Of a stretch of 64,000 bases of DNA, positions 1-64,000 are shown one piece after another; the first letter of the stretch is position 1; the number at the start of each line of letters is the position of its first letter. Source of the stretch: Candidatus Saccharimonadota bacterium. GTDB lineage: Bacteria > Patescibacteriota > Saccharimonadia > Saccharimonadales > Saccharimonadaceae. The notes beneath the pieces were generated by a model that saw nothing but the letters and a program-made list of their open reading frames with translations, was not told the origin of the DNA and made no database searches. A program made the translations under genes and the position numbers. The stretch covers positions 1 through 64,000 of the forward strand of contig JAFUAT010000004.1 in NCBI GenBank assembly GCA_017460625.1, in the 5' to 3' direction.

Positions 1-2
1 AT

Positions 3-1052
3 TTTTATGCAAAAGTGTATTTAGATAACTACAAAAAGATGGAATTTTTGCCGGCTGACGTAATTGCTAGGGCAACCGATTATATCATGGAAGACATGGA
101 AGCGGTGGAGCTCATGACAAAAAACGGCTATACTTACGAAACTCGTGACGGTGTTTATTTTGATACATCTCTGTTTCCTGAATATGCGGATTTCGCAAGG
201 CTTGATCTAGAAGGTTTGAAGGCGGGGGCCAGAGTTGGATTTTCTGATGAAAAGAAAAACGTTTCGGATTTTGCTGTTTGGAAGTTTATTCAGCCGGGTG
301 AGAAGCACGCAATGCGCTGGGACTTTTTGGGGCGACCTGGTTACCCTGGTTGGCATCTAGAATGTGCTACGATTATACATAAGGAGCTGGGCGAGCCGAT
401 TGATATTCATACTGGCGGTATTGATCATATTCCGATTCATCACACTAACGAAATTGCAGAGACTTACGCGGCCTACGGGACGAAACTGGCGCGATTTTGG
501 TTACACTGTGATTTTATTACGATTGACGGGCAAAAAATTTCCAAATCGCTGGGGAACACTTACACGCTAGAAGATTTGGAGGGGAAAGGTTTTTCGGCTA
601 TGGACTTTAAGATGTGGCTTTTGTCCGGACATTACCAGGGAACTAGGAATTTTACTTTCGAGAGTCTCGAAGCAGCGCATAACCGTAGACAAAATTGGCG
701 GGAGAGAATTGCTTTATGCTATCAAAATGACATAAAACATGATGATAAAAATTTCGCGGAAATTCTAGATGCGGTTTCGGATAATTTGAATTCTGCAAAG
801 GCTGTAGCTCTTATTGATAATTTGGAACTTAGTCTGGATGATTGGAAAAAAATTGATGAGCTATTTGGACTTAAACTTATTGCTGATACGCCAGATGTTT
901 CTAGTGAGATTTATGGTTTAATCCATGAGAGGGATACAGCCAGAGCGGATAAAAATTTTGCTTTGTCCGACAAAATACGTGATGAACTACTTAGCCAGGG
1001 AATTGGCCTAAATGATGGCGTAAACGGTGCCGTCTGGTATTATGTTTCCTAG
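3..1052 (+). CDS. cysS: Cysteine--tRNA ligase, C-terminal part (5' end outside window)
   Basis: Charges tRNA-Cys with cysteine in the cytoplasm. The frame is open from the window edge, so this is the 3' part of the gene; the GTG at 15 is not a credible start because the coding sequence reads through it. Visible are the zinc-site segment WHLECA, the HTGGIDHIPIHH segment that supplies further zinc ligands, and the class I KMSKS-type loop as KISKSLGN. The HIGH motif must lie upstream. The C-terminal anticodon-binding (DALR-like) helical region follows to about residue 345. It converges on tgt with only 29 bp between the stops and no clear terminator. Confidence 0.95.
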   Translation, partial: FYAKVYLDNYKKMEFLPADVIARATDYIMEDMEAVELMTKNGYTYETRDGVYFDTSLFPEYADFARLDLEGLKAGARVGFSDEKKNVSDFAVWKFIQPGEKHAMRWDFLGRPGYPGWHLECATIIHKELGEPIDIHTGGIDHIPIHHTNEIAETYAAYGTKLARFWLHCDFITIDGQKISKSLGNTYTLEDLEGKGFSAMDFKMWLLSGHYQGTRNFTFESLEAAHNRRQNWRERIALCYQNDIKHDDKNFAEILDAVSDNLNSAKAVALIDNLELSLDDWKKIDELFGLKLIADTPDVSSEIYGLIHERDTARADKNFALSDKIRDELLSQGIGLNDGVNGAVWYYVS

Positions 1053-1081
1053 ATTTAAGAGTATGATTTTTCGCACCCCTG

Positions 1082-3319
<2,238 letters not shown>

Positions 3320-3333
<14 letters not shown>

Positions 3334-3883
3334 TTTTATCCTTTTCTATTTGTTTTTGATAACGCTCTTCCTCGGAAAAAATGCAGCCGCAGTATTTTTG
3401 CATGTAAAGGCCGAGTTCTCTTGCTTTTGCTTGTCCTTCGCGGAAGCCGACGCGAAAATCACGATACAGAAATTCTACACCAGAGAGTGCGGATAATTCT
3501 TCACAGACTTTTTTTAGCTCGTCATGCTTTTGGTATGGAGAAACTAAGAGTGTGGTAGTAAAAGCGTCGTAACCATTCTTAGCGGCGAAGCGTACAGTTT
3601 CTGTGAGGCGTTTTTTATAGCAATAATTAATACAACGATTGTTAATATCAGAAACGACGTTTTTACAAAATTCGTCTAGGCCATAATCTTCGATAAAAAT
3701 CGCTTCTATATTTACTGTTTTTGCATAATCTTTTAGGCAATCGCGACGAGTTTTGTATTCGATATATGGATGGATGTTTGGATTATACCAAAAAATAGTC
3801 GGCTCTATGCCTTCTTTTCTTAATGAATCAATACAATAAACGCTGCATGGCGCGCAGCAGGTATGCATGAGAACTTTTTTCAT
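3320..3883 (-). CDS. queH: Epoxyqueuosine reductase QueH (DUF208 family)
   Basis: Reduces epoxyqueuosine to queuosine in tRNA; QueH is the non-orthologous replacement of QueG. The N-terminal MHTCCAPC cysteine cluster and two later cysteine groups (NRCINYCYKK and YCGCIF) are the metal/cluster ligands expected for the family. An upstream ATG at 3898 is only 1 nt from a TATAAT box (plus coordinates 3900-3905) and would lie before the transcription start, so I chose the ATG at 3883, giving about 187 residues. It is the first gene of queH-queA-tgt. No preQ1 synthesis genes (queD, queE, queC, queF) are in the window, so salvage of a host precursor is possible. Confidence 0.9.
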
Positions 3884-3940
3884 AATAATTCTTACCATTA
3901 TTATACCAAATATGTTACAATTAGTCTATGGAGGAGGTAA

Positions 3941-5047
3941 ATGTCTAAACTTATTGAGACGGACACCAAAACTTTTGTGAAATTTTGGTCTGTACCGTTA
4001 GTTATTGCTATCGTCATTATGATTATCTACCAGGCGCTTGCTGGGCTAATCATTATTGGTATTTCGATTTTCTTGGCGCTGGCTTTAAAACCGCTTGTGC
4101 GTAGAGTTAATAACTTCTTTACTAAACATTTTGGGACAGAGAAGAAACACCAGACTGCTTCTGCGGTGCTTGCGTATGTGATTGTCGTAGTGGTAATTGG
4201 CGGGATTTTGGCAGTAATTGGACCAGTGGTTATAACGGAGACTTATAAGTTTATTCAACAAGCTCCAGAAATGTTTGAAAAGAACTTTGGCGGCTGGGAC
4301 GGCATCAATGATATCGGAAGGAATTTTGGCATAGAGAATCTTCATAGCGACATCGTTAGTGCGCTTGATAATTTATCGAAGGATTTGATGACGCACCTTG
4401 GTTCAAATTTTGTCGCAAGTGTAAGTAGCGTAGCAGATGTAGTGATGAAAGTAGTACTAGTGCTTGTTCTAACTTTGCTATTCTTGCTGGAAGGGCCAAC
4501 GCTTGTTGATATGTTTTGGAAAAGTATCAGTAGTGGCGAGCCAAACAAAAAACCGATTGTCGTGGCGAGAAGAGTATTTTCCAGGATGGCAAATGTGATT
4601 TCGACCTATGTTTCTAGACAGCTTATTGTGGCGGTAATTGACGGTTGTGCCGCAGCACTATTTGTGTTTGTTTTGTCGCTATTTACGGATATTTCGTCTT
4701 CGCTTTCTATACCAATGGGAATGATCACAATGACTTTTTATATGATTCCGATGTTTGGTCAATTTATTGGCGGGACCTTGGTGACGCTGATTTTAGCTTC
4801 GACTTATCCGCTAGCTGGCGTGATCTTTGCAGTTGTATATATATTATATGCACAAATCGAAAACAATTTGATTTCGCCAAAGATTCAGGGAAATGCACTA
4901 AACCTTCCTGCGGTATTCATTCTCTCTGCAGTGGTAATCGGTATGTACATGTTTGGTTTACTTGGCGCAATTATCGCAATACCAATCGCTGGGTGCATCA
5001 GAATACTTATTGACGAATATCCAAATATAAAGGCCGCAAATAGGTAG
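3941..5047 (+). CDS. AI-2E family transporter (PerM/TqsA-like permease)
   Basis: A polytopic membrane protein of 368 residues with hydrophobic segments at about 15-50, 75-100, 165-185 and a cluster from 230 to 360, the usual AI-2E/PerM layout. The C-terminal region with GQFIGG and the family-like segment YAQIENNLISPKIQG supports the call. Substrates differ among members (autoinducer-2 export, sodium/proton antiport, unknown), so none is assigned. A strong Shine-Dalgarno, ggaggaggtaa, sits directly before the ATG, and a TACAAT box lies upstream, back-to-back with the queH promoter. It is followed after 5 bp by the flippase-like gene. Confidence 0.88.
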   Translation: MSKLIETDTKTFVKFWSVPLVIAIVIMIIYQALAGLIIIGISIFLALALKPLVRRVNNFFTKHFGTEKKHQTASAVLAYVIVVVVIGGILAVIGPVVITETYKFIQQAPEMFEKNFGGWDGINDIGRNFGIENLHSDIVSALDNLSKDLMTHLGSNFVASVSSVADVVMKVVLVLVLTLLFLLEGPTLVDMFWKSISSGEPNKKPIVVARRVFSRMANVISTYVSRQLIVAVIDGCAAALFVFVLSLFTDISSSLSIPMGMITMTFYMIPMFGQFIGGTLVTLILASTYPLAGVIFAVVYILYAQIENNLISPKIQGNALNLPAVFILSAVVIGMYMFGLLGAIIAIPIAGCIRILIDEYPNIKAANR

Positions 5048-5052
5048 CAAGA

Positions 5053-6129
5053 ATGCAGGGCGGCACGGTCAGAAAATCTGGTTTTTCCAAGAAAAAAATT
5101 CGTAAGATACTCACGACGATTTTATTTATTGGATTTTCTGCTGGCGTTATTATTGCCACGGCTGTAAATGAATTTTCCAACAATAAAAACGCGGCGGAGC
5201 TCGCGGAAGTACATATAGATGGTTGGCTAGTTTTGCCGGCGGCGCTTTGTTTTCTCGTAATGATTAATCTTGAATACGGAAAATGTATGCTGATGATGAA
5301 AAAATCTTCGAACGAGGGTGATTTTTCTAAAAAGGAACTATTTAAAATTGCTTTTAGAACGGTTATGATTGGTCGTTATTATGACAAGATTACTCCAGCC
5401 GCTGTAGGCGGTCAGCCAGCACAAATTATGCAAATGAGAAAAACTGGCAAAATTTCTAACGGCATGGCAACAGCGATTCCTATTTTTTCAATGATTTCTG
5501 GGCAAATTGCTTTTATGCTGGTGGCAATTCCGGTCTTTTTGTTTTCGGATGTGGCTAGCAGATATCCAGTGCTCGTGGCCACTGCCTGGGTGGGGTTAAT
5601 ATTTTATGCTTTTTGGCCTGTGATGGTAGTAGGAACAATGTTTTTGCCAAAACCAACGGCAAAGCTCATTAATTTTGTGGTGAGAATTCTTGCAAAGATT
5701 AGAATTATCAAAAATCGCGATCTTGTAATAAAGACCGTTGAGAAGGAAGTTGGTGATTATGCAAGAAACGTAAAGCGACTCACAAAGCGTCCGGCTGTAT
5801 TTGGTGGTGTAATTTTGATGTCACTGATTTCTAATACTTTAGCTTCTTCAATTCCATATTTCGTTTTGAAGGCTTTTGGTGGCGATATTGGATATTTTGA
5901 ATGTTTCTGTTTGACAGTTGGAGTGGAGGCAGCTGTTTACTTTATCCCGACCCCAGGCAATTCTGGCGTGGCAGAAGGAACGTTTTATATGGTGTTTTCT
6001 AGATTGTCTACGGGATATGTATTTTGGGCAATGATGCTTTGGCGATTTTTCTCATATTATATATATATTATAGTAGGCCCATTTATCTATCTTTCGCAGC
6101 ATTTAGAAAAAAAGCGAGGTAACAAATGA
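5053..6129 (+). CDS. Flippase-like integral membrane protein (UPF0104/LPG synthase TM domain)
   Basis: A membrane protein of 358 residues with around eight hydrophobic segments. The motif region YYDKITPAAVGGQPAQ and the late segment FIPTPGNSGVAEGTF match the lysylphosphatidylglycerol synthase transmembrane family, in which the PTPG...G...G motif is typical. Without the cytosolic aminoacyl-transfer domain it is more likely a lipid flippase-like protein than an LPG synthase. The stop overlaps the next gene by 4 bp. Function is by family only. Confidence 0.82.
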   Translation: MQGGTVRKSGFSKKKIRKILTTILFIGFSAGVIIATAVNEFSNNKNAAELAEVHIDGWLVLPAALCFLVMINLEYGKCMLMMKKSSNEGDFSKKELFKIAFRTVMIGRYYDKITPAAVGGQPAQIMQMRKTGKISNGMATAIPIFSMISGQIAFMLVAIPVFLFSDVASRYPVLVATAWVGLIFYAFWPVMVVGTMFLPKPTAKLINFVVRILAKIRIIKNRDLVIKTVEKEVGDYARNVKRLTKRPAVFGGVILMSLISNTLASSIPYFVLKAFGGDIGYFECFCLTVGVEAAVYFIPTPGNSGVAEGTFYMVFSRLSTGYVFWAMMLWRFFSYYIYIIVGPFIYLSQHLEKKRGNK

Positions 6130-7127
6130 TTACAAAAAATAAATTATCTAAAAGTAGTACTTCTGGATTTGGAAAAGCAAAAAGAACTACCAAAGATTGG
6201 GGAGCAAAAAGGCCTAGCGACAAAAAATGGTTTATTATTCTGCCACTGCTTTTAGTTTTAGTAGCCGGCATAACGTTTGGAATAATTATGCTTTTAAAAT
6301 CTTTTGGAATTATTGGGCATACAGGCAGCGAGCCTGCAAATGATTCGGTTGAAATGCCATCCGAAGAGGAAATACAATCATACGAAGAAGAAAATCGGGA
6401 ATCAGAAATTATCCCTTCAGAGACTGGCGAACTTGATGATGGCACAAAAAGTATCCAGCCGATTACTGCTGCTATCTCCAATAACCCAACAATTAATTAC
6501 GGCAGATTAATGCTAATCAATCCAAATTACACAGTTGAAGATGATTTTATTAGCGCAAGAAAGGGTGAGTTAATTAGTCTTTATACGACTTATGGAATTT
6601 TGGAACTAAACTCTTATAATGGCGATAATTTACTCGACCCAGAAGCCGCTTCGTATCTAAGTAAGATGCTTGATGATTATAGTATTTCCAACCCAGGACA
6701 CTCTATGCAAACCGTTTCGTGTTTTCGTTCGGTTGGAACTAACTGCGGACGGCTTTGTGCGGCTACTGGGACTTCCGACCACCATACTGGGCTAACCTGC
6801 GATTTGATTGACCCAGTGTATGGAACTTCACTAGATACCGACCAGTATGACAAACATATAGAGTGGCAGTGGCTAAGAGAAAATTCATACAAATATGGTT
6901 TTATAGACAGATTCCCGGAGGCTTGGGCGGGCGGATCAATGAACGAGCCTATAAATGTGGATGCTAAAGGTTCTACTGGATTATTCGAGACTTGGCATTA
7001 TCGTTATGTTGGCGTCTATGCGGCGACGGAGATTGCTCAAGGTGTATATAATAATGGCGAGTATGATTCTTTGGAACATTATTTGTTAGCTAGAAATTTG
7101 CTTACGGATTTATTGAATAGACATTAA
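6126..7127 (+). CDS. Membrane-anchored D-alanyl-D-alanine carboxypeptidase (VanY, peptidase M15)
   Basis: Trims the terminal D-Ala of peptidoglycan stem peptides outside the membrane. A basic cytosolic N-terminus is followed by one TM segment at about residues 37-60, an acidic linker and a catalytic domain from about 120. Zinc and catalytic motifs are the SDHHTGLTCDLID block and the C-terminal ETWHYRYVG block, corresponding to SxHxxGxAxD and ExWHxxY in VanY. Three cysteines flank the active site, which suggests a disulfide. It overlaps the flippase-like gene by 4 bp. A leaderless promoter for the next gene starts right after its stop. Confidence 0.88.
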   Translation: MITKNKLSKSSTSGFGKAKRTTKDWGAKRPSDKKWFIILPLLLVLVAGITFGIIMLLKSFGIIGHTGSEPANDSVEMPSEEEIQSYEEENRESEIIPSETGELDDGTKSIQPITAAISNNPTINYGRLMLINPNYTVEDDFISARKGELISLYTTYGILELNSYNGDNLLDPEAASYLSKMLDDYSISNPGHSMQTVSCFRSVGTNCGRLCAATGTSDHHTGLTCDLIDPVYGTSLDTDQYDKHIEWQWLRENSYKYGFIDRFPEAWAGGSMNEPINVDAKGSTGLFETWHYRYVGVYAATEIAQGVYNNGEYDSLEHYLLARNLLTDLLNRH

Positions 7128-7135
7128 TCCTATGG

Positions 7136-7148
7136 TACAATAATAGAT
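7136..7148 (+). promoter_or_regulatory. Extended -10 promoter, leaderless ABC gene
   Basis: TACAAT at 7136-7141 preceded by TGg, with 7 nt to the ATG at 7149 and no ribosome-binding site; the message probably begins at or next to the AUG. Confidence 0.65.
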
Positions 7149-8900
7149 ATGCTAAAGCTGATGCGGTTCTTAAAGCCATACTGGTGGCAGGTTTTGATTC
7201 TAATCCTTGCAACGCTTGGACAAGTTTATGCTACTCTGCAGCTACCGGCGCTCATGGCTGATATTATTAATAATGGTATCGTGCCGGGCAATATGGACAA
7301 AGTTTGGCAGGATGGTGGATGGATGCTACTCGTAGTGGTTTTCTCGGCGGTGGCGTCGTTTCTTAGTAGTTATTTTTCCGCAAAAATTGGTGCGTATTTT
7401 TCAAGAGATTTAAGAGCTGCTGTTTTTTCTAAAGTACTAACTTTTAACATGTCGGATCTTAAAAATTACAGTACCGCGAGCTTGATTACTCGAACTACAA
7501 ATGACGTAACTCAAATTCAAATGATTATTACAATGATTTTGTCTTTGATGCTAAGAGCGCCGCTGTTTTGTATTTTGGGTCTCGTGATGGCGATTCGTAC
7601 CGCTCCAGAAATGAGCTGGATTATCGTCGTTGGGATAACCGCGGTTGTGGTGTCAGCTACAATCATTCTTTCGATTGTTGGTCCAAAATTTAGGATTTTT
7701 CAGACACTTGTCGATCGGATTACTCTAGTTACTAGGGAGAATTTAACGGGTCTGAAAGTTGTAAGAGCTTTTAATAATGAATTGGTTGAAACGAAAAAGT
7801 TTTCTAAGACTAATAACGAGCTAACAAAACTTTTGATTTTTATTGATAGAATGTTAGAGCTTCAGAATCCTTTGATTAATATTTTCTTTAACGGGACTTC
7901 GCTGCTTTGTTCGTGGGTAGGGATTTCACTTCTAAATCAAGATTTTGCGTATTTAGGCAATATGACGGCGTTTTCTGAATACGTTACTTTCGTAATGATG
8001 TCGTTTTTGATGCTTTCAATTATGTTTGTGATGCTACCGCGTGCTAATGTGTCTGCGCACAGGATTAACGACGTTCTAATGACGAAAGAAAAAATTCACT
8101 TTCCGTCTAAAACCAAGGGTGTGCCAGATAAAAAATCATCCGTCGAATTTAGGAAGGTGGATTTTTGCTATCCTGGGGCAAATGAAAAAGTGCTTGATAA
8201 TATCTCTTTTAAAGCTGAAGCGGGGCAGACCACGGCATTTATTGGTTCAACTGGCTCGGGTAAATCTACACTGATCAACTTAGTACCACGATTTTATGAA
8301 GCATCCAGTGGCGAGATTTTGATTGATGGGATAGAAATTAAAGATTGGGCGAAGGATGACTTAATCAATCGAATTGGGCTTGTGCCGCAACGCGGAATTT
8401 TGTTTGCGGGGACGGTAAAGTCGAATATTAAATTTGGTGCGCCTAGCGCAACTGACGAACAAGTAAAAAAAGCGGCCGATATCGCACAGGCGACTAAATT
8501 TATCGAGAAGTTACCGGGCGGTTTTTCTGCGCACATTGCGCAGGGTGGCACTAATGTTTCCGGCGGGCAGAAGCAAAGACTCTCGATTGCAAGAGCGATT
8601 TGCAAAAATCCTGACATTTTTGTATTTGACGATGCCTTTTCGGCGCTTGATATGAAAACTGACGCAAAGCTTCGTGAAGCGTTGAAACCGATTGTAACTG
8701 ATGCAGTGGTGTTAATTGTAGCGCAAAGAGTCAGCACTATCAAAGATGCTGATCAGATTATCGTATTAGATCAGGGCAAGATGGTGGGCAAGGGTACTCA
8801 TAGGGAACTTCTAAAATCTTGCAAGGTATATCAATCGATTGTAAAGTCGCAGCTATCTGATACTGAGTGGAGAAAGGAGATGCATGGGACCACACACTAA
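7149..8900 (+). CDS. ABC transporter, TMD-NBD half (degenerate ATPase site)
   Basis: Half-transporter of the type IV (exporter) fold: six TM segments in residues 1-310 and a nucleotide-binding domain from about 330. Walker A is GSTGSGKST and the signature is VSGGQKQRLSIARA. The Walker B end reads FDDAFSALD, with Asp where the catalytic Glu belongs, and the H-loop is VAQRVSTI, with Gln for His. This is the degenerate pattern of one partner of heterodimeric exporters such as TM287/288 or BmrCD. It overlaps the next ABC gene by 17 bp, so the two probably form a heterodimer. Substrate unknown. Confidence 0.93.
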   Translation: MLKLMRFLKPYWWQVLILILATLGQVYATLQLPALMADIINNGIVPGNMDKVWQDGGWMLLVVVFSAVASFLSSYFSAKIGAYFSRDLRAAVFSKVLTFNMSDLKNYSTASLITRTTNDVTQIQMIITMILSLMLRAPLFCILGLVMAIRTAPEMSWIIVVGITAVVVSATIILSIVGPKFRIFQTLVDRITLVTRENLTGLKVVRAFNNELVETKKFSKTNNELTKLLIFIDRMLELQNPLINIFFNGTSLLCSWVGISLLNQDFAYLGNMTAFSEYVTFVMMSFLMLSIMFVMLPRANVSAHRINDVLMTKEKIHFPSKTKGVPDKKSSVEFRKVDFCYPGANEKVLDNISFKAEAGQTTAFIGSTGSGKSTLINLVPRFYEASSGEILIDGIEIKDWAKDDLINRIGLVPQRGILFAGTVKSNIKFGAPSATDEQVKKAADIAQATKFIEKLPGGFSAHIAQGGTNVSGGQKQRLSIARAICKNPDIFVFDDAFSALDMKTDAKLREALKPIVTDAVVLIVAQRVSTIKDADQIIVLDQGKMVGKGTHRELLKSCKVYQSIVKSQLSDTEWRKEMHGTTH

Positions 8901-10659
8901 TACGGCGGGGAATGTAAAAAATAAAAAATTTGCCTGGAAAGAGTTTCAGCGTTCCATTGCTCCGTATATGCCGCCGATTATCATTTCTGTGATTCTCGCG
9001 ATTGGGTCAGCGATGCTCGCGCTATTCATCCCTAAAATCCTAGGCGACATGACGAACATTGCAGTAAATTCTTATCCAGATATTGACTGGGGGCAAATTA
9101 GTAGCAAGGCGATCTTAGTCATTTGTCTATTTACTGGTGCGGCAATTTTGAACTATGCACAGGCGTTTATTTTGGCGGTGGTGTCGGCAAACTACACTAA
9201 AGATTTACGTAATGAGATTATTGAAAAAATCCAGCGGATGCCAATTGCTTATTTTGATAAACATAAATATGGCGATACTTTATCTCGGATGACTAACGAT
9301 GTCGATGTTTTAACTAACTCGATGTCTCAAGAAATTGCGGATGTGTCACTTAGTTTGACCACGTTAATTGGCGTGATGGTGATGATGCTTTCGATTAGCT
9401 GGCAACTCTCACTAGTATCATTTGTGGTGGTGCCGATTTCGGTGTTAGTAGTAGGGAAAATTACGAATTTTGCACAGAAATATTTCCGCGAGCAGCAGGC
9501 GACGCTTGGGGTTCTAAACGGAAAAATTGAGGAAGACTACGCTGGACATATTATTATTAAATCAAATTCGTACGAAGCAGAAGCGACTAGTAGTTTTCGC
9601 GATACCAATGATAAGCTAGCAAAAGCCGCAACAAGAGCACAAGTATTTTCGTCGCTTTCTTTTCCAGCTACACATGTATTTACTAATTTAGGCTACATTG
9701 CGATTTGTGTACTTGGTGGGATGGCAGTAATCGAGGGGAGAGTTACGATTGGTAATATCCAGGCGTTTATCCAGTATGTGTCGAGATTTAACCGGCCAAT
9801 TACAGAAATTGCTTCTACTACGGCTACGATTCAGGCGCTACTTGCGGCGAGCGAACGAATTTTTGAATTTTTGTCTGAACCAGAAGAAGAGCCGGACCCA
9901 GAAACGGCTTTGGTGCTACCTAAGGTAGCTGGCGAAGTAGAATTTCATGATGTTTGCTTTGAATATCTGCCAGGTACGCCAGTGATTCGAGATTTTTCTG
10001 TTAAGGTTAAACCGGGCATGAATGTGGCAATTGTAGGCCCGACTGGGGCTGGTAAAACCACGATTATTAACCTTTTAATGCGGTTTTATGAGCCGACTTC
10101 TGGATATATCACGGTTGATGGTGCGCCAATTAGGGAGATGAAGCGCTCGGATGTAAGAGCAATGTTTGGAATGGTTCTTCAAGACACTTGGCTGTTTTCT
10201 GGCACAGTAGAAGAAAACCTACGCTATGGCAAGAAAAATGCCACCACTGAGCAGATAAAGAGCGCAGCTAAAGCTTCTAATGTGGAACATATAATCGAAG
10301 CGCTCCCTAAAAATTATAAGTCGGAGATTTCAGAAGATTCTGATAACGTTTCGGCTGGTGAAAAACAGCTGATTACAATTGCGCGAGCGATGGTAGCAAA
10401 TCCGCCGATGATGATTTTAGACGAAGCTACGTCGAATGTAGATACGAGAACGGAGCAACTAATTCAGGATTCTTTGGAAAAATTAACTGATGGCAGAACT
10501 TCGTTTGTGATTGCGCACCGACTTTCTACGATTCGGAATTCTGATTTGATTTTAGTGATGAGGGATGGTCAAATTGTAGAGTCGGGAAATCATGACGAAC
10601 TTTTGAAGCTCGGCGGATTCTATGCAGAACTATATAATTCACAGTTTGCAGAAAACTAG
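8884..10659 (+). CDS. ABC transporter, TMD-NBD half (consensus ATPase site)
   Basis: Second half-transporter, 591 residues, with six TM segments and a C-terminal NBD. Walker A GPTGAGKTT, Walker B MMILDEATSN with the catalytic Glu, and H-loop IAHRLSTI are intact. The signature is VSAGEKQLITIARA, with Ala for the second Gly of LSGGQ, so the composite site that uses this signature is the weaker one. Together with the preceding gene it should form an asymmetric exporter with one hydrolytic and one degenerate site. It starts inside the preceding gene, with the gagaaaggagatgc Shine-Dalgarno just before its ATG. No regulator is adjacent. Confidence 0.94.
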   Translation: MGPHTNTAGNVKNKKFAWKEFQRSIAPYMPPIIISVILAIGSAMLALFIPKILGDMTNIAVNSYPDIDWGQISSKAILVICLFTGAAILNYAQAFILAVVSANYTKDLRNEIIEKIQRMPIAYFDKHKYGDTLSRMTNDVDVLTNSMSQEIADVSLSLTTLIGVMVMMLSISWQLSLVSFVVVPISVLVVGKITNFAQKYFREQQATLGVLNGKIEEDYAGHIIIKSNSYEAEATSSFRDTNDKLAKAATRAQVFSSLSFPATHVFTNLGYIAICVLGGMAVIEGRVTIGNIQAFIQYVSRFNRPITEIASTTATIQALLAASERIFEFLSEPEEEPDPETALVLPKVAGEVEFHDVCFEYLPGTPVIRDFSVKVKPGMNVAIVGPTGAGKTTIINLLMRFYEPTSGYITVDGAPIREMKRSDVRAMFGMVLQDTWLFSGTVEENLRYGKKNATTEQIKSAAKASNVEHIIEALPKNYKSEISEDSDNVSAGEKQLITIARAMVANPPMMILDEATSNVDTRTEQLIQDSLEKLTDGRTSFVIAHRLSTIRNSDLILVMRDGQIVESGNHDELLKLGGFYAELYNSQFAEN

Positions 10660-10676
10660 TAGGAACTTTTTAGTTT

Positions 10677-11300
10677 TTAGCCGTTTAACGGCAACTGTAA
10701 AGAGGTGATAATGCTCTTAAAGACTTCTTCAATGGTACCGGATGCGTCCAAAGTTTTGACGTTAAATTCGGTGGCGATTTTTAGATAGGCGTGATTAACT
10801 CTTTGCTGGAAGTCATCTGGCTTTAGCTCGAAGGTTTCCTTGGATTTGCCGCGACCGCTTTGACGTTTTTCTCGAATTTCATCTGAAACTGTTAAAATAA
10901 AGCCGTGGTCTGGTTTATAATATCTTTCTGGCAGGGATTCGTGCGTGATTTTGATGATTTTGCTTCTAGATACACCTTCGCCGTAACCTTGATAGGCAAG
11001 AGTAGACCACCAGTTGCGAGCGGAAATTACGACGCCGCCGACTCTCAAGGTTGGCTCGGCAATTTTGCGCCAAAGCTCATAACGGGCGGCAGTAAAAAGT
11101 AAAACATTTGTCATTGGTTCCATGTTATAATCTTTGCCGCGGACGAGAATTAAATCATGGATATCATGAGCCTGCTTTAGATCGCCATCTGGCTCGTCCA
11201 TGACGACGACCTTTTTGCCCTGTTTTTCGAAATAATCTTTTAAGAGTTTTGCCTGGGTAGATTTACCAGTGCCATCTTGGCCTTCTATAACGATATACAT
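10677..11300 (-). CDS. tmk: Thymidylate kinase
   Basis: Phosphorylates dTMP to dTDP. The P-loop GQDGTGKST lies at the N-terminus, followed by a DEPDGD segment in the place of the family DR/DEP region. The frame is open further upstream to 11339, but the real start is the ATG at 11300: it overlaps the tdk stop as TAATG and is preceded by aaaggag, giving 207 residues, the normal length. The pair tdk-tmk supplies dTTP by salvage, consistent with dependence on host nucleosides. Confidence 0.93.
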   Translation of the reverse strand: MYIVIEGQDGTGKSTQAKLLKDYFEKQGKKVVVMDEPDGDLKQAHDIHDLILVRGKDYNMEPMTNVLLFTAARYELWRKIAEPTLRVGGVVISARNWWSTLAYQGYGEGVSRSKIIKITHESLPERYYKPDHGFILTVSDEIREKRQSGRGKSKETFELKPDDFQQRVNHAYLKIATEFNVKTLDASGTIEEVFKSIITSLQLPLNG

Positions 11301-11887
11301 TAAATTTCTCCTTTGTATTTTTCGAAACATGCTGGGCAAAGTGCACGGTATTCGACTTTTGACTTGCCGTCGTCGATTAGGACGTCTGGGCCATCCGTCA
11401 TCAGTTTGCCATTTAAGAATCTAGCGTTTAAAGTGGCTTTTTTGCCACACTCGCAGATGGTTTTGATTTCTTCGATATCGTGTGCAAGCTGAAGCAGCCT
11501 AGTGGCGCCTTCGAACCCGCCATCTTCGCATTTAAAGTTTAATCTAAGCCCATAGCACATGACTGGGATATCGAGATTAATGGTAACGAGCATCAGCTCA
11601 TCAACTTGTTTTTTGGTTAAAAATTGTGATTCATCTACTAGGACGCATTGGACATCTTTATATTCTTCTAGGATTATGTTGTAAAGATTGGTGGATTTGT
11701 CAAAACAAAAATTGGTTTCTCGCTCTGGGCCGATACGAGTAAACAACTTGGTGCCGTGCTTGGTGTCGGTGGCTGGCTTGATTACGCAAACTTTGTGACC
11801 GCGCTCTTCATAATTAAAAGCGACCTGGAGTAGTTGCATGGTTTTGCCGCACCCCATCGCACCGTAGCGAAAATATAATTTTGCCAT
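11300..11887 (-). CDS. tdk: Thymidine kinase (type II)
   Basis: Phosphorylates thymidine to dTMP. Features are the N-terminal P-loop GAMGCGKTMQLL, the Walker B-like VLVDESQFL, and the zinc-binding CECGKKA paired with the later CPAC. Length 195 is typical. An extended -10 box (TATAAT at plus 11897-11902, TGg before it) lies 9 nt upstream of the ATG without a ribosome-binding site, so the mRNA is probably nearly leaderless. Translationally coupled to tmk. Confidence 0.95.
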   Translation of the reverse strand: MAKLYFRYGAMGCGKTMQLLQVAFNYEERGHKVCVIKPATDTKHGTKLFTRIGPERETNFCFDKSTNLYNIILEEYKDVQCVLVDESQFLTKKQVDELMLVTINLDIPVMCYGLRLNFKCEDGGFEGATRLLQLAHDIEEIKTICECGKKATLNARFLNGKLMTDGPDVLIDDGKSKVEYRALCPACFEKYKGEI

Positions 11888-11905
11888 ATTGTATATATTA
11901 TACCA
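11888..11905 (-). promoter_or_regulatory. Extended -10 promoter of tdk-tmk
   Basis: On the minus strand TGgTATAAT (box at plus 11897-11902) lies 9 nt before the tdk ATG. Confidence 0.6.
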
Positions 11906-12005
11906 CTCTTTTATAGTGAATTAATTTTGGTGATTTTGGGATGATTGTTTGGATAGTTTTTTGGATAATTGTTTGTGGGGATTTATATTGTGCTGATAAT
12001 TTTGG

Positions 12006-12017
12006 TATAATTGGTTT
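12006..12017 (+). promoter_or_regulatory. Extended -10 promoter of ung (leaderless)
   Basis: TGgTATAAT with the hexamer at 12006-12011; 6 nt to the ATG at 12018 and no ribosome-binding site. Confidence 0.65.
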
Positions 12018-12665
12018 ATGGATGATTCTTGGAAAGCGTTTCTAAATGCGGAATTTAATAAACCGTATTTTAAGGAACTTGCGAAATTCTTGCACGATGA
12101 GTATGAGAAAAAGGTGATTTTTCCGCCAAAGAAATTGGTGTTTTCGGCTTTTACGACGGAGCTTGATAAGGTAAGGGTAGTGATTTTGGGGCAAGACCCA
12201 TATCACACGCCAGGGGCGGCGGAGGGGTTGGCATTTTCGGTGCCGGCGAGTCAGCCCGTGCCACCATCGCTCGTTAATATATATAAGGAGATTGATGCGG
12301 ATATCGGACGGCATAATAATACCACTGGCAGTTTGCGGTCGTGGCAGAAGCAGGGCGTGCTGCTTCTTAACGCCGTACTTACGGTCGAGGCGCATAGGGC
12401 TGGCTCACATCGGGGGAAAGGTTGGGAGACTTTTACTACGGCGGTAATTTCCTATCTAAATACTAATTGTAGTGGGCTGGTTTTTATGTTGTGGGGCAGA
12501 GACGCCAAAAATAAAAAATCTTTAATTGACGGGTCGAAACATTTAATTCTTGAAGCGGCGCATCCTTCGCCTTTGTCTGCCTATAATGGATTTTTTGGGT
12601 GCAAACATTTTTCAAAATGCAACGAATATTTGACTCGGCAAGGAAAAGAGCCGATTAATTGGTAG
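12018..12665 (+). CDS. ung: Uracil-DNA glycosylase, family 1
   Basis: Removes uracil from DNA as the first step of base excision repair. The water-activating motif GQDPYH with its catalytic Asp and the leucine-intercalation loop HPSPLSAY are intact, and FVLWG-like LMLWG appears as FMLWGRDAK. Length 215 is normal. It stands alone behind its own leaderless promoter, between the nucleotide salvage genes and an unknown membrane protein. Confidence 0.96.
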   Translation: MDDSWKAFLNAEFNKPYFKELAKFLHDEYEKKVIFPPKKLVFSAFTTELDKVRVVILGQDPYHTPGAAEGLAFSVPASQPVPPSLVNIYKEIDADIGRHNNTTGSLRSWQKQGVLLLNAVLTVEAHRAGSHRGKGWETFTTAVISYLNTNCSGLVFMLWGRDAKNKKSLIDGSKHLILEAAHPSPLSAYNGFFGCKHFSKCNEYLTRQGKEPINW

Positions 12666-12756
12666 TTTTTAATATGATTTTGGGACTAAAATTGGTTTTT
12701 GTTTGTTTTAGGTTGTTTTAAGGTTTATGATTTATAATTTAATTAGAAAGGAAAAT

Positions 12757-13275
12757 ATGGACGAGAACGAAATTATTTCTAAAAACGACAAACGCGAAAG
12801 GATGCCGGTAGCGCAAAATGGGGAAGGTAGCAGCGGCGAAAGTAGCGAGAGCGGTGGAACCCCGCCGGAAATGCCTTCGGATATGTGTGATATTAGTAGC
12901 GGTGATTGCGAAACGCCGGTGATGTGCGAGATTGATGATGAAAACTGCGAAATGCAGGAACCACCAGAAGGTTTTAATGGGGAAAGACCGGAAATGCAGG
13001 GCGGAATGGGACCTGGGGGAAGGGGCGAGTTCTTAGGACAAGTTACTGCTTCTTCTGACAGCGTGCTACATCCTGTGGCGTATCTTGCGATTGGCGGGGG
13101 GAGCGTGATACTTGGTGCGCTGATTTCTTATGCGTGCTTTTCTAAGTTTTTTCATTTGAAACCAGGAAAGACCTTCGACACTATGCCAAAGATAATTTGG
13201 TGCACGGTAGTGGCAGTCTTGATAGCTGTGGGACTAATCACGCTTGGGTACTTCGTGCCGGTGTGGTGCAGATAG
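12757..13275 (+). CDS. Unknown membrane protein with acidic, Cys/Gly/Met-rich N-terminus
   Basis: I do not recognise a family. From the ATG at 12757 (ribosome-binding site agaaagg; -10 TATAAT just upstream) the product has 172 residues. The first 95 are low-complexity and acidic, with four cysteines in about 30 residues (MCDISSGDC, VMCEIDDENC), then a Met/Gly-rich stretch. Two TM segments follow at about 105-127 and 145-167, with a short basic loop between. An upstream ATG at 12727 is excluded because it lies within the promoter. The paired cysteines suggest metal binding or disulfides, but this is speculation. Confidence 0.6.
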   Translation: MDENEIISKNDKRERMPVAQNGEGSSGESSESGGTPPEMPSDMCDISSGDCETPVMCEIDDENCEMQEPPEGFNGERPEMQGGMGPGGRGEFLGQVTASSDSVLHPVAYLAIGGGSVILGALISYACFSKFFHLKPGKTFDTMPKIIWCTVVAVLIAVGLITLGYFVPVWCR

Positions 13276-13279
13276 GTGC

Positions 13280-13828
13280 CTAGACCCATTTTTTAAGACG
13301 TTTATATTCATCGGAATTTTTGTCGTAGGAATCTAGGATGTCCTGAGTGTAGGTTTTGCCGTTTGAAATGTTTAGAGTTTCTACTTCTGGCATGGATGCG
13401 AGCAAGCGCACGATGGCCTCGTCTGTTTCTATGTTGGTCATAGACTTCTTTGGGTCGGTGGAATGAGAATGGACGCGAAGCTCTTTATAAACAAAGCGTT
13501 TGATGCCGGCCTGGAGACAGTATTTCAGACAATTCTCACATGTGGCAACGCGGTTATAAACTGTGCAACCGGTTAAATCGCGACGGGCAAAAATCACAGC
13601 GTTCATTTCGGAATGGATGGCGAAATAATATTTCATTGGACGCTCGCTCAAGGTCATTTTGGACTCGTCGGCGCCTTGAACCATGCCGTTATAACCGAGT
13701 GAGACGACGCGCTTGTTTTCGTCTACGATAACACAGCCCATTTTGGACGATGGGTCTTTACTTTTTAGCGCAACCGTTTCGGCGATTTTCATGAAATATT
13801 CGTCCCACGCTTGTGTCTTTTTATCCAT
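13280..13828 (-). CDS. dCMP/cytidine deaminase family protein (ComEB-like)
   Basis: Zinc-dependent deaminase, most likely converting dCMP to dUMP for thymidylate supply. The zinc motif is HSEMNAV (Hx[A/S]E) with the downstream ATCENCLKYC (the usual PCxxC has Ala-Thr in place of Pro). Length 182 fits deoxycytidylate deaminases. A ggaggaatt ribosome-binding site and a TATAAT box precede the start on the minus strand. It fits the tmk/tdk salvage theme of the nearby genes. Confidence 0.88.
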   Translation of the reverse strand: MDKKTQAWDEYFMKIAETVALKSKDPSSKMGCVIVDENKRVVSLGYNGMVQGADESKMTLSERPMKYYFAIHSEMNAVIFARRDLTGCTVYNRVATCENCLKYCLQAGIKRFVYKELRVHSHSTDPKKSMTNIETDEAIVRLLASMPEVETLNISNGKTYTQDILDSYDKNSDEYKRLKKWV

Positions 13829-13935
13829 AATTCCTCCAATTTACCCCTATTATAGCACGAATTTAAAGGTGGGGGGTTGATTTTTCAAAAGATTTGTGAC
13901 TATAATTTTGAAACTAAAAAGAAAGGAGTGTTTTA

Positions 13936-15747
13936 TTGAAGAAAAAGCTAATGTTTGTGGTGGGAATAGTAGCATTTTTTGGAGCTATTTTTGGCATGCC
14001 GGCAACGAAAAATGCGTCTGCTCTGAGTTGCCCGGAGCTCAAAATCGTATTTGCGCGGGGGTCGGGAGCCGAGAAAGATACAAATGACAATTTTCTCGAA
14101 TTTAAAAAGACGATTGAAGAAAAGATTGGCGGGTGGGGAATTCCGCATGACTACACGGATTTGGACTACACGGCAATTGGTGTGGGAGCGGATAACCTTG
14201 ATACGCTGATTGGTGCGTTCTTTGGGGCGGGGGAAGCGTATGATTTTGGTGCGAGTGTGGATGACGGAGTGGAGAAATTGTCAAAACTGGTCAGTGCTTG
14301 TCCGAATAGTAAATTCGTGCTAGGCGGATATTCGCAAGGAGCGATGGTAGTGTCGCGCGCAATTCATAGTTTGCCTGCCGAAAAAATTATATATGCGGCG
14401 ACGTTTGGTGACCCAAAAATTTACTTGCCGGAAGGTCGGGCGTGGGGAGCTTTAACGCCGTTTGAGGCTTTTACGGAGTCAAGTAAAAATGTGTTTCGGA
14501 CGGGGATAATTCCGGCGGCCTGTAAGAATAAAAATTTGTCAGATTATAGAATGTACGTGCCAGATTGCTATACGTACGAAGGCTTGCTTGGTTCGTATCA
14601 GCCATATGAGCCTGCGGGATATAGCGGGAAACTAGGAACTTGGTGTAATAAAACTGATATTTTTTGTTCGTCGTATCTTAGTGTTTCTAGTCATGTAGCT
14701 TATATTTCTGATAAATTGTACGAAGATGCATCGCGGGTGATTGCGAAAAAAGTTGGCGCTGAATTTGGCGTGAAAGACGAATACGTTTCTGCGCACGATA
14801 CTGTGTTTATGATTGATTCTACGAATTCTATGACCGAGCTAATCGAACAATATAAAAAAGAGGCCCTGAACCTTGCAAGAAAAACACTTGATAGCGGTGG
14901 CAGGGTAGCGCTTTTTGATTACAAAGATAAATTCTTTGATAACGTAAACCCGTACGAGTATTGCAACTTTGACACTTGTACACTTGAAACGTTTGAGCGA
15001 GGACTTAATGCGATAACTCTAAGCGGTGGGGCGGACGACCCTGAGTCTTTACTTCATGGGAGTATGTATGTAATGCGGAAGCTGAATTGGAGTCTTGGAG
15101 CGACAAAATCGATGATTGTTCTAACTGATGCGACATATCATACTATGGACGCAGATGGAACAACTCTTAGAGACGTGGTGAAATTAAGCAAACAAATCGA
15201 CCCGGTGAATTTTTATATTATCACGCCGGAGAAAAATATACCATTTTACCAGGATTTGGCAAGTCAGACAGACGGAGCGGCGGTTTCATCTGCAAGCGAT
15301 TTATCACTTTTGACCGAGATGGTGGTGAATCGGTATGATAGCTTGCCAAGAGTAGAAGAAGATGAAGAATTCGACGGGGAACTGCCAGTCGTGGCGATAC
15401 GCGAAGTGGTAGATAATAACGATTCGGTGATGGTGCGGTTTCTAAATAGTGGTACCAAAGTGATGGTGTTTTTAAACGATGCGTTTCTGGGTGTGACACA
15501 AGACGATTCCGTGGTGATTGACGGTCTAAATCGTAAAATTCCAAACACGGTACGGCTGGTGCCTATTAATGAGACACGGAGAGGAAATGGAGTAAATGTG
15601 GAGATTCGGACAAAGGATGATGGCGACGGCAATAGTGGTGTGAGTGGTGTTGGCGCTACAGGAAATATTGATAATATAAATAGTGACGATGGTGCGCGTG
15701 AAATAAAAATTCTGGTGCCGAAGGCGCCAAATACAGGGAGACGCTAG
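13936..15747 (+). CDS. Secreted cutinase-like hydrolase fused to a von Willebrand A domain
   Basis: The TTG start at 13936 is supported by gaaaggag 8-14 nt upstream and an extended -10 TGactATAAT farther up. A signal peptide (basic start, hydrophobic core, Ala-rich end at about 35) precedes a cutinase domain of roughly residues 35-265: SCPELKIVFARGSGAEK with the oxyanion region, nucleophile elbow GGYSQGA, and a DCYTYEG/SSHVAY region that should hold Asp and His. From about 290 a VWA domain starts with VFMIDSTNSM, a MIDAS-like DxTxS variant. A linker leads to a C-terminus ending APNTGRR, which looks like a sorting motif cut off before its TM helix. Cutinases are typical of Actinobacteria, so transfer from a host lineage is plausible. 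Confidence 0.85.
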   Translation: MKKKLMFVVGIVAFFGAIFGMPATKNASALSCPELKIVFARGSGAEKDTNDNFLEFKKTIEEKIGGWGIPHDYTDLDYTAIGVGADNLDTLIGAFFGAGEAYDFGASVDDGVEKLSKLVSACPNSKFVLGGYSQGAMVVSRAIHSLPAEKIIYAATFGDPKIYLPEGRAWGALTPFEAFTESSKNVFRTGIIPAACKNKNLSDYRMYVPDCYTYEGLLGSYQPYEPAGYSGKLGTWCNKTDIFCSSYLSVSSHVAYISDKLYEDASRVIAKKVGAEFGVKDEYVSAHDTVFMIDSTNSMTELIEQYKKEALNLARKTLDSGGRVALFDYKDKFFDNVNPYEYCNFDTCTLETFERGLNAITLSGGADDPESLLHGSMYVMRKLNWSLGATKSMIVLTDATYHTMDADGTTLRDVVKLSKQIDPVNFYIITPEKNIPFYQDLASQTDGAAVSSASDLSLLTEMVVNRYDSLPRVEEDEEFDGELPVVAIREVVDNNDSVMVRFLNSGTKVMVFLNDAFLGVTQDDSVVIDGLNRKIPNTVRLVPINETRRGNGVNVEIRTKDDGDGNSGVSGVGATGNIDNINSDDGAREIKILVPKAPNTGRR

Positions 15748-15951
15748 CTACTTAGTGCTACCAGTTAGATGCCAGTGGTCGCCGTATTCGCATTTGTACA
15801 CACCGAGTTTGAAGTTTAGATGATGGTCGTATTCGGCCACGCGAGCGGCGGCTTCGGCTTCTTCCTTTGAATCAAAGCAAATCTTGTGTTGGTCGCCAAC
15901 CCAGCAACGTTTTGGCTCGTAAATTTGGTTTAGATTTGTGTTTTTTGCCAT
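15748..15951 (-). CDS. Small conserved-looking protein, unknown function
   Basis: 67 residues with one Cys and an HH pair, then CEYGDHWHL near the end, a possible Cys/His metal site. I recognise no family. It is supported as a gene by an extended -10 (TGaTATAAT on the minus strand, box at plus 15960-15965) 8 nt before its ATG, the same architecture as many genes here. It converges on the cutinase gene with abutting stops. Confidence 0.6.
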   Translation of the reverse strand: MAKNTNLNQIYEPKRCWVGDQHKICFDSKEEAEAAARVAEYDHHLNFKLGVYKCEYGDHWHLTGSTK

Positions 15952-16020
15952 ATATTTTTATTATATCACATGTTAGAAAATATGTCAAGTTTATATCTTG
16001 AATATCTATTCGTCTTGTGA

Positions 16021-16033
16021 TATAATTAACGTT
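16021..16033 (+). promoter_or_regulatory. Extended -10 promoter of typA (leaderless)
   Basis: TGaTATAAT with hexamer 16021-16026 and 7 nt to the ATG at 16034; no ribosome-binding site. Confidence 0.65.
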
Positions 16034-17908
16034 ATGGTTTCGAATAAAGAGATGATTAGAAATGTGGCAATCATTGCCCACGTTGACCACGGCAAAACTA
16101 CACTTGTCGATGGGCTTTTGAAGCAGTCACATACTTTTCGTGATAATCAAGCCGAAATGAGTCAAACGCTAATCATGGATTCGATGGATCAAGAACATGA
16201 ACGCGGTATTACGATTACGGCTAAACAGACTTGCGTATATTATAATGGTTATAAAATCAACATTATTGATACTCCGGGACACGCAGATTTTTCTGGTGAA
16301 GTCGAGCGGACATTGAACATGGCAGACGGCGTGATTCTAATCGTAGATGCGCAAGAAGGTCCGATGCCACAAACTAAATTTGTTTTGTCGAAAGCTCTTG
16401 ATTTGAAATTAAAGCCGGTAGTGGTGATTAATAAGATCGATAAGCCGGCGGCGAGAATTGACGAAGTTTTGTCGGAAATCGAAAGTTTGTTTTTGGAGCT
16501 GGCGACTGATGAATCTCAATTAAATTATCCTGTTTACTATGCAATTGCTAGGGAAGGAAAAGCCGGGAAGACCACCGAGCTTGATGATGATTTGCATGTA
16601 ATCTTTGATTCGATTATTAATGATATTCCGGCGCCATCGGTAGACTCGGATGCCTCTTCGGCAAGACTTTTGGTGGCAGCACTAGCATCTGACAATTATC
16701 TAGGGAAATATTGTATTGGTAAAATCTTTGATGGTAAATTAAAGAAAGGACAGAGCGTTAAGGTGCTTCAAAAGGTGGCTAATGGGCCGTCAGAATTAGC
16801 GCTCCGGGCCGCTGACTCATCCGCCGCATTTACTATTAAGCCTGGGAAAATTGAGAATTTGTTTATTTACAAAGGACTTGGAAAAGAGGAAGTGTCGGAG
16901 GCGATTGCTGGGGATATTGTGGCGATTACTGGAGTTAGTGATGCGAGTATTGGCGATACGATTGCGACTGGTGAAAAACCAGAGGCTTTGCCGACAATTG
17001 AGCTAGAAGCGCCAACTCTTTCTATTTATATTGGGCCAAATACTTCACCGCTTAAGGGGCGTGAAGGTGAATTTACGACTTCACGGCAAATTGCTGAAAG
17101 ACTTGAAAGAGAGCTTGAAACGAATATTGCTCTTAAGATTAAGCCTGATGGACTAGGCTATAAAGTGTCTGGACGTGGTGAGTTACATTTGTCGGTTTTA
17201 ATTGAAACGATGCGCCGAGAGAGTTATGAGCTCGAAGCGGGTCGGCCGGAAGTAGTTTATCGCGAGATTGATGGTGTAAAACAAGAGCCGATTGAATCTT
17301 TGACTGTGGAGGTGGCGCCAGAATTCGTGGGTGCTGTTTCGCAGGAGCTTGGGATACGTAAAGCGGAGCTTAAATCTCAGGAACTAACTTCTACGGGTGA
17401 CACGAGATTTGTTTATGAAATATCTACAGCGGCTTTGATTGGGCTTCGAAATAATTTACTGACAGCAACTAAAGGTACCGTAATTATGTCTTCGATTCCG
17501 TCTGGGTATCGTCCGGTAGATTCAAAATATCGACCAGAAAGAAATGGGGCTTTGATCGCATCGGAAGATGGGGTATCTACCGCTTATGCTCTTGATGCGG
17601 CGCAAGCGCGTGGTATATTATATATACCGCCACAGGTTCCAGTGTATCAAGGTATGATTGTGGGGCTTTCCAATAAGAAGGACGATCTCGACTTTAATGT
17701 ATGTCGTGAAAAACAATTAACCAATATGAGGACGCACGCTTCGGATGGGGCAATTCAACTTACGCCTTATACGCAACTATCACTAGAGCAGTGTCTTGAC
17801 TTTCTTTTGGATGATGAGCTTCTAGAAGTGACGCCTAAATCACTTCGGCTAAGGAAACGCCAGTTAGACCCGATTAAAAGGAAACGGGAAAATCGTGCTG
17901 ATAGATAG
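16034..17908 (+). CDS. typA: Ribosome-associated GTPase TypA/BipA
   Basis: Translational GTPase that assists ribosome assembly and stress responses. G1 [10 protein letters not shown]3 DTPGHADF and G4 NKIDKP are clear, followed by domain II, EF-G-like domains and the C-terminal BipA region with the [10 protein letters not shown] segment. I chose the ATG at 16034 rather than upstream in-frame starts because a TATAAT box ends 7 nt before it. Length about 624 is slightly longer than usual because of an extended domain II (residues around 215-330). It overlaps tatD by 14 bp. Confidence 0.95.
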
Positions 17909-18626
17909 TCACTCGCATCTACATGACAAAGAGTTTTTCTCGGCGAAGGAAGCTAAAGAAGCATTAATCCGGGCTCGCGAGAAAGGTGTTTTAAAAATTG
18001 TTTGCATTGGGACGTCGCATGCTGATTCGCTTGCGGCGCAAGAATTTGCAAAGTCTTATAATGATGTTTATTGGACTTATGGAATACACCCGGAAAACGC
18101 TGGATGCGTGGATGATTTAATGACTCTGGCTTCTGATGCTCGGCCGGTGGCGATTGGTGAAGTGGGGCTTGACTATCATTATGATGGATACGACCGCGGT
18201 GCGCAGATTCGGTTGTTTGAACAAATGTTACAACTGGCACGCGAGCGAGATTTACCACTTTCTTTCCATGTGAGAGAAGCGTTTGACGATTTCTTTCCAG
18301 TGATTCAAAATTTCCCTGGGGTTCGCGGAGTGGTGCATTCTTTTTCTGACAATAAGAAAAATTTGAAACGAATTTTAAACGAAACGAATTTTTATGTGGG
18401 GGTAAACGGAATGGCGACCTATTCGACTTTGCCTACGCCGCCGCTTGATAGAATTTTGCTTGAGACCGACGCGCCTTTTCTTACTCCGGCGCCATTTCGG
18501 GGAGAGAAAAATGAGAGTGGTTTTATTCGCGAAATTGCTCTGTGGCTTAGTGAAAAACTTGAGGTTGATTTTGGCTTGGTGGAAAAAGAGACAACCAAAA
18601 ACGCCTGCGAGCTGTTTAAATTTTAG
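17895..18626 (+). CDS. tatD: TatD family metal-dependent DNase
   Basis: Metal-dependent nuclease of the amidohydrolase fold, involved in DNA quality control. Metal ligands are visible as [16 protein letters not shown], the His of SFHVREA, VVHSF and the final ETDAPFLTP. It starts at GTG inside the end of typA, giving 243 residues, a little shorter than average. Coupled translation with typA is likely. Confidence 0.9.
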   Translation: MLIDSHSHLHDKEFFSAKEAKEALIRAREKGVLKIVCIGTSHADSLAAQEFAKSYNDVYWTYGIHPENAGCVDDLMTLASDARPVAIGEVGLDYHYDGYDRGAQIRLFEQMLQLARERDLPLSFHVREAFDDFFPVIQNFPGVRGVVHSFSDNKKNLKRILNETNFYVGVNGMATYSTLPTPPLDRILLETDAPFLTPAPFRGEKNESGFIREIALWLSEKLEVDFGLVEKETTKNACELFKF

Positions 18627-18674
18627 GTTTTGCGATTTTGGCGTTTTGTATACTAGAGCGGGGGTGGGTTTTTC

Positions 18675-18709
18675 TTGAATTTTATTCCAATTAGGGTTAA
18701 AATGGATTT
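18675..18709 (+). promoter_or_regulatory. Sigma70-type promoter, leaderless gene
   Basis: TTGAAT at 18675-18680, 17-nt spacer, TAAAAT at 18698-18703, then 6 nt to the ATG at 18710. Confidence 0.6.
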
Positions 18710-19153
18710 ATGGAAAATATGCGTATTAATAAAAGAAACAAATGGCCACTTGTAGCTTTCATTATCGGTCTTTTAGCGTTAGCTATTGGTGCGGTGGTAT
18801 TGATTATTCGTTTAAATTCAGGTCCAGATGTCTCTGATGGTGATTATCTGACTCAAGAAGGTGAATGGGTACGCGAGGACAACTCTACGGTTATTTGGGA
18901 CTTTACCGACATTGGAAATGGTAGACTCACTACTGATGGACACCTAAATAATTATGCTTTTTCTTGGTCAATCGAGAACGGAAAACTTACAATCGAAACT
19001 GATTGGTTGTATGATTTGAATGACGAATTCGACTACAAGATTGACCGAAACGCTGGGATTTTGACTATTACTAGAGCCGATAAAGGCGTAGAAGTAACTT
19101 TTAAAGCACGAGAAGACACTAGTGCGCCAGATGTTATAGAGATATCCGAGTAA
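18710..19153 (+). CDS. Unknown single-TM protein with a small extracytoplasmic beta domain
   Basis: 147 residues: basic start, one TM at about 11-33, then a domain of about 100 residues rich in aromatic and Asp/Thr residues (GEWVREDNSTVIWDF, LNNYAFSWSIENGKLTIET). The alternating pattern suggests a small lipocalin-like beta-barrel of the type seen in DUF5640-like proteins; I am not certain of the family. It stands alone between tatD and the cysteine desulfurase gene. Confidence 0.65.
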   Translation: MENMRINKRNKWPLVAFIIGLLALAIGAVVLIIRLNSGPDVSDGDYLTQEGEWVREDNSTVIWDFTDIGNGRLTTDGHLNNYAFSWSIENGKLTIETDWLYDLNDEFDYKIDRNAGILTITRADKGVEVTFKAREDTSAPDVIEISE

Positions 19154-19189
19154 TAGGCATAAGCGTTTTTATAATCTGCTATTTTATGT

Positions 19190-19201
19190 TATAATTTTGA
19201 T
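19190..19201 (+). promoter_or_regulatory. Extended -10 promoter of the desulfurase-mnmA pair (leaderless)
   Basis: TGtTATAAT with hexamer 19190-19195 and 6 nt to the ATG at 19202. Confidence 0.65.
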
Positions 19202-20329
19202 ATGATTTATTTGGACCATGCGGCGGCGACGCCGGTGTCAAAAAAAGCCTTAAAGGCGATGGAGCCTTATTTTTCTGATGATTTTTTTAACCCTTCAGCG
19301 GCATATTTGCCCGCTAAAAAGGTGGCGGCAGACTATGAAAACGCTAAAAACGTAATAGCGCATGCGATTGGAGCTAAGGGTACCGATATTGTGATTACAG
19401 CTGGAGCCACCGAAGCGAACAATTTGGCGTTTTCCTTCCTAGATAAAGGATCTGTGCTTTATCTAGAAACCGAGCATGATTCGGTGCGGAAGGTGGCGGA
19501 GTCGTATGGCGGACAACCGATAGGTGTGGATAAAAATGGGCGGATCTTAATTGATGATTTGAAGGCAAAAATGACCGACGATGTAATGCTTGTTTCGGTA
19601 GCGCTTTGTAATAATGAAATTGGTACGATACAGCCGCTTTCTGAAATCGCCGCGTATCTTCGAGAAGTAAAAATGGATAGACTGGCGCGCGGAGTCAAGC
19701 GGCCGGTTTATTTACATTCGGACGCTTCGCAAGCAATGAATCTTTTGAATGTAAATATCGCAAGACTCGGGGTGGATCTTTTGACAATTAATTCCGCAAA
19801 GGTCTATGGGCCTAAAGGCGTGGGGGCGCTTTATGTATCGAGAGACGTAAAGCTTAGCCCTGTTACTTTGGGTGGTGGACAAGAAAAAGGACTTCGTTCT
19901 GGGACAGAAAATGTGCCGGGCGTGATTGGATTCTCTGTGGCAGTGAATGAAGCGTATGAACACCTGAATGGGAATCGCAAAAAATATGCCGAGCTTAAAA
20001 GAATTTTGCTGTCGGAACTTGAAGGATATGAGCTAGTTAATAAAAAGCATACACTTGACAATTTCGTTGTTATATGCTACAATGGTATAGATGCAGAGAG
20101 ATTAATCTTTCTTCTTGAAGACAAGGGTGTATATGTGTCTACTGGGGCGGCTTGCGCTGCTTCAAAAGGGGTGAAATCGCATGTGCTTAAAGCGATTGGG
20201 CTGTCGGATTCGGAAATTGCTGGATCGCTTAGATTGACTCTTGGCGAGACTAATACCAAAGAGCAGATTCACGAGGCTGCAAGACTGATTAATGAAGCAG
20301 CTAATATCGAGAGGAGGCGAAATGGATAG
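19202..20329 (+). CDS. Cysteine desulfurase (NifS/IscS family)
   Basis: PLP enzyme that frees sulfur from cysteine, here probably for the adjacent MnmA. The PLP-binding Lys is in NSAKVYGPKG; the usual His just before this Lys (S-x-H-K) is Ala, an unusual change. The mobile active-site cysteine loop STGAACAASKGVKSHVL is present. N-terminal YLDHAAATPVS and the GATEANN motif are typical. The gene overlaps mnmA by 8 bp, consistent with a two-gene 2-thiouridine operon. No Fe-S scaffold gene follows. Confidence 0.93.
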   Translation: MIYLDHAAATPVSKKALKAMEPYFSDDFFNPSAAYLPAKKVAADYENAKNVIAHAIGAKGTDIVITAGATEANNLAFSFLDKGSVLYLETEHDSVRKVAESYGGQPIGVDKNGRILIDDLKAKMTDDVMLVSVALCNNEIGTIQPLSEIAAYLREVKMDRLARGVKRPVYLHSDASQAMNLLNVNIARLGVDLLTINSAKVYGPKGVGALYVSRDVKLSPVTLGGGQEKGLRSGTENVPGVIGFSVAVNEAYEHLNGNRKKYAELKRILLSELEGYELVNKKHTLDNFVVICYNGIDAERLIFLLEDKGVYVSTGAACAASKGVKSHVLKAIGLSDSEIAGSLRLTLGETNTKEQIHEAARLINEAANIERRRNG

Positions 20330-20430
20330 CTTTTTAGAGTTAGCGCTCCGGGGTAAAAGCCCAAGTCTTACTAACTCTAAAAAGCTATCCATTTCGCCCC
20401 ATAACCCTTCAGAGTTAGCGCTCCGGGGTA
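20316..20430. repeat. Palindromic insertion with flanking duplication at the mnmA start
   Basis: A perfect 28-bp inverted repeat spans 20316-20343 and 20371-20398 with a 27-nt loop; the left arm covers the mnmA ribosome-binding site and start codon. A perfect 20-bp direct repeat, 20336-20355 and 20411-20430, brackets the element. Removing one copy plus the element (75 bp, 25 codons) restores a normal mnmA 5' end in frame. The message can fold so that the start codon is fully paired. Confidence 0.85.
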
Positions 20431-21647
20431 CCAAACCTACCGTATTCGTAGGGATGTCTGGTGGGGTGGATTCGAGTGCGTCGGCTCTACTTTTGAAACA
20501 ACAAGGATATAACGTCAAAGGCATTTATATGAAGAATTGGTCAAAGGATTTGCCTGGTATGAAATGCCCGTGGGCGGAAGACCTTGCCGATGCGAAACGA
20601 GTTGCAGTGAAGCTCGGGATTGATTTTGAAGTTTGGGATTTTGAAAAAGAGTACTATGAAAAAGTTGTGGAATATATGATTTCGGAGTTTAAAGCTGGAA
20701 ATACGCCGAATCCTGACGTTATGTGTAATCAAGAAATAAAATTTAAGCTCTTTTACGAAAAGGCGATGGAAAGGGGTGCTGACTTTATTGCTACTGGACA
20801 TTATGCTAGAGTATCAGAGTTTGAACCTGCCTTTCCTTCATCTGGACTTAAATTTTCAAGCACGTCATACACTGGGACGCGGACAGAACCGTCCCTTCGG
20901 GACGAACCTGTCCGGTCCGTCAGGAATATACGTGTTGAAAATTCAAATCAAATTTACGATTCGGGAAAGGCAGGTTCAAACTCGCCGATGCTTATGATGG
21001 CTGTTGATCAGAGCAAAGATCAGACGTATTTTCTTTATCGGATTTCTGATGAAGCGCTTTCTCGCACGATTTTTCCGATTGGGGGTATGCTCAAGAAAGA
21101 TGTAAAGAAGTTTGCCCAAGAAAATGGTCTTCATAATGCCTATAAAAAGGAGTCAATGGGGGTTTGTTTCGTTGGTGAAGTTGGAATGAGAGACTTTTTG
21201 AAAGAATATATCGACATTGCTCCTGGAGAAATCCAAGAAATTGAAACAGGGAAGGTGGTTGGGCATCATGAAGGCGCGGTCTTTTATACAATTGGGCAAA
21301 GACACGGACTTTATATTTCTGGGAATGTTGGCGAAATAAATACCGGACTACCGTATTATGTAGTTAAAAAAGATTTAAAAAATAACATCGTGTATGTTTC
21401 GAGGGATTTGAATAATGCAAATATTTGGACGGACGAGCTTAAATTGAAAGATATAATCGTTCGTGACTATGGCGGAAAACCGGTTTCTGATGTTCTAGTG
21501 CGTTTAAGACATCTTGGGCAGTTGATGCCAGCAAAATTAGATGGGGATACGCTACGTTTTGAACAAAAAATCAAAAGACCAGCCAGCGGACAATCTGCTG
21601 TATTTTACCAGGACGAGGTTTGTCTTGGTGGGGGCATTATAATATAA
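20322..21647 (+). CDS. mnmA: tRNA 2-thiouridylase MnmA with two in-frame insertions
   Basis: Thiolates uridine-34 of tRNA-Lys/Glu/Gln with sulfur from the desulfurase encoded upstream. P-loop GMSGGVDSS, first catalytic Cys in NPDVMCNQEIKF and second in ESMGVCFVG are intact, as are GHYAR and KDQTYFLYR. The ATG at 20322 has a gaggagg site and gives 441 residues, well above the usual 350-370. The surplus is an N-terminal block (about residues 8-33) and an internal block (about 166-221) before MLMMAVDQSKDQ, each encoded by a palindromic element. Both lie between, not within, catalytic motifs. Confidence 0.93.
   Translation: MDSFLELALRGKSPSLTNSKKLSISPHNPSELALRGTKPTVFVGMSGGVDSSASALLLKQQGYNVKGIYMKNWSKDLPGMKCPWAEDLADAKRVAVKLGIDFEVWDFEKEYYEKVVEYMISEFKAGNTPNPDVMCNQEIKFKLFYEKAMERGADFIATGHYARVSEFEPAFPSSGLKFSSTSYTGTRTEPSLRDEPVRSVRNIRVENSNQIYDSGKAGSNSPMLMMAVDQSKDQTYFLYRISDEALSRTIFPIGGMLKKDVKKFAQENGLHNAYKKESMGVCFVGEVGMRDFLKEYIDIAPGEIQEIETGKVVGHHEGAVFYTIGQRHGLYISGNVGEINTGLPYYVVKKDLKNNIVYVSRDLNNANIWTDELKLKDIIVRDYGGKPVSDVLVRLRHLGQLMPAKLDGDTLRFEQKIKRPASGQSAVFYQDEVCLGGGIII
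20817..20983. repeat. Palindromic element inserted in frame inside mnmA
   Basis: A perfect 20-bp inverted repeat, 20817-20836 and 20964-20983, encloses about 127 nt. Inside are a near-perfect repeat (aattttcaagcacgt against acgtgttgaaaatt), the pair ggacag/ctgtcc, and the centre gtcccttcgggac, a stem closed by a C(UUCG)G tetraloop like the one in the rluB element. The frame is kept throughout. Confidence 0.85.
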
Positions 21648-21669
21648 TTGACATTGTGTCAATTATATT
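21641..21669. terminator. Bidirectional terminator between mnmA and a small gene
   Basis: Perfect 13-bp stem, 21641-21653 with 21657-21669, loop of 3 nt, AT-rich on both sides; it ends two convergent genes. Confidence 0.7.
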
Positions 21670-21876
21670 TTATGCTACCATCATCGCAATATCTGTACAA
21701 AGCAGTATCGTAGCCACCATACTTAGGGCAGTTACGATATAAACATGCCATTTTTCGGTTGGGCTGACGCCTTTGGCTTTACACGCAGTACGACTTGAAG
21801 CCTTTTTGTGGGTTCTTGAAGACACGGTCGTCTTTTTTGCGGTTTTGGTTGAATTTTTCTTTTTAGTTTGGGGCAT
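21670..21876 (-). CDS. Small Lys/Thr-rich single-TM protein, unknown function
   Basis: 68 residues: a highly basic N-terminal half of Lys, Thr, Ser and Arg (KKKNSTKTAKKTT) followed by one TM segment at about 45-67. An aaaaaggag site precedes the ATG. The basic tail would be cytosolic and could bind nucleic acid or acidic phospholipid; there is no recognisable family. Confidence 0.65.
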   Translation of the reverse strand: MPQTKKKNSTKTAKKTTVSSRTHKKASSRTACKAKGVSPTEKWHVYIVTALSMVATILLCTDIAMMVA

Positions 21877-21932
21877 ATAACTCCTTTTTACTTATGCTTA
21901 TCACCATTATAGCATAGTTTGTCAAATTGTGG

Positions 21933-21945
21933 TATAATTTTTGCT
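21933..21945 (+). promoter_or_regulatory. Extended -10 promoter of alaS (leaderless)
   Basis: TGgTATAAT with hexamer 21933-21938 and 7 nt to the ATG at 21946. Confidence 0.65.
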
Positions 21946-23910
21946 ATGGATGCAAATGAAATTCGTCAAAAATTTTTAGATTTTCAGGTTTCTAAGGGGC
22001 ATAAAATCATTCAACCGGCGCCACTTGTGCTCGAGGGTGATCCGACCACGCTTTTTACTGGGTCGGGAATGCAGCCGCTTTTGCCTTACCTACTTGGCAA
22101 AGAGCATCCAGATGGTACCAGGTTGACAGACGCGCAGCCATCGATGAGACTTCAAGACATTGAAGATGTAGGTGATCCGAGACACACGACGGTTTTTGAA
22201 ATGCTCGGAAACTGGTCGCTAGGTGATTATTTTAAAAAAGAGCAGATTGAGAATTTTTTTGAATTTTTGACTCAGATTGTTGGGCTTGATCCTTCAAAGA
22301 TTTACGTGACTTGTTTTATCGGAAACGAAAAGTACGGGATTCCGAAGGATACTGAGGCGGCAGAAATTTGGCAAGAAGTTTTCAAAAAAGCTGGAATTGA
22401 CGCGAAAATTGCAGAGATTGGCTCGGCTGCTAGTGGCGACAAGCGCGGAATAAAAGAAGGGGAAAGAATTTTCTTTTATGATGACAAAGAAAACTGGTGG
22501 AGCCGGGGCGGCGGAATCGATTCGACGCCACTTGGAGATCCCTGCGGGCCAGATTCGGAAGTATTTTATGACTTTGGTGAAGATAAACAGGACGTAGAAA
22601 AATACGGGCTTTCGCATCCGGCTTCCGATGGTGCAAGGTTTATGGAAATCGGAAACCAGGTGTTTATGCAATACAAACACTCGGAAGACGGCAGCTTTAA
22701 AGAGCTTGAAAAGAAAAATGTAGACTTTGGTGGGGGGCTTGAAAGAATTGCCGCCGCGGCGATTGGTTCGTTTGACGTGTTTAAGATTTCTTTGATGAAG
22801 CCAATCATAGATAAGCTAGAGGAGATTTCTGGAAAATCTTATGACAATAATACCGACGAAATGCGAGTAATTGCTGACCATATTCGTGGGGCATATTTGC
22901 TGGCAGCTCAAGGGTTGACTCCATCCAATAAAACTCAGGGTTATGCAATGCGGCGTTTGGTGCGCCGAGCAATACTGCGGGCGCTCGATCTCGGGATTTC
23001 GAATAACTTCTTGTCGGAAGTCGTACCGATTGTGGCCGAGAATTACAAGGATTTGCCGGATTCAATTTTGACTCATCGCGAGACGGCGCTAGATGTGCTT
23101 TTAAAAGAAGAAAATGCGTTTAGAAAAACTTTAAATCGTGGGCTAAGAGAGTTGCGCAAACTCTCTACTCGAGGTCATTCGGAGCGCGGCAGTGCGAGAT
23201 TAAGCGCCGAAACCCCTGTGGCGACAGGGGTTTCGGACGCGGGCCGAGAGAAGAGAGTTGAGCAACTCTCTGGCGAGGATTTGTTTATGCTTCAGGATAC
23301 TTACGGTTTTCCGTTTGAACTCTCGGTAGAAGAATGTTTCCGTGAAGGGATTGAGCTTACGCCGGAGTACCGAGCGGAGTTTGATGCTGCCCTGAAAGAG
23401 CAAAGGGAACGAAGCCAGACCGCGTCTAAGGGTATGTTTAAGGGCGGGCTAGTTGACCACGGTGAGACTACGGTAAAATATCATACTGCTACGCATTTAC
23501 TTTTGGCTGCGCTTCAAAAAGTGATTTCTCCTGATATTGTTCAGAAAGGCTCGAACACTACGGCTGAAAGGACTCGGTTTGATTTTAATTGCGACCATAA
23601 ATTAACACCGGAGGAAATTACCGCGGTAGAGAATCAGGTGAATGAATGGATTAAGGCTGATTTGCCAGTAGTGTTTGATGAATACGAAAAGGCTTATGCT
23701 CGAGATGTTTTGAAAGCGCACGGGCAATTCTGGGATAAATATCCAGAAGTTCTAAAGGTTTATACAATTGGTGATTTTGAAAATCCGGTTTCGCGCGAAG
23801 TTTGTGGCGGCCCACATGTAGAACACACTGGCGTGATTGGTAAATTTGTGATTAAAAAAGAAGAGTCCTCTGCTGCTGGAGTGCGCAGAATAAAAGCTGT
23901 AATAGAATAG
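21946..23910 (+). CDS. alaS: Alanine--tRNA ligase lacking the C-terminal domain, with an in-frame insertion
   Basis: Charges tRNA-Ala and should edit Ser/Gly. The class II catalytic domain (RLQDIEDVGDPRHTTVFEMLGN), the tRNA-recognition region with RRLVRRA and the editing domain (HTATHLL, CGGPHVEHTG) are present. The protein stops at 654 residues right after the editing domain, so the DHHA1/C-Ala domain (about 200 residues) is absent. Editing in cis is expected, oligomerisation by C-Ala is not. An insertion of about 35-40 residues (around 401-442) sits before DLFMLQDTYGFP and is encoded by a palindromic element. The start is set by the promoter 7 nt upstream. Confidence 0.95.
   Translation: MDANEIRQKFLDFQVSKGHKIIQPAPLVLEGDPTTLFTGSGMQPLLPYLLGKEHPDGTRLTDAQPSMRLQDIEDVGDPRHTTVFEMLGNWSLGDYFKKEQIENFFEFLTQIVGLDPSKIYVTCFIGNEKYGIPKDTEAAEIWQEVFKKAGIDAKIAEIGSAASGDKRGIKEGERIFFYDDKENWWSRGGGIDSTPLGDPCGPDSEVFYDFGEDKQDVEKYGLSHPASDGARFMEIGNQVFMQYKHSEDGSFKELEKKNVDFGGGLERIAAAAIGSFDVFKISLMKPIIDKLEEISGKSYDNNTDEMRVIADHIRGAYLLAAQGLTPSNKTQGYAMRRLVRRAILRALDLGISNNFLSEVVPIVAENYKDLPDSILTHRETALDVLLKEENAFRKTLNRGLRELRKLSTRGHSERGSARLSAETPVATGVSDAGREKRVEQLSGEDLFMLQDTYGFPFELSVEECFREGIELTPEYRAEFDAALKEQRERSQTASKGMFKGGLVDHGETTVKYHTATHLLLAALQKVISPDIVQKGSNTTAERTRFDFNCDHKLTPEEITAVENQVNEWIKADLPVVFDEYEKAYARDVLKAHGQFWDKYPEVLKVYTIGDFENPVSREVCGGPHVEHTGVIGKFVIKKEESSAAGVRRIKAVIE
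23146..23270. repeat. Palindromic element inserted in frame in alaS
   Basis: Two similar hairpins flank the element: agagagtt/aactctct at 23146-23166 and a second copy at 23252-23271 (agagagttg/caactctct). The two copies are also mutually complementary. Between them lies a perfect 13-bp stem, 23207-23219 with 23224-23236 and a GGCG loop. The repeated sequence suggests duplication of the target on insertion. Confidence 0.75.
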
Positions 23911-23927
23911 CTAACAAGTAAAATTGG

Positions 23928-25154
23928 CTAATTTTGAAGAAGCTTGGCGAATTTTGCGCGGAGACTGTTATCTTCTGGGATTCCTGCTAAAGTATCTGTG
24001 CCAACACGGAGTAGACCAACTGCTGTCGCGAAGGAATGGTCTAATTTGTGAGCGTATTTTCCTAAAATCAAATTTGGCAAACCGTTTATTTCGAGCAAAT
24101 TAATAACTGGGCGACGCGAGAATGGCAGACTAGTATACCAATCGGAAGTGGCAAGCTCTTCTTGGAGAAGTGAGAGTCCGGCGCCACCGCCGCACAGGAT
24201 TATGTTTCTAGGCAGGCTACCAATGGTGTTAAAATCTTCCAATGCTACTTCTATCCCTGCGAACCAAACGGATAAATTGCGAGAAAGCGCTGTTTCTACT
24301 TTGGCTTTTAGCTGATCGTCGAGTTCGCCGGAATCATATTCTAATTTGTATTTTTCGGCCGTATCAAAATCTACGCCGAGTCCCTCTTCGATTTGATGAG
24401 TAAAACTGCGGCCGCCGATGCTAAACATCTTAGTGCCTTCAACTCCGCCATCATCAATGATTGCAATATCAGTGGTGCCACCGCCGATATCCATGACCAC
24501 ACCAGAAAAATTAGAATCAAGATCGTCGCCTAGACACGCGCGGCAGACCGCAAATGGTTCCACTGCCACGGTTAGGAGATCTAGATTTAGTTCGGCGCAA
24601 ACTTTTTCAATGGCGGCGACGTGAATCATTGGGGCAAAGGCGGTATAAAATTGAATTACTACATCTGAGCCTTTAAAGCCGATTGGATTGCTGATTTTAT
24701 AACCATCAATCATCAGGGAAACAATTGCAGAATTAATAAGGCGAACTTCTACGTTTTTGTTGCCAGTTTCTAGTGCGACGGTTTTTCTTGCGACTTCGCC
24801 GGATTTTTCTTGGACTTTTTTAATGATGTTTTGCATTTCGGTTTCCGAGATTGGCTTTCCTGGGTCCTTTCTCGCGTAATGCACAGTAGTGGTGTTTCCT
24901 TTGATTAGCTCACCGGCAATACCGACAACGGTAAGATTGGCGCGTTCGCCTGATTCGTCCTCAACTCTCACTAGAGCTTCTTCGCAGGTCGATACGACTG
25001 CAGGAATATCAGCAATGGCACCGTTGTACATACTGCCGTCTTTTTGCTTGATTCTTGCTGCACCCAAAACTTCGATGTCGTTTTTCTTGTTGGACTTTGC
25101 AAGGACGGCTTTGACGTATTCTGTACCAATATCTAATCCCAGGATAGTACTCAT
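23928..25154 (-). CDS. FtsA/PilM-like actin-fold ATPase
   Basis: Actin-like ATPase of 408 residues. Phosphate-1 motif GLDIGTEYVKAV and phosphate-2 motif MDIGGGTTDIAI are clear, followed by FSIGGRSFTHQIEEGLGVDFDTAEKYK and the adenosine motif NIILCGGGAGLSLL, an FtsA-type arrangement. It could be a divisome protein (FtsA) or a type IV pilus PilM. No ftsZ and no pilN/O/Q lies beside it, so I leave the symbol empty. The ATG at 25154 follows an extended -10 box by 6 nt. Confidence 0.82.
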   Translation of the reverse strand: MSTILGLDIGTEYVKAVLAKSNKKNDIEVLGAARIKQKDGSMYNGAIADIPAVVSTCEEALVRVEDESGERANLTVVGIAGELIKGNTTTVHYARKDPGKPISETEMQNIIKKVQEKSGEVARKTVALETGNKNVEVRLINSAIVSLMIDGYKISNPIGFKGSDVVIQFYTAFAPMIHVAAIEKVCAELNLDLLTVAVEPFAVCRACLGDDLDSNFSGVVMDIGGGTTDIAIIDDGGVEGTKMFSIGGRSFTHQIEEGLGVDFDTAEKYKLEYDSGELDDQLKAKVETALSRNLSVWFAGIEVALEDFNTIGSLPRNIILCGGGAGLSLLQEELATSDWYTSLPFSRRPVINLLEINGLPNLILGKYAHKLDHSFATAVGLLRVGTDTLAGIPEDNSLRAKFAKLLQN

Positions 25155-25169
25155 GGTTTAATTATAGCA
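25155..25169 (-). promoter_or_regulatory. Extended -10 promoter of the FtsA/PilM-like gene (leaderless)
   Basis: On the minus strand TGcTATAAT (hexamer at plus 25161-25166) lies 6 nt before the ATG at 25154. Confidence 0.65.
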
Positions 25170-25173
25170 TAGT

Positions 25174-25199
25174 GGGGTTTTCTTTGCAAAGAAAACCCC
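25174..25199. terminator. Perfect 26-bp palindrome upstream of the FtsA/PilM-like gene
   Basis: Fully self-complementary, 13 bp per arm (ggggttttctttg and its complement). It lies between two minus-strand genes, just upstream of the -10 box, so it could end rluB transcription or be a binding site for a dimeric regulator. Confidence 0.5.
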
Positions 25200-25219
25200 A
25201 ACAAAAGAAACTTAGTTTG

Positions 25220-25254
25220 AAAATTAAAATGGAAGTGAATTCCATTTTAATTTT
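25220..25254 (-). terminator. Terminator of the kinase-regulator-rluB operon
   Basis: 14-bp AT-rich stem, 25220-25233 with 25241-25254 and a 7-nt loop, overlapping the rluB stop codon. Confidence 0.65.
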
Positions 25255-26017
25255 TGTCAATTAATTGATGTTTGCCAGGAGCTAGATTATTTAAATGATA
25301 TGCACCAAAGCTGACTCTGTGTAGTTTAACAACGTGATAGCCGAGAGCGGCAAAGGTCCTTCTGATTTGACGATTGCGGCCTTCGGAAAGTTTGACTATG
25401 TACTGTGAAGAGTCGGCAGATGGCGCGGCGTGCCCTTCGGGCACGCTCCGGGCCGCTCTGGCCAAGTCCTCATGTCCCTTAGGACACATCGCGCCATCTG
25501 CCGACTCTTCGGCTCTAATGATCGTGAATTTGCTGGGGCCGTCGTCGAGCATGATGCCATAGTCGGAAATCATTTGCTGATGCAAGGGCTGTAAAGGTTT
25601 GTCGAGAGTTACATAATAGATTTTTTCTTTTTTAAACTTAGGGTGGGTCATTTTAAAAGCAAAATCACCATCATTCGTAAGCAAAATTAGACCAGAGCTA
25701 TCTTTATCTAAACGACCTACGGTCTTGAGATTTTTGTATTCCTTTGGCAAAAGATTATAGATGGTTGGTGCAGCGCCCTGAGCGCGCCTGGAACAGACGT
25801 AACCCACTGGTTTATTCATCGCAACATATAAGTATTCCGTTTCAAACGGGATTATCTTCTTATTATAGCATACTTTATCGCCTTTGTCAAGCTTTTCACC
25901 TATTTTGGCTAGTTTCCCGTTTATGGTTATTTTGCCTGCTTCGATTAACTCGTCTGCCTCACGTCGAGAGACGCCAATACGTTCGGCGAGAAATTTATTG
26001 AGCCGGATTTGGGACAT
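25247..26017 (-). CDS. Pseudouridine synthase, RluB/RsuA type, with an in-frame insertion
   Basis: Makes pseudouridine in rRNA (23S or 16S not decidable). An N-terminal S4 RNA-binding domain (RLNKFLAERIGVSRREADELI) is followed by the catalytic motif VGRLDKDSSGLILLTNDG with the Asp nucleophile and the late VKLSEGRNRQIRRTF. About 35 extra residues (170-204) precede the last motif, where the family usually has a short loop, and are encoded by a palindromic element. Its start overlaps the end of the response regulator gene by 23 bp. Confidence 0.92.
   Translation of the reverse strand: MSQIRLNKFLAERIGVSRREADELIEAGKITINGKLAKIGEKLDKGDKVCYNKKIIPFETEYLYVAMNKPVGYVCSRRAQGAAPTIYNLLPKEYKNLKTVGRLDKDSSGLILLTNDGDFAFKMTHPKFKKEKIYYVTLDKPLQPLHQQMISDYGIMLDDGPSKFTIIRAEESADGAMCPKGHEDLARAARSVPEGHAAPSADSSQYIVKLSEGRNRQIRRTFAALGYHVVKLHRVSFGAYHLNNLAPGKHQLIDKN
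25407..25510. repeat. Palindromic element inserted in frame in rluB
   Basis: A perfect 21-bp inverted repeat, 25407-25427 and 25490-25510, encloses 62 nt with two smaller hairpins: gcgtgccc/gggcacgc (25428-25446, C(UUCG)G-type loop) and tgtcc/ggaca (25473-25486). It shares tcatgtcccttag with the tgt element, cgctccggg with the mnmA 5' element and, on the minus strand, cttggcc(a)gagcgg with the trmD element. Confidence 0.85.
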
Positions 26018-26528
26018 TTGGAACCTCTTGGGTTGGAGCTGCTGGCGCAGTAGGTATTTCTTGAGCTACAGGCGCAGGAGCCGCTTCTGATGTTGCAGCT
26101 GTATCTGGAGCAGGAGCAGTCTCAGGCGTAGATGACGGAGTCGGAGTTTCTGGAGCTGTTTTGTCGCCTAGTACTTCATGAATTGCATTCACGACATCTT
26201 CGATACCAACTTGTGATTTAACTAAATAGCGATCGCAGCCGAGCCTTTCGCCGCGAGCACGTTGGTCGTCGGCAGACAGGGCAGTCATCATGATAATTTT
26301 AATATTGGCTGTTTCTGGTGTGTTGCGGAGAATGTCTAGCATATCAAAACCAGAAATTTTTGGCATCATGACGTCACTTAGTATGAGATCTGGTTTTTGC
26401 TCCACTGCTACCGCTAGAGCTTCTTCGCCGTCACCTGCCGTCACGACTTCATAGCCTTCTGCAGTGATGCGAATGCTATATATTTCACGCAAGGCTGCGT
26501 CATCTTCTACTACCATTACTTTGCTCAT
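25995..26528 (-). CDS. Response regulator, receiver domain with Pro/Ala-rich tail
   Basis: Single receiver domain (about residues 1-120) with acidic pocket VVEDD, phosphoacceptor D in PDLILSDVMMPKI, MMTALS and the conserved Lys in YLVKS. No DNA-binding output domain: the last 55 residues are low-complexity Pro/Ala/Thr (PETPTPSSTPETAP). It may act by protein contact or as a phosphate relay. It overlaps the histidine kinase gene by 4 bp and rluB by 23 bp. Confidence 0.9.
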   Translation of the reverse strand: MSKVMVVEDDAALREIYSIRITAEGYEVVTAGDGEEALAVAVEQKPDLILSDVMMPKISGFDMLDILRNTPETANIKIIMMTALSADDQRARGERLGCDRYLVKSQVGIEDVVNAIHEVLGDKTAPETPTPSSTPETAPAPDTAATSEAAPAPVAQEIPTAPAAPTQEVPNVPNPAQ

Positions 26529-27826
26529 CTAGTTATACCTCCTTCGTTATTGTTTATCATTTGAGCATTCGAAACTGCAATCATACGTTTATTATACTCC
26601 TCGGCGCTGATGCGTGGCAAGGAAACATAGAACGTTGTACCTTCACCAAATCCGGATTCGGCCCAGACGCGCCCGCCCATAGCTTCGGTGCGTTGCTTTA
26701 CCATGTAAAGGCCGAGTCCGGTGCCGCCAATTTCACGCGTGTCGGAATTGTCTGCGCGGTAAAATTTTTGAAAAATATGTTGAAGGTCTGATGCCGAAAT
26801 ACCAATACCGGTGTCTGTGACGTTGATAAGAACACGATCGCCATCACCGAGAACATTGATGTAGATTGAACCCCCGCTTGGAGTGTATTTAATGGCATTA
26901 TCAATAAGATTATCCATGATTTCGCGTAAGAAATTCATATCTACAGAACCGTACACGACTTGCTCTAGACGATGACCGTCGGCTGGGTCTGACTCATCAA
27001 CACCAAAAGTATAATTAATATTTGCTTCTTTAGCTTTCATGGCATGGTCCTCAGCGATTTGACGTACCGTACTAACCATTTCTACTGGGACAAATACGGG
27101 GCGGATGCGTCCGTCGTCCAGTTTGGTTACGTCTAATAAATCCTGGAATAGCTTACCTAAATGCTTGGCTGCTTTTGATGCGGATTCTAGGTAGCCACGC
27201 GCACGCTCATCAATAGTTGCGGTCTGTGGATTCAATGATAAAGTAATATAACCATCGATAGTAGCGACTGGAGTACGCATTTCGTGTGACGCCGTGGAAA
27301 TAAATTCAGTCTGTTCTCCTTCTTCGGCTAGCTCTTTAGTGATATTTCTAAAGGTGATAATTTTATTGTCACCGCTGGCTGGCAGCGCTGTAATAGCAAT
27401 TGGAATACGTTTGTTTGAATTTCCAGAAATGAGCGCACAGCCGTAATTTTCGAGTGGTTGATTTGACTGCATCGCGCGGACAAGCGGATTTTCTTCTGGG
27501 GTTAATTCGCGACTTTCTTTAGTTTCTATTTTTAGAAGAAGCGCATAGTCTAGGCCGATGGCGTTTTCAGGAGATTTACAATCTACCATCGTGACCGCAG
27601 CTGGATTAATGTATTTAATAATATTGCTTTTATCAGTAATAATAACGCCGTCATTGATGTTGTTTAGTGCGATTTCGGCTAATTGAGCTTGTGGTGTGGT
27701 TATATTAGATTGGACAGACATTGCTGGAGCAATAGGCGTCGTAGCTATAGGAGTAGTGGCTGCTGGTATATTTGCGACAGGACTGGCAGAATCATCAGAT
27801 TTTTTTCTATTAAAAATATTTAGCAT
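26525..27826 (-). CDS. Soluble PAS-type sensor histidine kinase
   Basis: Partner of the downstream response regulator. No TM segment. A disordered N-terminus (Ala/Pro/Thr to about 45) is followed by a PAS-like domain (about 45-165), a HisKA phosphoacceptor STASHEMRTPVATIDGY, and a HATPase_c domain with N box DNLIDNAIKYT, G1 VTDTGIGIS and G2 IGGTGLGLYMVKQ. I chose the ATG at 27826 because an upstream in-frame ATG at 27838 sits on the TAAAAT box. A cytosolic redox or ligand signal is likely but unknown. Confidence 0.9.
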   Translation of the reverse strand: MLNIFNRKKSDDSASPVANIPAATTPIATTPIAPAMSVQSNITTPQAQLAEIALNNINDGVIITDKSNIIKYINPAAVTMVDCKSPENAIGLDYALLLKIETKESRELTPEENPLVRAMQSNQPLENYGCALISGNSNKRIPIAITALPASGDNKIITFRNITKELAEEGEQTEFISTASHEMRTPVATIDGYITLSLNPQTATIDERARGYLESASKAAKHLGKLFQDLLDVTKLDDGRIRPVFVPVEMVSTVRQIAEDHAMKAKEANINYTFGVDESDPADGHRLEQVVYGSVDMNFLREIMDNLIDNAIKYTPSGGSIYINVLGDGDRVLINVTDTGIGISASDLQHIFQKFYRADNSDTREIGGTGLGLYMVKQRTEAMGGRVWAESGFGEGTTFYVSLPRISAEEYNKRMIAVSNAQMINNNEGGITR

Positions 27827-27930
27827 AATTATTATCATTTTAACATAAGCGACTCAAAAATGGTAGGTTTGCTCTTTTAAAAACCCCATAGTTATTATAT
27901 ATTTTTTAACACAAGCGTATAAAAATATGA

Positions 27931-27942
27931 TATAGTAGAAGT
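27931..27942 (+). promoter_or_regulatory. Extended -10 promoter, leaderless gene
   Basis: TGaTATAGT with hexamer 27931-27936 and 6 nt to the ATG at 27943. Confidence 0.6.
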
Positions 27943-29832
27943 ATGAATAAAGACGTCATTTATATTGAGCCGGAAGAAGATATCACTGATATCATCACAA
28001 AAATCGAAAGCTCTAAGTCTAAAATTGTGGCATTGGTGCCGCCTAAAAAAGCTGGTGTTTTTCGAAGTATTGTAAATATTAAACTTATCACTAAGGCTGG
28101 CGCAAACGCAAAAAAGACCATAGTGCTCGTAACTACGGATGCTTCAATTATTAAACTTGCCGCCGCAACCAAGATGCCTGTGACGAAAGACCTTCAAACT
28201 GCTCCAGAAATCCCTTCTCCTGATGATGATTTCAACGATACGGAAGTTGTTGATGTAGAAGACGATGCTAAGGAAGTTGAGTCAGATGACGAGCCTGATG
28301 AAGGTGAGTCTGGCAAAAAATCCGACGAGAACGAATCCAATGATGAGTCTGATGAAGAGTCCGATAAAGAAAAGGACGATAAATCCGACGATGATGACTC
28401 TGACGATTCTGACGATTCTGACGATGAAGACGATAGTAAGAATGACGAAGGAAAAGATAGCAGTAAAAAGTTAAATGACGAAAAAGAATCGTCTAAAAAG
28501 GAATCGTCTAAAAAGGAATCGGCTAAGAAGGCTGATAAAAGAGCATCTTTACTTGATGATGACGAAGAAGAAGAGCTTAAGAAAGATAAAAAGACTTCTG
28601 GGCTCGCAAATAGTAAGAATCCGGTGCTCCGTTGGATTGGAAATCACAAGAAAATTACTGCTGGCATTGGAGTCGGGCTTGTACTGTTAATTATTGTTGG
28701 AATTTGGGCATTTGCGATTGCGCCAGCTGTGACTGTAACTTTAAAACTTGAAACTACTACTGGGAACTTTTCCGAAGGAATTTCATTTACTCAGAATGTC
28801 GCCGAAGAGAAAGTCTCTGAAGGCAAGTTCTTTATTGAGGAAAAGAAGATTGAAAGTAAGGCAGAAGTTGAGTTTGATGCGACTGGCAAAAAGAACGTTG
28901 GGGAAAAGGCGACTGGGAAGATTAGAATTACGCATTATTTCCCACTAGATACCGAAGCTAGCACTGTCGCCGTTAATAATGGCACAACCTTTACGAATTC
29001 TGGTTTGACATTTGTTGTGACTAGCGGTGCGCAAATTTCCTGGGATGGAGATGTAACTGCAGCGGAAAAAGATTGTGAAAACTATGCCACCACAGGTTGG
29101 AAAAACCGTGGATGTGCTGTGAGCGCAACCGTCACTGTAACAGCTTCTGATTCTGGAGCAAATTATAATATTGCAAGTACATCTTCTGGCTGGTCGTCAT
29201 CGGTGTCTGGTCTAGATGTAATATCTAGTGAAGCCATGGTGGGCGGTTCCGACAAAACCGTAACCGTAGTGCAACAATCCGATATTGACGAGGCTATGAA
29301 GAAGATTTCAAGCGAAAATGAGTCCGTGAATAAGGAAAAATTACTTGATACTTTATCTGATGACCAGTTCGCTATCGCTTCGAGCTTTAAGCAAGAAACT
29401 GGCGAAGCGGTTTCTTCGCCAAAAGTTGGTGAAGAAGTAGAATCTGGCAAGAAGGCTAAACTCTCTGTCACTACGACTGATTCTATCTTTGTAATCGACG
29501 AAACAAAATTGAAGGAATTTATCGCCGAAAAAGCTAAGCTTCAAGAAGGCTACAAAATCTACGACATGAATGATCCATTTATTGAAAATTTCATGAAGAG
29601 TGAGAACGGGTACGTTGGCAAGCTTAAAACTTCATACACCGCTGGTTCTACTATCACAGAAAACGACGTCGTAGAGACAATCAAGGGTAAGGGAATTGGC
29701 TCGGCTAAGAGAGATTTATCTGATAACTTTAAAGGTATCAAAACTATCACTATCGATACTTCAGTGCCTTGGGTAACATCTGTTCCGAATAACACCGAAA
29801 AAATCACTATAAATATTGAGACTCAGGAGTAA
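27943..29832 (+). CDS. Baseplate-J-like single-TM envelope protein with acidic/Lys repeat linker
   Basis: 629 residues. An N-terminal alpha/beta domain (1-95) with VALVPPKKAGVFRS is followed by a disordered linker (95-220) of Asp/Ser/Glu then Lys/Ser repeats, one TM (about 237-262) and an extracytoplasmic part. The latter carries segments like VGEKATGKIRI and a late SAKRDLSDNFKGI that resemble the proteins annotated as baseplate J-like in CPR genomes. These commonly lie beside the RuvX gene, as here. Function is unknown; relation to a contractile injection system is not shown by anything else in the window. Confidence 0.7.
   Translation: MNKDVIYIEPEEDITDIITKIESSKSKIVALVPPKKAGVFRSIVNIKLITKAGANAKKTIVLVTTDASIIKLAAATKMPVTKDLQTAPEIPSPDDDFNDTEVVDVEDDAKEVESDDEPDEGESGKKSDENESNDESDEESDKEKDDKSDDDDSDDSDDSDDEDDSKNDEGKDSSKKLNDEKESSKKESSKKESAKKADKRASLLDDDEEEELKKDKKTSGLANSKNPVLRWIGNHKKITAGIGVGLVLLIIVGIWAFAIAPAVTVTLKLETTTGNFSEGISFTQNVAEEKVSEGKFFIEEKKIESKAEVEFDATGKKNVGEKATGKIRITHYFPLDTEASTVAVNNGTTFTNSGLTFVVTSGAQISWDGDVTAAEKDCENYATTGWKNRGCAVSATVTVTASDSGANYNIASTSSGWSSSVSGLDVISSEAMVGGSDKTVTVVQQSDIDEAMKKISSENESVNKEKLLDTLSDDQFAIASSFKQETGEAVSSPKVGEEVESGKKAKLSVTTTDSIFVIDETKLKEFIAEKAKLQEGYKIYDMNDPFIENFMKSENGYVGKLKTSYTAGSTITENDVVETIKGKGIGSAKRDLSDNFKGIKTITIDTSVPWVTSVPNNTEKITINIETQE
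28396..28425 (+). repeat. Short tandem repeat, 9-nt unit
   Basis: gactctgac then gattctgac units encoding Asp-Ser-Asp repeats in the acidic linker; likely to vary in copy number. Confidence 0.8.
28486..28530 (+). repeat. Tandem repeat, three 15-nt units
   Basis: gaatcgtctaaaaag twice perfectly, then once with two changes, encoding Glu-Ser-Ser/Ala-Lys-Lys repeats. Confidence 0.9.
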
Positions 29833-29835
29833 ATT

Positions 29836-31263
29836 TTGAAAATTATTGGCCTAGATGTGGGTACTAGACGTATTGGTGTGGCCAAGGCGGATTCTTCTTT
29901 GCGGATAGCCGTACCAGTAGGGTTTATTGGAGTAGACGGCTCAGAATGGCAGGAAATCGCGAAAATCGCTAGTTTAAACAATACGAATTGGTTTGTTTTA
30001 GGCCTGCCAAGAAGTAACGAAGGGAATGAGACTAAACAATCTCTTTATGTCAGGCAGTTTGCTAAGGATTTACTAACCCACATGCCGGATGCAAAAATCC
30101 GCTTTCAGGATGAGTCTTTGACCTCTGTTGAGGCAGAAAATCGTCTAAAATCCCGTAAAAAGTCATATGAAAGGGGCGATATTGACGCTGAAGCAGCTGC
30201 GATTATTTTGCAGGATTTCCTAGAAACTCTCTCTTCTAATTCTAAAACATTTTCTTCGGAGCTACCACAGAATAAGAGTTTAGGCTCTACTAACTCTGGA
30301 GATGGATTTCAAGATTCTCTTAAAACATCTATACAGACTACAAAAGCAATCACTAAAAAGGAGACCGACAAAATTAAAATGACCGCAAAAAGAACCAAAC
30401 ACAAGATGAAAAAATGGCCTATCTTTCTAGTTTTAGTACTAATTGCTGCTGGAGCAGCAGGTGGTTTTATAATCATTCAAAAGATTAGGGAGAAAAACGC
30501 CGAGGAAAGACGCAAAGAGTATGCCAGAATTGAAGCAGAAATGAAGGCTGAAGTTTTTAATTTTACGATTAGACCAGGTGAGACCATTTTTGATATTCAA
30601 GACGCTCTAGTAAAAGAAGGCTATACCCCTGAAGAAGTAGAAAAAGCGTTTAATGCCGAGTATGATTTTGATTTTTTGAAAAAACGACCGGATGAAGCAA
30701 CGCTTGAGGGGTATCTATACGGTGAGACTTATGAATTTTACAAGGGCGTGCCCGTTGAGGATATTTTGACAAAATATCTCGAAAAAATGGGGGAAGTGAT
30801 ATCAGAAAACAATCTCGAGGCAAGATACGCTAACAGGGGTTTAAGCCTATTTGAAGGTATAACGCTCGCGTCCGTCGTGCAAAAAGAATCTCCGGCTGGC
30901 GAGCAGGCTACCGTGGCCCAAGTATTTTTATCTAGGCTAAATTACGGCTGGAAACTTGGAAGCGATGTAACCGTATCTTACGCGATTGATAAGAAAGATC
31001 CGAATCGCAACATTTATAGCGATAATGCGGCCGCTCTTTCTATTGATTCCTGTTATAATACGAGATTATATACTGGTCTTCCTTGCGGGCCTATTTCAAA
31101 TCCTAATCTTGCATCGCTACTTGCTGTAGCTGAGCCGGCTGAGAGTTCTTATCTGTACTTCTTGACAGGGGACGATGGTTTGATGTATTATAGTTATACA
31201 GAGTCTGAGCATAATCAGAATGCGGCTACCCATTGCCAGAATCTCTGTAATATTTCATTATGA
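29836..31263 (+). CDS. RuvX (YqgF) fused to endolytic transglycosylase MltG
   Basis: One frame of 475 residues. Residues 1-135 are a complete YqgF/RuvX nuclease domain (GLDVGTRRIGVAKAD, LGLPRSNEGNETKQS, DESLTSVEAE, DIDAEAAAIIL), known for pre-16S rRNA processing. A Ser/Thr/Lys linker leads to a TM at about 195-215 and a complete MltG domain: LysM-like RPGETIFDIQ, catalytic Glu in LASVVQKESP, and YNTRLYTGLPCGPISNP. MltG cleaves nascent glycan strands outside the membrane. Separate neighbouring genes in Firmicutes (yrrK, yrrL), here apparently one polypeptide. The TTG start has aggag 7 nt upstream. Confidence 0.88.
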   Translation: MKIIGLDVGTRRIGVAKADSSLRIAVPVGFIGVDGSEWQEIAKIASLNNTNWFVLGLPRSNEGNETKQSLYVRQFAKDLLTHMPDAKIRFQDESLTSVEAENRLKSRKKSYERGDIDAEAAAIILQDFLETLSSNSKTFSSELPQNKSLGSTNSGDGFQDSLKTSIQTTKAITKKETDKIKMTAKRTKHKMKKWPIFLVLVLIAAGAAGGFIIIQKIREKNAEERRKEYARIEAEMKAEVFNFTIRPGETIFDIQDALVKEGYTPEEVEKAFNAEYDFDFLKKRPDEATLEGYLYGETYEFYKGVPVEDILTKYLEKMGEVISENNLEARYANRGLSLFEGITLASVVQKESPAGEQATVAQVFLSRLNYGWKLGSDVTVSYAIDKKDPNRNIYSDNAAALSIDSCYNTRLYTGLPCGPISNPNLASLLAVAEPAESSYLYFLTGDDGLMYYSYTESEHNQNAATHCQNLCNISL

Positions 31264-32357
31264 CAAGTAAATCGAATAAAACTTGGGAAAAACTAAAGCA
31301 CATTCTGCCGTATTTTTTGGCGGGGGCTTTCACGATTTTAATTGCTGTATTTGGTTCAATTGATAAAGACAAAACAGGGGTAACACTCAGTCTTGATTCT
31401 TTTGCAAAGAGTGACTATGATATTTCTGTTGACCAGCTATCTGAAATGTATGTAGTGGCGGATCTATCTAATTCGCTGGGGTTAGCTTCGGCGTCTGATG
31501 TGGCGTCTAACTATGTGGTTACTACATCTATGTATGATGCAGGACAAACTGCTACTGGTAAGCTCGAGAAGCCTTCTATTACAAACATCATCGTATCTCG
31601 AGGCGTTGTCGAATACGTGGTGGCAGAAGGCGATTCTATGGAGTCGATTGCGTCTAAGCACGGTGTAACTACAGACCAGATTCGTTGGTCCAATAATTTA
31701 AAAACTACAGACGTGACAGTTGGAAATGTACTTTACATTCCAAGTGTCCCTGGAATTGTTTATACAGTAAAATCTGGTGAAAGCGTTGAGTCGATTGCCG
31801 CCAAATATGGTTCTACCGCGGCCGAGATTACTGCGCTAAATGACCTAGAAGTAAGCGGAGTTCAGGAAGGCGCTCGAATCGTCATTAAAAACGGTTCTTT
31901 GCCAGAAACAGAGCGACCAGAATACGTGGCGCCGCGCCCGGCAACTACTACTTATCGTTCATCTAGTACTTATTATTATTCTTATCTTGGTAATACTTCA
32001 GAAAGACAGAATATCACTGTAGTGGGTAGGATTTATGGTTTGGGTGGGCCATATGGAGCTGGTCAATGTACTCAGTGGGCGTGGTCAAAGCGACGTGATC
32101 TACCTTCTACGCTTGGCAATGCAAATGCTTGGGCTGCAAACGCTGCAGCTAGGGGATATGTGGTTAATCGTACCCCTTCTGCAGGTGCTGTATTTCAGAC
32201 TTCTTCTGGTTGGTATGGTCACGTTGGGTATGTAGAAGCAGTAAATGGTGATGGCTCTATTACGGTAACCGAAATGAATTATGGTTACAGTCCGTATCTT
32301 GTGATTCGAGCAACGATTCCAGCCAGTGCAGTAGGGAATTTTAACTATATTCATTAA
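31260..32357 (+). CDS. Membrane-anchored LysM-LysM-CHAP peptidoglycan hydrolase
   Basis: Cell-wall amidase/endopeptidase of 365 residues: N-terminal TM at about 12-30, two LysM domains (about 117-165, YVVAEGDSMESIASKHGV; about 170-218, YTVKSGESVESIAAKYGS), a Ser/Tyr/Thr linker, and a C-terminal CHAP domain (about 255-365). The CHAP Cys is in GAGQCTQWAW, the His in GHVGYVEAV and the third residue probably in TVTEMNY. It overlaps the RuvX-MltG gene by 4 bp (ATGA), so a glycan-cutting and a peptide-cutting enzyme are co-expressed. Confidence 0.92.
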   Translation: MTSKSNKTWEKLKHILPYFLAGAFTILIAVFGSIDKDKTGVTLSLDSFAKSDYDISVDQLSEMYVVADLSNSLGLASASDVASNYVVTTSMYDAGQTATGKLEKPSITNIIVSRGVVEYVVAEGDSMESIASKHGVTTDQIRWSNNLKTTDVTVGNVLYIPSVPGIVYTVKSGESVESIAAKYGSTAAEITALNDLEVSGVQEGARIVIKNGSLPETERPEYVAPRPATTTYRSSSTYYYSYLGNTSERQNITVVGRIYGLGGPYGAGQCTQWAWSKRRDLPSTLGNANAWAANAAARGYVVNRTPSAGAVFQTSSGWYGHVGYVEAVNGDGSITVTEMNYGYSPYLVIRATIPASAVGNFNYIH

Positions 32358-32364
32358 AAAATAC

Positions 32365-32399
32365 TTGACAACATTTTGCTTATGCTTTATTATTAAATT
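32365..32399 (+). promoter_or_regulatory. Strong consensus promoter for a probable ncRNA
   Basis: TTGACA at 32365-32370, 17-nt spacer and TATTAT at 32388-32393, predicting a start near 32400. No ribosome-binding site or ORF follows. Confidence 0.75.
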
Positions 32400-32565
32400 A
32401 AGCTGGTACGCTTCACGGGGTTCCACTGATAGAAAGTTAGTGGAGTGTGGAGACTTACATTAATAATCAAAAACAAACAGCGGATTAAAACAAACCAATG
32501 TGCCCCAGGGTGGGCGCGGATCAGCGTGGGTAGAGCTCTCTTGAAAAAGGGAGCTCTTGCTATTT
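32400..32565 (+). ncRNA. Probable structured small RNA, about 165 nt, family not identified
   Basis: A consensus promoter, an ORF-free segment and a terminator-like stem define a transcript of about 165 nt. Visible helices: agct (32401-32404) with agct (32534-32537) and acgct (32408-32412) with agcgt (32523-32527) close the ends; ccact/agtgg hairpin at 32423-32443; gtgccc/gggcgc hairpin at 32500-32517. The middle (about 32455-32495) is A-rich and unpaired. Size and closed-rod shape would suit a 6S-type RNA, but I see no diagnostic sequence for 6S, SRP RNA, tmRNA or RNase P. Confidence 0.6.
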
Positions 32566-32566
32566 T
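32532..32566 (+). terminator. Terminator-like hairpin after the ncRNA
   Basis: agagctc (32532-32538) pairs with gagctct (32551-32557), then tgctatttt; the 3' tract is weak. Confidence 0.55.
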
Positions 32567-33893
32567 AATAATCTTCTACTAGGGTAAATTCTTTTCCGGC
32601 TATGGAAATAATTGATTCTGGCGTGGCGCCAAGCGAGGTTAATTCCGCTCGGATGCCCATTTTTTTCATAATATCCCTTAATCGGTTGATGGAAGCATAA
32701 TTATTCATATCAGTACGACGAGCAAATTTTTCGATTTTTTCACCTGTTACTATGAATTTGCTGTCTTGTTCTTCTATATTCCAGGAATCTCTTAAAAGTT
32801 TGGCGTTAAGAGAGATTGTAGGCATATTAGCGTTTGGAGAATCTGAATATGATTTTTCTTGAGCCGCGTCCAAAGCTCCTGTTACTACAGGGTTTTTGAC
32901 ACTTATGCTCGCAAAACATTCTCTTAAAAGTTCATCTAATCCCATGTGAGCGGATGCGGAGATGGCGAGAACTTTGGCATTAGGGTTTTTGGCGAGAATT
33001 GAAGACATTTGTATTTTAATAATATCCACGTCCACGCCTTCACATTTAGTAAGCGCTACGATTTCTGGCCGAGAAGCAAGATCGGCGTATTTTTCTAGTT
33101 CGTTTCTAATGGTTTGGTAAGCTGCACCAGCGTCATCGTTATAAACATCTATTAAATGCAGTAATACTTTGGTGCGTTCGACATGACGAAGAAAATCATG
33201 GCCTAGACCTTTACCTTCGGAAGCACCTTCGATTAACCCTGGAATATCAGCGATGAGTAAATCGTGACCATCGATAGTAGCCACCCCTAGATTTGGGGTA
33301 ATAGTAGTGAAAGGATAATCCGCGATTTCGGGCTTAGCATTAGAGACGACAGAGAGAAAAGTAGATTTGCCAGCATTTGGAAGCCCCACAAGGCCAATAT
33401 CTGCGATAGATTTTAGTTCCAAAATTGCCTCGAACTCTTCGCCTGGTTCACCGACTTCGGCTACTATTGGTGCCTGACGAGTGGAACTTTTAAAATGAGC
33501 ATTGCCAAAACCGCCATCGCCGCCTTTTGCAATAACAGCGGCATCGCCATCGTGGTCTAGGTCCGCCAATAAAACTTTTTCCTGCGACGAATCATCGCTG
33601 TTTTTATATACGACGGTACCGATTGGGACATCTATGATTAAATCTTTGCCAGAACGACCAGCAGAACGCTGTCCAGAACCGTTTTTACCATCTTCTGCGG
33701 TGAGAATAGGTGTAAAACGAAAATCTATCAGGGTGTCAGTGTCTTTGTCTGCTCTAAAAATAATATCACCGCCTTTACCGCCATCACCACCATCTGGACC
33801 ACCTTTAGGAATATAGATTTCATGACGAAAAGAAACGGCGCCATCACCGCCTTTACCGGCCTTTAAACTTACTTTCGCCACATCTACAAACAT
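32565..33893 (-). CDS. obgE: GTPase ObgE/CgtA with OCT domain
   Basis: Ribosome-assembly and stress GTPase. The N-terminal glycine-rich Obg fold (KAGKGGDGAVSFRHEIYIPK) is followed by a G domain with P-loop GLPNAGKST, G3 DIPGLIEGA and a TKCE G4 motif (consensus NKxD is changed). The C-terminal OCT domain (about 365-442) is present. Length 442 is normal for Obg with OCT. Its promoter lies back-to-back with that of trmD in 39 bp. Confidence 0.95.
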   Translation of the reverse strand: MFVDVAKVSLKAGKGGDGAVSFRHEIYIPKGGPDGGDGGKGGDIIFRADKDTDTLIDFRFTPILTAEDGKNGSGQRSAGRSGKDLIIDVPIGTVVYKNSDDSSQEKVLLADLDHDGDAAVIAKGGDGGFGNAHFKSSTRQAPIVAEVGEPGEEFEAILELKSIADIGLVGLPNAGKSTFLSVVSNAKPEIADYPFTTITPNLGVATIDGHDLLIADIPGLIEGASEGKGLGHDFLRHVERTKVLLHLIDVYNDDAGAAYQTIRNELEKYADLASRPEIVALTKCEGVDVDIIKIQMSSILAKNPNAKVLAISASAHMGLDELLRECFASISVKNPVVTGALDAAQEKSYSDSPNANMPTISLNAKLLRDSWNIEEQDSKFIVTGEKIEKFARRTDMNNYASINRLRDIMKKMGIRAELTSLGATPESIISIAGKEFTLVEDY

Positions 33894-33932
33894 AATTAAT
33901 ATTATAACATAAAAAGTGATATAATTATAGAT
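33894..33932. promoter_or_regulatory. Divergent leaderless promoters of obgE and trmD
   Basis: Minus strand: TGtTATAAT (plus 33901-33906), 7 nt to the obgE ATG. Plus strand: TGaTATAAT (33920-33925), 7 nt to the trmD ATG. The whole intergenic region is 39 bp, so the two polymerases cannot bind together. Confidence 0.75.
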
Positions 33933-34679
33933 ATGATTCGGTTCACTATCATCACATTGTTTCGGGAGGCTTTGGAGCCATATCTTAATACTTCCATGAT
34001 GTGGAAGGCGCAGGAAAAGAAGCTGGCTTCATTTGATTTTGTGGATTTAAGAGAATTTGGTTTGGGGCCACATAAATCTGTAGATGATACGCCATACGGT
34101 GGTGGAGATGGAATGTTGCTTAGATGTGAACCGGTTTTTAATGCGATTGAGTCGGTTAAAGCGAAGGATTCGTCTGCGAAGGTTATCTTGCCAACACCTG
34201 TCGGCAAAGTTTGGACACAAGAGATGGCTAGAAAGATGGCAGGGGGGATAGAGCGGTTAAAACCTGCTTCCTTGGGGCACACTCAAGACCGCTCGGCCAA
34301 GCTTACGGTCCCGGAAGAGCAGGTTTTAGCTAATTCAGCCCCCCATTACATCATCTTGTGCCCGCATTATGAGGGATATGACGAAAGAATTATGTCGATT
34401 GTGGATTATCCGATTTCGCTAGGAAAATACGTTTTGACTGGCGGTGAACTTCCTGCGCTTATTATCATTGATTCTGTGGTACGACTTATTCCAGGGGTGC
34501 TTGGGGGTGAGAGTTCTGCCCTTATCGAGTCTTTTTCTGACGGAGATAATTTGGAATATCCACAATATACCAAGCCTTATGATTTCAGGGGAATGAAGGT
34601 GCCTGATGTTTTACTCTCTGGAAACCATGGTGAAATTGATAAGTGGCGCAAGGAACATTCCAGAAAGGCGGAGATGTGA
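33933..34679 (+). CDS. trmD: tRNA (guanine-N1)-methyltransferase with an in-frame insertion
   Basis: Methylates G37 of tRNAs to prevent frameshifting. SPOUT-class motifs are PYGGGDGMLLRCEP, CPHYEGYDERI and ISLGKYVLTGGELPALIIIDS (trefoil knot). About 30 extra residues (104-137) lie between TQEMARKMA and the IILCPHYEG strand, a position where TrmD normally has a short turn; they come from a palindromic element. The stop codon overlaps the GTG start of recG. Confidence 0.95.
   Translation: MIRFTIITLFREALEPYLNTSMMWKAQEKKLASFDFVDLREFGLGPHKSVDDTPYGGGDGMLLRCEPVFNAIESVKAKDSSAKVILPTPVGKVWTQEMARKMAGGIERLKPASLGHTQDRSAKLTVPEEQVLANSAPHYIILCPHYEGYDERIMSIVDYPISLGKYVLTGGELPALIIIDSVVRLIPGVLGGESSALIESFSDGDNLEYPQYTKPYDFRGMKVPDVLLSGNHGEIDKWRKEHSRKAEM
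34242..34344. repeat. Palindromic element inserted in frame in trmD
   Basis: An imperfect long palindrome: gggggg at 34242-34247 opposite cccccc at 34339-34344, and a perfect 11-bp pair, 34258-34268 with 34318-34328. Inside, gaccg/cggtc (34287-34310) forms a hairpin. On the minus strand cttggccgagcgg and the following gtgcccc-aagg block align with the rluB element. Confidence 0.75.
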
Positions 34680-36733
34680 TTTTAACCGATTCCGTCGAAA
34701 CACTCAAAGGGATTGGGCCTAAAACAGCGGAAATTCTTAAAAAAGTTGGGATAAAGACCGTAAGGGATTTTTTTTATAATTTACCAAGAGACTACGAAAA
34801 TTTCCAGGCGGCTACTTCGATTTCTGAAGTTAAACCAGGAAAAGTAGTAGTTAAGGGAAAAATAGAGAATTTGGCTTCTAGAAGGGCGAGACGCCGAAAT
34901 TTGTCTATAGTGGAAGGCACAATAAAGGATGATACGGGCTCGATTAGGGTAGTTTGGTTTAATCAGACTTACAGGTTAAGACAATTTACCCCAGATAAGG
35001 AGTACCTGTTTTCTGGTACTTTTGAGCTAAAAAATGGCCGTTTTCAGCTTACTTCACCCTCGAGTGCGCTATATTCCGATGTAGACCTCAAAAGCGGTCT
35101 TAGCCCTATCTACGTAGCTCACGGTGGGCTAAAAACGGCGGATTTTAGAAGATTTTTGAATAGTGCCAGGGATAAATTTGCTGAAATCCCGGATTTGCTG
35201 CCTTTTGTTGACCCTGGTGTTAGAAGAGAGTCACTATTTAGAGCGCATTTTCCTGATTCAAATGAATCAATTAAAAAAGCCCGGGAGTATTTAGCTTACG
35301 AGGAATTATTTGAGCTGATTTTGGCGGCTAAGATGAACCGGCTTGAAAATGAGAAACTAAAATCTACCCCTATTCATTTTGATGTTCAAAAAATTCGAGA
35401 TTTCGTGGGGAGCTTGCCTTTTAAGCTTACAAATGCACAGAGAAGAGCAACATGGGAGATTTTCCAAGATATGGAGAAAGGCCAGCCGATGAACAGACTT
35501 TTACAAGGCGATGTGGGCTCTGGTAAAACTATGGTTGCTGCGTTAGCCGCTTACGAAGCTTTTGCTAGCGGGGAACAGGTGGCGTTGCTGGCTCCAACAG
35601 CGATTCTAGCGACACAGCACTTTGAAGGAATTTCGAAGCTGTTATCTAAATTTGGAGTAAAAACCGCCCTTCTTACGGGCGCAACAAAGAAAAAGACCGA
35701 ATTAAAAAAACAAATTCGTAGTGGCGAAATTAACGTCGTTATTGGCACCCATGCGCTTTTAACTGACGACACTGAATTTTTAAATTTGGGGTTGGTAATT
35801 ATTGATGAACAACATCGTTTTGGTGTCGAACAGAGGCAAAAATTAGCTTTAAAGTCACCGAAGGGGCTAGCACCGCATCTTTTATCGATGACAGCCACGC
35901 CGATACCACGCTCTTTACAATTGACAGTATTTGGGGATTTGGATGTTTCGATTCTAGATGAACTGCCAAAGGGACGCCAGCCAATCACAACCAAGATTAT
36001 GCCGGAAGTCGAGATTAGCGATGAACTTTATCCACGAATATTAGATAGAGTAAAAGCTGGTGAGCAAGTTTATTGGATTTGCAAGGCAATTGATGATGGA
36101 GCGAATGCAAGAAGCACGGGGAGTTTAAGCGCAGGAACTTCAAGTGCGGCGGATATTACCTCTGTAAAATCGCGAACCAAGCGACTTAAGGAAATTTTTC
36201 CAAAACTTAAGATCGAGTTTTTGCATGGCAAAATGAAGCCAGCCGAAAAAGACGAAATAATGGAAAAATTTTCTGGTGGCAAAATTGACATTTTGGTTTC
36301 TACTACTGTAGTAGAAGTAGGAGTTGATGTGCCAAATGCCACGGTTATTGTAATCGAAAACGCCGAGGGCTATGGCCTGGCGCAGCTTCATCAGCTCAGA
36401 GGTAGAGTGGGGCGAGGCACGGCTAAATCAGATTGTTTTCTTTTGACTAGTGGCGACACGACACCGTCTAGACGTTTACGCGAGCTTGAAAAATCTTCGG
36501 ATGGTTTTTATTTGGCGGAGGTAGACCTTAAGTTGCGTGGGCCTGGCGAAATCTATGGGGCTCTGCAGCATGGAGCTTTGGATCTTAGAATTGCGTCTCT
36601 TTCTGACACCAAATTAATTGCGCGAGCCAGAAAAGATGCTGATATTTTTTTGAGTTTGGGCGATAAAATGTTACAATATGAAGAACTGATGATGGGGATT
36701 TCTAAATACCAGCAATTAACAACGCTAAACTAA
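34676..36733 (+). CDS. recG: ATP-dependent DNA helicase RecG
   Basis: Remodels stalled forks and recombination junctions. An N-terminal HhH-like segment (LKGIGPKTAEILKKVGI), the wedge/OB domain, then SF2 helicase motifs GDVGSGKT (I), IIDEQHRFG (II, DEQH), MTATPIPRS (III), HGKMKP, and QLRGRVGRG (VI). The GTG at 34676 overlaps the trmD stop and has a nearby ggcggag site; the frame is open further up but that would lie deep in trmD. About 15-25 extra residues near 475-500 (ARSTGSLSAGTSSAADIT) may be a decayed insertion. Length about 685. Confidence 0.95.
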   Translation: MILTDSVETLKGIGPKTAEILKKVGIKTVRDFFYNLPRDYENFQAATSISEVKPGKVVVKGKIENLASRRARRRNLSIVEGTIKDDTGSIRVVWFNQTYRLRQFTPDKEYLFSGTFELKNGRFQLTSPSSALYSDVDLKSGLSPIYVAHGGLKTADFRRFLNSARDKFAEIPDLLPFVDPGVRRESLFRAHFPDSNESIKKAREYLAYEELFELILAAKMNRLENEKLKSTPIHFDVQKIRDFVGSLPFKLTNAQRRATWEIFQDMEKGQPMNRLLQGDVGSGKTMVAALAAYEAFASGEQVALLAPTAILATQHFEGISKLLSKFGVKTALLTGATKKKTELKKQIRSGEINVVIGTHALLTDDTEFLNLGLVIIDEQHRFGVEQRQKLALKSPKGLAPHLLSMTATPIPRSLQLTVFGDLDVSILDELPKGRQPITTKIMPEVEISDELYPRILDRVKAGEQVYWICKAIDDGANARSTGSLSAGTSSAADITSVKSRTKRLKEIFPKLKIEFLHGKMKPAEKDEIMEKFSGGKIDILVSTTVVEVGVDVPNATVIVIENAEGYGLAQLHQLRGRVGRGTAKSDCFLLTSGDTTPSRRLRELEKSSDGFYLAEVDLKLRGPGEIYGALQHGALDLRIASLSDTKLIARARKDADIFLSLGDKMLQYEELMMGISKYQQLTTLN

Positions 36734-36741
36734 GGAGAAAT

Positions 36742-37302
36742 ATGATTAAAAAACACGGCAGTTTTGTAAGAATCACAGGCGGAGAGTTTAAAGGCCGGAA
36801 GATTCGCACTCCGGGTGGGGGAACTCACCCAATGGGAGAAAGAGAGAGAATTGCGCTTTTTAATATTATTGGTGACAGGATTAAAGGGAATTACGTGATG
36901 GACCTTTATTGTGGCGGTGGGACGCTGATGATAGAGGCTCTCTCTAGGGGAGCAAGGTGGGCTCTAGGAGTCGATATATCCGAGAATGCCGTGATGACGG
37001 CGAATGAAAATTTGCTCGACTTGGGACTTATAGGCATTCCAGGAGCTTTTGGTGGCGGAGCGGTACAAAATGACATTCCGAAAGTAATGCGCACGGCTAC
37101 TGATAGATATTCAATTGTAATTGCCGATCCCCCTTACGATACATATGATGAAAAAATGGTTAAATATCTACCGAGAGTCGTGTTTGATGGGGGGATGTTG
37201 ATTATTTCCCATCCAGGGGAAGCGCCAAAACTTCGTGGCGTAAGATTGGTAGATAGCCGCAAATACGCCGGGGCAACACTTTCGTTTTATATTAAGGACT
37301 AG
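36742..37302 (+). CDS. rsmD: 16S rRNA (guanine-N2)-methyltransferase RsmD
   Basis: Methylates G966 of 16S rRNA. The Rossmann SAM-binding segment VMDLYCGGGTLMIEALSRGA and catalytic IADPPYDTY (DPPY) are clear, and the N-terminal RITGGEFKGRKI is typical. It follows recG by 8 bp, with aaggag before the ATG. Confidence 0.92.
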   Translation: MIKKHGSFVRITGGEFKGRKIRTPGGGTHPMGERERIALFNIIGDRIKGNYVMDLYCGGGTLMIEALSRGARWALGVDISENAVMTANENLLDLGLIGIPGAFGGGAVQNDIPKVMRTATDRYSIVIADPPYDTYDEKMVKYLPRVVFDGGMLIISHPGEAPKLRGVRLVDSRKYAGATLSFYIKD

Positions 37303-37330
37303 CGTTTTTGTTGTTTTTAGTTGATAATAC

Positions 37331-37382
37331 TTGATTTTTTAGCAAAAGTGTGATATAATGGTAGGTATAAGGAGTTTTATTA
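37331..37382 (+). promoter_or_regulatory. Sigma70 promoter with extended -10 and leader
   Basis: TTGATT at 37331-37336, 17-nt spacer, TGaTATAAT with hexamer 37354-37359, then a short leader with aaggag before the ATG at 37383. Confidence 0.7.
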
Positions 37383-37772
37383 ATGTATTATCAGGGTGAA
37401 ATTGAGAAAAGTGACAAGAAAAAGGTGATTACTATTGCTACTATAATTGTAGTCGTCGTTCTTATTCTTATCGTTTCCATCATCGTTGTAGCTACTAGAA
37501 AGTCTAGCAACGAAAACATTGGTGGTAACGAAAACGCTACTTTTTCGATAGACGAAAAGAAAGAAGAGTCTGAAGAGAAGAAACCAGAACAGAGCTCAGA
37601 TAAATCCACAGAAACAGTTGTAGTATCTACTAAGCCTACTTCAAGTACTTCAGCTACAGCTGCCGCTATCCCTACTACTGGCCCAGAAGATGCTCTTCCA
37701 ATGGCTGTTGCGCTAGGTAGCTTGACCACTGCGGGTACGGCTTATATAATGTCTCGCTCTAAGAAGTTTTAA
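37383..37772 (+). CDS. Small surface protein with PTTG sorting-like motif
   Basis: 129 residues: TM at about 16-38, a disordered Ser/Glu/Lys/Thr linker (45-95), then IPTTGPEDALPM, a second hydrophobic stretch (about 103-123) and a basic tail RSKKF. The P-x-T-G, hydrophobic, positive-tail order is that of a sortase signal, although the N-terminal TM would also anchor it. No sortase is in the window. Unknown function. Confidence 0.7.
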   Translation: MYYQGEIEKSDKKKVITIATIIVVVVLILIVSIIVVATRKSSNENIGGNENATFSIDEKKEESEEKKPEQSSDKSTETVVVSTKPTSSTSATAAAIPTTGPEDALPMAVALGSLTTAGTAYIMSRSKKF

Positions 37773-37790
37773 AGCTCTTAGGTGGCTTTT

Positions 37791-37819
37791 AAAAACCGAG
37801 ATTTCATTTCTCGGTTTTT
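37791..37819 (+). terminator. Rho-independent terminator
   Basis: 11-bp stem, 37791-37801 with 37809-37819 (7-nt loop), followed by Ts; ends the small surface protein gene. Confidence 0.85.
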
Positions 37820-37824
37820 TGTGG

Positions 37825-37838
37825 TATAATAGTGCTAA
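37825..37838 (+). promoter_or_regulatory. Extended -10 promoter of tRNA-Leu
   Basis: TGgTATAAT with hexamer 37825-37830, 8 nt before the tRNA 5' end. Confidence 0.7.
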
Positions 37839-37924
37839 GCCCGTGTGGTGGAATTGGTAGACACGCTAGCCTTAGGAGCTAGTGCCGATAAAGCATGCTG
37901 GTTCGAGTCCAGTCGCGGGCACCA
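37839..37924 (+). tRNA. tRNA-Leu (anticodon UAG), integration site
   Basis: 86 nt including an encoded CCA. Acceptor gcccgtg pairs with cgcgggc; anticodon stem ctagc/gctag holds loop CTTAGGA; long variable arm; T arm with ggttcgagtcc. The recombinase gene on the opposite strand ends inside it, so it is the probable attachment site of the following element. Confidence 0.95.
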
Positions 37925-39518
37925 AATCTGAATAATCTGGCTCTTTTGGGCCATTTTTCGTGCAAATAACAGAGAAAAGTGGGCTGATGTCGCTGGTTCC
38001 AATTTCCGCAAACTCTCCAGTCTTCAGATTGACGCTCAAGCCGTTTGGAAAAATCATCTTTTGGAGCATCTGTCGCACTTCAAGGGAAGCCCCCCGCCAT
38101 AACTCGGCGGGGTTCTCCATTAGGGCTACAAGACACTTAATCTTGTGCTCGCTGATATTCTTCAGTTCTTTAGCCTCTTCAATCGCTTGCTCAGCCTGTT
38201 TGGTTTTCTTTTGCAAGATGGCAACAAGGCGGTTGTGGTCGACTTCTGAGCGTTGATGTGTGCTGGCTAAGAAAAACGACTCTTCTTCCTGCTCTGCATA
38301 CTCTTTAATCAACGCTTCCTGCTTCTCAATCGTTTTCTGAGCCTTTTCTACACTGTGTTTCATTGCTCGCCCCATAGAGAGCCCGAAGGCTCTTAGAAGG
38401 CTTTTGACAGGTGTGATATTAGTAAGAAGGTCAATAAATTTCTCGTGCATCTTTTCTGGCTTGATAGAGCCAGCACCAACGCACTCAGAGCAGTGGTAGC
38501 GTGGGCTTTTAGCACCACTTCCGCATCGTGGACAGGAACCACGTGCCGCATAGCCACAGTTCTCACAGACGAGCGTTCCCTTGAGCGGGAAGTCTGGGTT
38601 ATTTCTGCGATAGGTTTGCTTCTTATCAGGGTCGCTTCCTCCACGGAGCAACTCTAAAATCAGTAGGTGTTGCTCTAGAGAGATAAGACCGTCCCACTGG
38701 GCTTTAACATACTGTCCATCAGTTAAGGTTGGGGAACAGATATAACCAGCCAAAGCGGGTTGTTGGAGTAGTTCAATCAGAGACTGAAGAGTTAGAGGTT
38801 TGCCCGCTCTAGTCTTGAGTCCGATTTTATCTGCGTATCTCAACGTCTGAGCCTTAGTTTTATCACCTTGTGCGTAGTAATTAAGCACATCTTTAACCTT
38901 TTGGGCAGTGCCATCTCTTAGGTCTGGCTTCAAGATGGTGCGGTAGCGTGGCTTGCCGTCTTTGGTTTTTAAACCAGTTTGCACGTGGTCGTTAATCATC
39001 CCCAGAGGCGGGTAACTCTGCCAGTAACCCTCAGACGCCACCATCTTCATATTATCTGAGGTCGTTTTACTCTTCGTGTCATTATCTAACTGATGAAGAG
39101 CGATGGACAAGTTCATCATAAACTTCCCCTGAGGGGTTTCGTTGATGTCCTCGCAGGTAGAGCGAAGTTCTACCTTATGTTTTGCCAGAGTAGGGGCGAT
39201 GTCCCCAGAGAACGACATCAGGTTACGAGAGATACGTGATAGATTATAAACAATCAACACGTCTGGCTTAATGGTGCCATCTTCAATCTCGTTCAACATC
39301 CGCTGGAGTTCTGGTCGGTTCGCCGTTTTAGCGGAGAAACCGCCATCCCAGTAGATATCTTGCTCTGAGATGTCTAGGTTATGTTTCTTTGCATACTCCA
39401 AAATCGCTTGTTTCTGCACTTCTTTAGAAGCCCCGTCCACCTGTTCTTCAGTTGACACACGGGTATAGCCAACTGCTTTTTTCTTTTCTCCCTGTTCGGG
39501 AGTCATCTGCTTACTCAT
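37872..39518 (-). CDS. Large serine recombinase (integrase of the tRNA-Leu element)
   Basis: Catalyses integration/excision. The N-terminal resolvase domain has YTRVSTEEQ with the catalytic Ser and IVYNLSRISRN; then the recombinase domain, a zinc ribbon (CENCGYAARGSCPRCG with later CSECVG), a coiled coil (about 395-470) and a C-terminal tail. I chose the ATG at 39518, preceded by aaggaggg; the frame is open to 39563. About 548 residues. The last 18 or so codons are read from the antisense of the host tRNA-Leu and the TAA stop is the complement of its anticodon loop, so the C-terminus depends on the insertion site. It overlaps the 95-residue gene upstream by 8 bp. Confidence 0.92.
   Translation of the reverse strand: MSKQMTPEQGEKKKAVGYTRVSTEEQVDGASKEVQKQAILEYAKKHNLDISEQDIYWDGGFSAKTANRPELQRMLNEIEDGTIKPDVLIVYNLSRISRNLMSFSGDIAPTLAKHKVELRSTCEDINETPQGKFMMNLSIALHQLDNDTKSKTTSDNMKMVASEGYWQSYPPLGMINDHVQTGLKTKDGKPRYRTILKPDLRDGTAQKVKDVLNYYAQGDKTKAQTLRYADKIGLKTRAGKPLTLQSLIELLQQPALAGYICSPTLTDGQYVKAQWDGLISLEQHLLILELLRGGSDPDKKQTYRRNNPDFPLKGTLVCENCGYAARGSCPRCGSGAKSPRYHCSECVGAGSIKPEKMHEKFIDLLTNITPVKSLLRAFGLSMGRAMKHSVEKAQKTIEKQEALIKEYAEQEEESFFLASTHQRSEVDHNRLVAILQKKTKQAEQAIEEAKELKNISEHKIKCLVALMENPAELWRGASLEVRQMLQKMIFPNGLSVNLKTGEFAEIGTSDISPLFSVICTKNGPKEPDYSDLVPATGLEPACFIGTSS
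37914..37924. other. Probable attachment site attL at the tRNA-Leu 3' end
   Basis: The 3' end gcgggcacca closes the tRNA and is followed directly by element DNA. The octamer gggcacca recurs at 43637-43644. Confidence 0.45.
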
Positions 39519-39798
39519 AGTCTGAACCCTCCTTAGGTTCGTAAGATTTAGTGATTTTTTCAATCAGTTCCGGGTTAGTCGTCATCATCAGTGAGATTTT
39601 GCCGATGGCGACACTAATCTCTAAGAGGTGTCGGTCGTCAATACCGTCAGCGTCTTTACCGAGGACTTTTCTCAGTTCTTTGACGCTCATAAAATTGGCG
39701 GCTTGAGACTTGGTTTTTGTTGCCGCAGTGAGTTTGCTGGGCAAATCGGCTACAGAAGCCATAAAAAACCTGCCATTTTTCTGCACTAACAACTTCAT
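39511..39798 (-). CDS. Small protein upstream of the recombinase, possible accessory factor
   Basis: 95 residues, mixed charge, no TM, with a helical stretch MSVKELRKVLGKDADGIDDRHLLEISVAIGKI. No family recognised. It overlaps the recombinase start by 8 bp and shares its promoter, so it may be a directionality or control factor for the recombinase (inference from position only). No ribosome-binding site is evident before the ATG at 39798; an internal ATG after ttttt would give a shorter form. Confidence 0.6.
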   Translation of the reverse strand: MKLLVQKNGRFFMASVADLPSKLTAATKTKSQAANFMSVKELRKVLGKDADGIDDRHLLEISVAIGKISLMMTTNPELIEKITKSYEPKEGSDYE

Positions 39799-39925
39799 TA
39801 GTGCTTAGATAAAACGAGGTGTCGTTCCCAGTTGCCGAAGTGGGACAAGAGTTTGTTTTTTCTGCTACTTACTTCCTTTCTGATGTAGTAGAGGGCTTAG
39901 TTAAAAACAAGTTGTCAATACCTAT

Positions 39926-39947
39926 ATTATAGTCCATTTGGAACCAA
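39926..39947 (-). promoter_or_regulatory. Promoter with candidate operator, recombinase operon
   Basis: On the minus strand TATAAT (plus 39926-39931) with ttggttccaaa immediately upstream (plus 39937-39947). The same 11-mer lies upstream of the other leadered promoter of the element at 41443-41453. TTGG and CCAA make it palindromic, suited to a dimeric repressor. Confidence 0.55.
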
Positions 39948-40048
39948 CGTCAAGACCTCCACCAAACTATTTGTAAAAGTGCACTCCCGTAGCACTAAAA
40001 TAGCCCCTGTGAGCCTCTGAGAGGCTCTACAAGGGCGCTTATTCTGTA

Positions 40049-41209
40049 TTACACAATAGCATTGGTGCAAATCGCAGAACCAGTGCTATAATTAAACTCT
40101 TCTAATACGGATTTTCTAAGTTCAGTTTTAGTCAACGTCTGTCCATTTTGCTCATAGGCTTCACAAGTCCTATGAACTTTTCCAAGCACCCATTCTGGCA
40201 TCGTTCCAGTTTGCCAAGTATCACGGTCTCCACCGTTATAATGCCACGGGTATTTTTCACTATTGACAGGGGTATTATCAGCCAAGGCTGGAACTCTTTG
40301 CTCAACTTGAGCAGCAATTCTGATTGCGCTTGCCTTTCTGCCTAGTCTTAAGCCTTCCTCAATCCCTGCAGGAGTATCACCAATCCATCCGCCTATTTTT
40401 ACAGGAGTGTCTGGAAGTTGCCCCCACCACTCTGGAAGAACTTCGTTATTCCCACCATTCCACGTTTCAGGTTCTTGGATGGCAGACACGACATCTTCAA
40501 ATTTATGCAAATTATTTCTTTCAAGAAACTCGTTCTGTCTTTCTGCGTATCTCTGGTCTAACTGCTCTTGGAAGTGCTCGCTTCCGAAGTTGCCAGCGTT
40601 CAAGATTGGCTCCAAAAACAACAAGTCTGCTCTAGCCTCTTTATTACCAATCAATTCTAATGGTAAAAACTGGTATTGTTTATTTCTGCGTTTTTCATCA
40701 GAGTATTTTTTAAGATTTGTTTCCGACCAATTTTTATGGATGTCCGACAGCACATCTATTACAAAATCTTCTTTATCGTCAACCCTTTCTAGACATTCGG
40801 ATAGCACAGAAAAAGTCGCATCATCTTTGTTGCCTTCTAAAACTGAGTCTTTTAAGGATTCGTCGCTCTTCCAGTCAATTCCTCTGGTTTGTAAAGCATT
40901 CCCAATTCCAGAGATTGCTGCTCTGATTGAGTCCCCCGCATAAACTTGCCCCTCCAGTTCTTCCACGGAAGCACCAGAAACTTTTTCTGAGGCTTCTTCA
41001 TCAGACAAACCATTCCAATTCTTTAGTGCATTTTTGGCAATTTCGCGATACACATTGTTGTCAGCAGTAAGAGTTTTTTCTGGTTGTGAGACTGTCTCCG
41101 CTACGGACTTATTGACCTGAAAATCGTTCGCCATCGCTGCTACGCCTTCCCATCCAGTTTCGGTGTTGCTTTGGTCGGTATTACCCGCCACTTCAAATTT
41201 ATTGTCCAT
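40049..41209 (-). CDS. Unknown protein of the integrated element
   Basis: 386 residues from the ATG at 41209, chosen because ggagg precedes it; the frame is open to 41302. Soluble, acidic, no TM. I recognise no family. It has a helical N-terminal half (NVYREIAKNALKNWNGLSDEEA) and a C-terminal half with several Trp (PETWNGG, PEWWGQLP, GGWIGDTPAG) and a late YPWHYNGGDRDTWQTG. The last part is reminiscent of catalytic or binding segments but matches none I know. It has a long structured leader (see 41210). Confidence 0.6.
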   Translation of the reverse strand: MDNKFEVAGNTDQSNTETGWEGVAAMANDFQVNKSVAETVSQPEKTLTADNNVYREIAKNALKNWNGLSDEEASEKVSGASVEELEGQVYAGDSIRAAISGIGNALQTRGIDWKSDESLKDSVLEGNKDDATFSVLSECLERVDDKEDFVIDVLSDIHKNWSETNLKKYSDEKRRNKQYQFLPLELIGNKEARADLLFLEPILNAGNFGSEHFQEQLDQRYAERQNEFLERNNLHKFEDVVSAIQEPETWNGGNNEVLPEWWGQLPDTPVKIGGWIGDTPAGIEEGLRLGRKASAIRIAAQVEQRVPALADNTPVNSEKYPWHYNGGDRDTWQTGTMPEWVLGKVHRTCEAYEQNGQTLTKTELRKSVLEEFNYSTGSAICTNAIV

Positions 41210-41453
41210 TTTTCCTCCAGCGGGGAACCCGCCATTATATTTGATATAAGCACGGGGTTTCCCTAAAACTAAGCGGAACACCCGCAATGGGTGTTCCACC
41301 ACTCATTCTCTACAGCAAGCGGTTAGGCTGACTGGAGCGGGTGCTCCGCTCGGAGTCTAACTCTTTACTTGCCTCGTCAGGGGCAAACTTGCACATAGAT
41401 TTGAATGGTGGAACACTTTAATTATATCATACCAAAGCATCGTTTGGAACCAA
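41210..41453 (-). promoter_or_regulatory. Structured 5' leader and operator-bearing promoter
   Basis: Minus-strand TGaTATAAT (plus 41421-41426) starts a leader of about 205 nt. The first nucleotides (tgttccacca, plus 41406-41415) can pair with tggtggaaca (plus 41292-41301), while the latter overlaps a perfect 9-bp hairpin ggaacaccc/gggtgttcc (plus 41275-41297). These are mutually exclusive. A gcggg/cccgc hairpin (plus 41218-41232 region) sits beside the ggagg site. The ttggttccaaa operator-like word is at 41443-41453. Confidence 0.5.
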
Positions 41454-41479
41454 AAACAAGCGTCCTCAGTTAGTCGCTT

Positions 41480-41818
41480 TTAGCGCTCAGTGGACAGCGT
41501 ATTAAGGCTGAAGCCTTCCGCTGGCGGCATTGCAAAAGGCATATTGTTTAGACTTTTATAGTTAACAGATGGGCGGTTCAGATGGTGCCGCTCGTAGCCT
41601 CTGTAGCCGTGTCGCACTCGCCAAGTTGCATATTTCCATTGCAAGTCTGTCGCCTCAACAACCGCCTTGTTGAAGTCGGGAAACTCCTCTAACCACTTGT
41701 AGTAAGTGCTTCGCCCGATACAAGCCATCTCGCAAGCATCAGTGATAGTGTAGCCGTCTCGTATAGCCCCTACGATAATTTGTGCCCTTTTCTCAGTTAG
41801 TTTGATTTTTCTAGCCAT
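41480..41818 (-). CDS. HTH protein, terminase-small-subunit-like or transposase-type
   Basis: 112 residues from the ATG at 41818. Residues 1-60 form a helix-turn-helix (TITDACEMACIGRSTYYKWLEEFPDFNKAV) like those of phage terminase small subunits and homeodomain-like HTH_23 proteins. The tail is basic and Tyr/Arg/His-rich. A TATAAT box lies 6 nt before the ATG, so the message should be leaderless. Paralogous in its HTH to the gene at 42009. A packaging role is unlikely without a large subunit; regulation or partitioning is as likely. Confidence 0.65.
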   Translation of the reverse strand: MARKIKLTEKRAQIIVGAIRDGYTITDACEMACIGRSTYYKWLEEFPDFNKAVVEATDLQWKYATWRVRHGYRGYERHHLNRPSVNYKSLNNMPFAMPPAEGFSLNTLSTER

Positions 41819-42008
41819 AAGTCCATTATATTCCTTATGGGTCTCGCATTTTTTGGCGAGTATATTATATGAGGTCGGCAAAAAACGTTTATCTGTTCAG
41901 AAACTCCACTTCTGTCTAATCTGTCTATTTTCAATTTTGCAAAAGTCCAACATTTGAACTTACTCTATCTAAAGCCAGCAACAGAGGTAGGACTACGTGA
42001 ACAGTGGC

Positions 42009-42548
42009 TTAATCACCAACATTGTAGACTGAGTTTCGTGCCGTCAACTCACGGTGCAAAGCGGGGTATTTCCGCTTAAATACATCAAGGGAGAGGCTGA
42101 ACTGAACAAGATGCCCGCCTTGCGGCTTGAGATATTCCACTGCTCCGTTGCTAGCGTTGATGCACGGCTCCATCGGATGGTCGTCAGCAATAGTTCCGTA
42201 TCTGAGGCGTAGCCCATCATAAACAAGAGGCTTGTCATTCTGTTTGGCTTCTTCTACCTCTTGTCTGATTTTCTGTTTTTCTGCCTGTTTTTCCGCTTCT
42301 TGCTGGAGTTTTGTGGCACTTCTGCGGTAAGTCCGCACCCCGCTTTTCTTCAGATTGTTCACACTTAGTTCTTGTAGCCTCACGGCTTCCAGATATTCGG
42401 CGTCAAAGTCAGAAAAACGTCTTCGCCAACGGCTCAAAGTCATATCACTGATACCGACAAGAGAACAAGCGTCTTTAACAGTCCTACCATCTCTGATATG
42501 CTTTAGTAGTTTCGCCCTTGTGCCATCAGTATATTTTGTTGCCCTCAT
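42009..42548 (-). CDS. HTH protein, paralogue of the 41480 gene, with coiled coil
   Basis: 179 residues. N-terminal HTH (TVKDACSLVGISDMTLSRWRRRFSDFDAEYLEAV) parallels the neighbour protein, with the same YxTDGxR/xTEKRA lead-in, DAC and F-x-D-F spacing. A Glu/Gln/Lys coiled coil (about 75-100) and a C-terminal region ending in NSVYNVGD follow. TACAAT with TGt before it lies 6 nt upstream of the ATG. Likely DNA-binding; whether repressor or terminase-like is open. Confidence 0.65.
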   Translation of the reverse strand: MRATKYTDGTRAKLLKHIRDGRTVKDACSLVGISDMTLSRWRRRFSDFDAEYLEAVRLQELSVNNLKKSGVRTYRRSATKLQQEAEKQAEKQKIRQEVEEAKQNDKPLVYDGLRLRYGTIADDHPMEPCINASNGAVEYLKPQGGHLVQFSLSLDVFKRKYPALHRELTARNSVYNVGD

Positions 42549-42681
42549 ACTCTGATTGTAACATTAGATGTGGGCTTGTTTTTTCATCAAAAAAGGCGGC
42601 TTTGAGCCAACCTAAAAGAGGGCGGTGTCCCGCATATATCCAATGCAGGTCCTGCCCTCATTACTTATGATTATACTCCAA

Positions 42682-43065
42682 TTACTTCTCAAAATCAAGA
42701 GTTTTTCCGCTCTTTGTGATGATTTTGAGCCGCTTTAGACTTCCTGACTTCTTGAACTCGTTTTCTAACTCTCTGAGACATTTAGTCTGATGCCGCTTCG
42801 TATGGCGAAGGTCAACAATGACGTTATGAGACTGTTTTACTGCCCTCTGAATAGTGTTCGCCATTAGATACTTGCCCTCGCCCAGTGGAGCCTTCATCTC
42901 CCACTTGAGTCCACCCATCTTAATATCAGGAGTATGCACTCCCTCAATGTTGCTGGTGGGAATGAGGTCAACATCAAAACCCTGTTCCGTCAGAAAAACC
43001 GCAGTTGCGTTCTCGTGAGTCTTTAAGACTACACCGTTAGGAGTGATTTTACCTCGTTTCTTCAT
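42682..43065 (-). CDS. Probable nuclease related to CdiA-CT tRNase toxin domains
   Basis: 127 residues, no signal peptide. The C-terminal block KWEMKAPLGEGKYLMANTI, RAVKQSHNVIVDLR, and KRLKIITKSGKTLDF matches the pattern I know from CdiA C-terminal tRNA nuclease-type domains in polymorphic toxins and phage head proteins (W-E-x-K-x-P, AxxQSxNVxxDLR, IxxxxG). Here the domain stands alone, without a delivery module. No immunity gene is evident next to it. It has a leaderless promoter (TGaTATAAT, plus 43072-43077, 6 nt gap). Assignment is from memory of the motif pattern, not a search. Confidence 0.6.
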   Translation of the reverse strand: MKKRGKITPNGVVLKTHENATAVFLTEQGFDVDLIPTSNIEGVHTPDIKMGGLKWEMKAPLGEGKYLMANTIQRAVKQSHNVIVDLRHTKRHQTKCLRELENEFKKSGSLKRLKIITKSGKTLDFEK

Positions 43066-43745
43066 TGCTTGATTATATCACTTATCACCCCTTATTGCTA
43101 CCCGTTTTTTTTAGTGTTGGTGCAGATAGTCGTGTGTAAAACACCTCCTCTTAGCAACCCTACCCCAGATTAGTTTTGAAGTTAACAGGGATGAGCGTGC
43201 CAAACTGTGGAAAAAGTCCTAGTTCTAAAAAACAACTCCAGAATATGTGTTACTATAGAGGTAGAAGGCGGTCGCAATTTGTAAAAATCAGCGTCCGCCG
43301 CAACTTAAAAACTCCCGTTTTGTGTCGTCAGTTGCATTTGCACCTGCCTCACGGAGACCGCTCTCCGCTTATGCGTTCGTGCGTGCTGTCCGAGTCCTCG
43401 TGTTCGTCCTCTTCATCAGATTTGGTCGTTCGTGGTTTCTCGTGTCTCTGCCCCTTCGCTTGGTGATGTGAACAGTCCCTCGTGTTTGTCTTCTCCCGCA
43501 TCCGCTCCTGTCCACTTGCATACAACATACTGGTTCCACGGGAGTAGGGGATGTGTTTGGTAAGCGTGGACTCCTCTAGTAGGTTTTGCCAGCGTAATAA
43601 CTCCTTATAGATTAGGTTCCAATTCGATAGTGGTAGGGGCACCACGATATTTAAAAGCCGGTTTCTCGGTCTTTTTTGTTTTCGCGCAAAAAATATAAAA
43701 AAGTTGTAGCATTTTAAAAAATCGTGTGATATAATCGTAAGCAGG
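43066..43745. other. 680 bp without a convincing gene, right end of the element
   Basis: Contains divergent promoter sites at the edges, a hairpin ggcggtcgc/gcgtccgcc (43267-43299), and two similar segments cctcgtgttcgtcct (43396-43410) and cctcgtgtttgtctt (43478-43492). A minus-strand frame of about 50 codons (roughly 43349-43500), highly charged, has an aggag close to its ATG but no other support. The tRNA-like gggcacca is at 43637-43644. Could hold an origin or transfer site; nothing is proven. Confidence 0.5.
43730..43745 (+). promoter_or_regulatory. Extended -10 promoter of the FAD oxidase gene
   Basis: TGaTATAAT with hexamer 43730-43735 and 10 nt to the ATG at 43746. Confidence 0.6.
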
Positions 43746-45332
43746 ATGGGCAAGGTTGCAAAGTATTTGAATCAGTTAACTATTGGCAATGTTTTTGACA
43801 CGCCTGACGTGCTCGAAACATACGCCAATGATTGTTCTGCTCTAAAAGTTAAGCCAAAACTAGTAGCTCTACCGGAATCCACCGAAGACATTCGCAAAAT
43901 AATGCGTTTTTGTTATCAGCTTGCAATGAGAGATATTAAGATTCCGGTTACAGTACGTGGCTCTGGTCTTGACGAAATGGGAGCAGATCTTTCTAATAGT
44001 TTAGTTATTTCTACTGAAAAATTAAACCGCTTGCTAGAATCGGATAAGCGTGAGAGATTAGTGCGCGTGCAAGCTGGAATTACCCTAAAGGAGCTAAACA
44101 CAGCACTCTCTATCAATGGTCTAACGATTCCAATTGGTGGTCATGACAATGAGACAATCGGTGGGTTAATTTCTAACTGCCCGAGTGATGATTTTTCTGG
44201 AAAATACGGTGGAATCATGGGGTATGTTGAAAGAATTGAAGTCGTGCTTCCGGATGGTAGTATTCTCCAGACAAACCGCCTAAGCGGACGCGCTGTTGCA
44301 AATAAAGCCAAGGAAAAGACTCTCGAGGGGAGTATTTACAAAAAATTGTCCCAGGCAGTAAAGTCTAATAGTGATTTGATTAATAATATTCAGAAAAACA
44401 ACACCGGCTCGGCAGGGTATCCAACGATTGCACAGTCCAGGCGCGGTAGTTCTATTGATCTCGCCCCACTGTTCTTTGGTGCACAAGGCACGCTTGGCGT
44501 AATTACCGAGGTGATTCTAAGAGCTGTTCCGATTAAATCGCAGGTTCGGCGCGTAGTCGCGACTTTTGAAGATTTTGAGACCGCAAAAAGATTTCTAGAT
44601 CTTGCTAATTCGATGCATCCAAAGGAATTGAATGTTTATGATGTAAGGATTATTAAAATAGCGGAGGAATCTGGAAAGAGACTGAGCGAGATTACTCGCA
44701 AACTTTCTACTGGATTTGTGGTGTTCGCGAAATTTGACGACCGAACCAAATCCTGCATTAGAAAAATATCTGGTATTAGAAAACTTCTTCCTGGTACGGC
44801 TCAACTTATCACCGAATCGCCAAAAAATATACCGAAACTCGACGAATTCGAGAATTCATTGATTGCTTTTCTAAATAGCGCAAAAAGTGGCGAAAGAGTC
44901 CCTCTTCTTACCGATTTCTATATGCCGTCCGAAAGTTTGAGTAGATTTATTTTGGATTTAGGCGTTTTAGAAAAGAGTCTAAAACTTGACTTGGCGTTCT
45001 TTGGCTCATATTCTGCCTCTAACTATAGTTTAAGGCCGCGTTTTAAGATTGACGATCCTGAATTTAGCAGAAAAGCTGTTTCATTCCTGAGAGCTGGCGC
45101 GTATATTATCGAGCGCGAGGGCGGTTCTATTACTGGAGGTTCGCCAGAAGGTCGCGTGAAGGCTCTAGCCACAAATGAAAATATGCCAGCGAACGAAAAG
45201 AGTCTGTATTCTGAAATCAAACAAATTTTCGACCCAAGGGGGATAATGAATCCTTCGGTTAAACTTGGCGCGGATTCTCGCTTTACTATTACACATTTTA
45301 GAACTACAAGTTCTTCGAAAGTCGTGTTATAA
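43746..45332 (+). CDS. FAD-binding oxidoreductase (PCMH/GlcD-like)
   Basis: 528 residues. N-terminal FAD-binding PCMH domain (about 35-260) with VRGSGLDEMGADLSN, VQAGITLKELN and GFFGAQGTLGVITEV-like FFGAQGTLGVITEVIL. The C-terminal region ends with IKQIFDPRGIMNPSVKLG, the family tail. This is the 2-hydroxyacid dehydrogenase type; lactate or glycolate are candidates, but the substrate pocket is not readable. Single gene, upstream of tig. Confidence 0.88.
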   Translation: MGKVAKYLNQLTIGNVFDTPDVLETYANDCSALKVKPKLVALPESTEDIRKIMRFCYQLAMRDIKIPVTVRGSGLDEMGADLSNSLVISTEKLNRLLESDKRERLVRVQAGITLKELNTALSINGLTIPIGGHDNETIGGLISNCPSDDFSGKYGGIMGYVERIEVVLPDGSILQTNRLSGRAVANKAKEKTLEGSIYKKLSQAVKSNSDLINNIQKNNTGSAGYPTIAQSRRGSSIDLAPLFFGAQGTLGVITEVILRAVPIKSQVRRVVATFEDFETAKRFLDLANSMHPKELNVYDVRIIKIAEESGKRLSEITRKLSTGFVVFAKFDDRTKSCIRKISGIRKLLPGTAQLITESPKNIPKLDEFENSLIAFLNSAKSGERVPLLTDFYMPSESLSRFILDLGVLEKSLKLDLAFFGSYSASNYSLRPRFKIDDPEFSRKAVSFLRAGAYIIEREGGSITGGSPEGRVKALATNENMPANEKSLYSEIKQIFDPRGIMNPSVKLGADSRFTITHFRTTSSSKVVL

Positions 45333-45356
45333 TATATATAATATATAGGAGTTTTT

Positions 45357-46637
45357 ATGAAAACTAAATTTAAGAAGATTTCTGATGCACGCGTAGAAAT
45401 TACCGTGACACTAGATGCAAACGACCTAAAGACCGCTAGAGAAAAAGCTCTTTCTCGGCTCTCTCAGGAAGTTCGCGTAGAAGGCTTCCGCAAAGGAAAA
45501 GCCCCGGCAGAAGTTGCCAAAAAGTTTATCCCTGAAAATGATCTAAATGCAGAAACAGCCGATATCGCTGTGCGCTCAACGGTAGTTAGTGCATTTCGTG
45601 AACACGAAAAGATGCCACTTGTGGCTCCGAACGTGAATGTAACAAAATATGTCCCGGATGAAATTTTGGAATACACTGCAGCTGCAGACATTATTCCAGA
45701 AGTTAAACTTGGCGACTACAAGAAGTTAAAAGTTGAGCTAAAAAAGGTCACAATCTCTGAAAAACAAGTAAAAGAAGTACTTGATAATTTGGCAAATAAC
45801 TTCTCCGAAAAGAAGCCAGTTAAGCGTGCTGCGAAATTAGATGACGAAGTAATAATCGACTTTGTTGGCAAAAAAGGTGGGGAAGCATTCCCAGGCGGTT
45901 CCGCTAAAGATTATAAATTGGTACTTGGCTCAAAGACTTTTATCCCGGGTTTTGAAGACGGCATCGTCGGACATGAGGCAGGTGATAAATTTGATCTTAA
46001 CCTAACCTTTCCTAAGGATTACGGCGTAAAAGATTTAGCTGGTGCAAAAGTAGTATTTGAGACGCTTTTGAAACAAGTTAATGAAGTTACTAAGCCTGCC
46101 ATTGACGATAAACTCGCTGAAAAGTGCGGCGGATTTAAAACTTTGAAAGAGCTAAAAGACGATATTAAAAAGAATCTTTCCGCCCAGGAAGAACATCGTG
46201 CTACCGAAAAGTTCAAGGATGATTTGATAAATGCTCTTGTAAAGGCGTCTACTATCCCTGCTCCGGACATTCTAATCGAAGATCAGCTCAAGATAATCAA
46301 AGACGATATGACCAGAAACGCTGCTTCTCATGGCATTTCTTCTCTAGAAGAGTTCGTAAAATTGTCTGGTGAAACTATGGAGAATTGGGAAAAGGAAGCC
46401 AGAAAGGTTGCTGAATCCAGAGTTAAAGCTTCTATGGCACTCCAAAATCTAGCTGTAGCCGAAAAAATCACCGTTCCTGACGATGAAGTAGCAGCTAAAA
46501 TTGCCGAACTTAAAGAAGTTTATGAAAAATCTCCTGAAGCCATCAAAAGTCTCAAAGACCCAAATGTAAAGATGGATATTAAAAATCGTATGATTATCGA
46601 AAAGACTCTTGATTATCTTGTAAAAATAAACAAATAG
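45357..46637 (+). CDS. tig: Trigger factor chaperone
   Basis: Ribosome-bound chaperone. The ribosome-docking motif EGFRKGKAP (GFRxGxxP) is at about residue 43, the PPIase FKBP domain covers about 150-240 (VIIDFVGKKGGEAFPGG, FIPGFEDGIVGHEAGD) and a helical C-terminal domain follows. Length 426 is normal. A taggag site and TATAAT box precede it. Confidence 0.95.
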   Translation: MKTKFKKISDARVEITVTLDANDLKTAREKALSRLSQEVRVEGFRKGKAPAEVAKKFIPENDLNAETADIAVRSTVVSAFREHEKMPLVAPNVNVTKYVPDEILEYTAAADIIPEVKLGDYKKLKVELKKVTISEKQVKEVLDNLANNFSEKKPVKRAAKLDDEVIIDFVGKKGGEAFPGGSAKDYKLVLGSKTFIPGFEDGIVGHEAGDKFDLNLTFPKDYGVKDLAGAKVVFETLLKQVNEVTKPAIDDKLAEKCGGFKTLKELKDDIKKNLSAQEEHRATEKFKDDLINALVKASTIPAPDILIEDQLKIIKDDMTRNAASHGISSLEEFVKLSGETMENWEKEARKVAESRVKASMALQNLAVAEKITVPDDEVAAKIAELKEVYEKSPEAIKSLKDPNVKMDIKNRMIIEKTLDYLVKINK

Positions 46638-46640
46638 TGA

Positions 46641-46728
46641 TATAATAGTGTAAAGAGTTTCGTCTTGTTTGCTATTGCTGTGTTGCAAACAAGAAAATAA
46701 TAATAATTTTTAATATAAGGAAATTTTA
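46641..46728 (+). promoter_or_regulatory. Promoter and leader hairpin of rpsL-rpsG
   Basis: TGaTATAAT (hexamer 46641-46646), then a perfect 9-bp hairpin cttgtttgc/gcaaacaag (46664-46693, 12-nt loop) and a weak aagga site. A candidate site for S7-type autoregulation. Confidence 0.6.
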
Positions 46729-47142
46729 ATGCCAACTATTAATCAGTTGATTAGAAAGCCACGTAAGAAAGCGGCTAAAAAATCAAAATCTCCTGCTCTT
46801 GGTTCAATTGTGAACACTTTGAAGACTAAGAGAATCGAGACTGCTGCACCTTTGAAACGTGGTGTATGTATTAAGGTGACTACCAAAACCCCAAAGAAAC
46901 CTAACTCCGCTATGCGTAAGGTTGCACGTGTTCGTCTTACTAATGGCCAGGAAGTCTGGGCTTATATTGGTGGAGAGGGGCACAATTTACAGGAGCACGC
47001 AGTGGTGCTAGTCCGTGGCGGAAGAGTTCCTGATCTTCCAGGTGTGCGCTACCATGTTGTACGCGGGACATTAGATCTTCAAGGCGTACAGGGTCGTAAG
47101 CAAGGCCGTTCCAAATACGGTGCTAAAAAGGAGGATAAGTAA
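46729..47142 (+). CDS. rpsL: Small ribosomal subunit protein uS12
   Basis: Decoding-centre protein. [13 protein letters not shown] start, [53 protein letters not shown] are diagnostic. Codons of Lys42/Lys87-type streptomycin positions ([20 protein letters not shown]) look wild type; note the Pro-Ala-type KSPALGS insertion typical of the family. Followed after 2 bp by rpsG. Confidence 0.98.
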
Positions 47143-47144
47143 TT

Positions 47145-47621
47145 ATGCCTAGAAAGACTACCAAATCTCTGGAGCGTAAAGTTTCTCCAGACCGCAGATA
47201 TCAATCTATTTTGGTACAAAGATTAATCAATAAATCTATGCTTGATGGCAAAAAACAGGCCGCCGAAAGAGCAGTATATTCAGCAATTGAAGGTGCTGCA
47301 AAAAAGCTAGATTCTGAAAACCCAGTTGAAGTACTAGAAAAAGCAATTGCAAATGTTTCACCTGATTTTGAAGTTAAATCACGCCGTGTTGGTGGCGCTA
47401 ACTACCAGATTCCATTTCCTATTGCTGGCCATCGCCAAATGCATTTTGCCTTCACTTGGCTAGTGCAAAGTGCACGTGCTCGCTCTGGCATGCCGTATGC
47501 GAAGAGACTAGAAGCAGAAATTATAGATGCCTACAATGAGCAAGGTGCAGCCTTCAAGAAGAAGGAAGATTGTCATAGAATGGCAGAAGCCAACCGCGCA
47601 TTTGCACACTTCGCGAGATAA
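47145..47621 (+). CDS. rpsG: Small ribosomal subunit protein uS7
   Basis: 30S head assembly protein of 158 residues. MPRKTTKSLERKVSPDRRYQS, QRLINKSMLDGKKQAAERAVYSA and ANRAFAHFAR end are typical. Translationally linked to rpsL. No fusA or tuf follows, unlike the classical str operon. Confidence 0.97.
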   Translation: MPRKTTKSLERKVSPDRRYQSILVQRLINKSMLDGKKQAAERAVYSAIEGAAKKLDSENPVEVLEKAIANVSPDFEVKSRRVGGANYQIPFPIAGHRQMHFAFTWLVQSARARSGMPYAKRLEAEIIDAYNEQGAAFKKKEDCHRMAEANRAFAHFAR

Positions 47622-47624
47622 AAA

Positions 47625-47741
47625 GTTGTTAATAGAGCGCCACGCTTCGTCAGCGGGTGCGTTGCTCGCTCGCCGTATGCCTAATATGGCCCGCTCCGCT
47701 ACTCCCGCTTCCTTGCGTGGCATCCCTATTAACAGCTTTTT
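47625..47741. repeat. Intergenic palindromic element after rpsG, doubling as terminator
   Basis: gttgttaatag (47625-47635) pairs with ctattaacagc (47726-47736) with one wobble, and ccacgc (47640-47645) with gcgtgg (47715-47720); inside agcggg/cccgct (47652-47695) pairs. The right arm ends in gctttttttg, so it can terminate the rpsL-rpsG transcript. GC-rich core like the genic elements. Confidence 0.65.
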
Positions 47742-47829
47742 TTGATGTCTGAATCTTTCTTTGGTTATCGATAAATTGCTACTCAAACTGCAAGATACAG
47801 GTTTTTTCTTGTTTTTGCTAAAGTTGTGA

Positions 47830-47860
47830 TATAATTAACGTAAGTATATTAGGAGGTTAA
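47830..47860 (+). promoter_or_regulatory. Extended -10 promoter of the gap operon
   Basis: TGaTATAAT (47830-47835), then a short leader with a strong aggaggt site before the ATG at 47861. Confidence 0.7.
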
Positions 47861-48862
47861 ATGGTAAAAATTGCGATAAACGGTTTTGGAAGAATTGGCA
47901 GAAATGTTCTCAAGATCTTGCTTGTGAGTGGGGGAGCAGAGGTTGTTGCGATCAATGATATTACTGACGCAAGAACCCTAGCACATCTTTTGAAGCACGA
48001 TTCTAGCTATGGTACTTATAAAAAATCCGTGGAAGCACATGATGATGAAATCGTTGTTGATGGTAAAAAGATTAAAATCTTAGCCGAGAAAGAACCGAGC
48101 GCTCTTCCTTGGGGCGATTTAGGCGTAGATGTGGTAATTGAATCTACTGGATTCTTTACAAAACCAGAAGACGCAAGAAAGCATCTAGAGGCTGGAGCAA
48201 AGCGTGTAATTATCTCTGCCCCTGCAAAGGGCGAAGGCGCTAAGACGATTGTAATTGGCGTGAATGATGAACTAATAGAAGATTCTGATGAGATATTATC
48301 TAATGCATCCTGCACGACTAACTGCATTGCTCCAATTATGAAAGTTCTAGAAGACACTCTTGGTATTGAAAAGGCGATGATGACCACCGTACATTCATAC
48401 ACCGGTTCACAAAGAATTCTTGACGCCCCGGCTAAAGATTTAAGAGAAGCAAGAAGCGCAGCCGAGAATATTGTACCAACCACGACCGGTGCATCTAAAG
48501 CAGCGGCGCTCACGGTTCCAGCTCTAAAAGACAAATTTAACGGTTTATCAATTCGGGTACCAACCCCAGTTGTTTCTCTTTCAGATATTACGGCAATCGT
48601 AAAAAGAGATACTTCTAAAGAAGAAATCAACGATATTTTTAAAAAGGCTGCCGAAGAAGAACGCTATGATGGAATTATCGGTGTTTCTGAAGAAGAATTA
48701 GTTTCTAAAGATTTTGTGGGTGATTCACATTCATGTATCGTTGATTTGCCACTTACTGATGTGGTCTGCGGCAACATGATCAAAGTTGTAGCATGGTACG
48801 ATAATGAATGGGGTTATTCTAATCGTTTAGCAGAGCTTGCCCTAGATTTTGGAAAGGAATGA
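47861..48862 (+). CDS. gap: Glyceraldehyde-3-phosphate dehydrogenase
   Basis: Converts G3P to 1,3-bisphosphoglycerate with NAD(P). Rossmann start INGFGRIGRNVLKI, catalytic SNASCTTNC with Cys, the His in TVHSYTGSQ and the C-terminal WYDNEWGYSNRLAELA are all intact. 333 residues. First gene of gap-rpiB-rpe-pfkB, with abutting or overlapping reading frames. Confidence 0.98.
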   Translation: MVKIAINGFGRIGRNVLKILLVSGGAEVVAINDITDARTLAHLLKHDSSYGTYKKSVEAHDDEIVVDGKKIKILAEKEPSALPWGDLGVDVVIESTGFFTKPEDARKHLEAGAKRVIISAPAKGEGAKTIVIGVNDELIEDSDEILSNASCTTNCIAPIMKVLEDTLGIEKAMMTTVHSYTGSQRILDAPAKDLREARSAAENIVPTTTGASKAAALTVPALKDKFNGLSIRVPTPVVSLSDITAIVKRDTSKEEINDIFKKAAEEERYDGIIGVSEEELVSKDFVGDSHSCIVDLPLTDVVCGNMIKVVAWYDNEWGYSNRLAELALDFGKE

Positions 48863-49312
48863 ATGTCGATTTTTATTGGTGCAGATTATCGTGGTTTTGA
48901 AAAGAAAAATTCTGTAGCTCGGTTTTTGGAAGATGCTGGGTATCAAGTAGCTGATATGGGTGATTACGAATACAATGAAGGCGATGATTTTAATGACCCG
49001 GCAATTCGTGTCGCCCTGGAAGTAAGAAATAATCCAGATGCAAAGGGGATTTTAATCTGCGATTCTGCACATGGGGTAACAATTCAAGCAAATCGTTTCA
49101 AAGGCATCCGAGCAGCACATTGTGGCTCAAAGGAATCAGCTAAGCTTGCTAGAGAGCATGATGATGCGAATGTTCTCTGTCTGTCAGCGCATTTTATGGA
49201 CGAAGCAAAGATGCAAGAAATAATCACTGCGTTTCTTAATACAAATTTTGAAAAGCTTGAGCGTAGAGAGCGCAGAATAAAACGTTTAGACGAAAGGGAA
49301 GACTATGATTAG
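48863..49312 (+). CDS. rpiB: RpiB/LacAB-type sugar-phosphate isomerase, atypical active site
   Basis: Likely ribose-5-phosphate isomerase B. N-terminal GADYRGFEKK, NDPAIRVA and GIRAAHCGSKESAKLAREHDDANVLCLS are typical. The family CGTGIG loop reads CDSAHGV, keeping the Cys but changing the phosphate-loop glycines, so activity or substrate may differ. Start ATG follows the gap stop directly; 8-bp overlap with the next gene. Confidence 0.82.
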   Translation: MSIFIGADYRGFEKKNSVARFLEDAGYQVADMGDYEYNEGDDFNDPAIRVALEVRNNPDAKGILICDSAHGVTIQANRFKGIRAAHCGSKESAKLAREHDDANVLCLSAHFMDEAKMQEIITAFLNTNFEKLERRERRIKRLDEREDYD

Positions 49313-49961
49313 AACAGTCACCGTAGTGCCAGCGATTTTGGCACAAAGCAAATTGGAATATCGCCAACAAGTCGAACGAGTTAGTAATTTTACAAGAAGA
49401 ATCCACGTTGATGTTTCAGATGGAGCTTTTGCCCCTTCGACTACACTCGATATTTCGAATATTTGGTGGCCAAAAGAATGGAAGGCCGACATTCATCTAA
49501 TGGCGGCGTATCCATCCCAACAACTGGACGTTATTTTAAAACTGGCACCATCGCTATGTATTCTGCATGCCGAAGCAAGTGAAGATTTGCTGCCGATTTT
49601 TGGTTCATTAAAACAAAGTGGCATTAGGACTGGGCTGGCAATTTTACCCACCACTTATCCAGGACTTGTGAAGCAATATATTGATGTGGTTGATCATGTT
49701 TTGATATTTGCAGGTCAGCTTGGCGTACAAGGTAGTCCAGCCGATATGATGCAAATGGAAAAAATTGGGATTGTCAGAAGTATGAAACCAGAGCTTGAAA
49801 TTGGATGGGATGGTGGCGCTAATAAATCCACGATGCGCGCCCTTGCGCATGCGGATCTCGATGTCATCAATGTGGGCTCAGCATTGTCTAAAGTAGAGAA
49901 TCCGGCTGAGGCTTATCATGAATTAGTGTCAGAAATTGATAAAAACGGAGTGGTCTTATAA
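49305..49961 (+). CDS. rpe: Divergent ribulose-phosphate 3-epimerase
   Basis: TIM-barrel enzyme, 218 residues. Metal/active residues appear as HVDVSDGAFAPS (family HIDVMDGHFVPN), DIHLMA, ILHAEA and IGWDGGAN (family VDGG), but MTVNPGFGGQ is replaced by IFAGQLGVQGS. The position between rpiB and pfkB supports a pentose-phosphate role. Divergence means another 3-hexulose-type epimerase is possible. Confidence 0.8.
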   Translation: MIRTVTVVPAILAQSKLEYRQQVERVSNFTRRIHVDVSDGAFAPSTTLDISNIWWPKEWKADIHLMAAYPSQQLDVILKLAPSLCILHAEASEDLLPIFGSLKQSGIRTGLAILPTTYPGLVKQYIDVVDHVLIFAGQLGVQGSPADMMQMEKIGIVRSMKPELEIGWDGGANKSTMRALAHADLDVINVGSALSKVENPAEAYHELVSEIDKNGVVL

Positions 49962-50923
49962 TGGCAAAAATTTTAAGTCTTGGCTCGGCTCTTAACGATA
50001 TATATTTAATTGATCACGATGATTTGGTTCCAACTGAAATAGGTGAAGAGTCTATTTTTGCAAAAATCTTGGTCGGGAGCAAGGTAGATATTGATAAACT
50101 AAGTTACGAAGTTGGTGGCGGCGGGGTGAATTCAGCAATTTCTTTTGCAAGGCATGGCCACGATGCAATTCTAATGGCAAATATTTCTCACGACGCAGCT
50201 GGCGATGCAATTCTCAGAACTCTAGATAAGGAAGGCGTTGATACGAGTTTTATCAGTTATGATACGAAAAGAGCTACTGGATCTTCAGTAATATTATTAG
50301 ATTCGTGTGGTGGCGAACGCACGATTTTGACTTATCGAGGCGCAAGCACTAAATTTGATGATTTTAGCCCGGAAGACCTTGACACGATTCGTCCAGATTG
50401 GATTTATGTAACTACACTTAGAGGTGACATGAAAACTTTGACTAATTTCTTTAAGAAAGCCCAGGAAAAAGAAATTAAAATCATGTTTAATCCTGGAGTA
50501 AAAGAATTAGAAAACTCAAAGGAATTGATGCCACTTTTAAAGTACGTCGATGTTCTTCTTGTAAATAAACAAGAAGCGGCACAAATGGTCCCGGGGGCTT
50601 TGCTCGAAGAATTACTTTATCATTTGAAAGGGTATTCAAAAACCGTAATAATTACGGACGGTGCTATGGGCGGTATCGCGACAAATGGGGAAGAAACTTA
50701 TCGTTTCGGAATTTATGAAGATGTCAAGATAAAGGACGCGACTGGTGCTGGCGATGCTTTTGGTTCTGGTTTTTTGGCCGCCATAGCGACAAAGAAAAGT
50801 TTCCGTCAAGCGTTGATGTTTGCTTCGGCTAACTCTACGTCCGTGGTTACTAAAATTGGCGCAAATAAAGGTATTCTTTCGAGTAAAAAAGAACTCCACC
50901 CGATGCCGATACAGAAAATATAG
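49961..50923 (+). CDS. PfkB-family carbohydrate kinase
   Basis: Sugar kinase of ribokinase fold, 320 residues. N-terminal GGGGVNSAISFARHG (substrate/di-glycine motif) and C-terminal DATGAGDAFGSGFLAAI with the catalytic Asp are clear. Substrate not decidable from sequence; the pathway context suggests a sugar or nucleoside of the pentose-phosphate route. Overlaps rpe at the stop/start. Confidence 0.9.
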   Translation: MAKILSLGSALNDIYLIDHDDLVPTEIGEESIFAKILVGSKVDIDKLSYEVGGGGVNSAISFARHGHDAILMANISHDAAGDAILRTLDKEGVDTSFISYDTKRATGSSVILLDSCGGERTILTYRGASTKFDDFSPEDLDTIRPDWIYVTTLRGDMKTLTNFFKKAQEKEIKIMFNPGVKELENSKELMPLLKYVDVLLVNKQEAAQMVPGALLEELLYHLKGYSKTVIITDGAMGGIATNGEETYRFGIYEDVKIKDATGAGDAFGSGFLAAIATKKSFRQALMFASANSTSVVTKIGANKGILSSKKELHPMPIQKI

Positions 50924-50952
50924 TATAATAATATATAATATATGGAGGAATT

Positions 50953-51663
50953 ATGCTGCCAGCAGAAGAAGAATTGATTAAAAAATTAACTATAGAAGAT
51001 TTGGAAAGAATTAATGCTTACGCTAAAGATTTGTCGACGGGACTTAAGATGGTTCGTTCCTTCCCACAAGGCGTAACAATCTTTGGTTCAGCGCGTCTGC
51101 CACAAGATGACAAATATTGTCAAATGGCGACAGAGCTTGGCGAGATGCTTGCAAAAAATGGACACGCCGTAATTACAGGTGGTGGGCCTGGCATTATGGA
51201 AGCCGCATCAAAAGGCGCATACGAGATTGGTGGCAGATCGGTTGGATTTAATATCAAACTCAGCCATGAACAATTCCCAAACCCATATCTTAGTGAATGT
51301 TATACTTTTGAGTATTTCTTTGCTAGGAAGGTTTCGCTCGCTATGGCAGCTAAAGTTTTTGTCTTTTTCCCAGGCGGTTTTGGCACGATGGATGAGATTT
51401 CGGAAATCCTTTGTTTAATGCAGGAAAACAAAATGCCAAAAATGCCAATGTTTTTAATTGGTACGGATTATTGGAGTGCTTTTGAACAAGTAATTAGTAA
51501 AATGGTTGAACTAAAGTTGGTCAATGAAGATGACACTAAGATTTTTGAAATTACCGACGATCTTCAAAAAGTGGTAGATGCCGCTAATAAAATCGGCCAT
51601 CCAAAAATTTCCGAGAACTTCTATGATGGTTTCAAGGAAGCTAGAGCGATCGCTGAAGCTTAA
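50953..51663 (+). CDS. LOG family protein (nucleoside 5'-monophosphate phosphoribohydrolase-like)
   Basis: 236 residues. GSARLPQDD, GGGPGIMEAASKGAYEIGG and PGGFGTMDEISEIL (PGGxGTxxE) are the family signatures; members release free base from nucleotides. Preceded by ggaggaatt. Its 3' end overlaps the 3' end of eno on the other strand by 23 bp. Confidence 0.9.
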   Translation: MLPAEEELIKKLTIEDLERINAYAKDLSTGLKMVRSFPQGVTIFGSARLPQDDKYCQMATELGEMLAKNGHAVITGGGPGIMEAASKGAYEIGGRSVGFNIKLSHEQFPNPYLSECYTFEYFFARKVSLAMAAKVFVFFPGGFGTMDEISEILCLMQENKMPKMPMFLIGTDYWSAFEQVISKMVELKLVNEDDTKIFEITDDLQKVVDAANKIGHPKISENFYDGFKEARAIAEA

Positions 51664-52948
51664 GTTTTGGATTGTATTCTGCAATACGAATCAATTCATT
51701 GTATTTTGCAATTCTTTCCGAACGAGAAAGCGAACCAGTTTTGATTTGGCCAGTGCCTAGACCGACCGCGAGATGAGCGATTGATATATCTTCGGTTTCG
51801 CCAGAACGATGCGACATAATGGTTTTATAGCCAGCTTTTTTTGCCATTTTGACGGCATCGATAGTCTCTGAGAGCGAACCGATTTGATTTGGTTTAATGA
51901 GAATTGCATTGGCAACGTTTTCTTTAATGCCGCGACTTAAGAGCTTTGTGTTTGTGACAAACAAATCATCACCGACTAGTTGGGTTTTGGATCCTAGACG
52001 ACGAGTAAGAATTTGCCAGTTTTTCCAATCATTTTCAGCTAGTCCATCTTCTATGGATACGACTGAATAATTATCCACTAGGTATTCATACCAGTTTATC
52101 ATGTCATCAGCGGTCTTCCAATCACCGTTGGTCTTTAGCTCGTAGTGGCCATTTTCGTAAGGTGGGTCGGCTGGGGTATCGACGTAAAATTCCGTAGCGG
52201 CGATATCTAGAGCGATTTTAATATCGCTGCTGAATTTATAACCTGCTTTTTCGACGGCTAATTTAATACAGTCTAGAGGTTCATTGTTTCCGTCTCGAAC
52301 TTTTGGCGCGTAACCACCTTCGTCGCCGACCGTAGTTGGATAGCCTCGTTCTTTTAAGACGTCTTTCAGGGCATGAAAAACCTCTGCTCCCATGCGAACG
52401 GCCTCTTCGATTGTTCCGGCTGATGATGGAATAATCATATATTCCTGAAAATCAGTTGCAAATGACGCATGCTCGCCGCCGTTCATGACATTCATCATGG
52501 GCATTGGAATAGACATTTCTTTGGTCGTACCAGCAAGCTCAGCTACGAACTGATAAAACGGTATCCCGCGAGCTCTAGCGTTTGCTTTTGCGTTAGCTAG
52601 CGAAACTGCTAAAATCGCATTGGCACCGAGGCTAGACTTGTTTTCTGTACCGTCCAATTCACGTAAAATTGCATCGACTTGAGTCTGATCGGACGAATTA
52701 TCAACTAAAACGTCTTTGATTTTGGAATTTACATTCCAAACTGCTTTCATAACACCTTTGCCATTATAAAATTTAGGGTCTTTATCACGTAGCTCCCAAG
52801 CTTCCATTGAGCCAGTAGATGCGCCGGAAGGAACTGCAGCGCGACCAAACGCGCCGTTTTTTAGAAATACTTCCGCCTCTATTGTGGGGTTACCGCGAGA
52901 ATCTAAAATTTGACGAGCCTTAATATTTGAAATTACAAAATTATCCAT
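51641..52948 (-). CDS. eno: Enolase
   Basis: Converts 2-phosphoglycerate to phosphoenolpyruvate. RQILDSRGNPTIEAEV, GANAILAVSLA, SIEDGLAENDW, LVGDDLFVTN, the Lys in ILIKPNQIGSLSE and SHRSGETEDISIAHLAV are intact; 435 residues. A TATAAT box 6 nt before the ATG (plus 52955-52960, TGt before it) indicates leaderless transcription. Confidence 0.98.
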   Translation of the reverse strand: MDNFVISNIKARQILDSRGNPTIEAEVFLKNGAFGRAAVPSGASTGSMEAWELRDKDPKFYNGKGVMKAVWNVNSKIKDVLVDNSSDQTQVDAILRELDGTENKSSLGANAILAVSLANAKANARARGIPFYQFVAELAGTTKEMSIPMPMMNVMNGGEHASFATDFQEYMIIPSSAGTIEEAVRMGAEVFHALKDVLKERGYPTTVGDEGGYAPKVRDGNNEPLDCIKLAVEKAGYKFSSDIKIALDIAATEFYVDTPADPPYENGHYELKTNGDWKTADDMINWYEYLVDNYSVVSIEDGLAENDWKNWQILTRRLGSKTQLVGDDLFVTNTKLLSRGIKENVANAILIKPNQIGSLSETIDAVKMAKKAGYKTIMSHRSGETEDISIAHLAVGLGTGQIKTGSLSRSERIAKYNELIRIAEYNPKLKLQRSL

Positions 52949-52963
52949 AAAAATATTATAACA
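52949..52963 (-). promoter_or_regulatory. Extended -10 promoter of eno (leaderless)
   Basis: Minus-strand TGtTATAAT, hexamer at plus 52955-52960, 6 nt before the ATG at 52948. Confidence 0.65.
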
Positions 52964-53033
52964 AAAAAATCTACCAAAAATATAAAACTTATGCTAAAAT
53001 GGTCTTAATAAATATTAACAGGAGATTTTTTAT

Positions 53034-54719
53034 ATGGATGGGAACCCTGAAGGGACACCAAATCCGCTAAATCCAATGTCTCAGGCTGGAGACTCAATGG
53101 ATTCTCTTAGTAGTAGTGATGCGGAGACGGTAAACACGGAGGCAAACGAGCAATCAGTGGCGGCTTCTGACGAAGTAACAAATAGTTTTGATAATGAAAA
53201 TACTCCTGCAAGGCCGGCTTCTTTTGCGAAACCTGCTGTCCCAGTAGAGTCTGGCAACAATATGCCGGAGATGACCGAGACGAAGACTCCATCTATACCA
53301 TATGTGAACAAAAGTGTTGTAGATCCTATGATGCGCCCAGTTTCGCATCACCCTGAAACGAGTACTACTCCAGTATCAAAAGATGCGTCGGCTAATAACG
53401 GCGATCTAGTAAGTGATGGCATATTATCAGCGGAAGATTTTAGTTCGCTTAGTTTCAATAATTCCCCTTCAGTAAATAGCCCTAGCACTGCACAACTAAA
53501 TGATGAGCCACATCTTGTCGCTAAGGATTCCATTGTGGAGCCAGCTAATAAAAAAGGCGGGAAGAAAAAAGCTTTAATCATTGGTGCGATTATTTTAGTA
53601 ATGACGGCCATTATTTGTGGCGCTGCTGCCATTGCGATATTCGTACTTGGGAATAGTGACGATCGAGTCACTAAAGCAATTGATAAACTTCTTAATGGCG
53701 GAATGTCAAGCATCGTAAATGTCCAGGGTGACATTTCGCTAGCTGGCGGCAATAATTCACTCGGTAGTGAAATAGTGGCACTGAGTTCTGCAAATGTAAA
53801 TGTTGATGGTACTTTTGATGTAAATTCGCTAGTGAACAAGGTCTCTGCAGAAATTACAGCCGAGGCTAGTGACGGAACTGAATTTTCACTTAGCGTTGAC
53901 GAAATGAGAACCAAAGACAATGATACCTATTTTAAAATTTCAGGACTTATGGATATTTTTGGTGGGTCCAACGTCTTAGAAGTCGGCGAGGAAAGTACGT
54001 CTCTTTATGTTGACGAAGACTGTGACAGCATCGCTTGCGACGACGAGGGAAACTGTGTAAGCTGTGAGAGCACAGCGGCTGATGTTGCAGCCAGTGCGCT
54101 CTCTTCTTATAGCGGAATCTTTGAGACTATAGATGATGAGTGGATTTTAATTTCGGATGATTTTGCCGATACGATGGGTGGACTTGTAGTATTCAATAAT
54201 TCAAGCACTTGTCTCATCAACGCATTTGGTACTTTACCTGAGTATGCTAAGGATATTGCAAATAAATACAAGGCAAACCCGTTCATTACTTATTCCACCA
54301 ACAATCTAGAAATTGCTAAAAAGAAGCATAATCTATATAAACTTGGCATTGATGATGGAAAAATGAGTGCCTTTGTCAATTCGTTAGGAAATAATGGTTT
54401 TATTAACGAACTGAAGGCATGCGTGGACGAGAACGCTACAAATGTTTCAATAGATGCTGACGCGATTAAGTCAATCTTTTCCAATTTCCCAATTGTTTAT
54501 GTTGAAATAAACGACAATAATGACTTTACTAGAGTATATCTAAAAACAACTGGTGGCTCAGAAAATGGAGCAATTTCTGCTAAAGCCGATTTAGCTTTGT
54601 CTTATCCTAGCGAGGTAACAATCGCAGAACCAGTAGAATATGTTGATATGTCCACAATTTTATCTACAATGATGACGAATGTATTTTCTGGTGGGATCGT
54701 CCAAATCAAATCGGAATAG
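53034..54719 (+). CDS. Unknown single-TM surface protein with disordered cytosolic arm
   Basis: 561 residues: a disordered N-terminal 175 (Ser, Pro, Asn, Thr), a KKGGKKKA anchor, one TM (about 182-206), and an extracytoplasmic domain of about 350. The latter has a Cys-rich patch (CDSIACDDEGNCVSC) and repeated short Asp/Asn-rich beta segments. No family recognised. The low-complexity arm before the TM is shared in style with other proteins in this window. A aggag site precedes the ATG. Confidence 0.7.
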   Translation: MDGNPEGTPNPLNPMSQAGDSMDSLSSSDAETVNTEANEQSVAASDEVTNSFDNENTPARPASFAKPAVPVESGNNMPEMTETKTPSIPYVNKSVVDPMMRPVSHHPETSTTPVSKDASANNGDLVSDGILSAEDFSSLSFNNSPSVNSPSTAQLNDEPHLVAKDSIVEPANKKGGKKKALIIGAIILVMTAIICGAAAIAIFVLGNSDDRVTKAIDKLLNGGMSSIVNVQGDISLAGGNNSLGSEIVALSSANVNVDGTFDVNSLVNKVSAEITAEASDGTEFSLSVDEMRTKDNDTYFKISGLMDIFGGSNVLEVGEESTSLYVDEDCDSIACDDEGNCVSCESTAADVAASALSSYSGIFETIDDEWILISDDFADTMGGLVVFNNSSTCLINAFGTLPEYAKDIANKYKANPFITYSTNNLEIAKKKHNLYKLGIDDGKMSAFVNSLGNNGFINELKACVDENATNVSIDADAIKSIFSNFPIVYVEINDNNDFTRVYLKTTGGSENGAISAKADLALSYPSEVTIAEPVEYVDMSTILSTMMTNVFSGGIVQIKSE

Positions 54720-54734
54720 GTACCCCAGGCAACA

Positions 54735-54769
54735 TTGACATTTTGCCATAAGTGTGATATAATAAAAAT
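54735..54769 (+). promoter_or_regulatory. Consensus sigma70 promoter of uvrC (leaderless)
   Basis: TTGACA 54735-54740, 17-nt spacer, TGaTATAAT with hexamer 54758-54763, 6 nt to the ATG at 54770. Confidence 0.75.
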
Positions 54770-56026
54770 ATGGATGCTCGGTTAAAACAAAAACTTAGTA
54801 AACTCCCGGCTAGTCCGGGGGTTTATTTTCATAAGAATAAACAGGGTGAGATTATTTATGTTGGTAAAGCCGCAGTCCTAAAAAACCGAGTACGGCAGTA
54901 TTTCCAAAAGTCCAAAAAGGATATAAAAACCGAAGCATTGGTTAGGGAAATATTTGATACCGACTGGATTCAGGTCGATACCGAAATGGATGCTTTGTTT
55001 CTAGAGTCCGAAATGATAAAAAGGTATATGCCTAAATGGAATATACTGCTTAGAGACGATAAGACAGTATCGTATGTACGAATCACTATGCAACTAGAAG
55101 TACCAGATGTTTCGTTTACTCGAAATCCAGTTGATGATGGCGCTTTATATATCGGACCTTTTTATGGTAAATCGGCGGTAGAAAAAGCAGTAAGAACGCT
55201 TCGAAAAATTTTCCCGTATTATAGTAAGCCATACACTGGCAAGAAAACTCTAGATAGCGATTTGGGGCTTACTCCTGGTATCGAAATTGGACGAGCCACG
55301 CCAAAGGATTATAAAAGAAATTTAAGAAAAATGATACGGTATCTAGAAGGAGATCGCGATAAGCTGATAAAAGAACTCGACAAAACTATGAGAGAAGAGG
55401 CTGCAGCGGGGAACTTTGAGTTAGCCGCTGAAGCAAGAGACCAGTTATTTGGTCTAAAAGAACTTAAGAAAAAAATCATTTTTTCGGACAAGGAATTTTT
55501 GGATATTTCGTCAGACCAGGCTTTAAACGAACTAAGAAGGCTACTTGGATTAGAAAAACCGCCACGACGCATCGAAGGTTACGACATTTCACATCAATCC
55601 GGAACCAATACTGTCGGAAGCATGGTAGTCTTTATTAACGGGGCATCAGCGCGTAGTGAATACCGAAAATTTAAAATACGCTCATCTACAAATGACGATT
55701 TAAAAAGTATGCATGAAGTTTTGACTAGACGATTTAAACACAAAGAATGGGATTTTCCAGACTTAATAATACTAGACGGCGGAATTACACAGGTTAATGC
55801 AATTTTGCCTCTCGTTCAGCCATTTGGCATTCCTGTAATCGGGAGAGATAAATCTGGAGATCATTCAAGAAATGCCGAAGTCAAGATTGTAACGTCTGAT
55901 GGAAAGATGGTGCGGCTTAGCAAAAGCTCACATATTGCCAGATTGATAGCTAGAATAGACGAGGAGTCACACCGATTTGCAATCACCTATCATTCTTTAC
56001 TAAAACGTAAATCTATGCTAAAGTAG
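54770..56026 (+). CDS. uvrC: Excinuclease subunit UvrC, short form without cysteines or HhH tail
   Basis: Nucleotide excision repair nuclease. GIY-YIG-type N-terminus (SPGVYFHKNKQGEIIYVGKA) for the 3' cut, a UVR-type helical segment (FELAAEARDQLFGLKEL) and the RNase H-like domain (EGYDISHQSGTNTVGSMVVF, LIILDGGITQVNA) for the 5' cut. At 418 residues it is shorter than the usual ~600: the HhH2 tail is absent and the 4-Cys segment of the Fe-S cluster (around residues 155-185) has no cysteine; I see none in the whole protein. Starts right after a consensus promoter. Confidence 0.93.
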   Translation: MDARLKQKLSKLPASPGVYFHKNKQGEIIYVGKAAVLKNRVRQYFQKSKKDIKTEALVREIFDTDWIQVDTEMDALFLESEMIKRYMPKWNILLRDDKTVSYVRITMQLEVPDVSFTRNPVDDGALYIGPFYGKSAVEKAVRTLRKIFPYYSKPYTGKKTLDSDLGLTPGIEIGRATPKDYKRNLRKMIRYLEGDRDKLIKELDKTMREEAAAGNFELAAEARDQLFGLKELKKKIIFSDKEFLDISSDQALNELRRLLGLEKPPRRIEGYDISHQSGTNTVGSMVVFINGASARSEYRKFKIRSSTNDDLKSMHEVLTRRFKHKEWDFPDLIILDGGITQVNAILPLVQPFGIPVIGRDKSGDHSRNAEVKIVTSDGKMVRLSKSSHIARLIARIDEESHRFAITYHSLLKRKSMLK

Positions 56027-56041
56027 ATATAGGAGTTATTT

Positions 56042-56272
56042 ATGCAAATAGGAAGTTTTTTACAGGCAACTATACTGATTTCTGCAATTATTACAACGCT
56101 TTTAATTCTATTACAACAACGCGGAGCTTCGCTTGGTGCTGGTTTTGGTAGCTCCGGCGAGCTTTATACTACGAGAAGGGGTTTAGAAAAATCACTATTT
56201 ATAACTACTATCGTGTTTGCGGTGATTTTTGTAGTATCTATCTTGGCTTTATTAATTATACCGACGGAGTAA
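56042..56272 (+). CDS. secG: SecG preprotein translocase subunit
   Basis: Short Sec channel accessory, 76 residues, with two TM segments (about 7-27 and 51-72) and the family loop QQRGASLGAGFGSSGELYTTRRG. Start preceded by aggagtt. It abuts the next gene by 1 bp. Confidence 0.9.
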   Translation: MQIGSFLQATILISAIITTLLILLQQRGASLGAGFGSSGELYTTRRGLEKSLFITTIVFAVIFVVSILALLIIPTE

Positions 56273-56273
56273 G

Positions 56274-58007
56274 ATGGCCGGTTCGATCAAAAAACGTGGG
56301 CAAAGATTTGTACGAAAGTTTTCTAAAGCTTCTATTAAGGCTAGTAATGAAAGCAAGGAGCATATCAAGGAAAATTTCATCCAGCGTCTTTCTCATGTAC
56401 GGAAAATTCGTTTACTGGTTTTAGAGTGGGTACTTTTAGTCGTGGCGCTGGTTCTAATAGCTTCGGCGCAAGCTTTTTGGTTTGGCGACTCTTACGCCGT
56501 TGATACTTATGTCGATGGTGGTAATTATATCGAAGCAACGATTGGTCGAGTTAATTCAATGAATCCACTTTTTGCTACTACTGGTAGCGAAAAGGTTTTA
56601 AGTAAACTCATGTTTGCAACTCTTGTGGCGGATGATTATTCTGGCCATCCTGGACCACAACTGGCTAGCAGTGTGCGCTATACTGACGACGGTAAAACAT
56701 GGGTAATCACTTTGAGGCATGATTTAGTATGGTCAGATGGAGAACCAATTACGAATTCCGATATATTGTTTACAACCGAGTTAATTCAAAATCCAGCTGT
56801 TAGCACAATTTTTACCGCAAACCTAGAAAATGTAAAAATCAGTGAAGACGAAAATGGCGATATTGTATTTAGGTTACCTTCTTCATATGCGGATTTTGCT
56901 TCTGCTTTAAATTTCCCAATTGTACCAGAACATATCTTAAAGGATGCACCGCTAAAGACATTGGTCGAAGCTAGCTTTTCTAAGTCACCCGTTACTAGCG
57001 GCCCGTTTACGTTTAACGCCTCGCAGGCTAAAAGTGAAGACGAGAAAGTATTTTATCTAATTGCTAACCCAAATTATTATCTTGGCAAACCAATGGTAAA
57101 CAGTTTCGCCGTACATACGTACGAAACCAAAGACGATATTAAAAACGCACTTTCTACAAATGAAGTCACGGCGACTGCGGAATTAGACGGGAAAGCTGCT
57201 GAAGATATTAATTTGGGTAGCTATGACAAAAGGTTAACCAAAATTAATTCCGGAGTATTTGCTTTTTTGAATAATTCCAGGACAATTTTAGCTAGTGCAG
57301 ATATGCGTCGGGCAATTCGCCAGGGCTTAAATCTCGCAGAGATTCGTTCTGCTGCACCAAATACTACACCACTGGATTTTCCGATTTTGGAGTCACAAAT
57401 AAAACTTAGCGATTATCCGTCAATCCCGTCTGGTGACCAAGTTGCTGCGAAGGAAAAGATTGCTGAGCTATTCGGCGACGAACAATTACATTTAGAAATT
57501 GCAACGGTTGATTCCGGATATTTGCCAGCTGTAGCCGAAAAATTTGCTGACAATTTAAAAGCACTTGGCATTGATTGTAGCGTTTCTGCATATGCTGAGA
57601 GTCAGGAATTTGTAGCAAATATTGTATCAAGAAGAAATTACGATATATTAATATATAGTGTGGAACTTGGTGAAGATCCGGATCCATTGGCTTATTATTA
57701 TTCATCGCAAGCGCAAGCGGCAGGGCTGAATCTTTCCAACTATCGAAATTCACTTGTGGATGATTTACTGGTGGGGGCGCGAGGCACGGTGGATACAGCG
57801 CTTAGAGCACGCAAATACGAGCGTTTCTTGGAATATTGGGCAACTGATGTACCGGCGATTGGTTTATATCAACCAAATATGACATATATCTATAATAAGA
57901 ATGTGAGAACCTTTGACGAGTCTAATGTTTTGGTGACAACATTGGACCGCTTTGCTGATATAAATAATTGGGGAGTAAACCGTGGCACCAAAAATCAAAC
58001 GCCTTAG
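56274..58007 (+). CDS. Membrane-anchored solute-binding protein, family 5 (peptide-type)
   Basis: Binds oligopeptides or similar solutes outside the membrane. A basic N-terminus, one TM (about 52-72), then an SBP family 5 fold: RVNSMNPLF, FATLVADDYSG, WVITLRHDLVWSDGEPITNSDILFTTE, ADMRRAIRQGLNLAEI. No dpp/opp permease or ATPase is in the window, so the protein is either an orphan or works with distant genes. It overlaps znuA by 26 bp. Confidence 0.88.
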   Translation: MAGSIKKRGQRFVRKFSKASIKASNESKEHIKENFIQRLSHVRKIRLLVLEWVLLVVALVLIASAQAFWFGDSYAVDTYVDGGNYIEATIGRVNSMNPLFATTGSEKVLSKLMFATLVADDYSGHPGPQLASSVRYTDDGKTWVITLRHDLVWSDGEPITNSDILFTTELIQNPAVSTIFTANLENVKISEDENGDIVFRLPSSYADFASALNFPIVPEHILKDAPLKTLVEASFSKSPVTSGPFTFNASQAKSEDEKVFYLIANPNYYLGKPMVNSFAVHTYETKDDIKNALSTNEVTATAELDGKAAEDINLGSYDKRLTKINSGVFAFLNNSRTILASADMRRAIRQGLNLAEIRSAAPNTTPLDFPILESQIKLSDYPSIPSGDQVAAKEKIAELFGDEQLHLEIATVDSGYLPAVAEKFADNLKALGIDCSVSAYAESQEFVANIVSRRNYDILIYSVELGEDPDPLAYYYSSQAQAAGLNLSNYRNSLVDDLLVGARGTVDTALRARKYERFLEYWATDVPAIGLYQPNMTYIYNKNVRTFDESNVLVTTLDRFADINNWGVNRGTKNQTP

Positions 58008-58932
58008 TTTTTGTTTTGTTTTAATACTAGCAGTAATTGGGCTGGTATTTTTATTTGGCGCTGGAATTATGAATAAAAAGGGTTCGGGTAAAATTGTTGC
58101 CACAAATTTCGCTGCGTTTGATTTTGCTCGAGCGGTGATAGGCGATTCTAGTGATATTACAATACTTTTGAAACCGGGAATGGAAATGCATGATTTTGAG
58201 CCGACGCCGGAAGATATCAAAAAAGTTTTAAGCGCAGATTTGTTTATATATGTTGGTGGGGAATCAGATGTTTGGGTAGAGAAGCTACTTAACGATAATG
58301 AGATAAAAAAAGAGAATAATTTTAGAATGATGGAATTCGTGAGTCCGTTAGCTGAAGAGTTCGTGAAAGACACAAAAGAAGATGAGCACGCGCCTGAAGA
58401 AAAGGATGAACATATTTGGACTAGTCCAGTTAACGCAGTAAAGCTAGTAGAGGCGGTTCGAGATAGACTGATTGGACTTTACCCAGAAAAAGAGCAAATA
58501 TTTACTAAAAACGCCAAAATTTATACTGAGCAATTAAAGGAAATTGATAACGAGTTTCGCGACATTGCTAATAATAGTACAAATAAACTTTTGGTCTTTG
58601 CCGACCGTTTTCCATTTTTATATTTCACGCACGAGTATGGACTTAGCTACTTTGCGGCTTTTCCGGGTTGCGCGGAACAAACCGAAGCCAGTAGCAACGT
58701 GATTGCGTCTTTGGTTGGCGAGGTAAAAGGTAATAATATAAAAACCATTTTAAAAATTGAACTAACTTCGGATAAATTAGCTAAATCAATTGCTGATGAA
58801 ACGGGAGCTAAAATACTTGAATTAAACGCGGCGCATAATATTTCTCAGGAAAATTTTGACCGCGGAGTAACCTATGCTGATATAATGAGAAAGAATATTT
58901 CCGTTTTACGAGAGGCACTTAAAAATGAATAA
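57982..58932 (+). CDS. znuA: Zinc/manganese-type ABC binding protein (ZnuA family)
   Basis: Metal-binding protein of the cluster A-I family, tethered by an N-terminal TM (about 8-28). Metal-site His in GMEMHDFEPTPEDI, a His/acid loop EDEHAPEEKDEHIWTSP and the late FTHEYGLSYFAAF. GTG start in the end of the preceding gene with ggggag upstream. Zinc or manganese cannot be distinguished. Confidence 0.88.
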   Translation: MAPKIKRLSFCFVLILAVIGLVFLFGAGIMNKKGSGKIVATNFAAFDFARAVIGDSSDITILLKPGMEMHDFEPTPEDIKKVLSADLFIYVGGESDVWVEKLLNDNEIKKENNFRMMEFVSPLAEEFVKDTKEDEHAPEEKDEHIWTSPVNAVKLVEAVRDRLIGLYPEKEQIFTKNAKIYTEQLKEIDNEFRDIANNSTNKLLVFADRFPFLYFTHEYGLSYFAAFPGCAEQTEASSNVIASLVGEVKGNNIKTILKIELTSDKLAKSIADETGAKILELNAAHNISQENFDRGVTYADIMRKNISVLREALKNE

Positions 58933-59605
58933 TCCAGTTATTTCTGTAAAAAATCTAACCGTGTCGTACGACAAAAATGTAGTGATAAAGTCTGCGTCTT
59001 TTGAAATTTTTCGGAAAGATTTTTTATGCGTTGTGGGCGCAAATGGTTCTGGTAAAAGTACCTTGATTAGAGCTTTGCTTGGACTAATCCAGCCGGTTTC
59101 TGGAAAGATTAAGTATGGAGAAGATATAAAGCATAATTCTATTGGCTTTTTGCCTCAGGAAACAAAGATTGAGCAGAATTTTCCCGCAACGGTTTTTGAA
59201 ATTGTTTTGTCTGGTACGCTTGGACGTTTTAAGCACAGGTTTTTTTATTCTGAAGAAGCCAAAAAAGCCGCAACGGACGCGTTGAGGCAGCTTGGTATTT
59301 TAAAAATAAAAGAAAGAAGTTTTAGTAATTTATCTGGCGGCCAGAAACAAAAAGTTTTGCTTGCACGGGCACTTGTGGCGACATCCGAGATTCTGATTCT
59401 AGATGAGCCATCAAACAGTCTAGATTATAAATCGCGTAAAGATTTTTATGAGATGTTAAAAAAATTAAATGATAGTGGTTTAACGATTATAATGATCACT
59501 CATGATTTAGATGCGGACGATTTGATAGGAAATAAAGTACTAAGTATTAAAGAATGTGAGGTTTCTTGTGAATCTACGGATAAATTCTTAAGGAGATACA
59601 AATGA
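58925..59605 (+). CDS. znuC: Metal ABC transporter ATPase (ZnuC-like)
   Basis: 226 residues. Walker A GANGSGKST, signature LSGGQKQKVLLARAL, Walker B ILILDEPSNSLD and H-loop MITHDLD. It overlaps the binding protein gene by 8 bp and the permease by 4 bp, forming znuACB. Confidence 0.93.
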   Translation: MNNPVISVKNLTVSYDKNVVIKSASFEIFRKDFLCVVGANGSGKSTLIRALLGLIQPVSGKIKYGEDIKHNSIGFLPQETKIEQNFPATVFEIVLSGTLGRFKHRFFYSEEAKKAATDALRQLGILKIKERSFSNLSGGQKQKVLLARALVATSEILILDEPSNSLDYKSRKDFYEMLKKLNDSGLTIIMITHDLDADDLIGNKVLSIKECEVSCESTDKFLRRYK

Positions 59606-60414
59606 ATCCTTTTTTTGAGATGTTATCCTATGGCTTCATGCTACGCGCGCTGATAGCTGGTATATTAATTGCTGCCCCTGCAGCTCTTACTGGAGTGACC
59701 TTGGTACTCAGAAAAAATTCTATGATTGGTGACGGACTTTCACATACAGCTTTTGGGGCTTTTGCGATTGCTACGGTGCTAAATCTCACACCACTTTGGT
59801 TTGCAATACCTACAGTGATCGTTACGTCGTTTCTAGTTTTGAATCTAAGTAATAATAAAAAAATTAGTGGGGACACCTTGATCGCGCTTCTATCTGCATC
59901 TAGCCTCGCGATTGGAGTCGTGGCGATTTCCGTATCACAAGGCGTCAATATAGATTTAAACAGTTATTTATTCGGTAGTATTTTGTCTGTAAGCTGGACC
60001 GACGTGTTTCTTAGTTTATTACTTGCAATTGTTGTAGTGACATTCTATCTATTCCTTCATAACAAGATTTTTGCACTTACTTTTGACGCGGATTTTGCAA
60101 AATCGATTGGTATTAAGACAAAACTATATAATATGGTTTTTGCAGTGATTTGTTCTGTTACTGTGGTACTCGGGATGAGATTGCTTGGCGCTCTACTAAT
60201 CTCTAGTTTAATTATTTTTCCGACAGTGATTGTAATGCAATTTTCAAAATCGTTTAAACGTGTGGTGATATATTCTGTAGCTATATCAGTAGTGAATTTT
60301 ATACTGGGTCTTTTAATTTCGTATTTTGCCGCCACTCCAACTGGCGCAACAGTAGTAATTGTCAATTTGATTATGCTCATAATTTGCACATTGATAAGAC
60401 AAATAAAAAAATAG
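59602..60414 (+). CDS. znuB: Metal ABC transporter permease (ZnuB-like)
   Basis: 270 residues with about eight TM segments. Family motif GDGLSHTAFGAFA, with NSMIGDGLSH, and a late RLLGALLISSLIIFPTVIVM. Completes the metal uptake operon with znuA and znuC. Confidence 0.92.
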   Translation: MNPFFEMLSYGFMLRALIAGILIAAPAALTGVTLVLRKNSMIGDGLSHTAFGAFAIATVLNLTPLWFAIPTVIVTSFLVLNLSNNKKISGDTLIALLSASSLAIGVVAISVSQGVNIDLNSYLFGSILSVSWTDVFLSLLLAIVVVTFYLFLHNKIFALTFDADFAKSIGIKTKLYNMVFAVICSVTVVLGMRLLGALLISSLIIFPTVIVMQFSKSFKRVVIYSVAISVVNFILGLLISYFAATPTGATVVIVNLIMLIICTLIRQIKK

Positions 60415-60416
60415 AC

Positions 60417-60513
60417 CTTCAAAGGTCTATGGTGCAATATTGTTAAATATTGGTGCGCGCGTTGGCGAAGCCCGCGCGTCCGCTTTTTGATGAACTGAAA
60501 GTTCATCGCGATA
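60417..60513. repeat. Hairpin-rich spacer with duplicated tRNA 3' end
   Basis: tagacctt/aaggtcta (60417-60432, perfect) then cgcgcg/cgcgcg around 60456-60478 and atgaact/agttcat at 60490-60506. The 15-mer atattggtgcgcgcg occurs at 60447-60461 and again at 60511-60525, where it is the tRNA-Leu 3' end. Insertion of 64 bp with target duplication would explain it, as at mnmA. Confidence 0.55.
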
Positions 60514-60514
60514 T

Positions 60515-60605
60515 TGGTGCGCGCGACTGGACTTGAACCAGCACAGCCGTAAATGTGGCCACTACCACCTCAAGGTAGCGTGTCTACCAATTCCACCACG
60601 CGCGC
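60515..60605 (-). tRNA. tRNA-Leu (anticodon GAG)
   Basis: 91 nt with encoded CCA. Acceptor gcgcgcg pairs with cgcgcgc, anticodon stem ctacc/ggtag with loop TTGAGGT, long variable arm typical of tRNA-Leu, T arm ggttcaagtcc. Confidence 0.93.
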
Positions 60606-60699
60606 TTGTATATATATTATATCATATTTTTGATTTTATAAAAACATTTACAAAAATATTTTTACTGTGTTATAATGGTCTTAATCAAAAAGGAGGTAG

Positions 60700-61689
60700 A
60701 TGAAGAGTTTTCTCAAAAAAATATTAGTTGTTGCTCTGTCGGCTTTTACGGCGGCGGCTTTTATGTCCGGTGCGTCTGTTTATGCAGATGGATCAAATGG
60801 AACAAGTATTAGTATTAGCCCTGTAAACAAAATCATGCAGATTTCGGCTAATTCTACTTATGATGATACTTTTAAAGTATCAAATAACAGTGATTCCCCG
60901 ATGAAGTTCGAGGTATATGCTACCCCTTATGCTTTCAGCTATTCCGAAGATGAAGACACTTACAAGCTCGGTTTTAGCAAAGATACCACATATACACAGA
61001 TTGCTAGATGGATTACTTTCCAAGGCACTGACGGTAACTACGCGCAAAAAGCCACATTCACTGCTGGTCCGAATGAGTCAATTGAAGTAGCTTATCGTAT
61101 TACTACCCCTGACAATATTCCTGGTGGCGGTCAATACGCTGTACTTTTTGCCCATACACTTTCTGGAGATTCTGATGGAAGCGGCATAAAGACAGAGGCC
61201 AGCCCTGGTCTTGTGGTATATGGACGTTCCGATGGGGAAACAATCATTTCTGGTGAAGCATCAAACCTAGAAATTAAACAGACAATGATGGTAAACGGCG
61301 AGGAAAAGTCGATTATCAATGCAAGTAGCAAAGTCAAAAACACTGGTAACGTAGACTTTATGGCAAATGGTAATTTGAAGGTTACTGGTGTATTTGGCAA
61401 TACATATTACGAAACAAGCAGCGACTCTACGAAATCGCGCGTTTCAATTATTCCGGAAACCGAGTTAGTCGTATCCGACAGTTGGGATGATACGCCATTC
61501 TTTGGCATGTTCAACACAGAGTGGACCGTTTACGTGAATGGGGAAGCAACCGAAACCATTACGAAATTTGTTGTAATAATTCCTGCAGTTATAATAATTG
61601 TTGCAATTTTGCTATTGACAATCGTTATTGTGTGGATTATAATCATGGTTAGGATGCGCAAAGAACGCCGATCCAGATTCATGGTATAG
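60700..61689 (+). CDS. Secreted membrane-anchored beta-sandwich protein (DUF916-like)
   Basis: 329 residues: signal peptide (about 1-30), a beta-rich N-terminal domain with ISISPVNKIMQISANSTYDDTFKVSN and PGGGQYAVLFAH, a second domain, then a C-terminal TM (about 288-315) with basic tail RKERRSRF. It resembles the DUF916/WxL-interacting type of Gram-positive surface proteins, suggesting a cell-surface complex. A aggaggt site precedes the ATG and a TATAAT box lies upstream. Confidence 0.78.
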   Translation: MKSFLKKILVVALSAFTAAAFMSGASVYADGSNGTSISISPVNKIMQISANSTYDDTFKVSNNSDSPMKFEVYATPYAFSYSEDEDTYKLGFSKDTTYTQIARWITFQGTDGNYAQKATFTAGPNESIEVAYRITTPDNIPGGGQYAVLFAHTLSGDSDGSGIKTEASPGLVVYGRSDGETIISGEASNLEIKQTMMVNGEEKSIINASSKVKNTGNVDFMANGNLKVTGVFGNTYYETSSDSTKSRVSIIPETELVVSDSWDDTPFFGMFNTEWTVYVNGEATETITKFVVIIPAVIIIVAILLLTIVIVWIIIMVRMRKERRSRFMV

Positions 61690-61763
61690 ATCGACACTCT
61701 AGTGGAGTAGAGTCTTTGTAAAACCAAAATAAAAATATCAACATAAAAAAGAAAGTAGAGTGT

Positions 61764-63242
61764 ATGAGAAAAACACACAAAAAGATACTCGGCTTTACAG
61801 GTCTTGGTTTGGTGGCTGCTGTTACTACCGTTGCAGCAGTTTTACCAACTCCTATGGCTAAAGCGGTATCAAGCATAACCGACACCATTCAGGTTCGGGT
61901 GATATCTGATGATTCTGATATCACAATAAGCACAACTAGCGCTGGTGAAATCACTAGCCCTGAATATGCTTTCGATGTAGCTTATAGCACACTCGTAAGT
62001 TTAAAAATTACCGTGAGCAACTACGATTCGGAAGGTAATCTAATTAAGAGTACGATCGTCTTTGACCGTGATGATTTGGACTACGAAAGTGGTGTTCTCC
62101 CAACTTTTGAGTTAAATCTAGATAACTTTGGCGGACGTGGTCATTATGTAATCACAGCCGAAGGTGTTGGACATGATGGTACTCCAATTGAAAAAATGTT
62201 GGAGGTGGTTTATAAATCAGAAGAAGGCGGTAGCGATGATGGTGGCGAAGTCAACCCAGAGCCAGGCGACTCTGAAGTAGATGTCGATGCCGATATTCCA
62301 ACCGTTGAAGTTGAGACTATCGCTGTAGAAGTCTATGACAAGGATGGTGATTTAGTAAAGGGGCCAATTATTTACGATAACCCAACTGGCGATGAAGAAA
62401 TTGATCTGAGCGATTTGCCTGATGGTGAATATACCGTCGTAATCATTAGTCGTGACGAAGACAATAACGTCATTAAGAAAGAAGTTATAGACGTTGTGGT
62501 CGACAAGGATGCTGGTGATTCTGAAGCAGAAGTAACCATCGAAGACCACGGCGAAGATGTAGTAAAAGCAGAAATTACCGTTACAGATAAAGATGGTAAT
62601 ATCGTAAAAGATCCAATCGTAATCAATAATCCTACGCCTGGCGATAAGATAAATGTTGATTTAGATGGTCTTGAAGATGGAGACTATAATATCAACGTAG
62701 ATTACTATGACGGAAACGGTAACAAGGTTGGTGGCGAAGTAATTCCTGTCACTAAGACTGATGATGGTAAGATATCCATCAAAACCGACAAAGAAGTGGA
62801 TGTAGTAACACAAATCGAAATTGACATTTATGACGAAGATGGTAATCTAGACAGAGTAATCATTATCGATAGAGAAACAGGAACAGCATATGTCTATGAT
62901 AAAGATGGAAATTTGTTATACACTATCCCTGACGCTTACAAAGATGGCAAAATATTAATCGACCTAGATGGTCTTGCTTCTGGAAACTATACAGCTGTAA
63001 TCACTTACAAAGATGCGAATGGCAAGACGATTGGCAACACTAAGACTGTAAAGATCAAGTATGAAGCAGGTAAAGCAATCATCGTACCAGACACTGGTAG
63101 CTTCTTCCAGGGACTAAACATCTCTAGACAAGATTATCTAATCACCGGTATTATAGTATTCACCGTGATTGGTGTAGTAGCATTTGGAATCGTAAAAAGG
63201 AACCATAACACAAAGAAGTTTAGCGGAAAGAATCGTCGCTAG
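61764..63242 (+). CDS. Repeat-containing surface protein with VPDTG sorting-like signal
   Basis: 492 residues. Signal peptide (about 1-30), an N-terminal region, then three to four Ig-like repeats of about 75 residues each with the pattern DKDGN..K.PI...N....G and DL.DL.DG.Y (for example at about 190-260, 265-340, 345-435). Near the C-terminus IIVPDTGSFFQG is followed by a TM (about 455-475) and a basic tail. VPDTG resembles the LPxTG sortase signal. With the preceding gene it probably forms the outer surface layer. Confidence 0.8.
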   Translation: MRKTHKKILGFTGLGLVAAVTTVAAVLPTPMAKAVSSITDTIQVRVISDDSDITISTTSAGEITSPEYAFDVAYSTLVSLKITVSNYDSEGNLIKSTIVFDRDDLDYESGVLPTFELNLDNFGGRGHYVITAEGVGHDGTPIEKMLEVVYKSEEGGSDDGGEVNPEPGDSEVDVDADIPTVEVETIAVEVYDKDGDLVKGPIIYDNPTGDEEIDLSDLPDGEYTVVIISRDEDNNVIKKEVIDVVVDKDAGDSEAEVTIEDHGEDVVKAEITVTDKDGNIVKDPIVINNPTPGDKINVDLDGLEDGDYNINVDYYDGNGNKVGGEVIPVTKTDDGKISIKTDKEVDVVTQIEIDIYDEDGNLDRVIIIDRETGTAYVYDKDGNLLYTIPDAYKDGKILIDLDGLASGNYTAVITYKDANGKTIGNTKTVKIKYEAGKAIIVPDTGSFFQGLNISRQDYLITGIIVFTVIGVVAFGIVKRNHNTKKFSGKNRR

Positions 63243-63246
63243 AAAA

Positions 63247-63282
63247 AAGGCTACATAGGATAGGTGTGTTACCTATGTAGCC
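63247..63282 (+). terminator. Terminator of the surface protein gene
   Basis: Perfect 11-bp stem ggctacatagg/cctatgtagcc with a short loop. Confidence 0.75.
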
Positions 63283-63307
63283 TACACTCTACATTATTAT
63301 ATATAAA

Positions 63308-63349
63308 AAAATACCGGCACCGTTTAAACTGCGAGGGTGCCGGTATTTT
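63308..63349. terminator. Terminator of rpmE (bidirectional)
   Basis: Perfect 14-bp stem, 63308-63321 with 63336-63349, A/T tracts on both sides; between convergent genes. Confidence 0.85.
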
Positions 63350-63350
63350 G

Positions 63351-63695
63351 TTATTTGACGATTTCTGCGTTAGCTTTTGCTTCTTTCTTTTCTTCCTCTT
63401 TAGCAGCTTTTTTAGCTTTGTTGCCTAGAGTTGAACGAAGTTTAGCAGCGCGCTCTGCGCGAGCTTTGAAGCGGTCCACGCGACCTTCCGTATCGATAAT
63501 CTTCTCTTCGCCAGTAAAGAATGGGTGGGAAGCAGAAGAAATCTGAATTTTAACCAATGGATATTCATTTCCATCGGTCCATTTGATGGTTTCTTCGCTT
63601 TTGGCAGTAGATTTAGTCAAAAATGAGAAACCAGCAGCTTCGTCTGAAAAGACGACAGCACGGTAATCTTTAGGGTGTAATTCTTTTTTACTCAT
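63351..63695 (-). CDS. rpmE: Large ribosomal subunit protein bL31 (type B) with Lys/Ala-rich tail
   Basis: 114 residues. The first 80 match bL31 type B ([43 protein letters not shown]). The zinc-cysteine motif of type A is absent, as usual for type B. The last 30 residues are Lys/Ala/Glu-rich and are an extension. Confidence 0.92.
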
Positions 63696-63801
63696 AATTG
63701 CTATTTATTATATCAGAGATTTATAAAAATGTAAAGAGAAAAGGAGAACTTCGTTCTTTGTAAAATTGGGGGTTGCGTACGTGTTTCAATCTATCTTAGT
63801 C

Positions 63802-63830
63802 TTGATTTTTGCGGCTATGTGTGATATAAT
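63802..63830 (+). promoter_or_regulatory. Promoter of rpsB
   Basis: TTGATT at 63802-63807, 17-nt spacer, TGaTATAAT hexamer 63825-63830. Confidence 0.7.
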
Positions 63831-63858
63831 TAGATTATATATTAATTAATGAAACACT

Positions 63859-63902
63859 CTGTAGGGGATTTCCTTAGACTAGAAGTCTATTTGATCCTAC
63901 AG
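63859..63902 (+). promoter_or_regulatory. Leader hairpin of rpsB
   Basis: ctgtagg (63859-63865) pairs with cctacag (63896-63902) and the inner tagact (63875-63880) with agtcta (63884-63889). A two-stem leader before a purine-rich ribosome-binding site; candidate S2 autoregulatory site. Confidence 0.6.
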
Positions 63903-63925
63903 GGAAAGGGAAAGGAAATCATATT

Positions 63926-64000
63926 ATGACAGTAAATGTCGATATGAAAGCTCTGCTTGAAGCTGGTGCTCATTTTGGGCACAAGACAAGCCGGTGGCAT
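63926..64000 (+). CDS. rpsB: Small ribosomal subunit protein uS2, N-terminal part (cut by window)
   Basis: First 25 codons only. MTVNVDMKALLEAGAHFGHKTSRW is diagnostic of uS2 (LLEAGVHFGHxTRRW). A ggaaaggaaat site precedes the ATG, and an uncommon leader lies upstream. Confidence 0.95.
   Translation, partial: MTVNVDMKALLEAGAHFGHKTSRWH

Follow-up and report, generated by a model that had tools for sequence, protein, structure and literature searches.

In the integrated element at the tRNA-Leu(UAG) gene of the window (the whole 64,000-nucleotide stretch of DNA that was analysed), the sequence makes it very probable that attP lies within the recombinase gene and that the C-terminal tail of the recombinase is exchanged on integration. 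Our broader reading, which is tentative and to which we assign a probability of roughly 45%, is that the element belongs to a bacterial family of large serine recombinases (LSRs) with many tRNA targets, in which integration would exchange the C-terminus, so that the circle would encode an integration form and the chromosome a host-completed one; such an exchange would be a built-in direction switch, with its own chromosomal variant for each tRNA target. Coordinates of all features are given in Table 1.

Table 1. Features of the integrated element and its immediate surroundings, in window coordinates.
Feature	Position	Strand	Basis or remark
tRNA-Leu(UAG), intact target gene	37839-37924	+	ARAGORN
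Integrated form of the large serine recombinase, 548 aa from ATG 39518	37872-39518	-	Pfam, PHROG
Host-derived last 14 recombinase codons and stop, ATGLEPACFIGTSS then stop	37872-37916	-	antisense of tRNA-Leu(UAG)
attL core GGGCACCA, final bases of tRNA-Leu(UAG)	37917-37924	.	sequence comparison with attR
Hairpin and U-run inside recombinase coding sequence	37938-37958	+	by eye: TGGC..GCCA then TTTTT
95-aa ORF, overlaps recombinase start, no family	39511-39798	-	
417-aa ORF, no family match	40049-41302	-	
HTH protein, weak likeness to phage terminase small subunits	41480-41881	-	phrog_4102 7.5e-10
Second HTH / terminase-small-like protein	42009-42548	-	phrog_4102 6.5e-8; HTH_23 1.4e-8
CdiA_C-domain (PF18451) protein, weakly like C-terminal part of phage head maturation protease family	42682-43065	-	
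Detached native recombinase C-terminal tail, LPLSNWNLIYKELLRWQNLLEESTLTKHIPYSRGTS... to stop	43349-43642	-	in recombinase frame only when circular
attR element-side half-site TCCAATTCGATAGTGGTAGGGGCACCA, conserved across family elements	43618-43644	+	
attR core GGGCACCA	43637-43644	.	identical to last eight bases of the tRNA
Displaced original host tRNA terminator CCGGTTTCTCGGTCTTTTTT	43656-43684	+	directly right of element
Host FAD-linked oxidase	43746-45332	+	

The original prediction held that the recombinase gene runs into the antisense of tRNA-Leu and takes its stop codon from the complement of the anticodon loop, and both parts stand. The open reading frame stops inside the tRNA gene, at 37872-37874 (TTA on the plus strand, TAA on the minus strand), and as the anticodon TAG occupies 37873-37875, the stop codon covers U33 together with anticodon bases 1 and 2. 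The integrated recombinase takes its last codons from the 3' half of the tRNA gene, read antisense; the tail ...LVPATGLEPACFIGTSS corresponds to the opposite strand of the T-arm, the variable region and the anticodon stem. The best start is the ATG at 39518, which is preceded by a ribosome-binding site, AAGGAGG. An antisense-tRNA tail alone is unremarkable, because the T-loop sequence TTCRA read backwards gives '(G)[LI]EP'. Its recurrence is beyond chance: all 33 distinct full-length family recombinases that we examined (33/33) share the antisense tRNA ending, across 11 tRNA kinds.

By its sequence the product is a large serine recombinase of predicted activity. It matches the Pfam Resolvase family (PF00239, 2.9e-28), the Recombinase family (PF07508, 2.6e-4, barely over its cut-off) and PHROG integrase family 95 (2.2e-62). 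The resolvase catalytic domain with its serine nucleophile is present, R35, V36, S37 and T38 being invariant in the family alignment, as are zinc-ribbon cysteines (C333xxC336...C358xxC361) and a putative coiled coil. A profile of the recombinase matches solved chains of the TP901-1, phiC31 and A118 integrases, including the C-terminal chain of A118, as well as CcrB, and the protein is related to CcrB/XisF-type recombinases.

The element spans 37925-43644 (5.7 kb) and is inserted at the 3' end of the tRNA gene, which is intact. We located attR via the conserved half-site, and attL and attR have only GGGCACCA in common; a tRNA fragment of tens of bases is absent from the far end, and a search of this genome for a second copy of the 24-nt tRNA end, as a long tRNA-fragment attR, found none except other tRNAs. 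An inverted short match at 43416 (ACCAAATCTGA) was considered as attR and judged to be due to chance, the true attR sharing only 8 bp. The half-site resembles a T-loop (TTCGAT), with TTCGA beginning 22 nt before the CCA end as against 23 in a tRNA, and is possibly a T-arm mimic recognised by the recombinase.

In related genomes, DNA that immediately follows other tRNA genes aligns with the flank to the right of attR. In several relatives that lack the element, tRNA-Leu(UAG) stands directly upstream of the FAD-linked oxidase; in one of these (G018) the gap between the two genes is about 60 bp, and the promoter-like sequence before the oxidase is the same as in the window. The exact empty site of the window's own species was not found among the related genomes searched. 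Two near relatives (L038, 1-560, and L086) have a small membrane-protein gene (MAEILKIDGNKVKIG...) after tRNA-Leu(UAG), which is absent from 43645-43745 of the window. The hairpin and U-run at 37938-37958 probably represent a replacement terminator that the element brings for the tRNA. Hairpins with a T-run directly after the tRNA were found in 15 of 21 family elements, by a strict scan that required a stem of at least 5 exact pairs and missed the window hairpin and five others.

To the right of the recombinase lie five more small genes on the same strand, followed by the oxidase at 43746 and clear host genes. When the element is compared with PICI-like phage satellites, its packaging-type candidates are the two terminase-small-like HTH proteins and the CdiA_C/head-protease-like protein, all of them weak matches; together they suggest a phage or phage-satellite origin. 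A small ORF directly upstream of the recombinase, a candidate directionality factor, is seen both here and in the second element of this genome described below (39511-39798 in the window; 1787-2032 of L162), the two having only the short motif SVKExRKxLG in common.

The circle was reconstructed in silico by joining the element ends at the common core and reading the recombinase frame through, with a predicted junction sequence on the recombinase strand of TTCAGATTTGGTGCCCCTACCACTATCGAATTGG. The joined ends yield one open frame that continues into 43642-43349 and reads LVP-LPLSNWNLIYKELLRWQNLLEESTLTKHIPYSRGTS..., 98 residues past the junction, against LVP-ATGLEPACFIGTSS, 17 residues, in the chromosomal state. 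The last 14 tRNA-derived residues thus give way to 95 element-encoded residues, and the recombinase, read from ATG 39518, goes from 548 aa in the chromosomal state to 629 aa in the reconstructed circle. Most relatives have a shorter tail than the window, in which the last ~30 tail residues lack conservation; between the window and its closest counterpart, the codon-substitution pattern discussed below persists to about tail residue 60 and then stops.

Related elements repeat this design. The half-site (TCCANTTCGA...ACCA), as conserved DNA, marked the other end of five further elements, and five of the first six elements were located by this DNA motif and not by protein. An in-frame tail was restored in all six, with similarity reaching well past the half-site (between the window and genome G054, SNWNxIYxELLRWxxLLExSxLxKHIPY). 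Among the elements with both ends mapped, which occupy 9 tRNA kinds in 19 genomes of Saccharibacteria, 21 of 21 have an in-frame junction in the reconstructed circle that restores a conserved tail (SxWN...), a figure that overstates the statistics because related elements are not independent events. A frame open for at least 30 codons across the junction is found in the recombinase phase in all 21, as against 1/21 and 6/21 for the two alternative phases. Tails encoded in the circles of these elements are 34-98 aa long (34-52 in the relatives of the window), compared with 11-56 aa for the chromosomal tails. A 6-bp block, NNACCA, from the tRNA end is common to attL and attR in every one of the 21, and identity drops quickly on both sides; a core of this size with such rapid loss of identity suits a serine recombinase. 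The original prediction that excision re-encodes the C-terminus and changes the length of the protein therefore has strong sequence support, from the reconstructed change from 548 to 629 aa and from related junctions that are in frame in 21 of 21 cases.

An alternative view of the tail is that it is a microprotein in its own right, made from attR while the element is integrated, and no part of the recombinase. We consider this very improbable. The core does often provide an ATG ahead of the tail frame (CCAT on the other strand), but the start codon varies with the host base after CCA (ATG, GTG, TTG or CTG), the host DNA upstream at attR is unrelated, making a conserved ribosome-binding site impossible, and the tail frame is in phase with the recombinase across the core in all 21 elements.

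Substitutions between tails beyond the half-site number 43/37/85 at codon positions 1, 2 and 3 (p = 1.1e-6, for pairs that share some ancestry), and the pooled pN/pS of the tail is 0.41, again from pairs that are not fully independent. The tail is, judging from these patterns, under protein-level selection, and as the chromosome keeps this stretch apart from the recombinase, such selection would act when the element is joined end to end. A conserved, selected tail replaces the tRNA-derived end in the reconstructed circle, and protein length and sequence would therefore differ between the two states.

The same evidence bears on whether the arrangement is an artefact, in which an ORF of a dead or immobile remnant reads by chance into the antisense strand of a tRNA and tail conservation reflects att-site DNA alone. 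Frames that stay open and end in a 'GIEP'-like sequence are routine in antisense tRNA, and the collections searched for a free circle gave no sign of mobility; set against this are the excess of third-position changes past the attachment half-site, the restored frame in 21/21 elements and the recurrence of the design in 33/33 recombinases at 11 tRNA kinds, which leave the artefact scarcely credible and largely refuted.

A natural comparison is provided by two tRNA-Glu sites. Recombinases 99.8% identical in protein (G046, L072; and L213) are found at tRNA-Glu(UUC) in one genome and at tRNA-Glu(CUC) in the other; their chromosomal C-termini differ (MVISAGVEPALSG and VVIPEGVEPSIFWMRTRR...), whereas the detached attR tails at both sites open with the same NRVQSNWNILVEDFYRVRGIISILYPTNYIPGLSRTNEYTTQ. 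The host tRNA therefore sets the chromosomal C-terminus and the element sets the detached one.

Within the genome of the window, a second element of the same design lies at tRNA-Arg(CCU) (G000:C7:25873-30183, L162; 4.3 kb), with its own detached recombinase tail. More distant serine recombinases of this genome (L068, G000:C7:1-15000, and L069, G000:C11) also end antisense in tRNA genes, Arg-UCG and Lys-CUU; a 22-bp repeat is present in the L068 element, and reconstruction of its circle predicts a changed C-terminus there as well. Distant serine recombinases of other families that end in tRNAs were left out of the family counts. Where a host is named, it belongs to Candidatus Saccharibacteria, in many cases from the ruminant gut. 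A profile of the tail finds copies in 38 of the 174 genomes of the genus. When 394 genomes of the taxonomic family were searched with a profile of the recombinase C-terminus plus tail, the match to every intact recombinase ended at or near the core, and the tail part matched at another place.

A contiguous, intact body-plus-tail gene was found in none of the collections searched. Short remnants of the body joined to a tail in the predicted frame occur only at old or tandem insertions (L155 8052-8142, L209 9980-10204, L074 11773-11893 and L213 1700-6381). Tandem or old insertions with recombinase remnants, together with several orphan tails lacking a recombinase, are signs of repeated insertion at one tRNA. 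The viral, phage and plasmid collections searched contained no free circle or circle junction, an outcome that depends on the content of those collections: in viral contigs no genuine match came from the recombinase alignment, the body-tail alignment, a single recombinase or the attP pattern, and the plasmid and phage collections gave matches only to remote serine integrases.

We propose the following mechanism. An integrative element of 5.7 kb, driven by its large serine recombinase, would insert at the CCA end of tRNA genes. With attP inside the recombinase's own coding sequence, the free circle would hold a full-length gene (about 629 aa) ending in the conserved C-terminal tail, and recombination between attP and the tRNA end within the 6-bp NNACCA core would cut the gene at that point. 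The body would then stay beside the tRNA and gain a short antisense-tRNA tail, while the native tail would be stranded at attR; the element would supply a new tRNA terminator within the recombinase frame, and the tRNA would therefore stay intact. Excision would re-form the circle. Of the two forms, the full-length one is probably competent for integration, and the chromosomal one probably has a reduced or redirected activity. Integration would then limit itself, and excision could be tied to the arrival of a full-length copy or to an RDF.

Of the functional part of this scheme we are less confident than of the anatomy. The functional step is argued by analogy with Mx8 and the archaeal suicidal integrases, discussed below; a form-dependent change of activity is favoured because the tail is conserved and is lost exactly on integration. 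On balance we expect the two protein forms to differ truly in activity, and it is plausible that the C-terminal swap acts as an on/off or direction switch. The swap might instead be real and neutral for activity, with a dispensable tail and an attP placed there only as a compact module with the recombinase. C-terminal sequence typical of LSRs is already reached by the conserved body ahead of the junction, so that the tail might not be needed for catalysis or DNA binding, and most integrated copies retain an intact recombinase body. A dispensable appendage, however, would have no need of the protein conservation that the tail maintains across elements, many tRNAs and genera, and we regard a neutral swap as rather unlikely.

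The main alternative to a form-dependent change of activity is a suicide-type lock, with an inactive chromosomal form and exit only when an incoming or tandem element provides a full-length copy. The many integrated copies, the tandem and old junctions and the orphan tails without a recombinase suggest one-way accumulation, and a published model for archaeal suicidal integrases (PMC8371274) offers a precedent. In these integrases (SSV, pTN3 and pT26-2 types) the recombination site lies in the gene, integration disrupts the gene and excision may need an intact copy; they are tyrosine recombinases, and self-disrupting integrases are said to occur only in archaea (PMC8371274). The likeness lies in a recombination site within the gene and disruption at the attachment site on integration. 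In the archaeal case, however, the split removes the catalytic domain, whereas here the catalytic, recombinase and DNA-binding zinc domains all remain in the body, as one intact gene, and only a C-terminal appendage is lost and exchanged. A suicide-type lock is accordingly a doubtful account of the family, and we retain the form-dependent change of activity as our preferred reading.

The Int protein of the Myxococcus phage Mx8 is a tyrosine recombinase. Its gene (intP; Tojo 1996, Magrini 1999, as summarised in PMC6070905) contains attP within the coding sequence, integration gives int a new 3' end, and function is reported to be altered and not abolished; the arrangement was called a molecular switch (PMC6070905); Mx8 is listed among integrases that extend across attP (PMC4383910). 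The element of the window, with its circle reconstructed from sequence, resembles Mx8 in having attP within the coding sequence and a 3' end that would be replaced on integration. It differs in that Mx8 is one phage with a tyrosine recombinase, whereas the present system is a family of large serine recombinases with at least 11 tRNA kinds as targets and a 6-bp core, carried by small elements of Saccharibacteria.

With the LSRs (TP901-1, A118, phiC31, Bxb1) and Ccr recombinases the family has in common the resolvase catalytic and recombinase domains, a Cys4 zinc ribbon, a putative coiled-coil region and a very short core. To our knowledge, attP lies outside the integrase coding sequence in characterised large serine integrases. 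The attB of these enzymes is not known to be a tRNA gene (PMC4383910), whereas the present family has both an attP inside the coding sequence and a tRNA-gene attB. That serine recombinases in tRNA genes are uncommon, as had been remarked at the outset, agrees with a 2014 statement that the class was not known (PMC4383910). In inserting at a tRNA 3' end, keeping the tRNA intact and lying between the tRNA and a tRNA-like fragment, the elements resemble tRNA-targeting islands as defined by Islander, but such islands have tyrosine integrases and longer tRNA fragments, compared with the usual 6-8 bp of common tRNA sequence here. A serine-recombinase version of this kind was not described in the literature searched, which included few subscription papers; one that targets many tRNAs appears undescribed, a judgement of novelty that is provisional.

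Direction control in serine integrases normally relies on separate factors, and a C-terminal exchange coupled to integration would therefore amount to built-in control. If true, such a natural exchange would be a route to one-way or self-limiting integration tools. For annotators, there is a warning that recombinase database entries ending in 'GIEP' are chromosomal hybrids and not the native protein, and islands with tRNA repeats of 6-8 bp may escape fragment-based island finders. The family itself comprises numerous serine recombinases that insert into tRNA genes and have a common core of only 6 bp, the class described in 2014 as not known (PMC4383910). Its tRNA-dependent C-termini form a natural series of enzyme variants for comparison.
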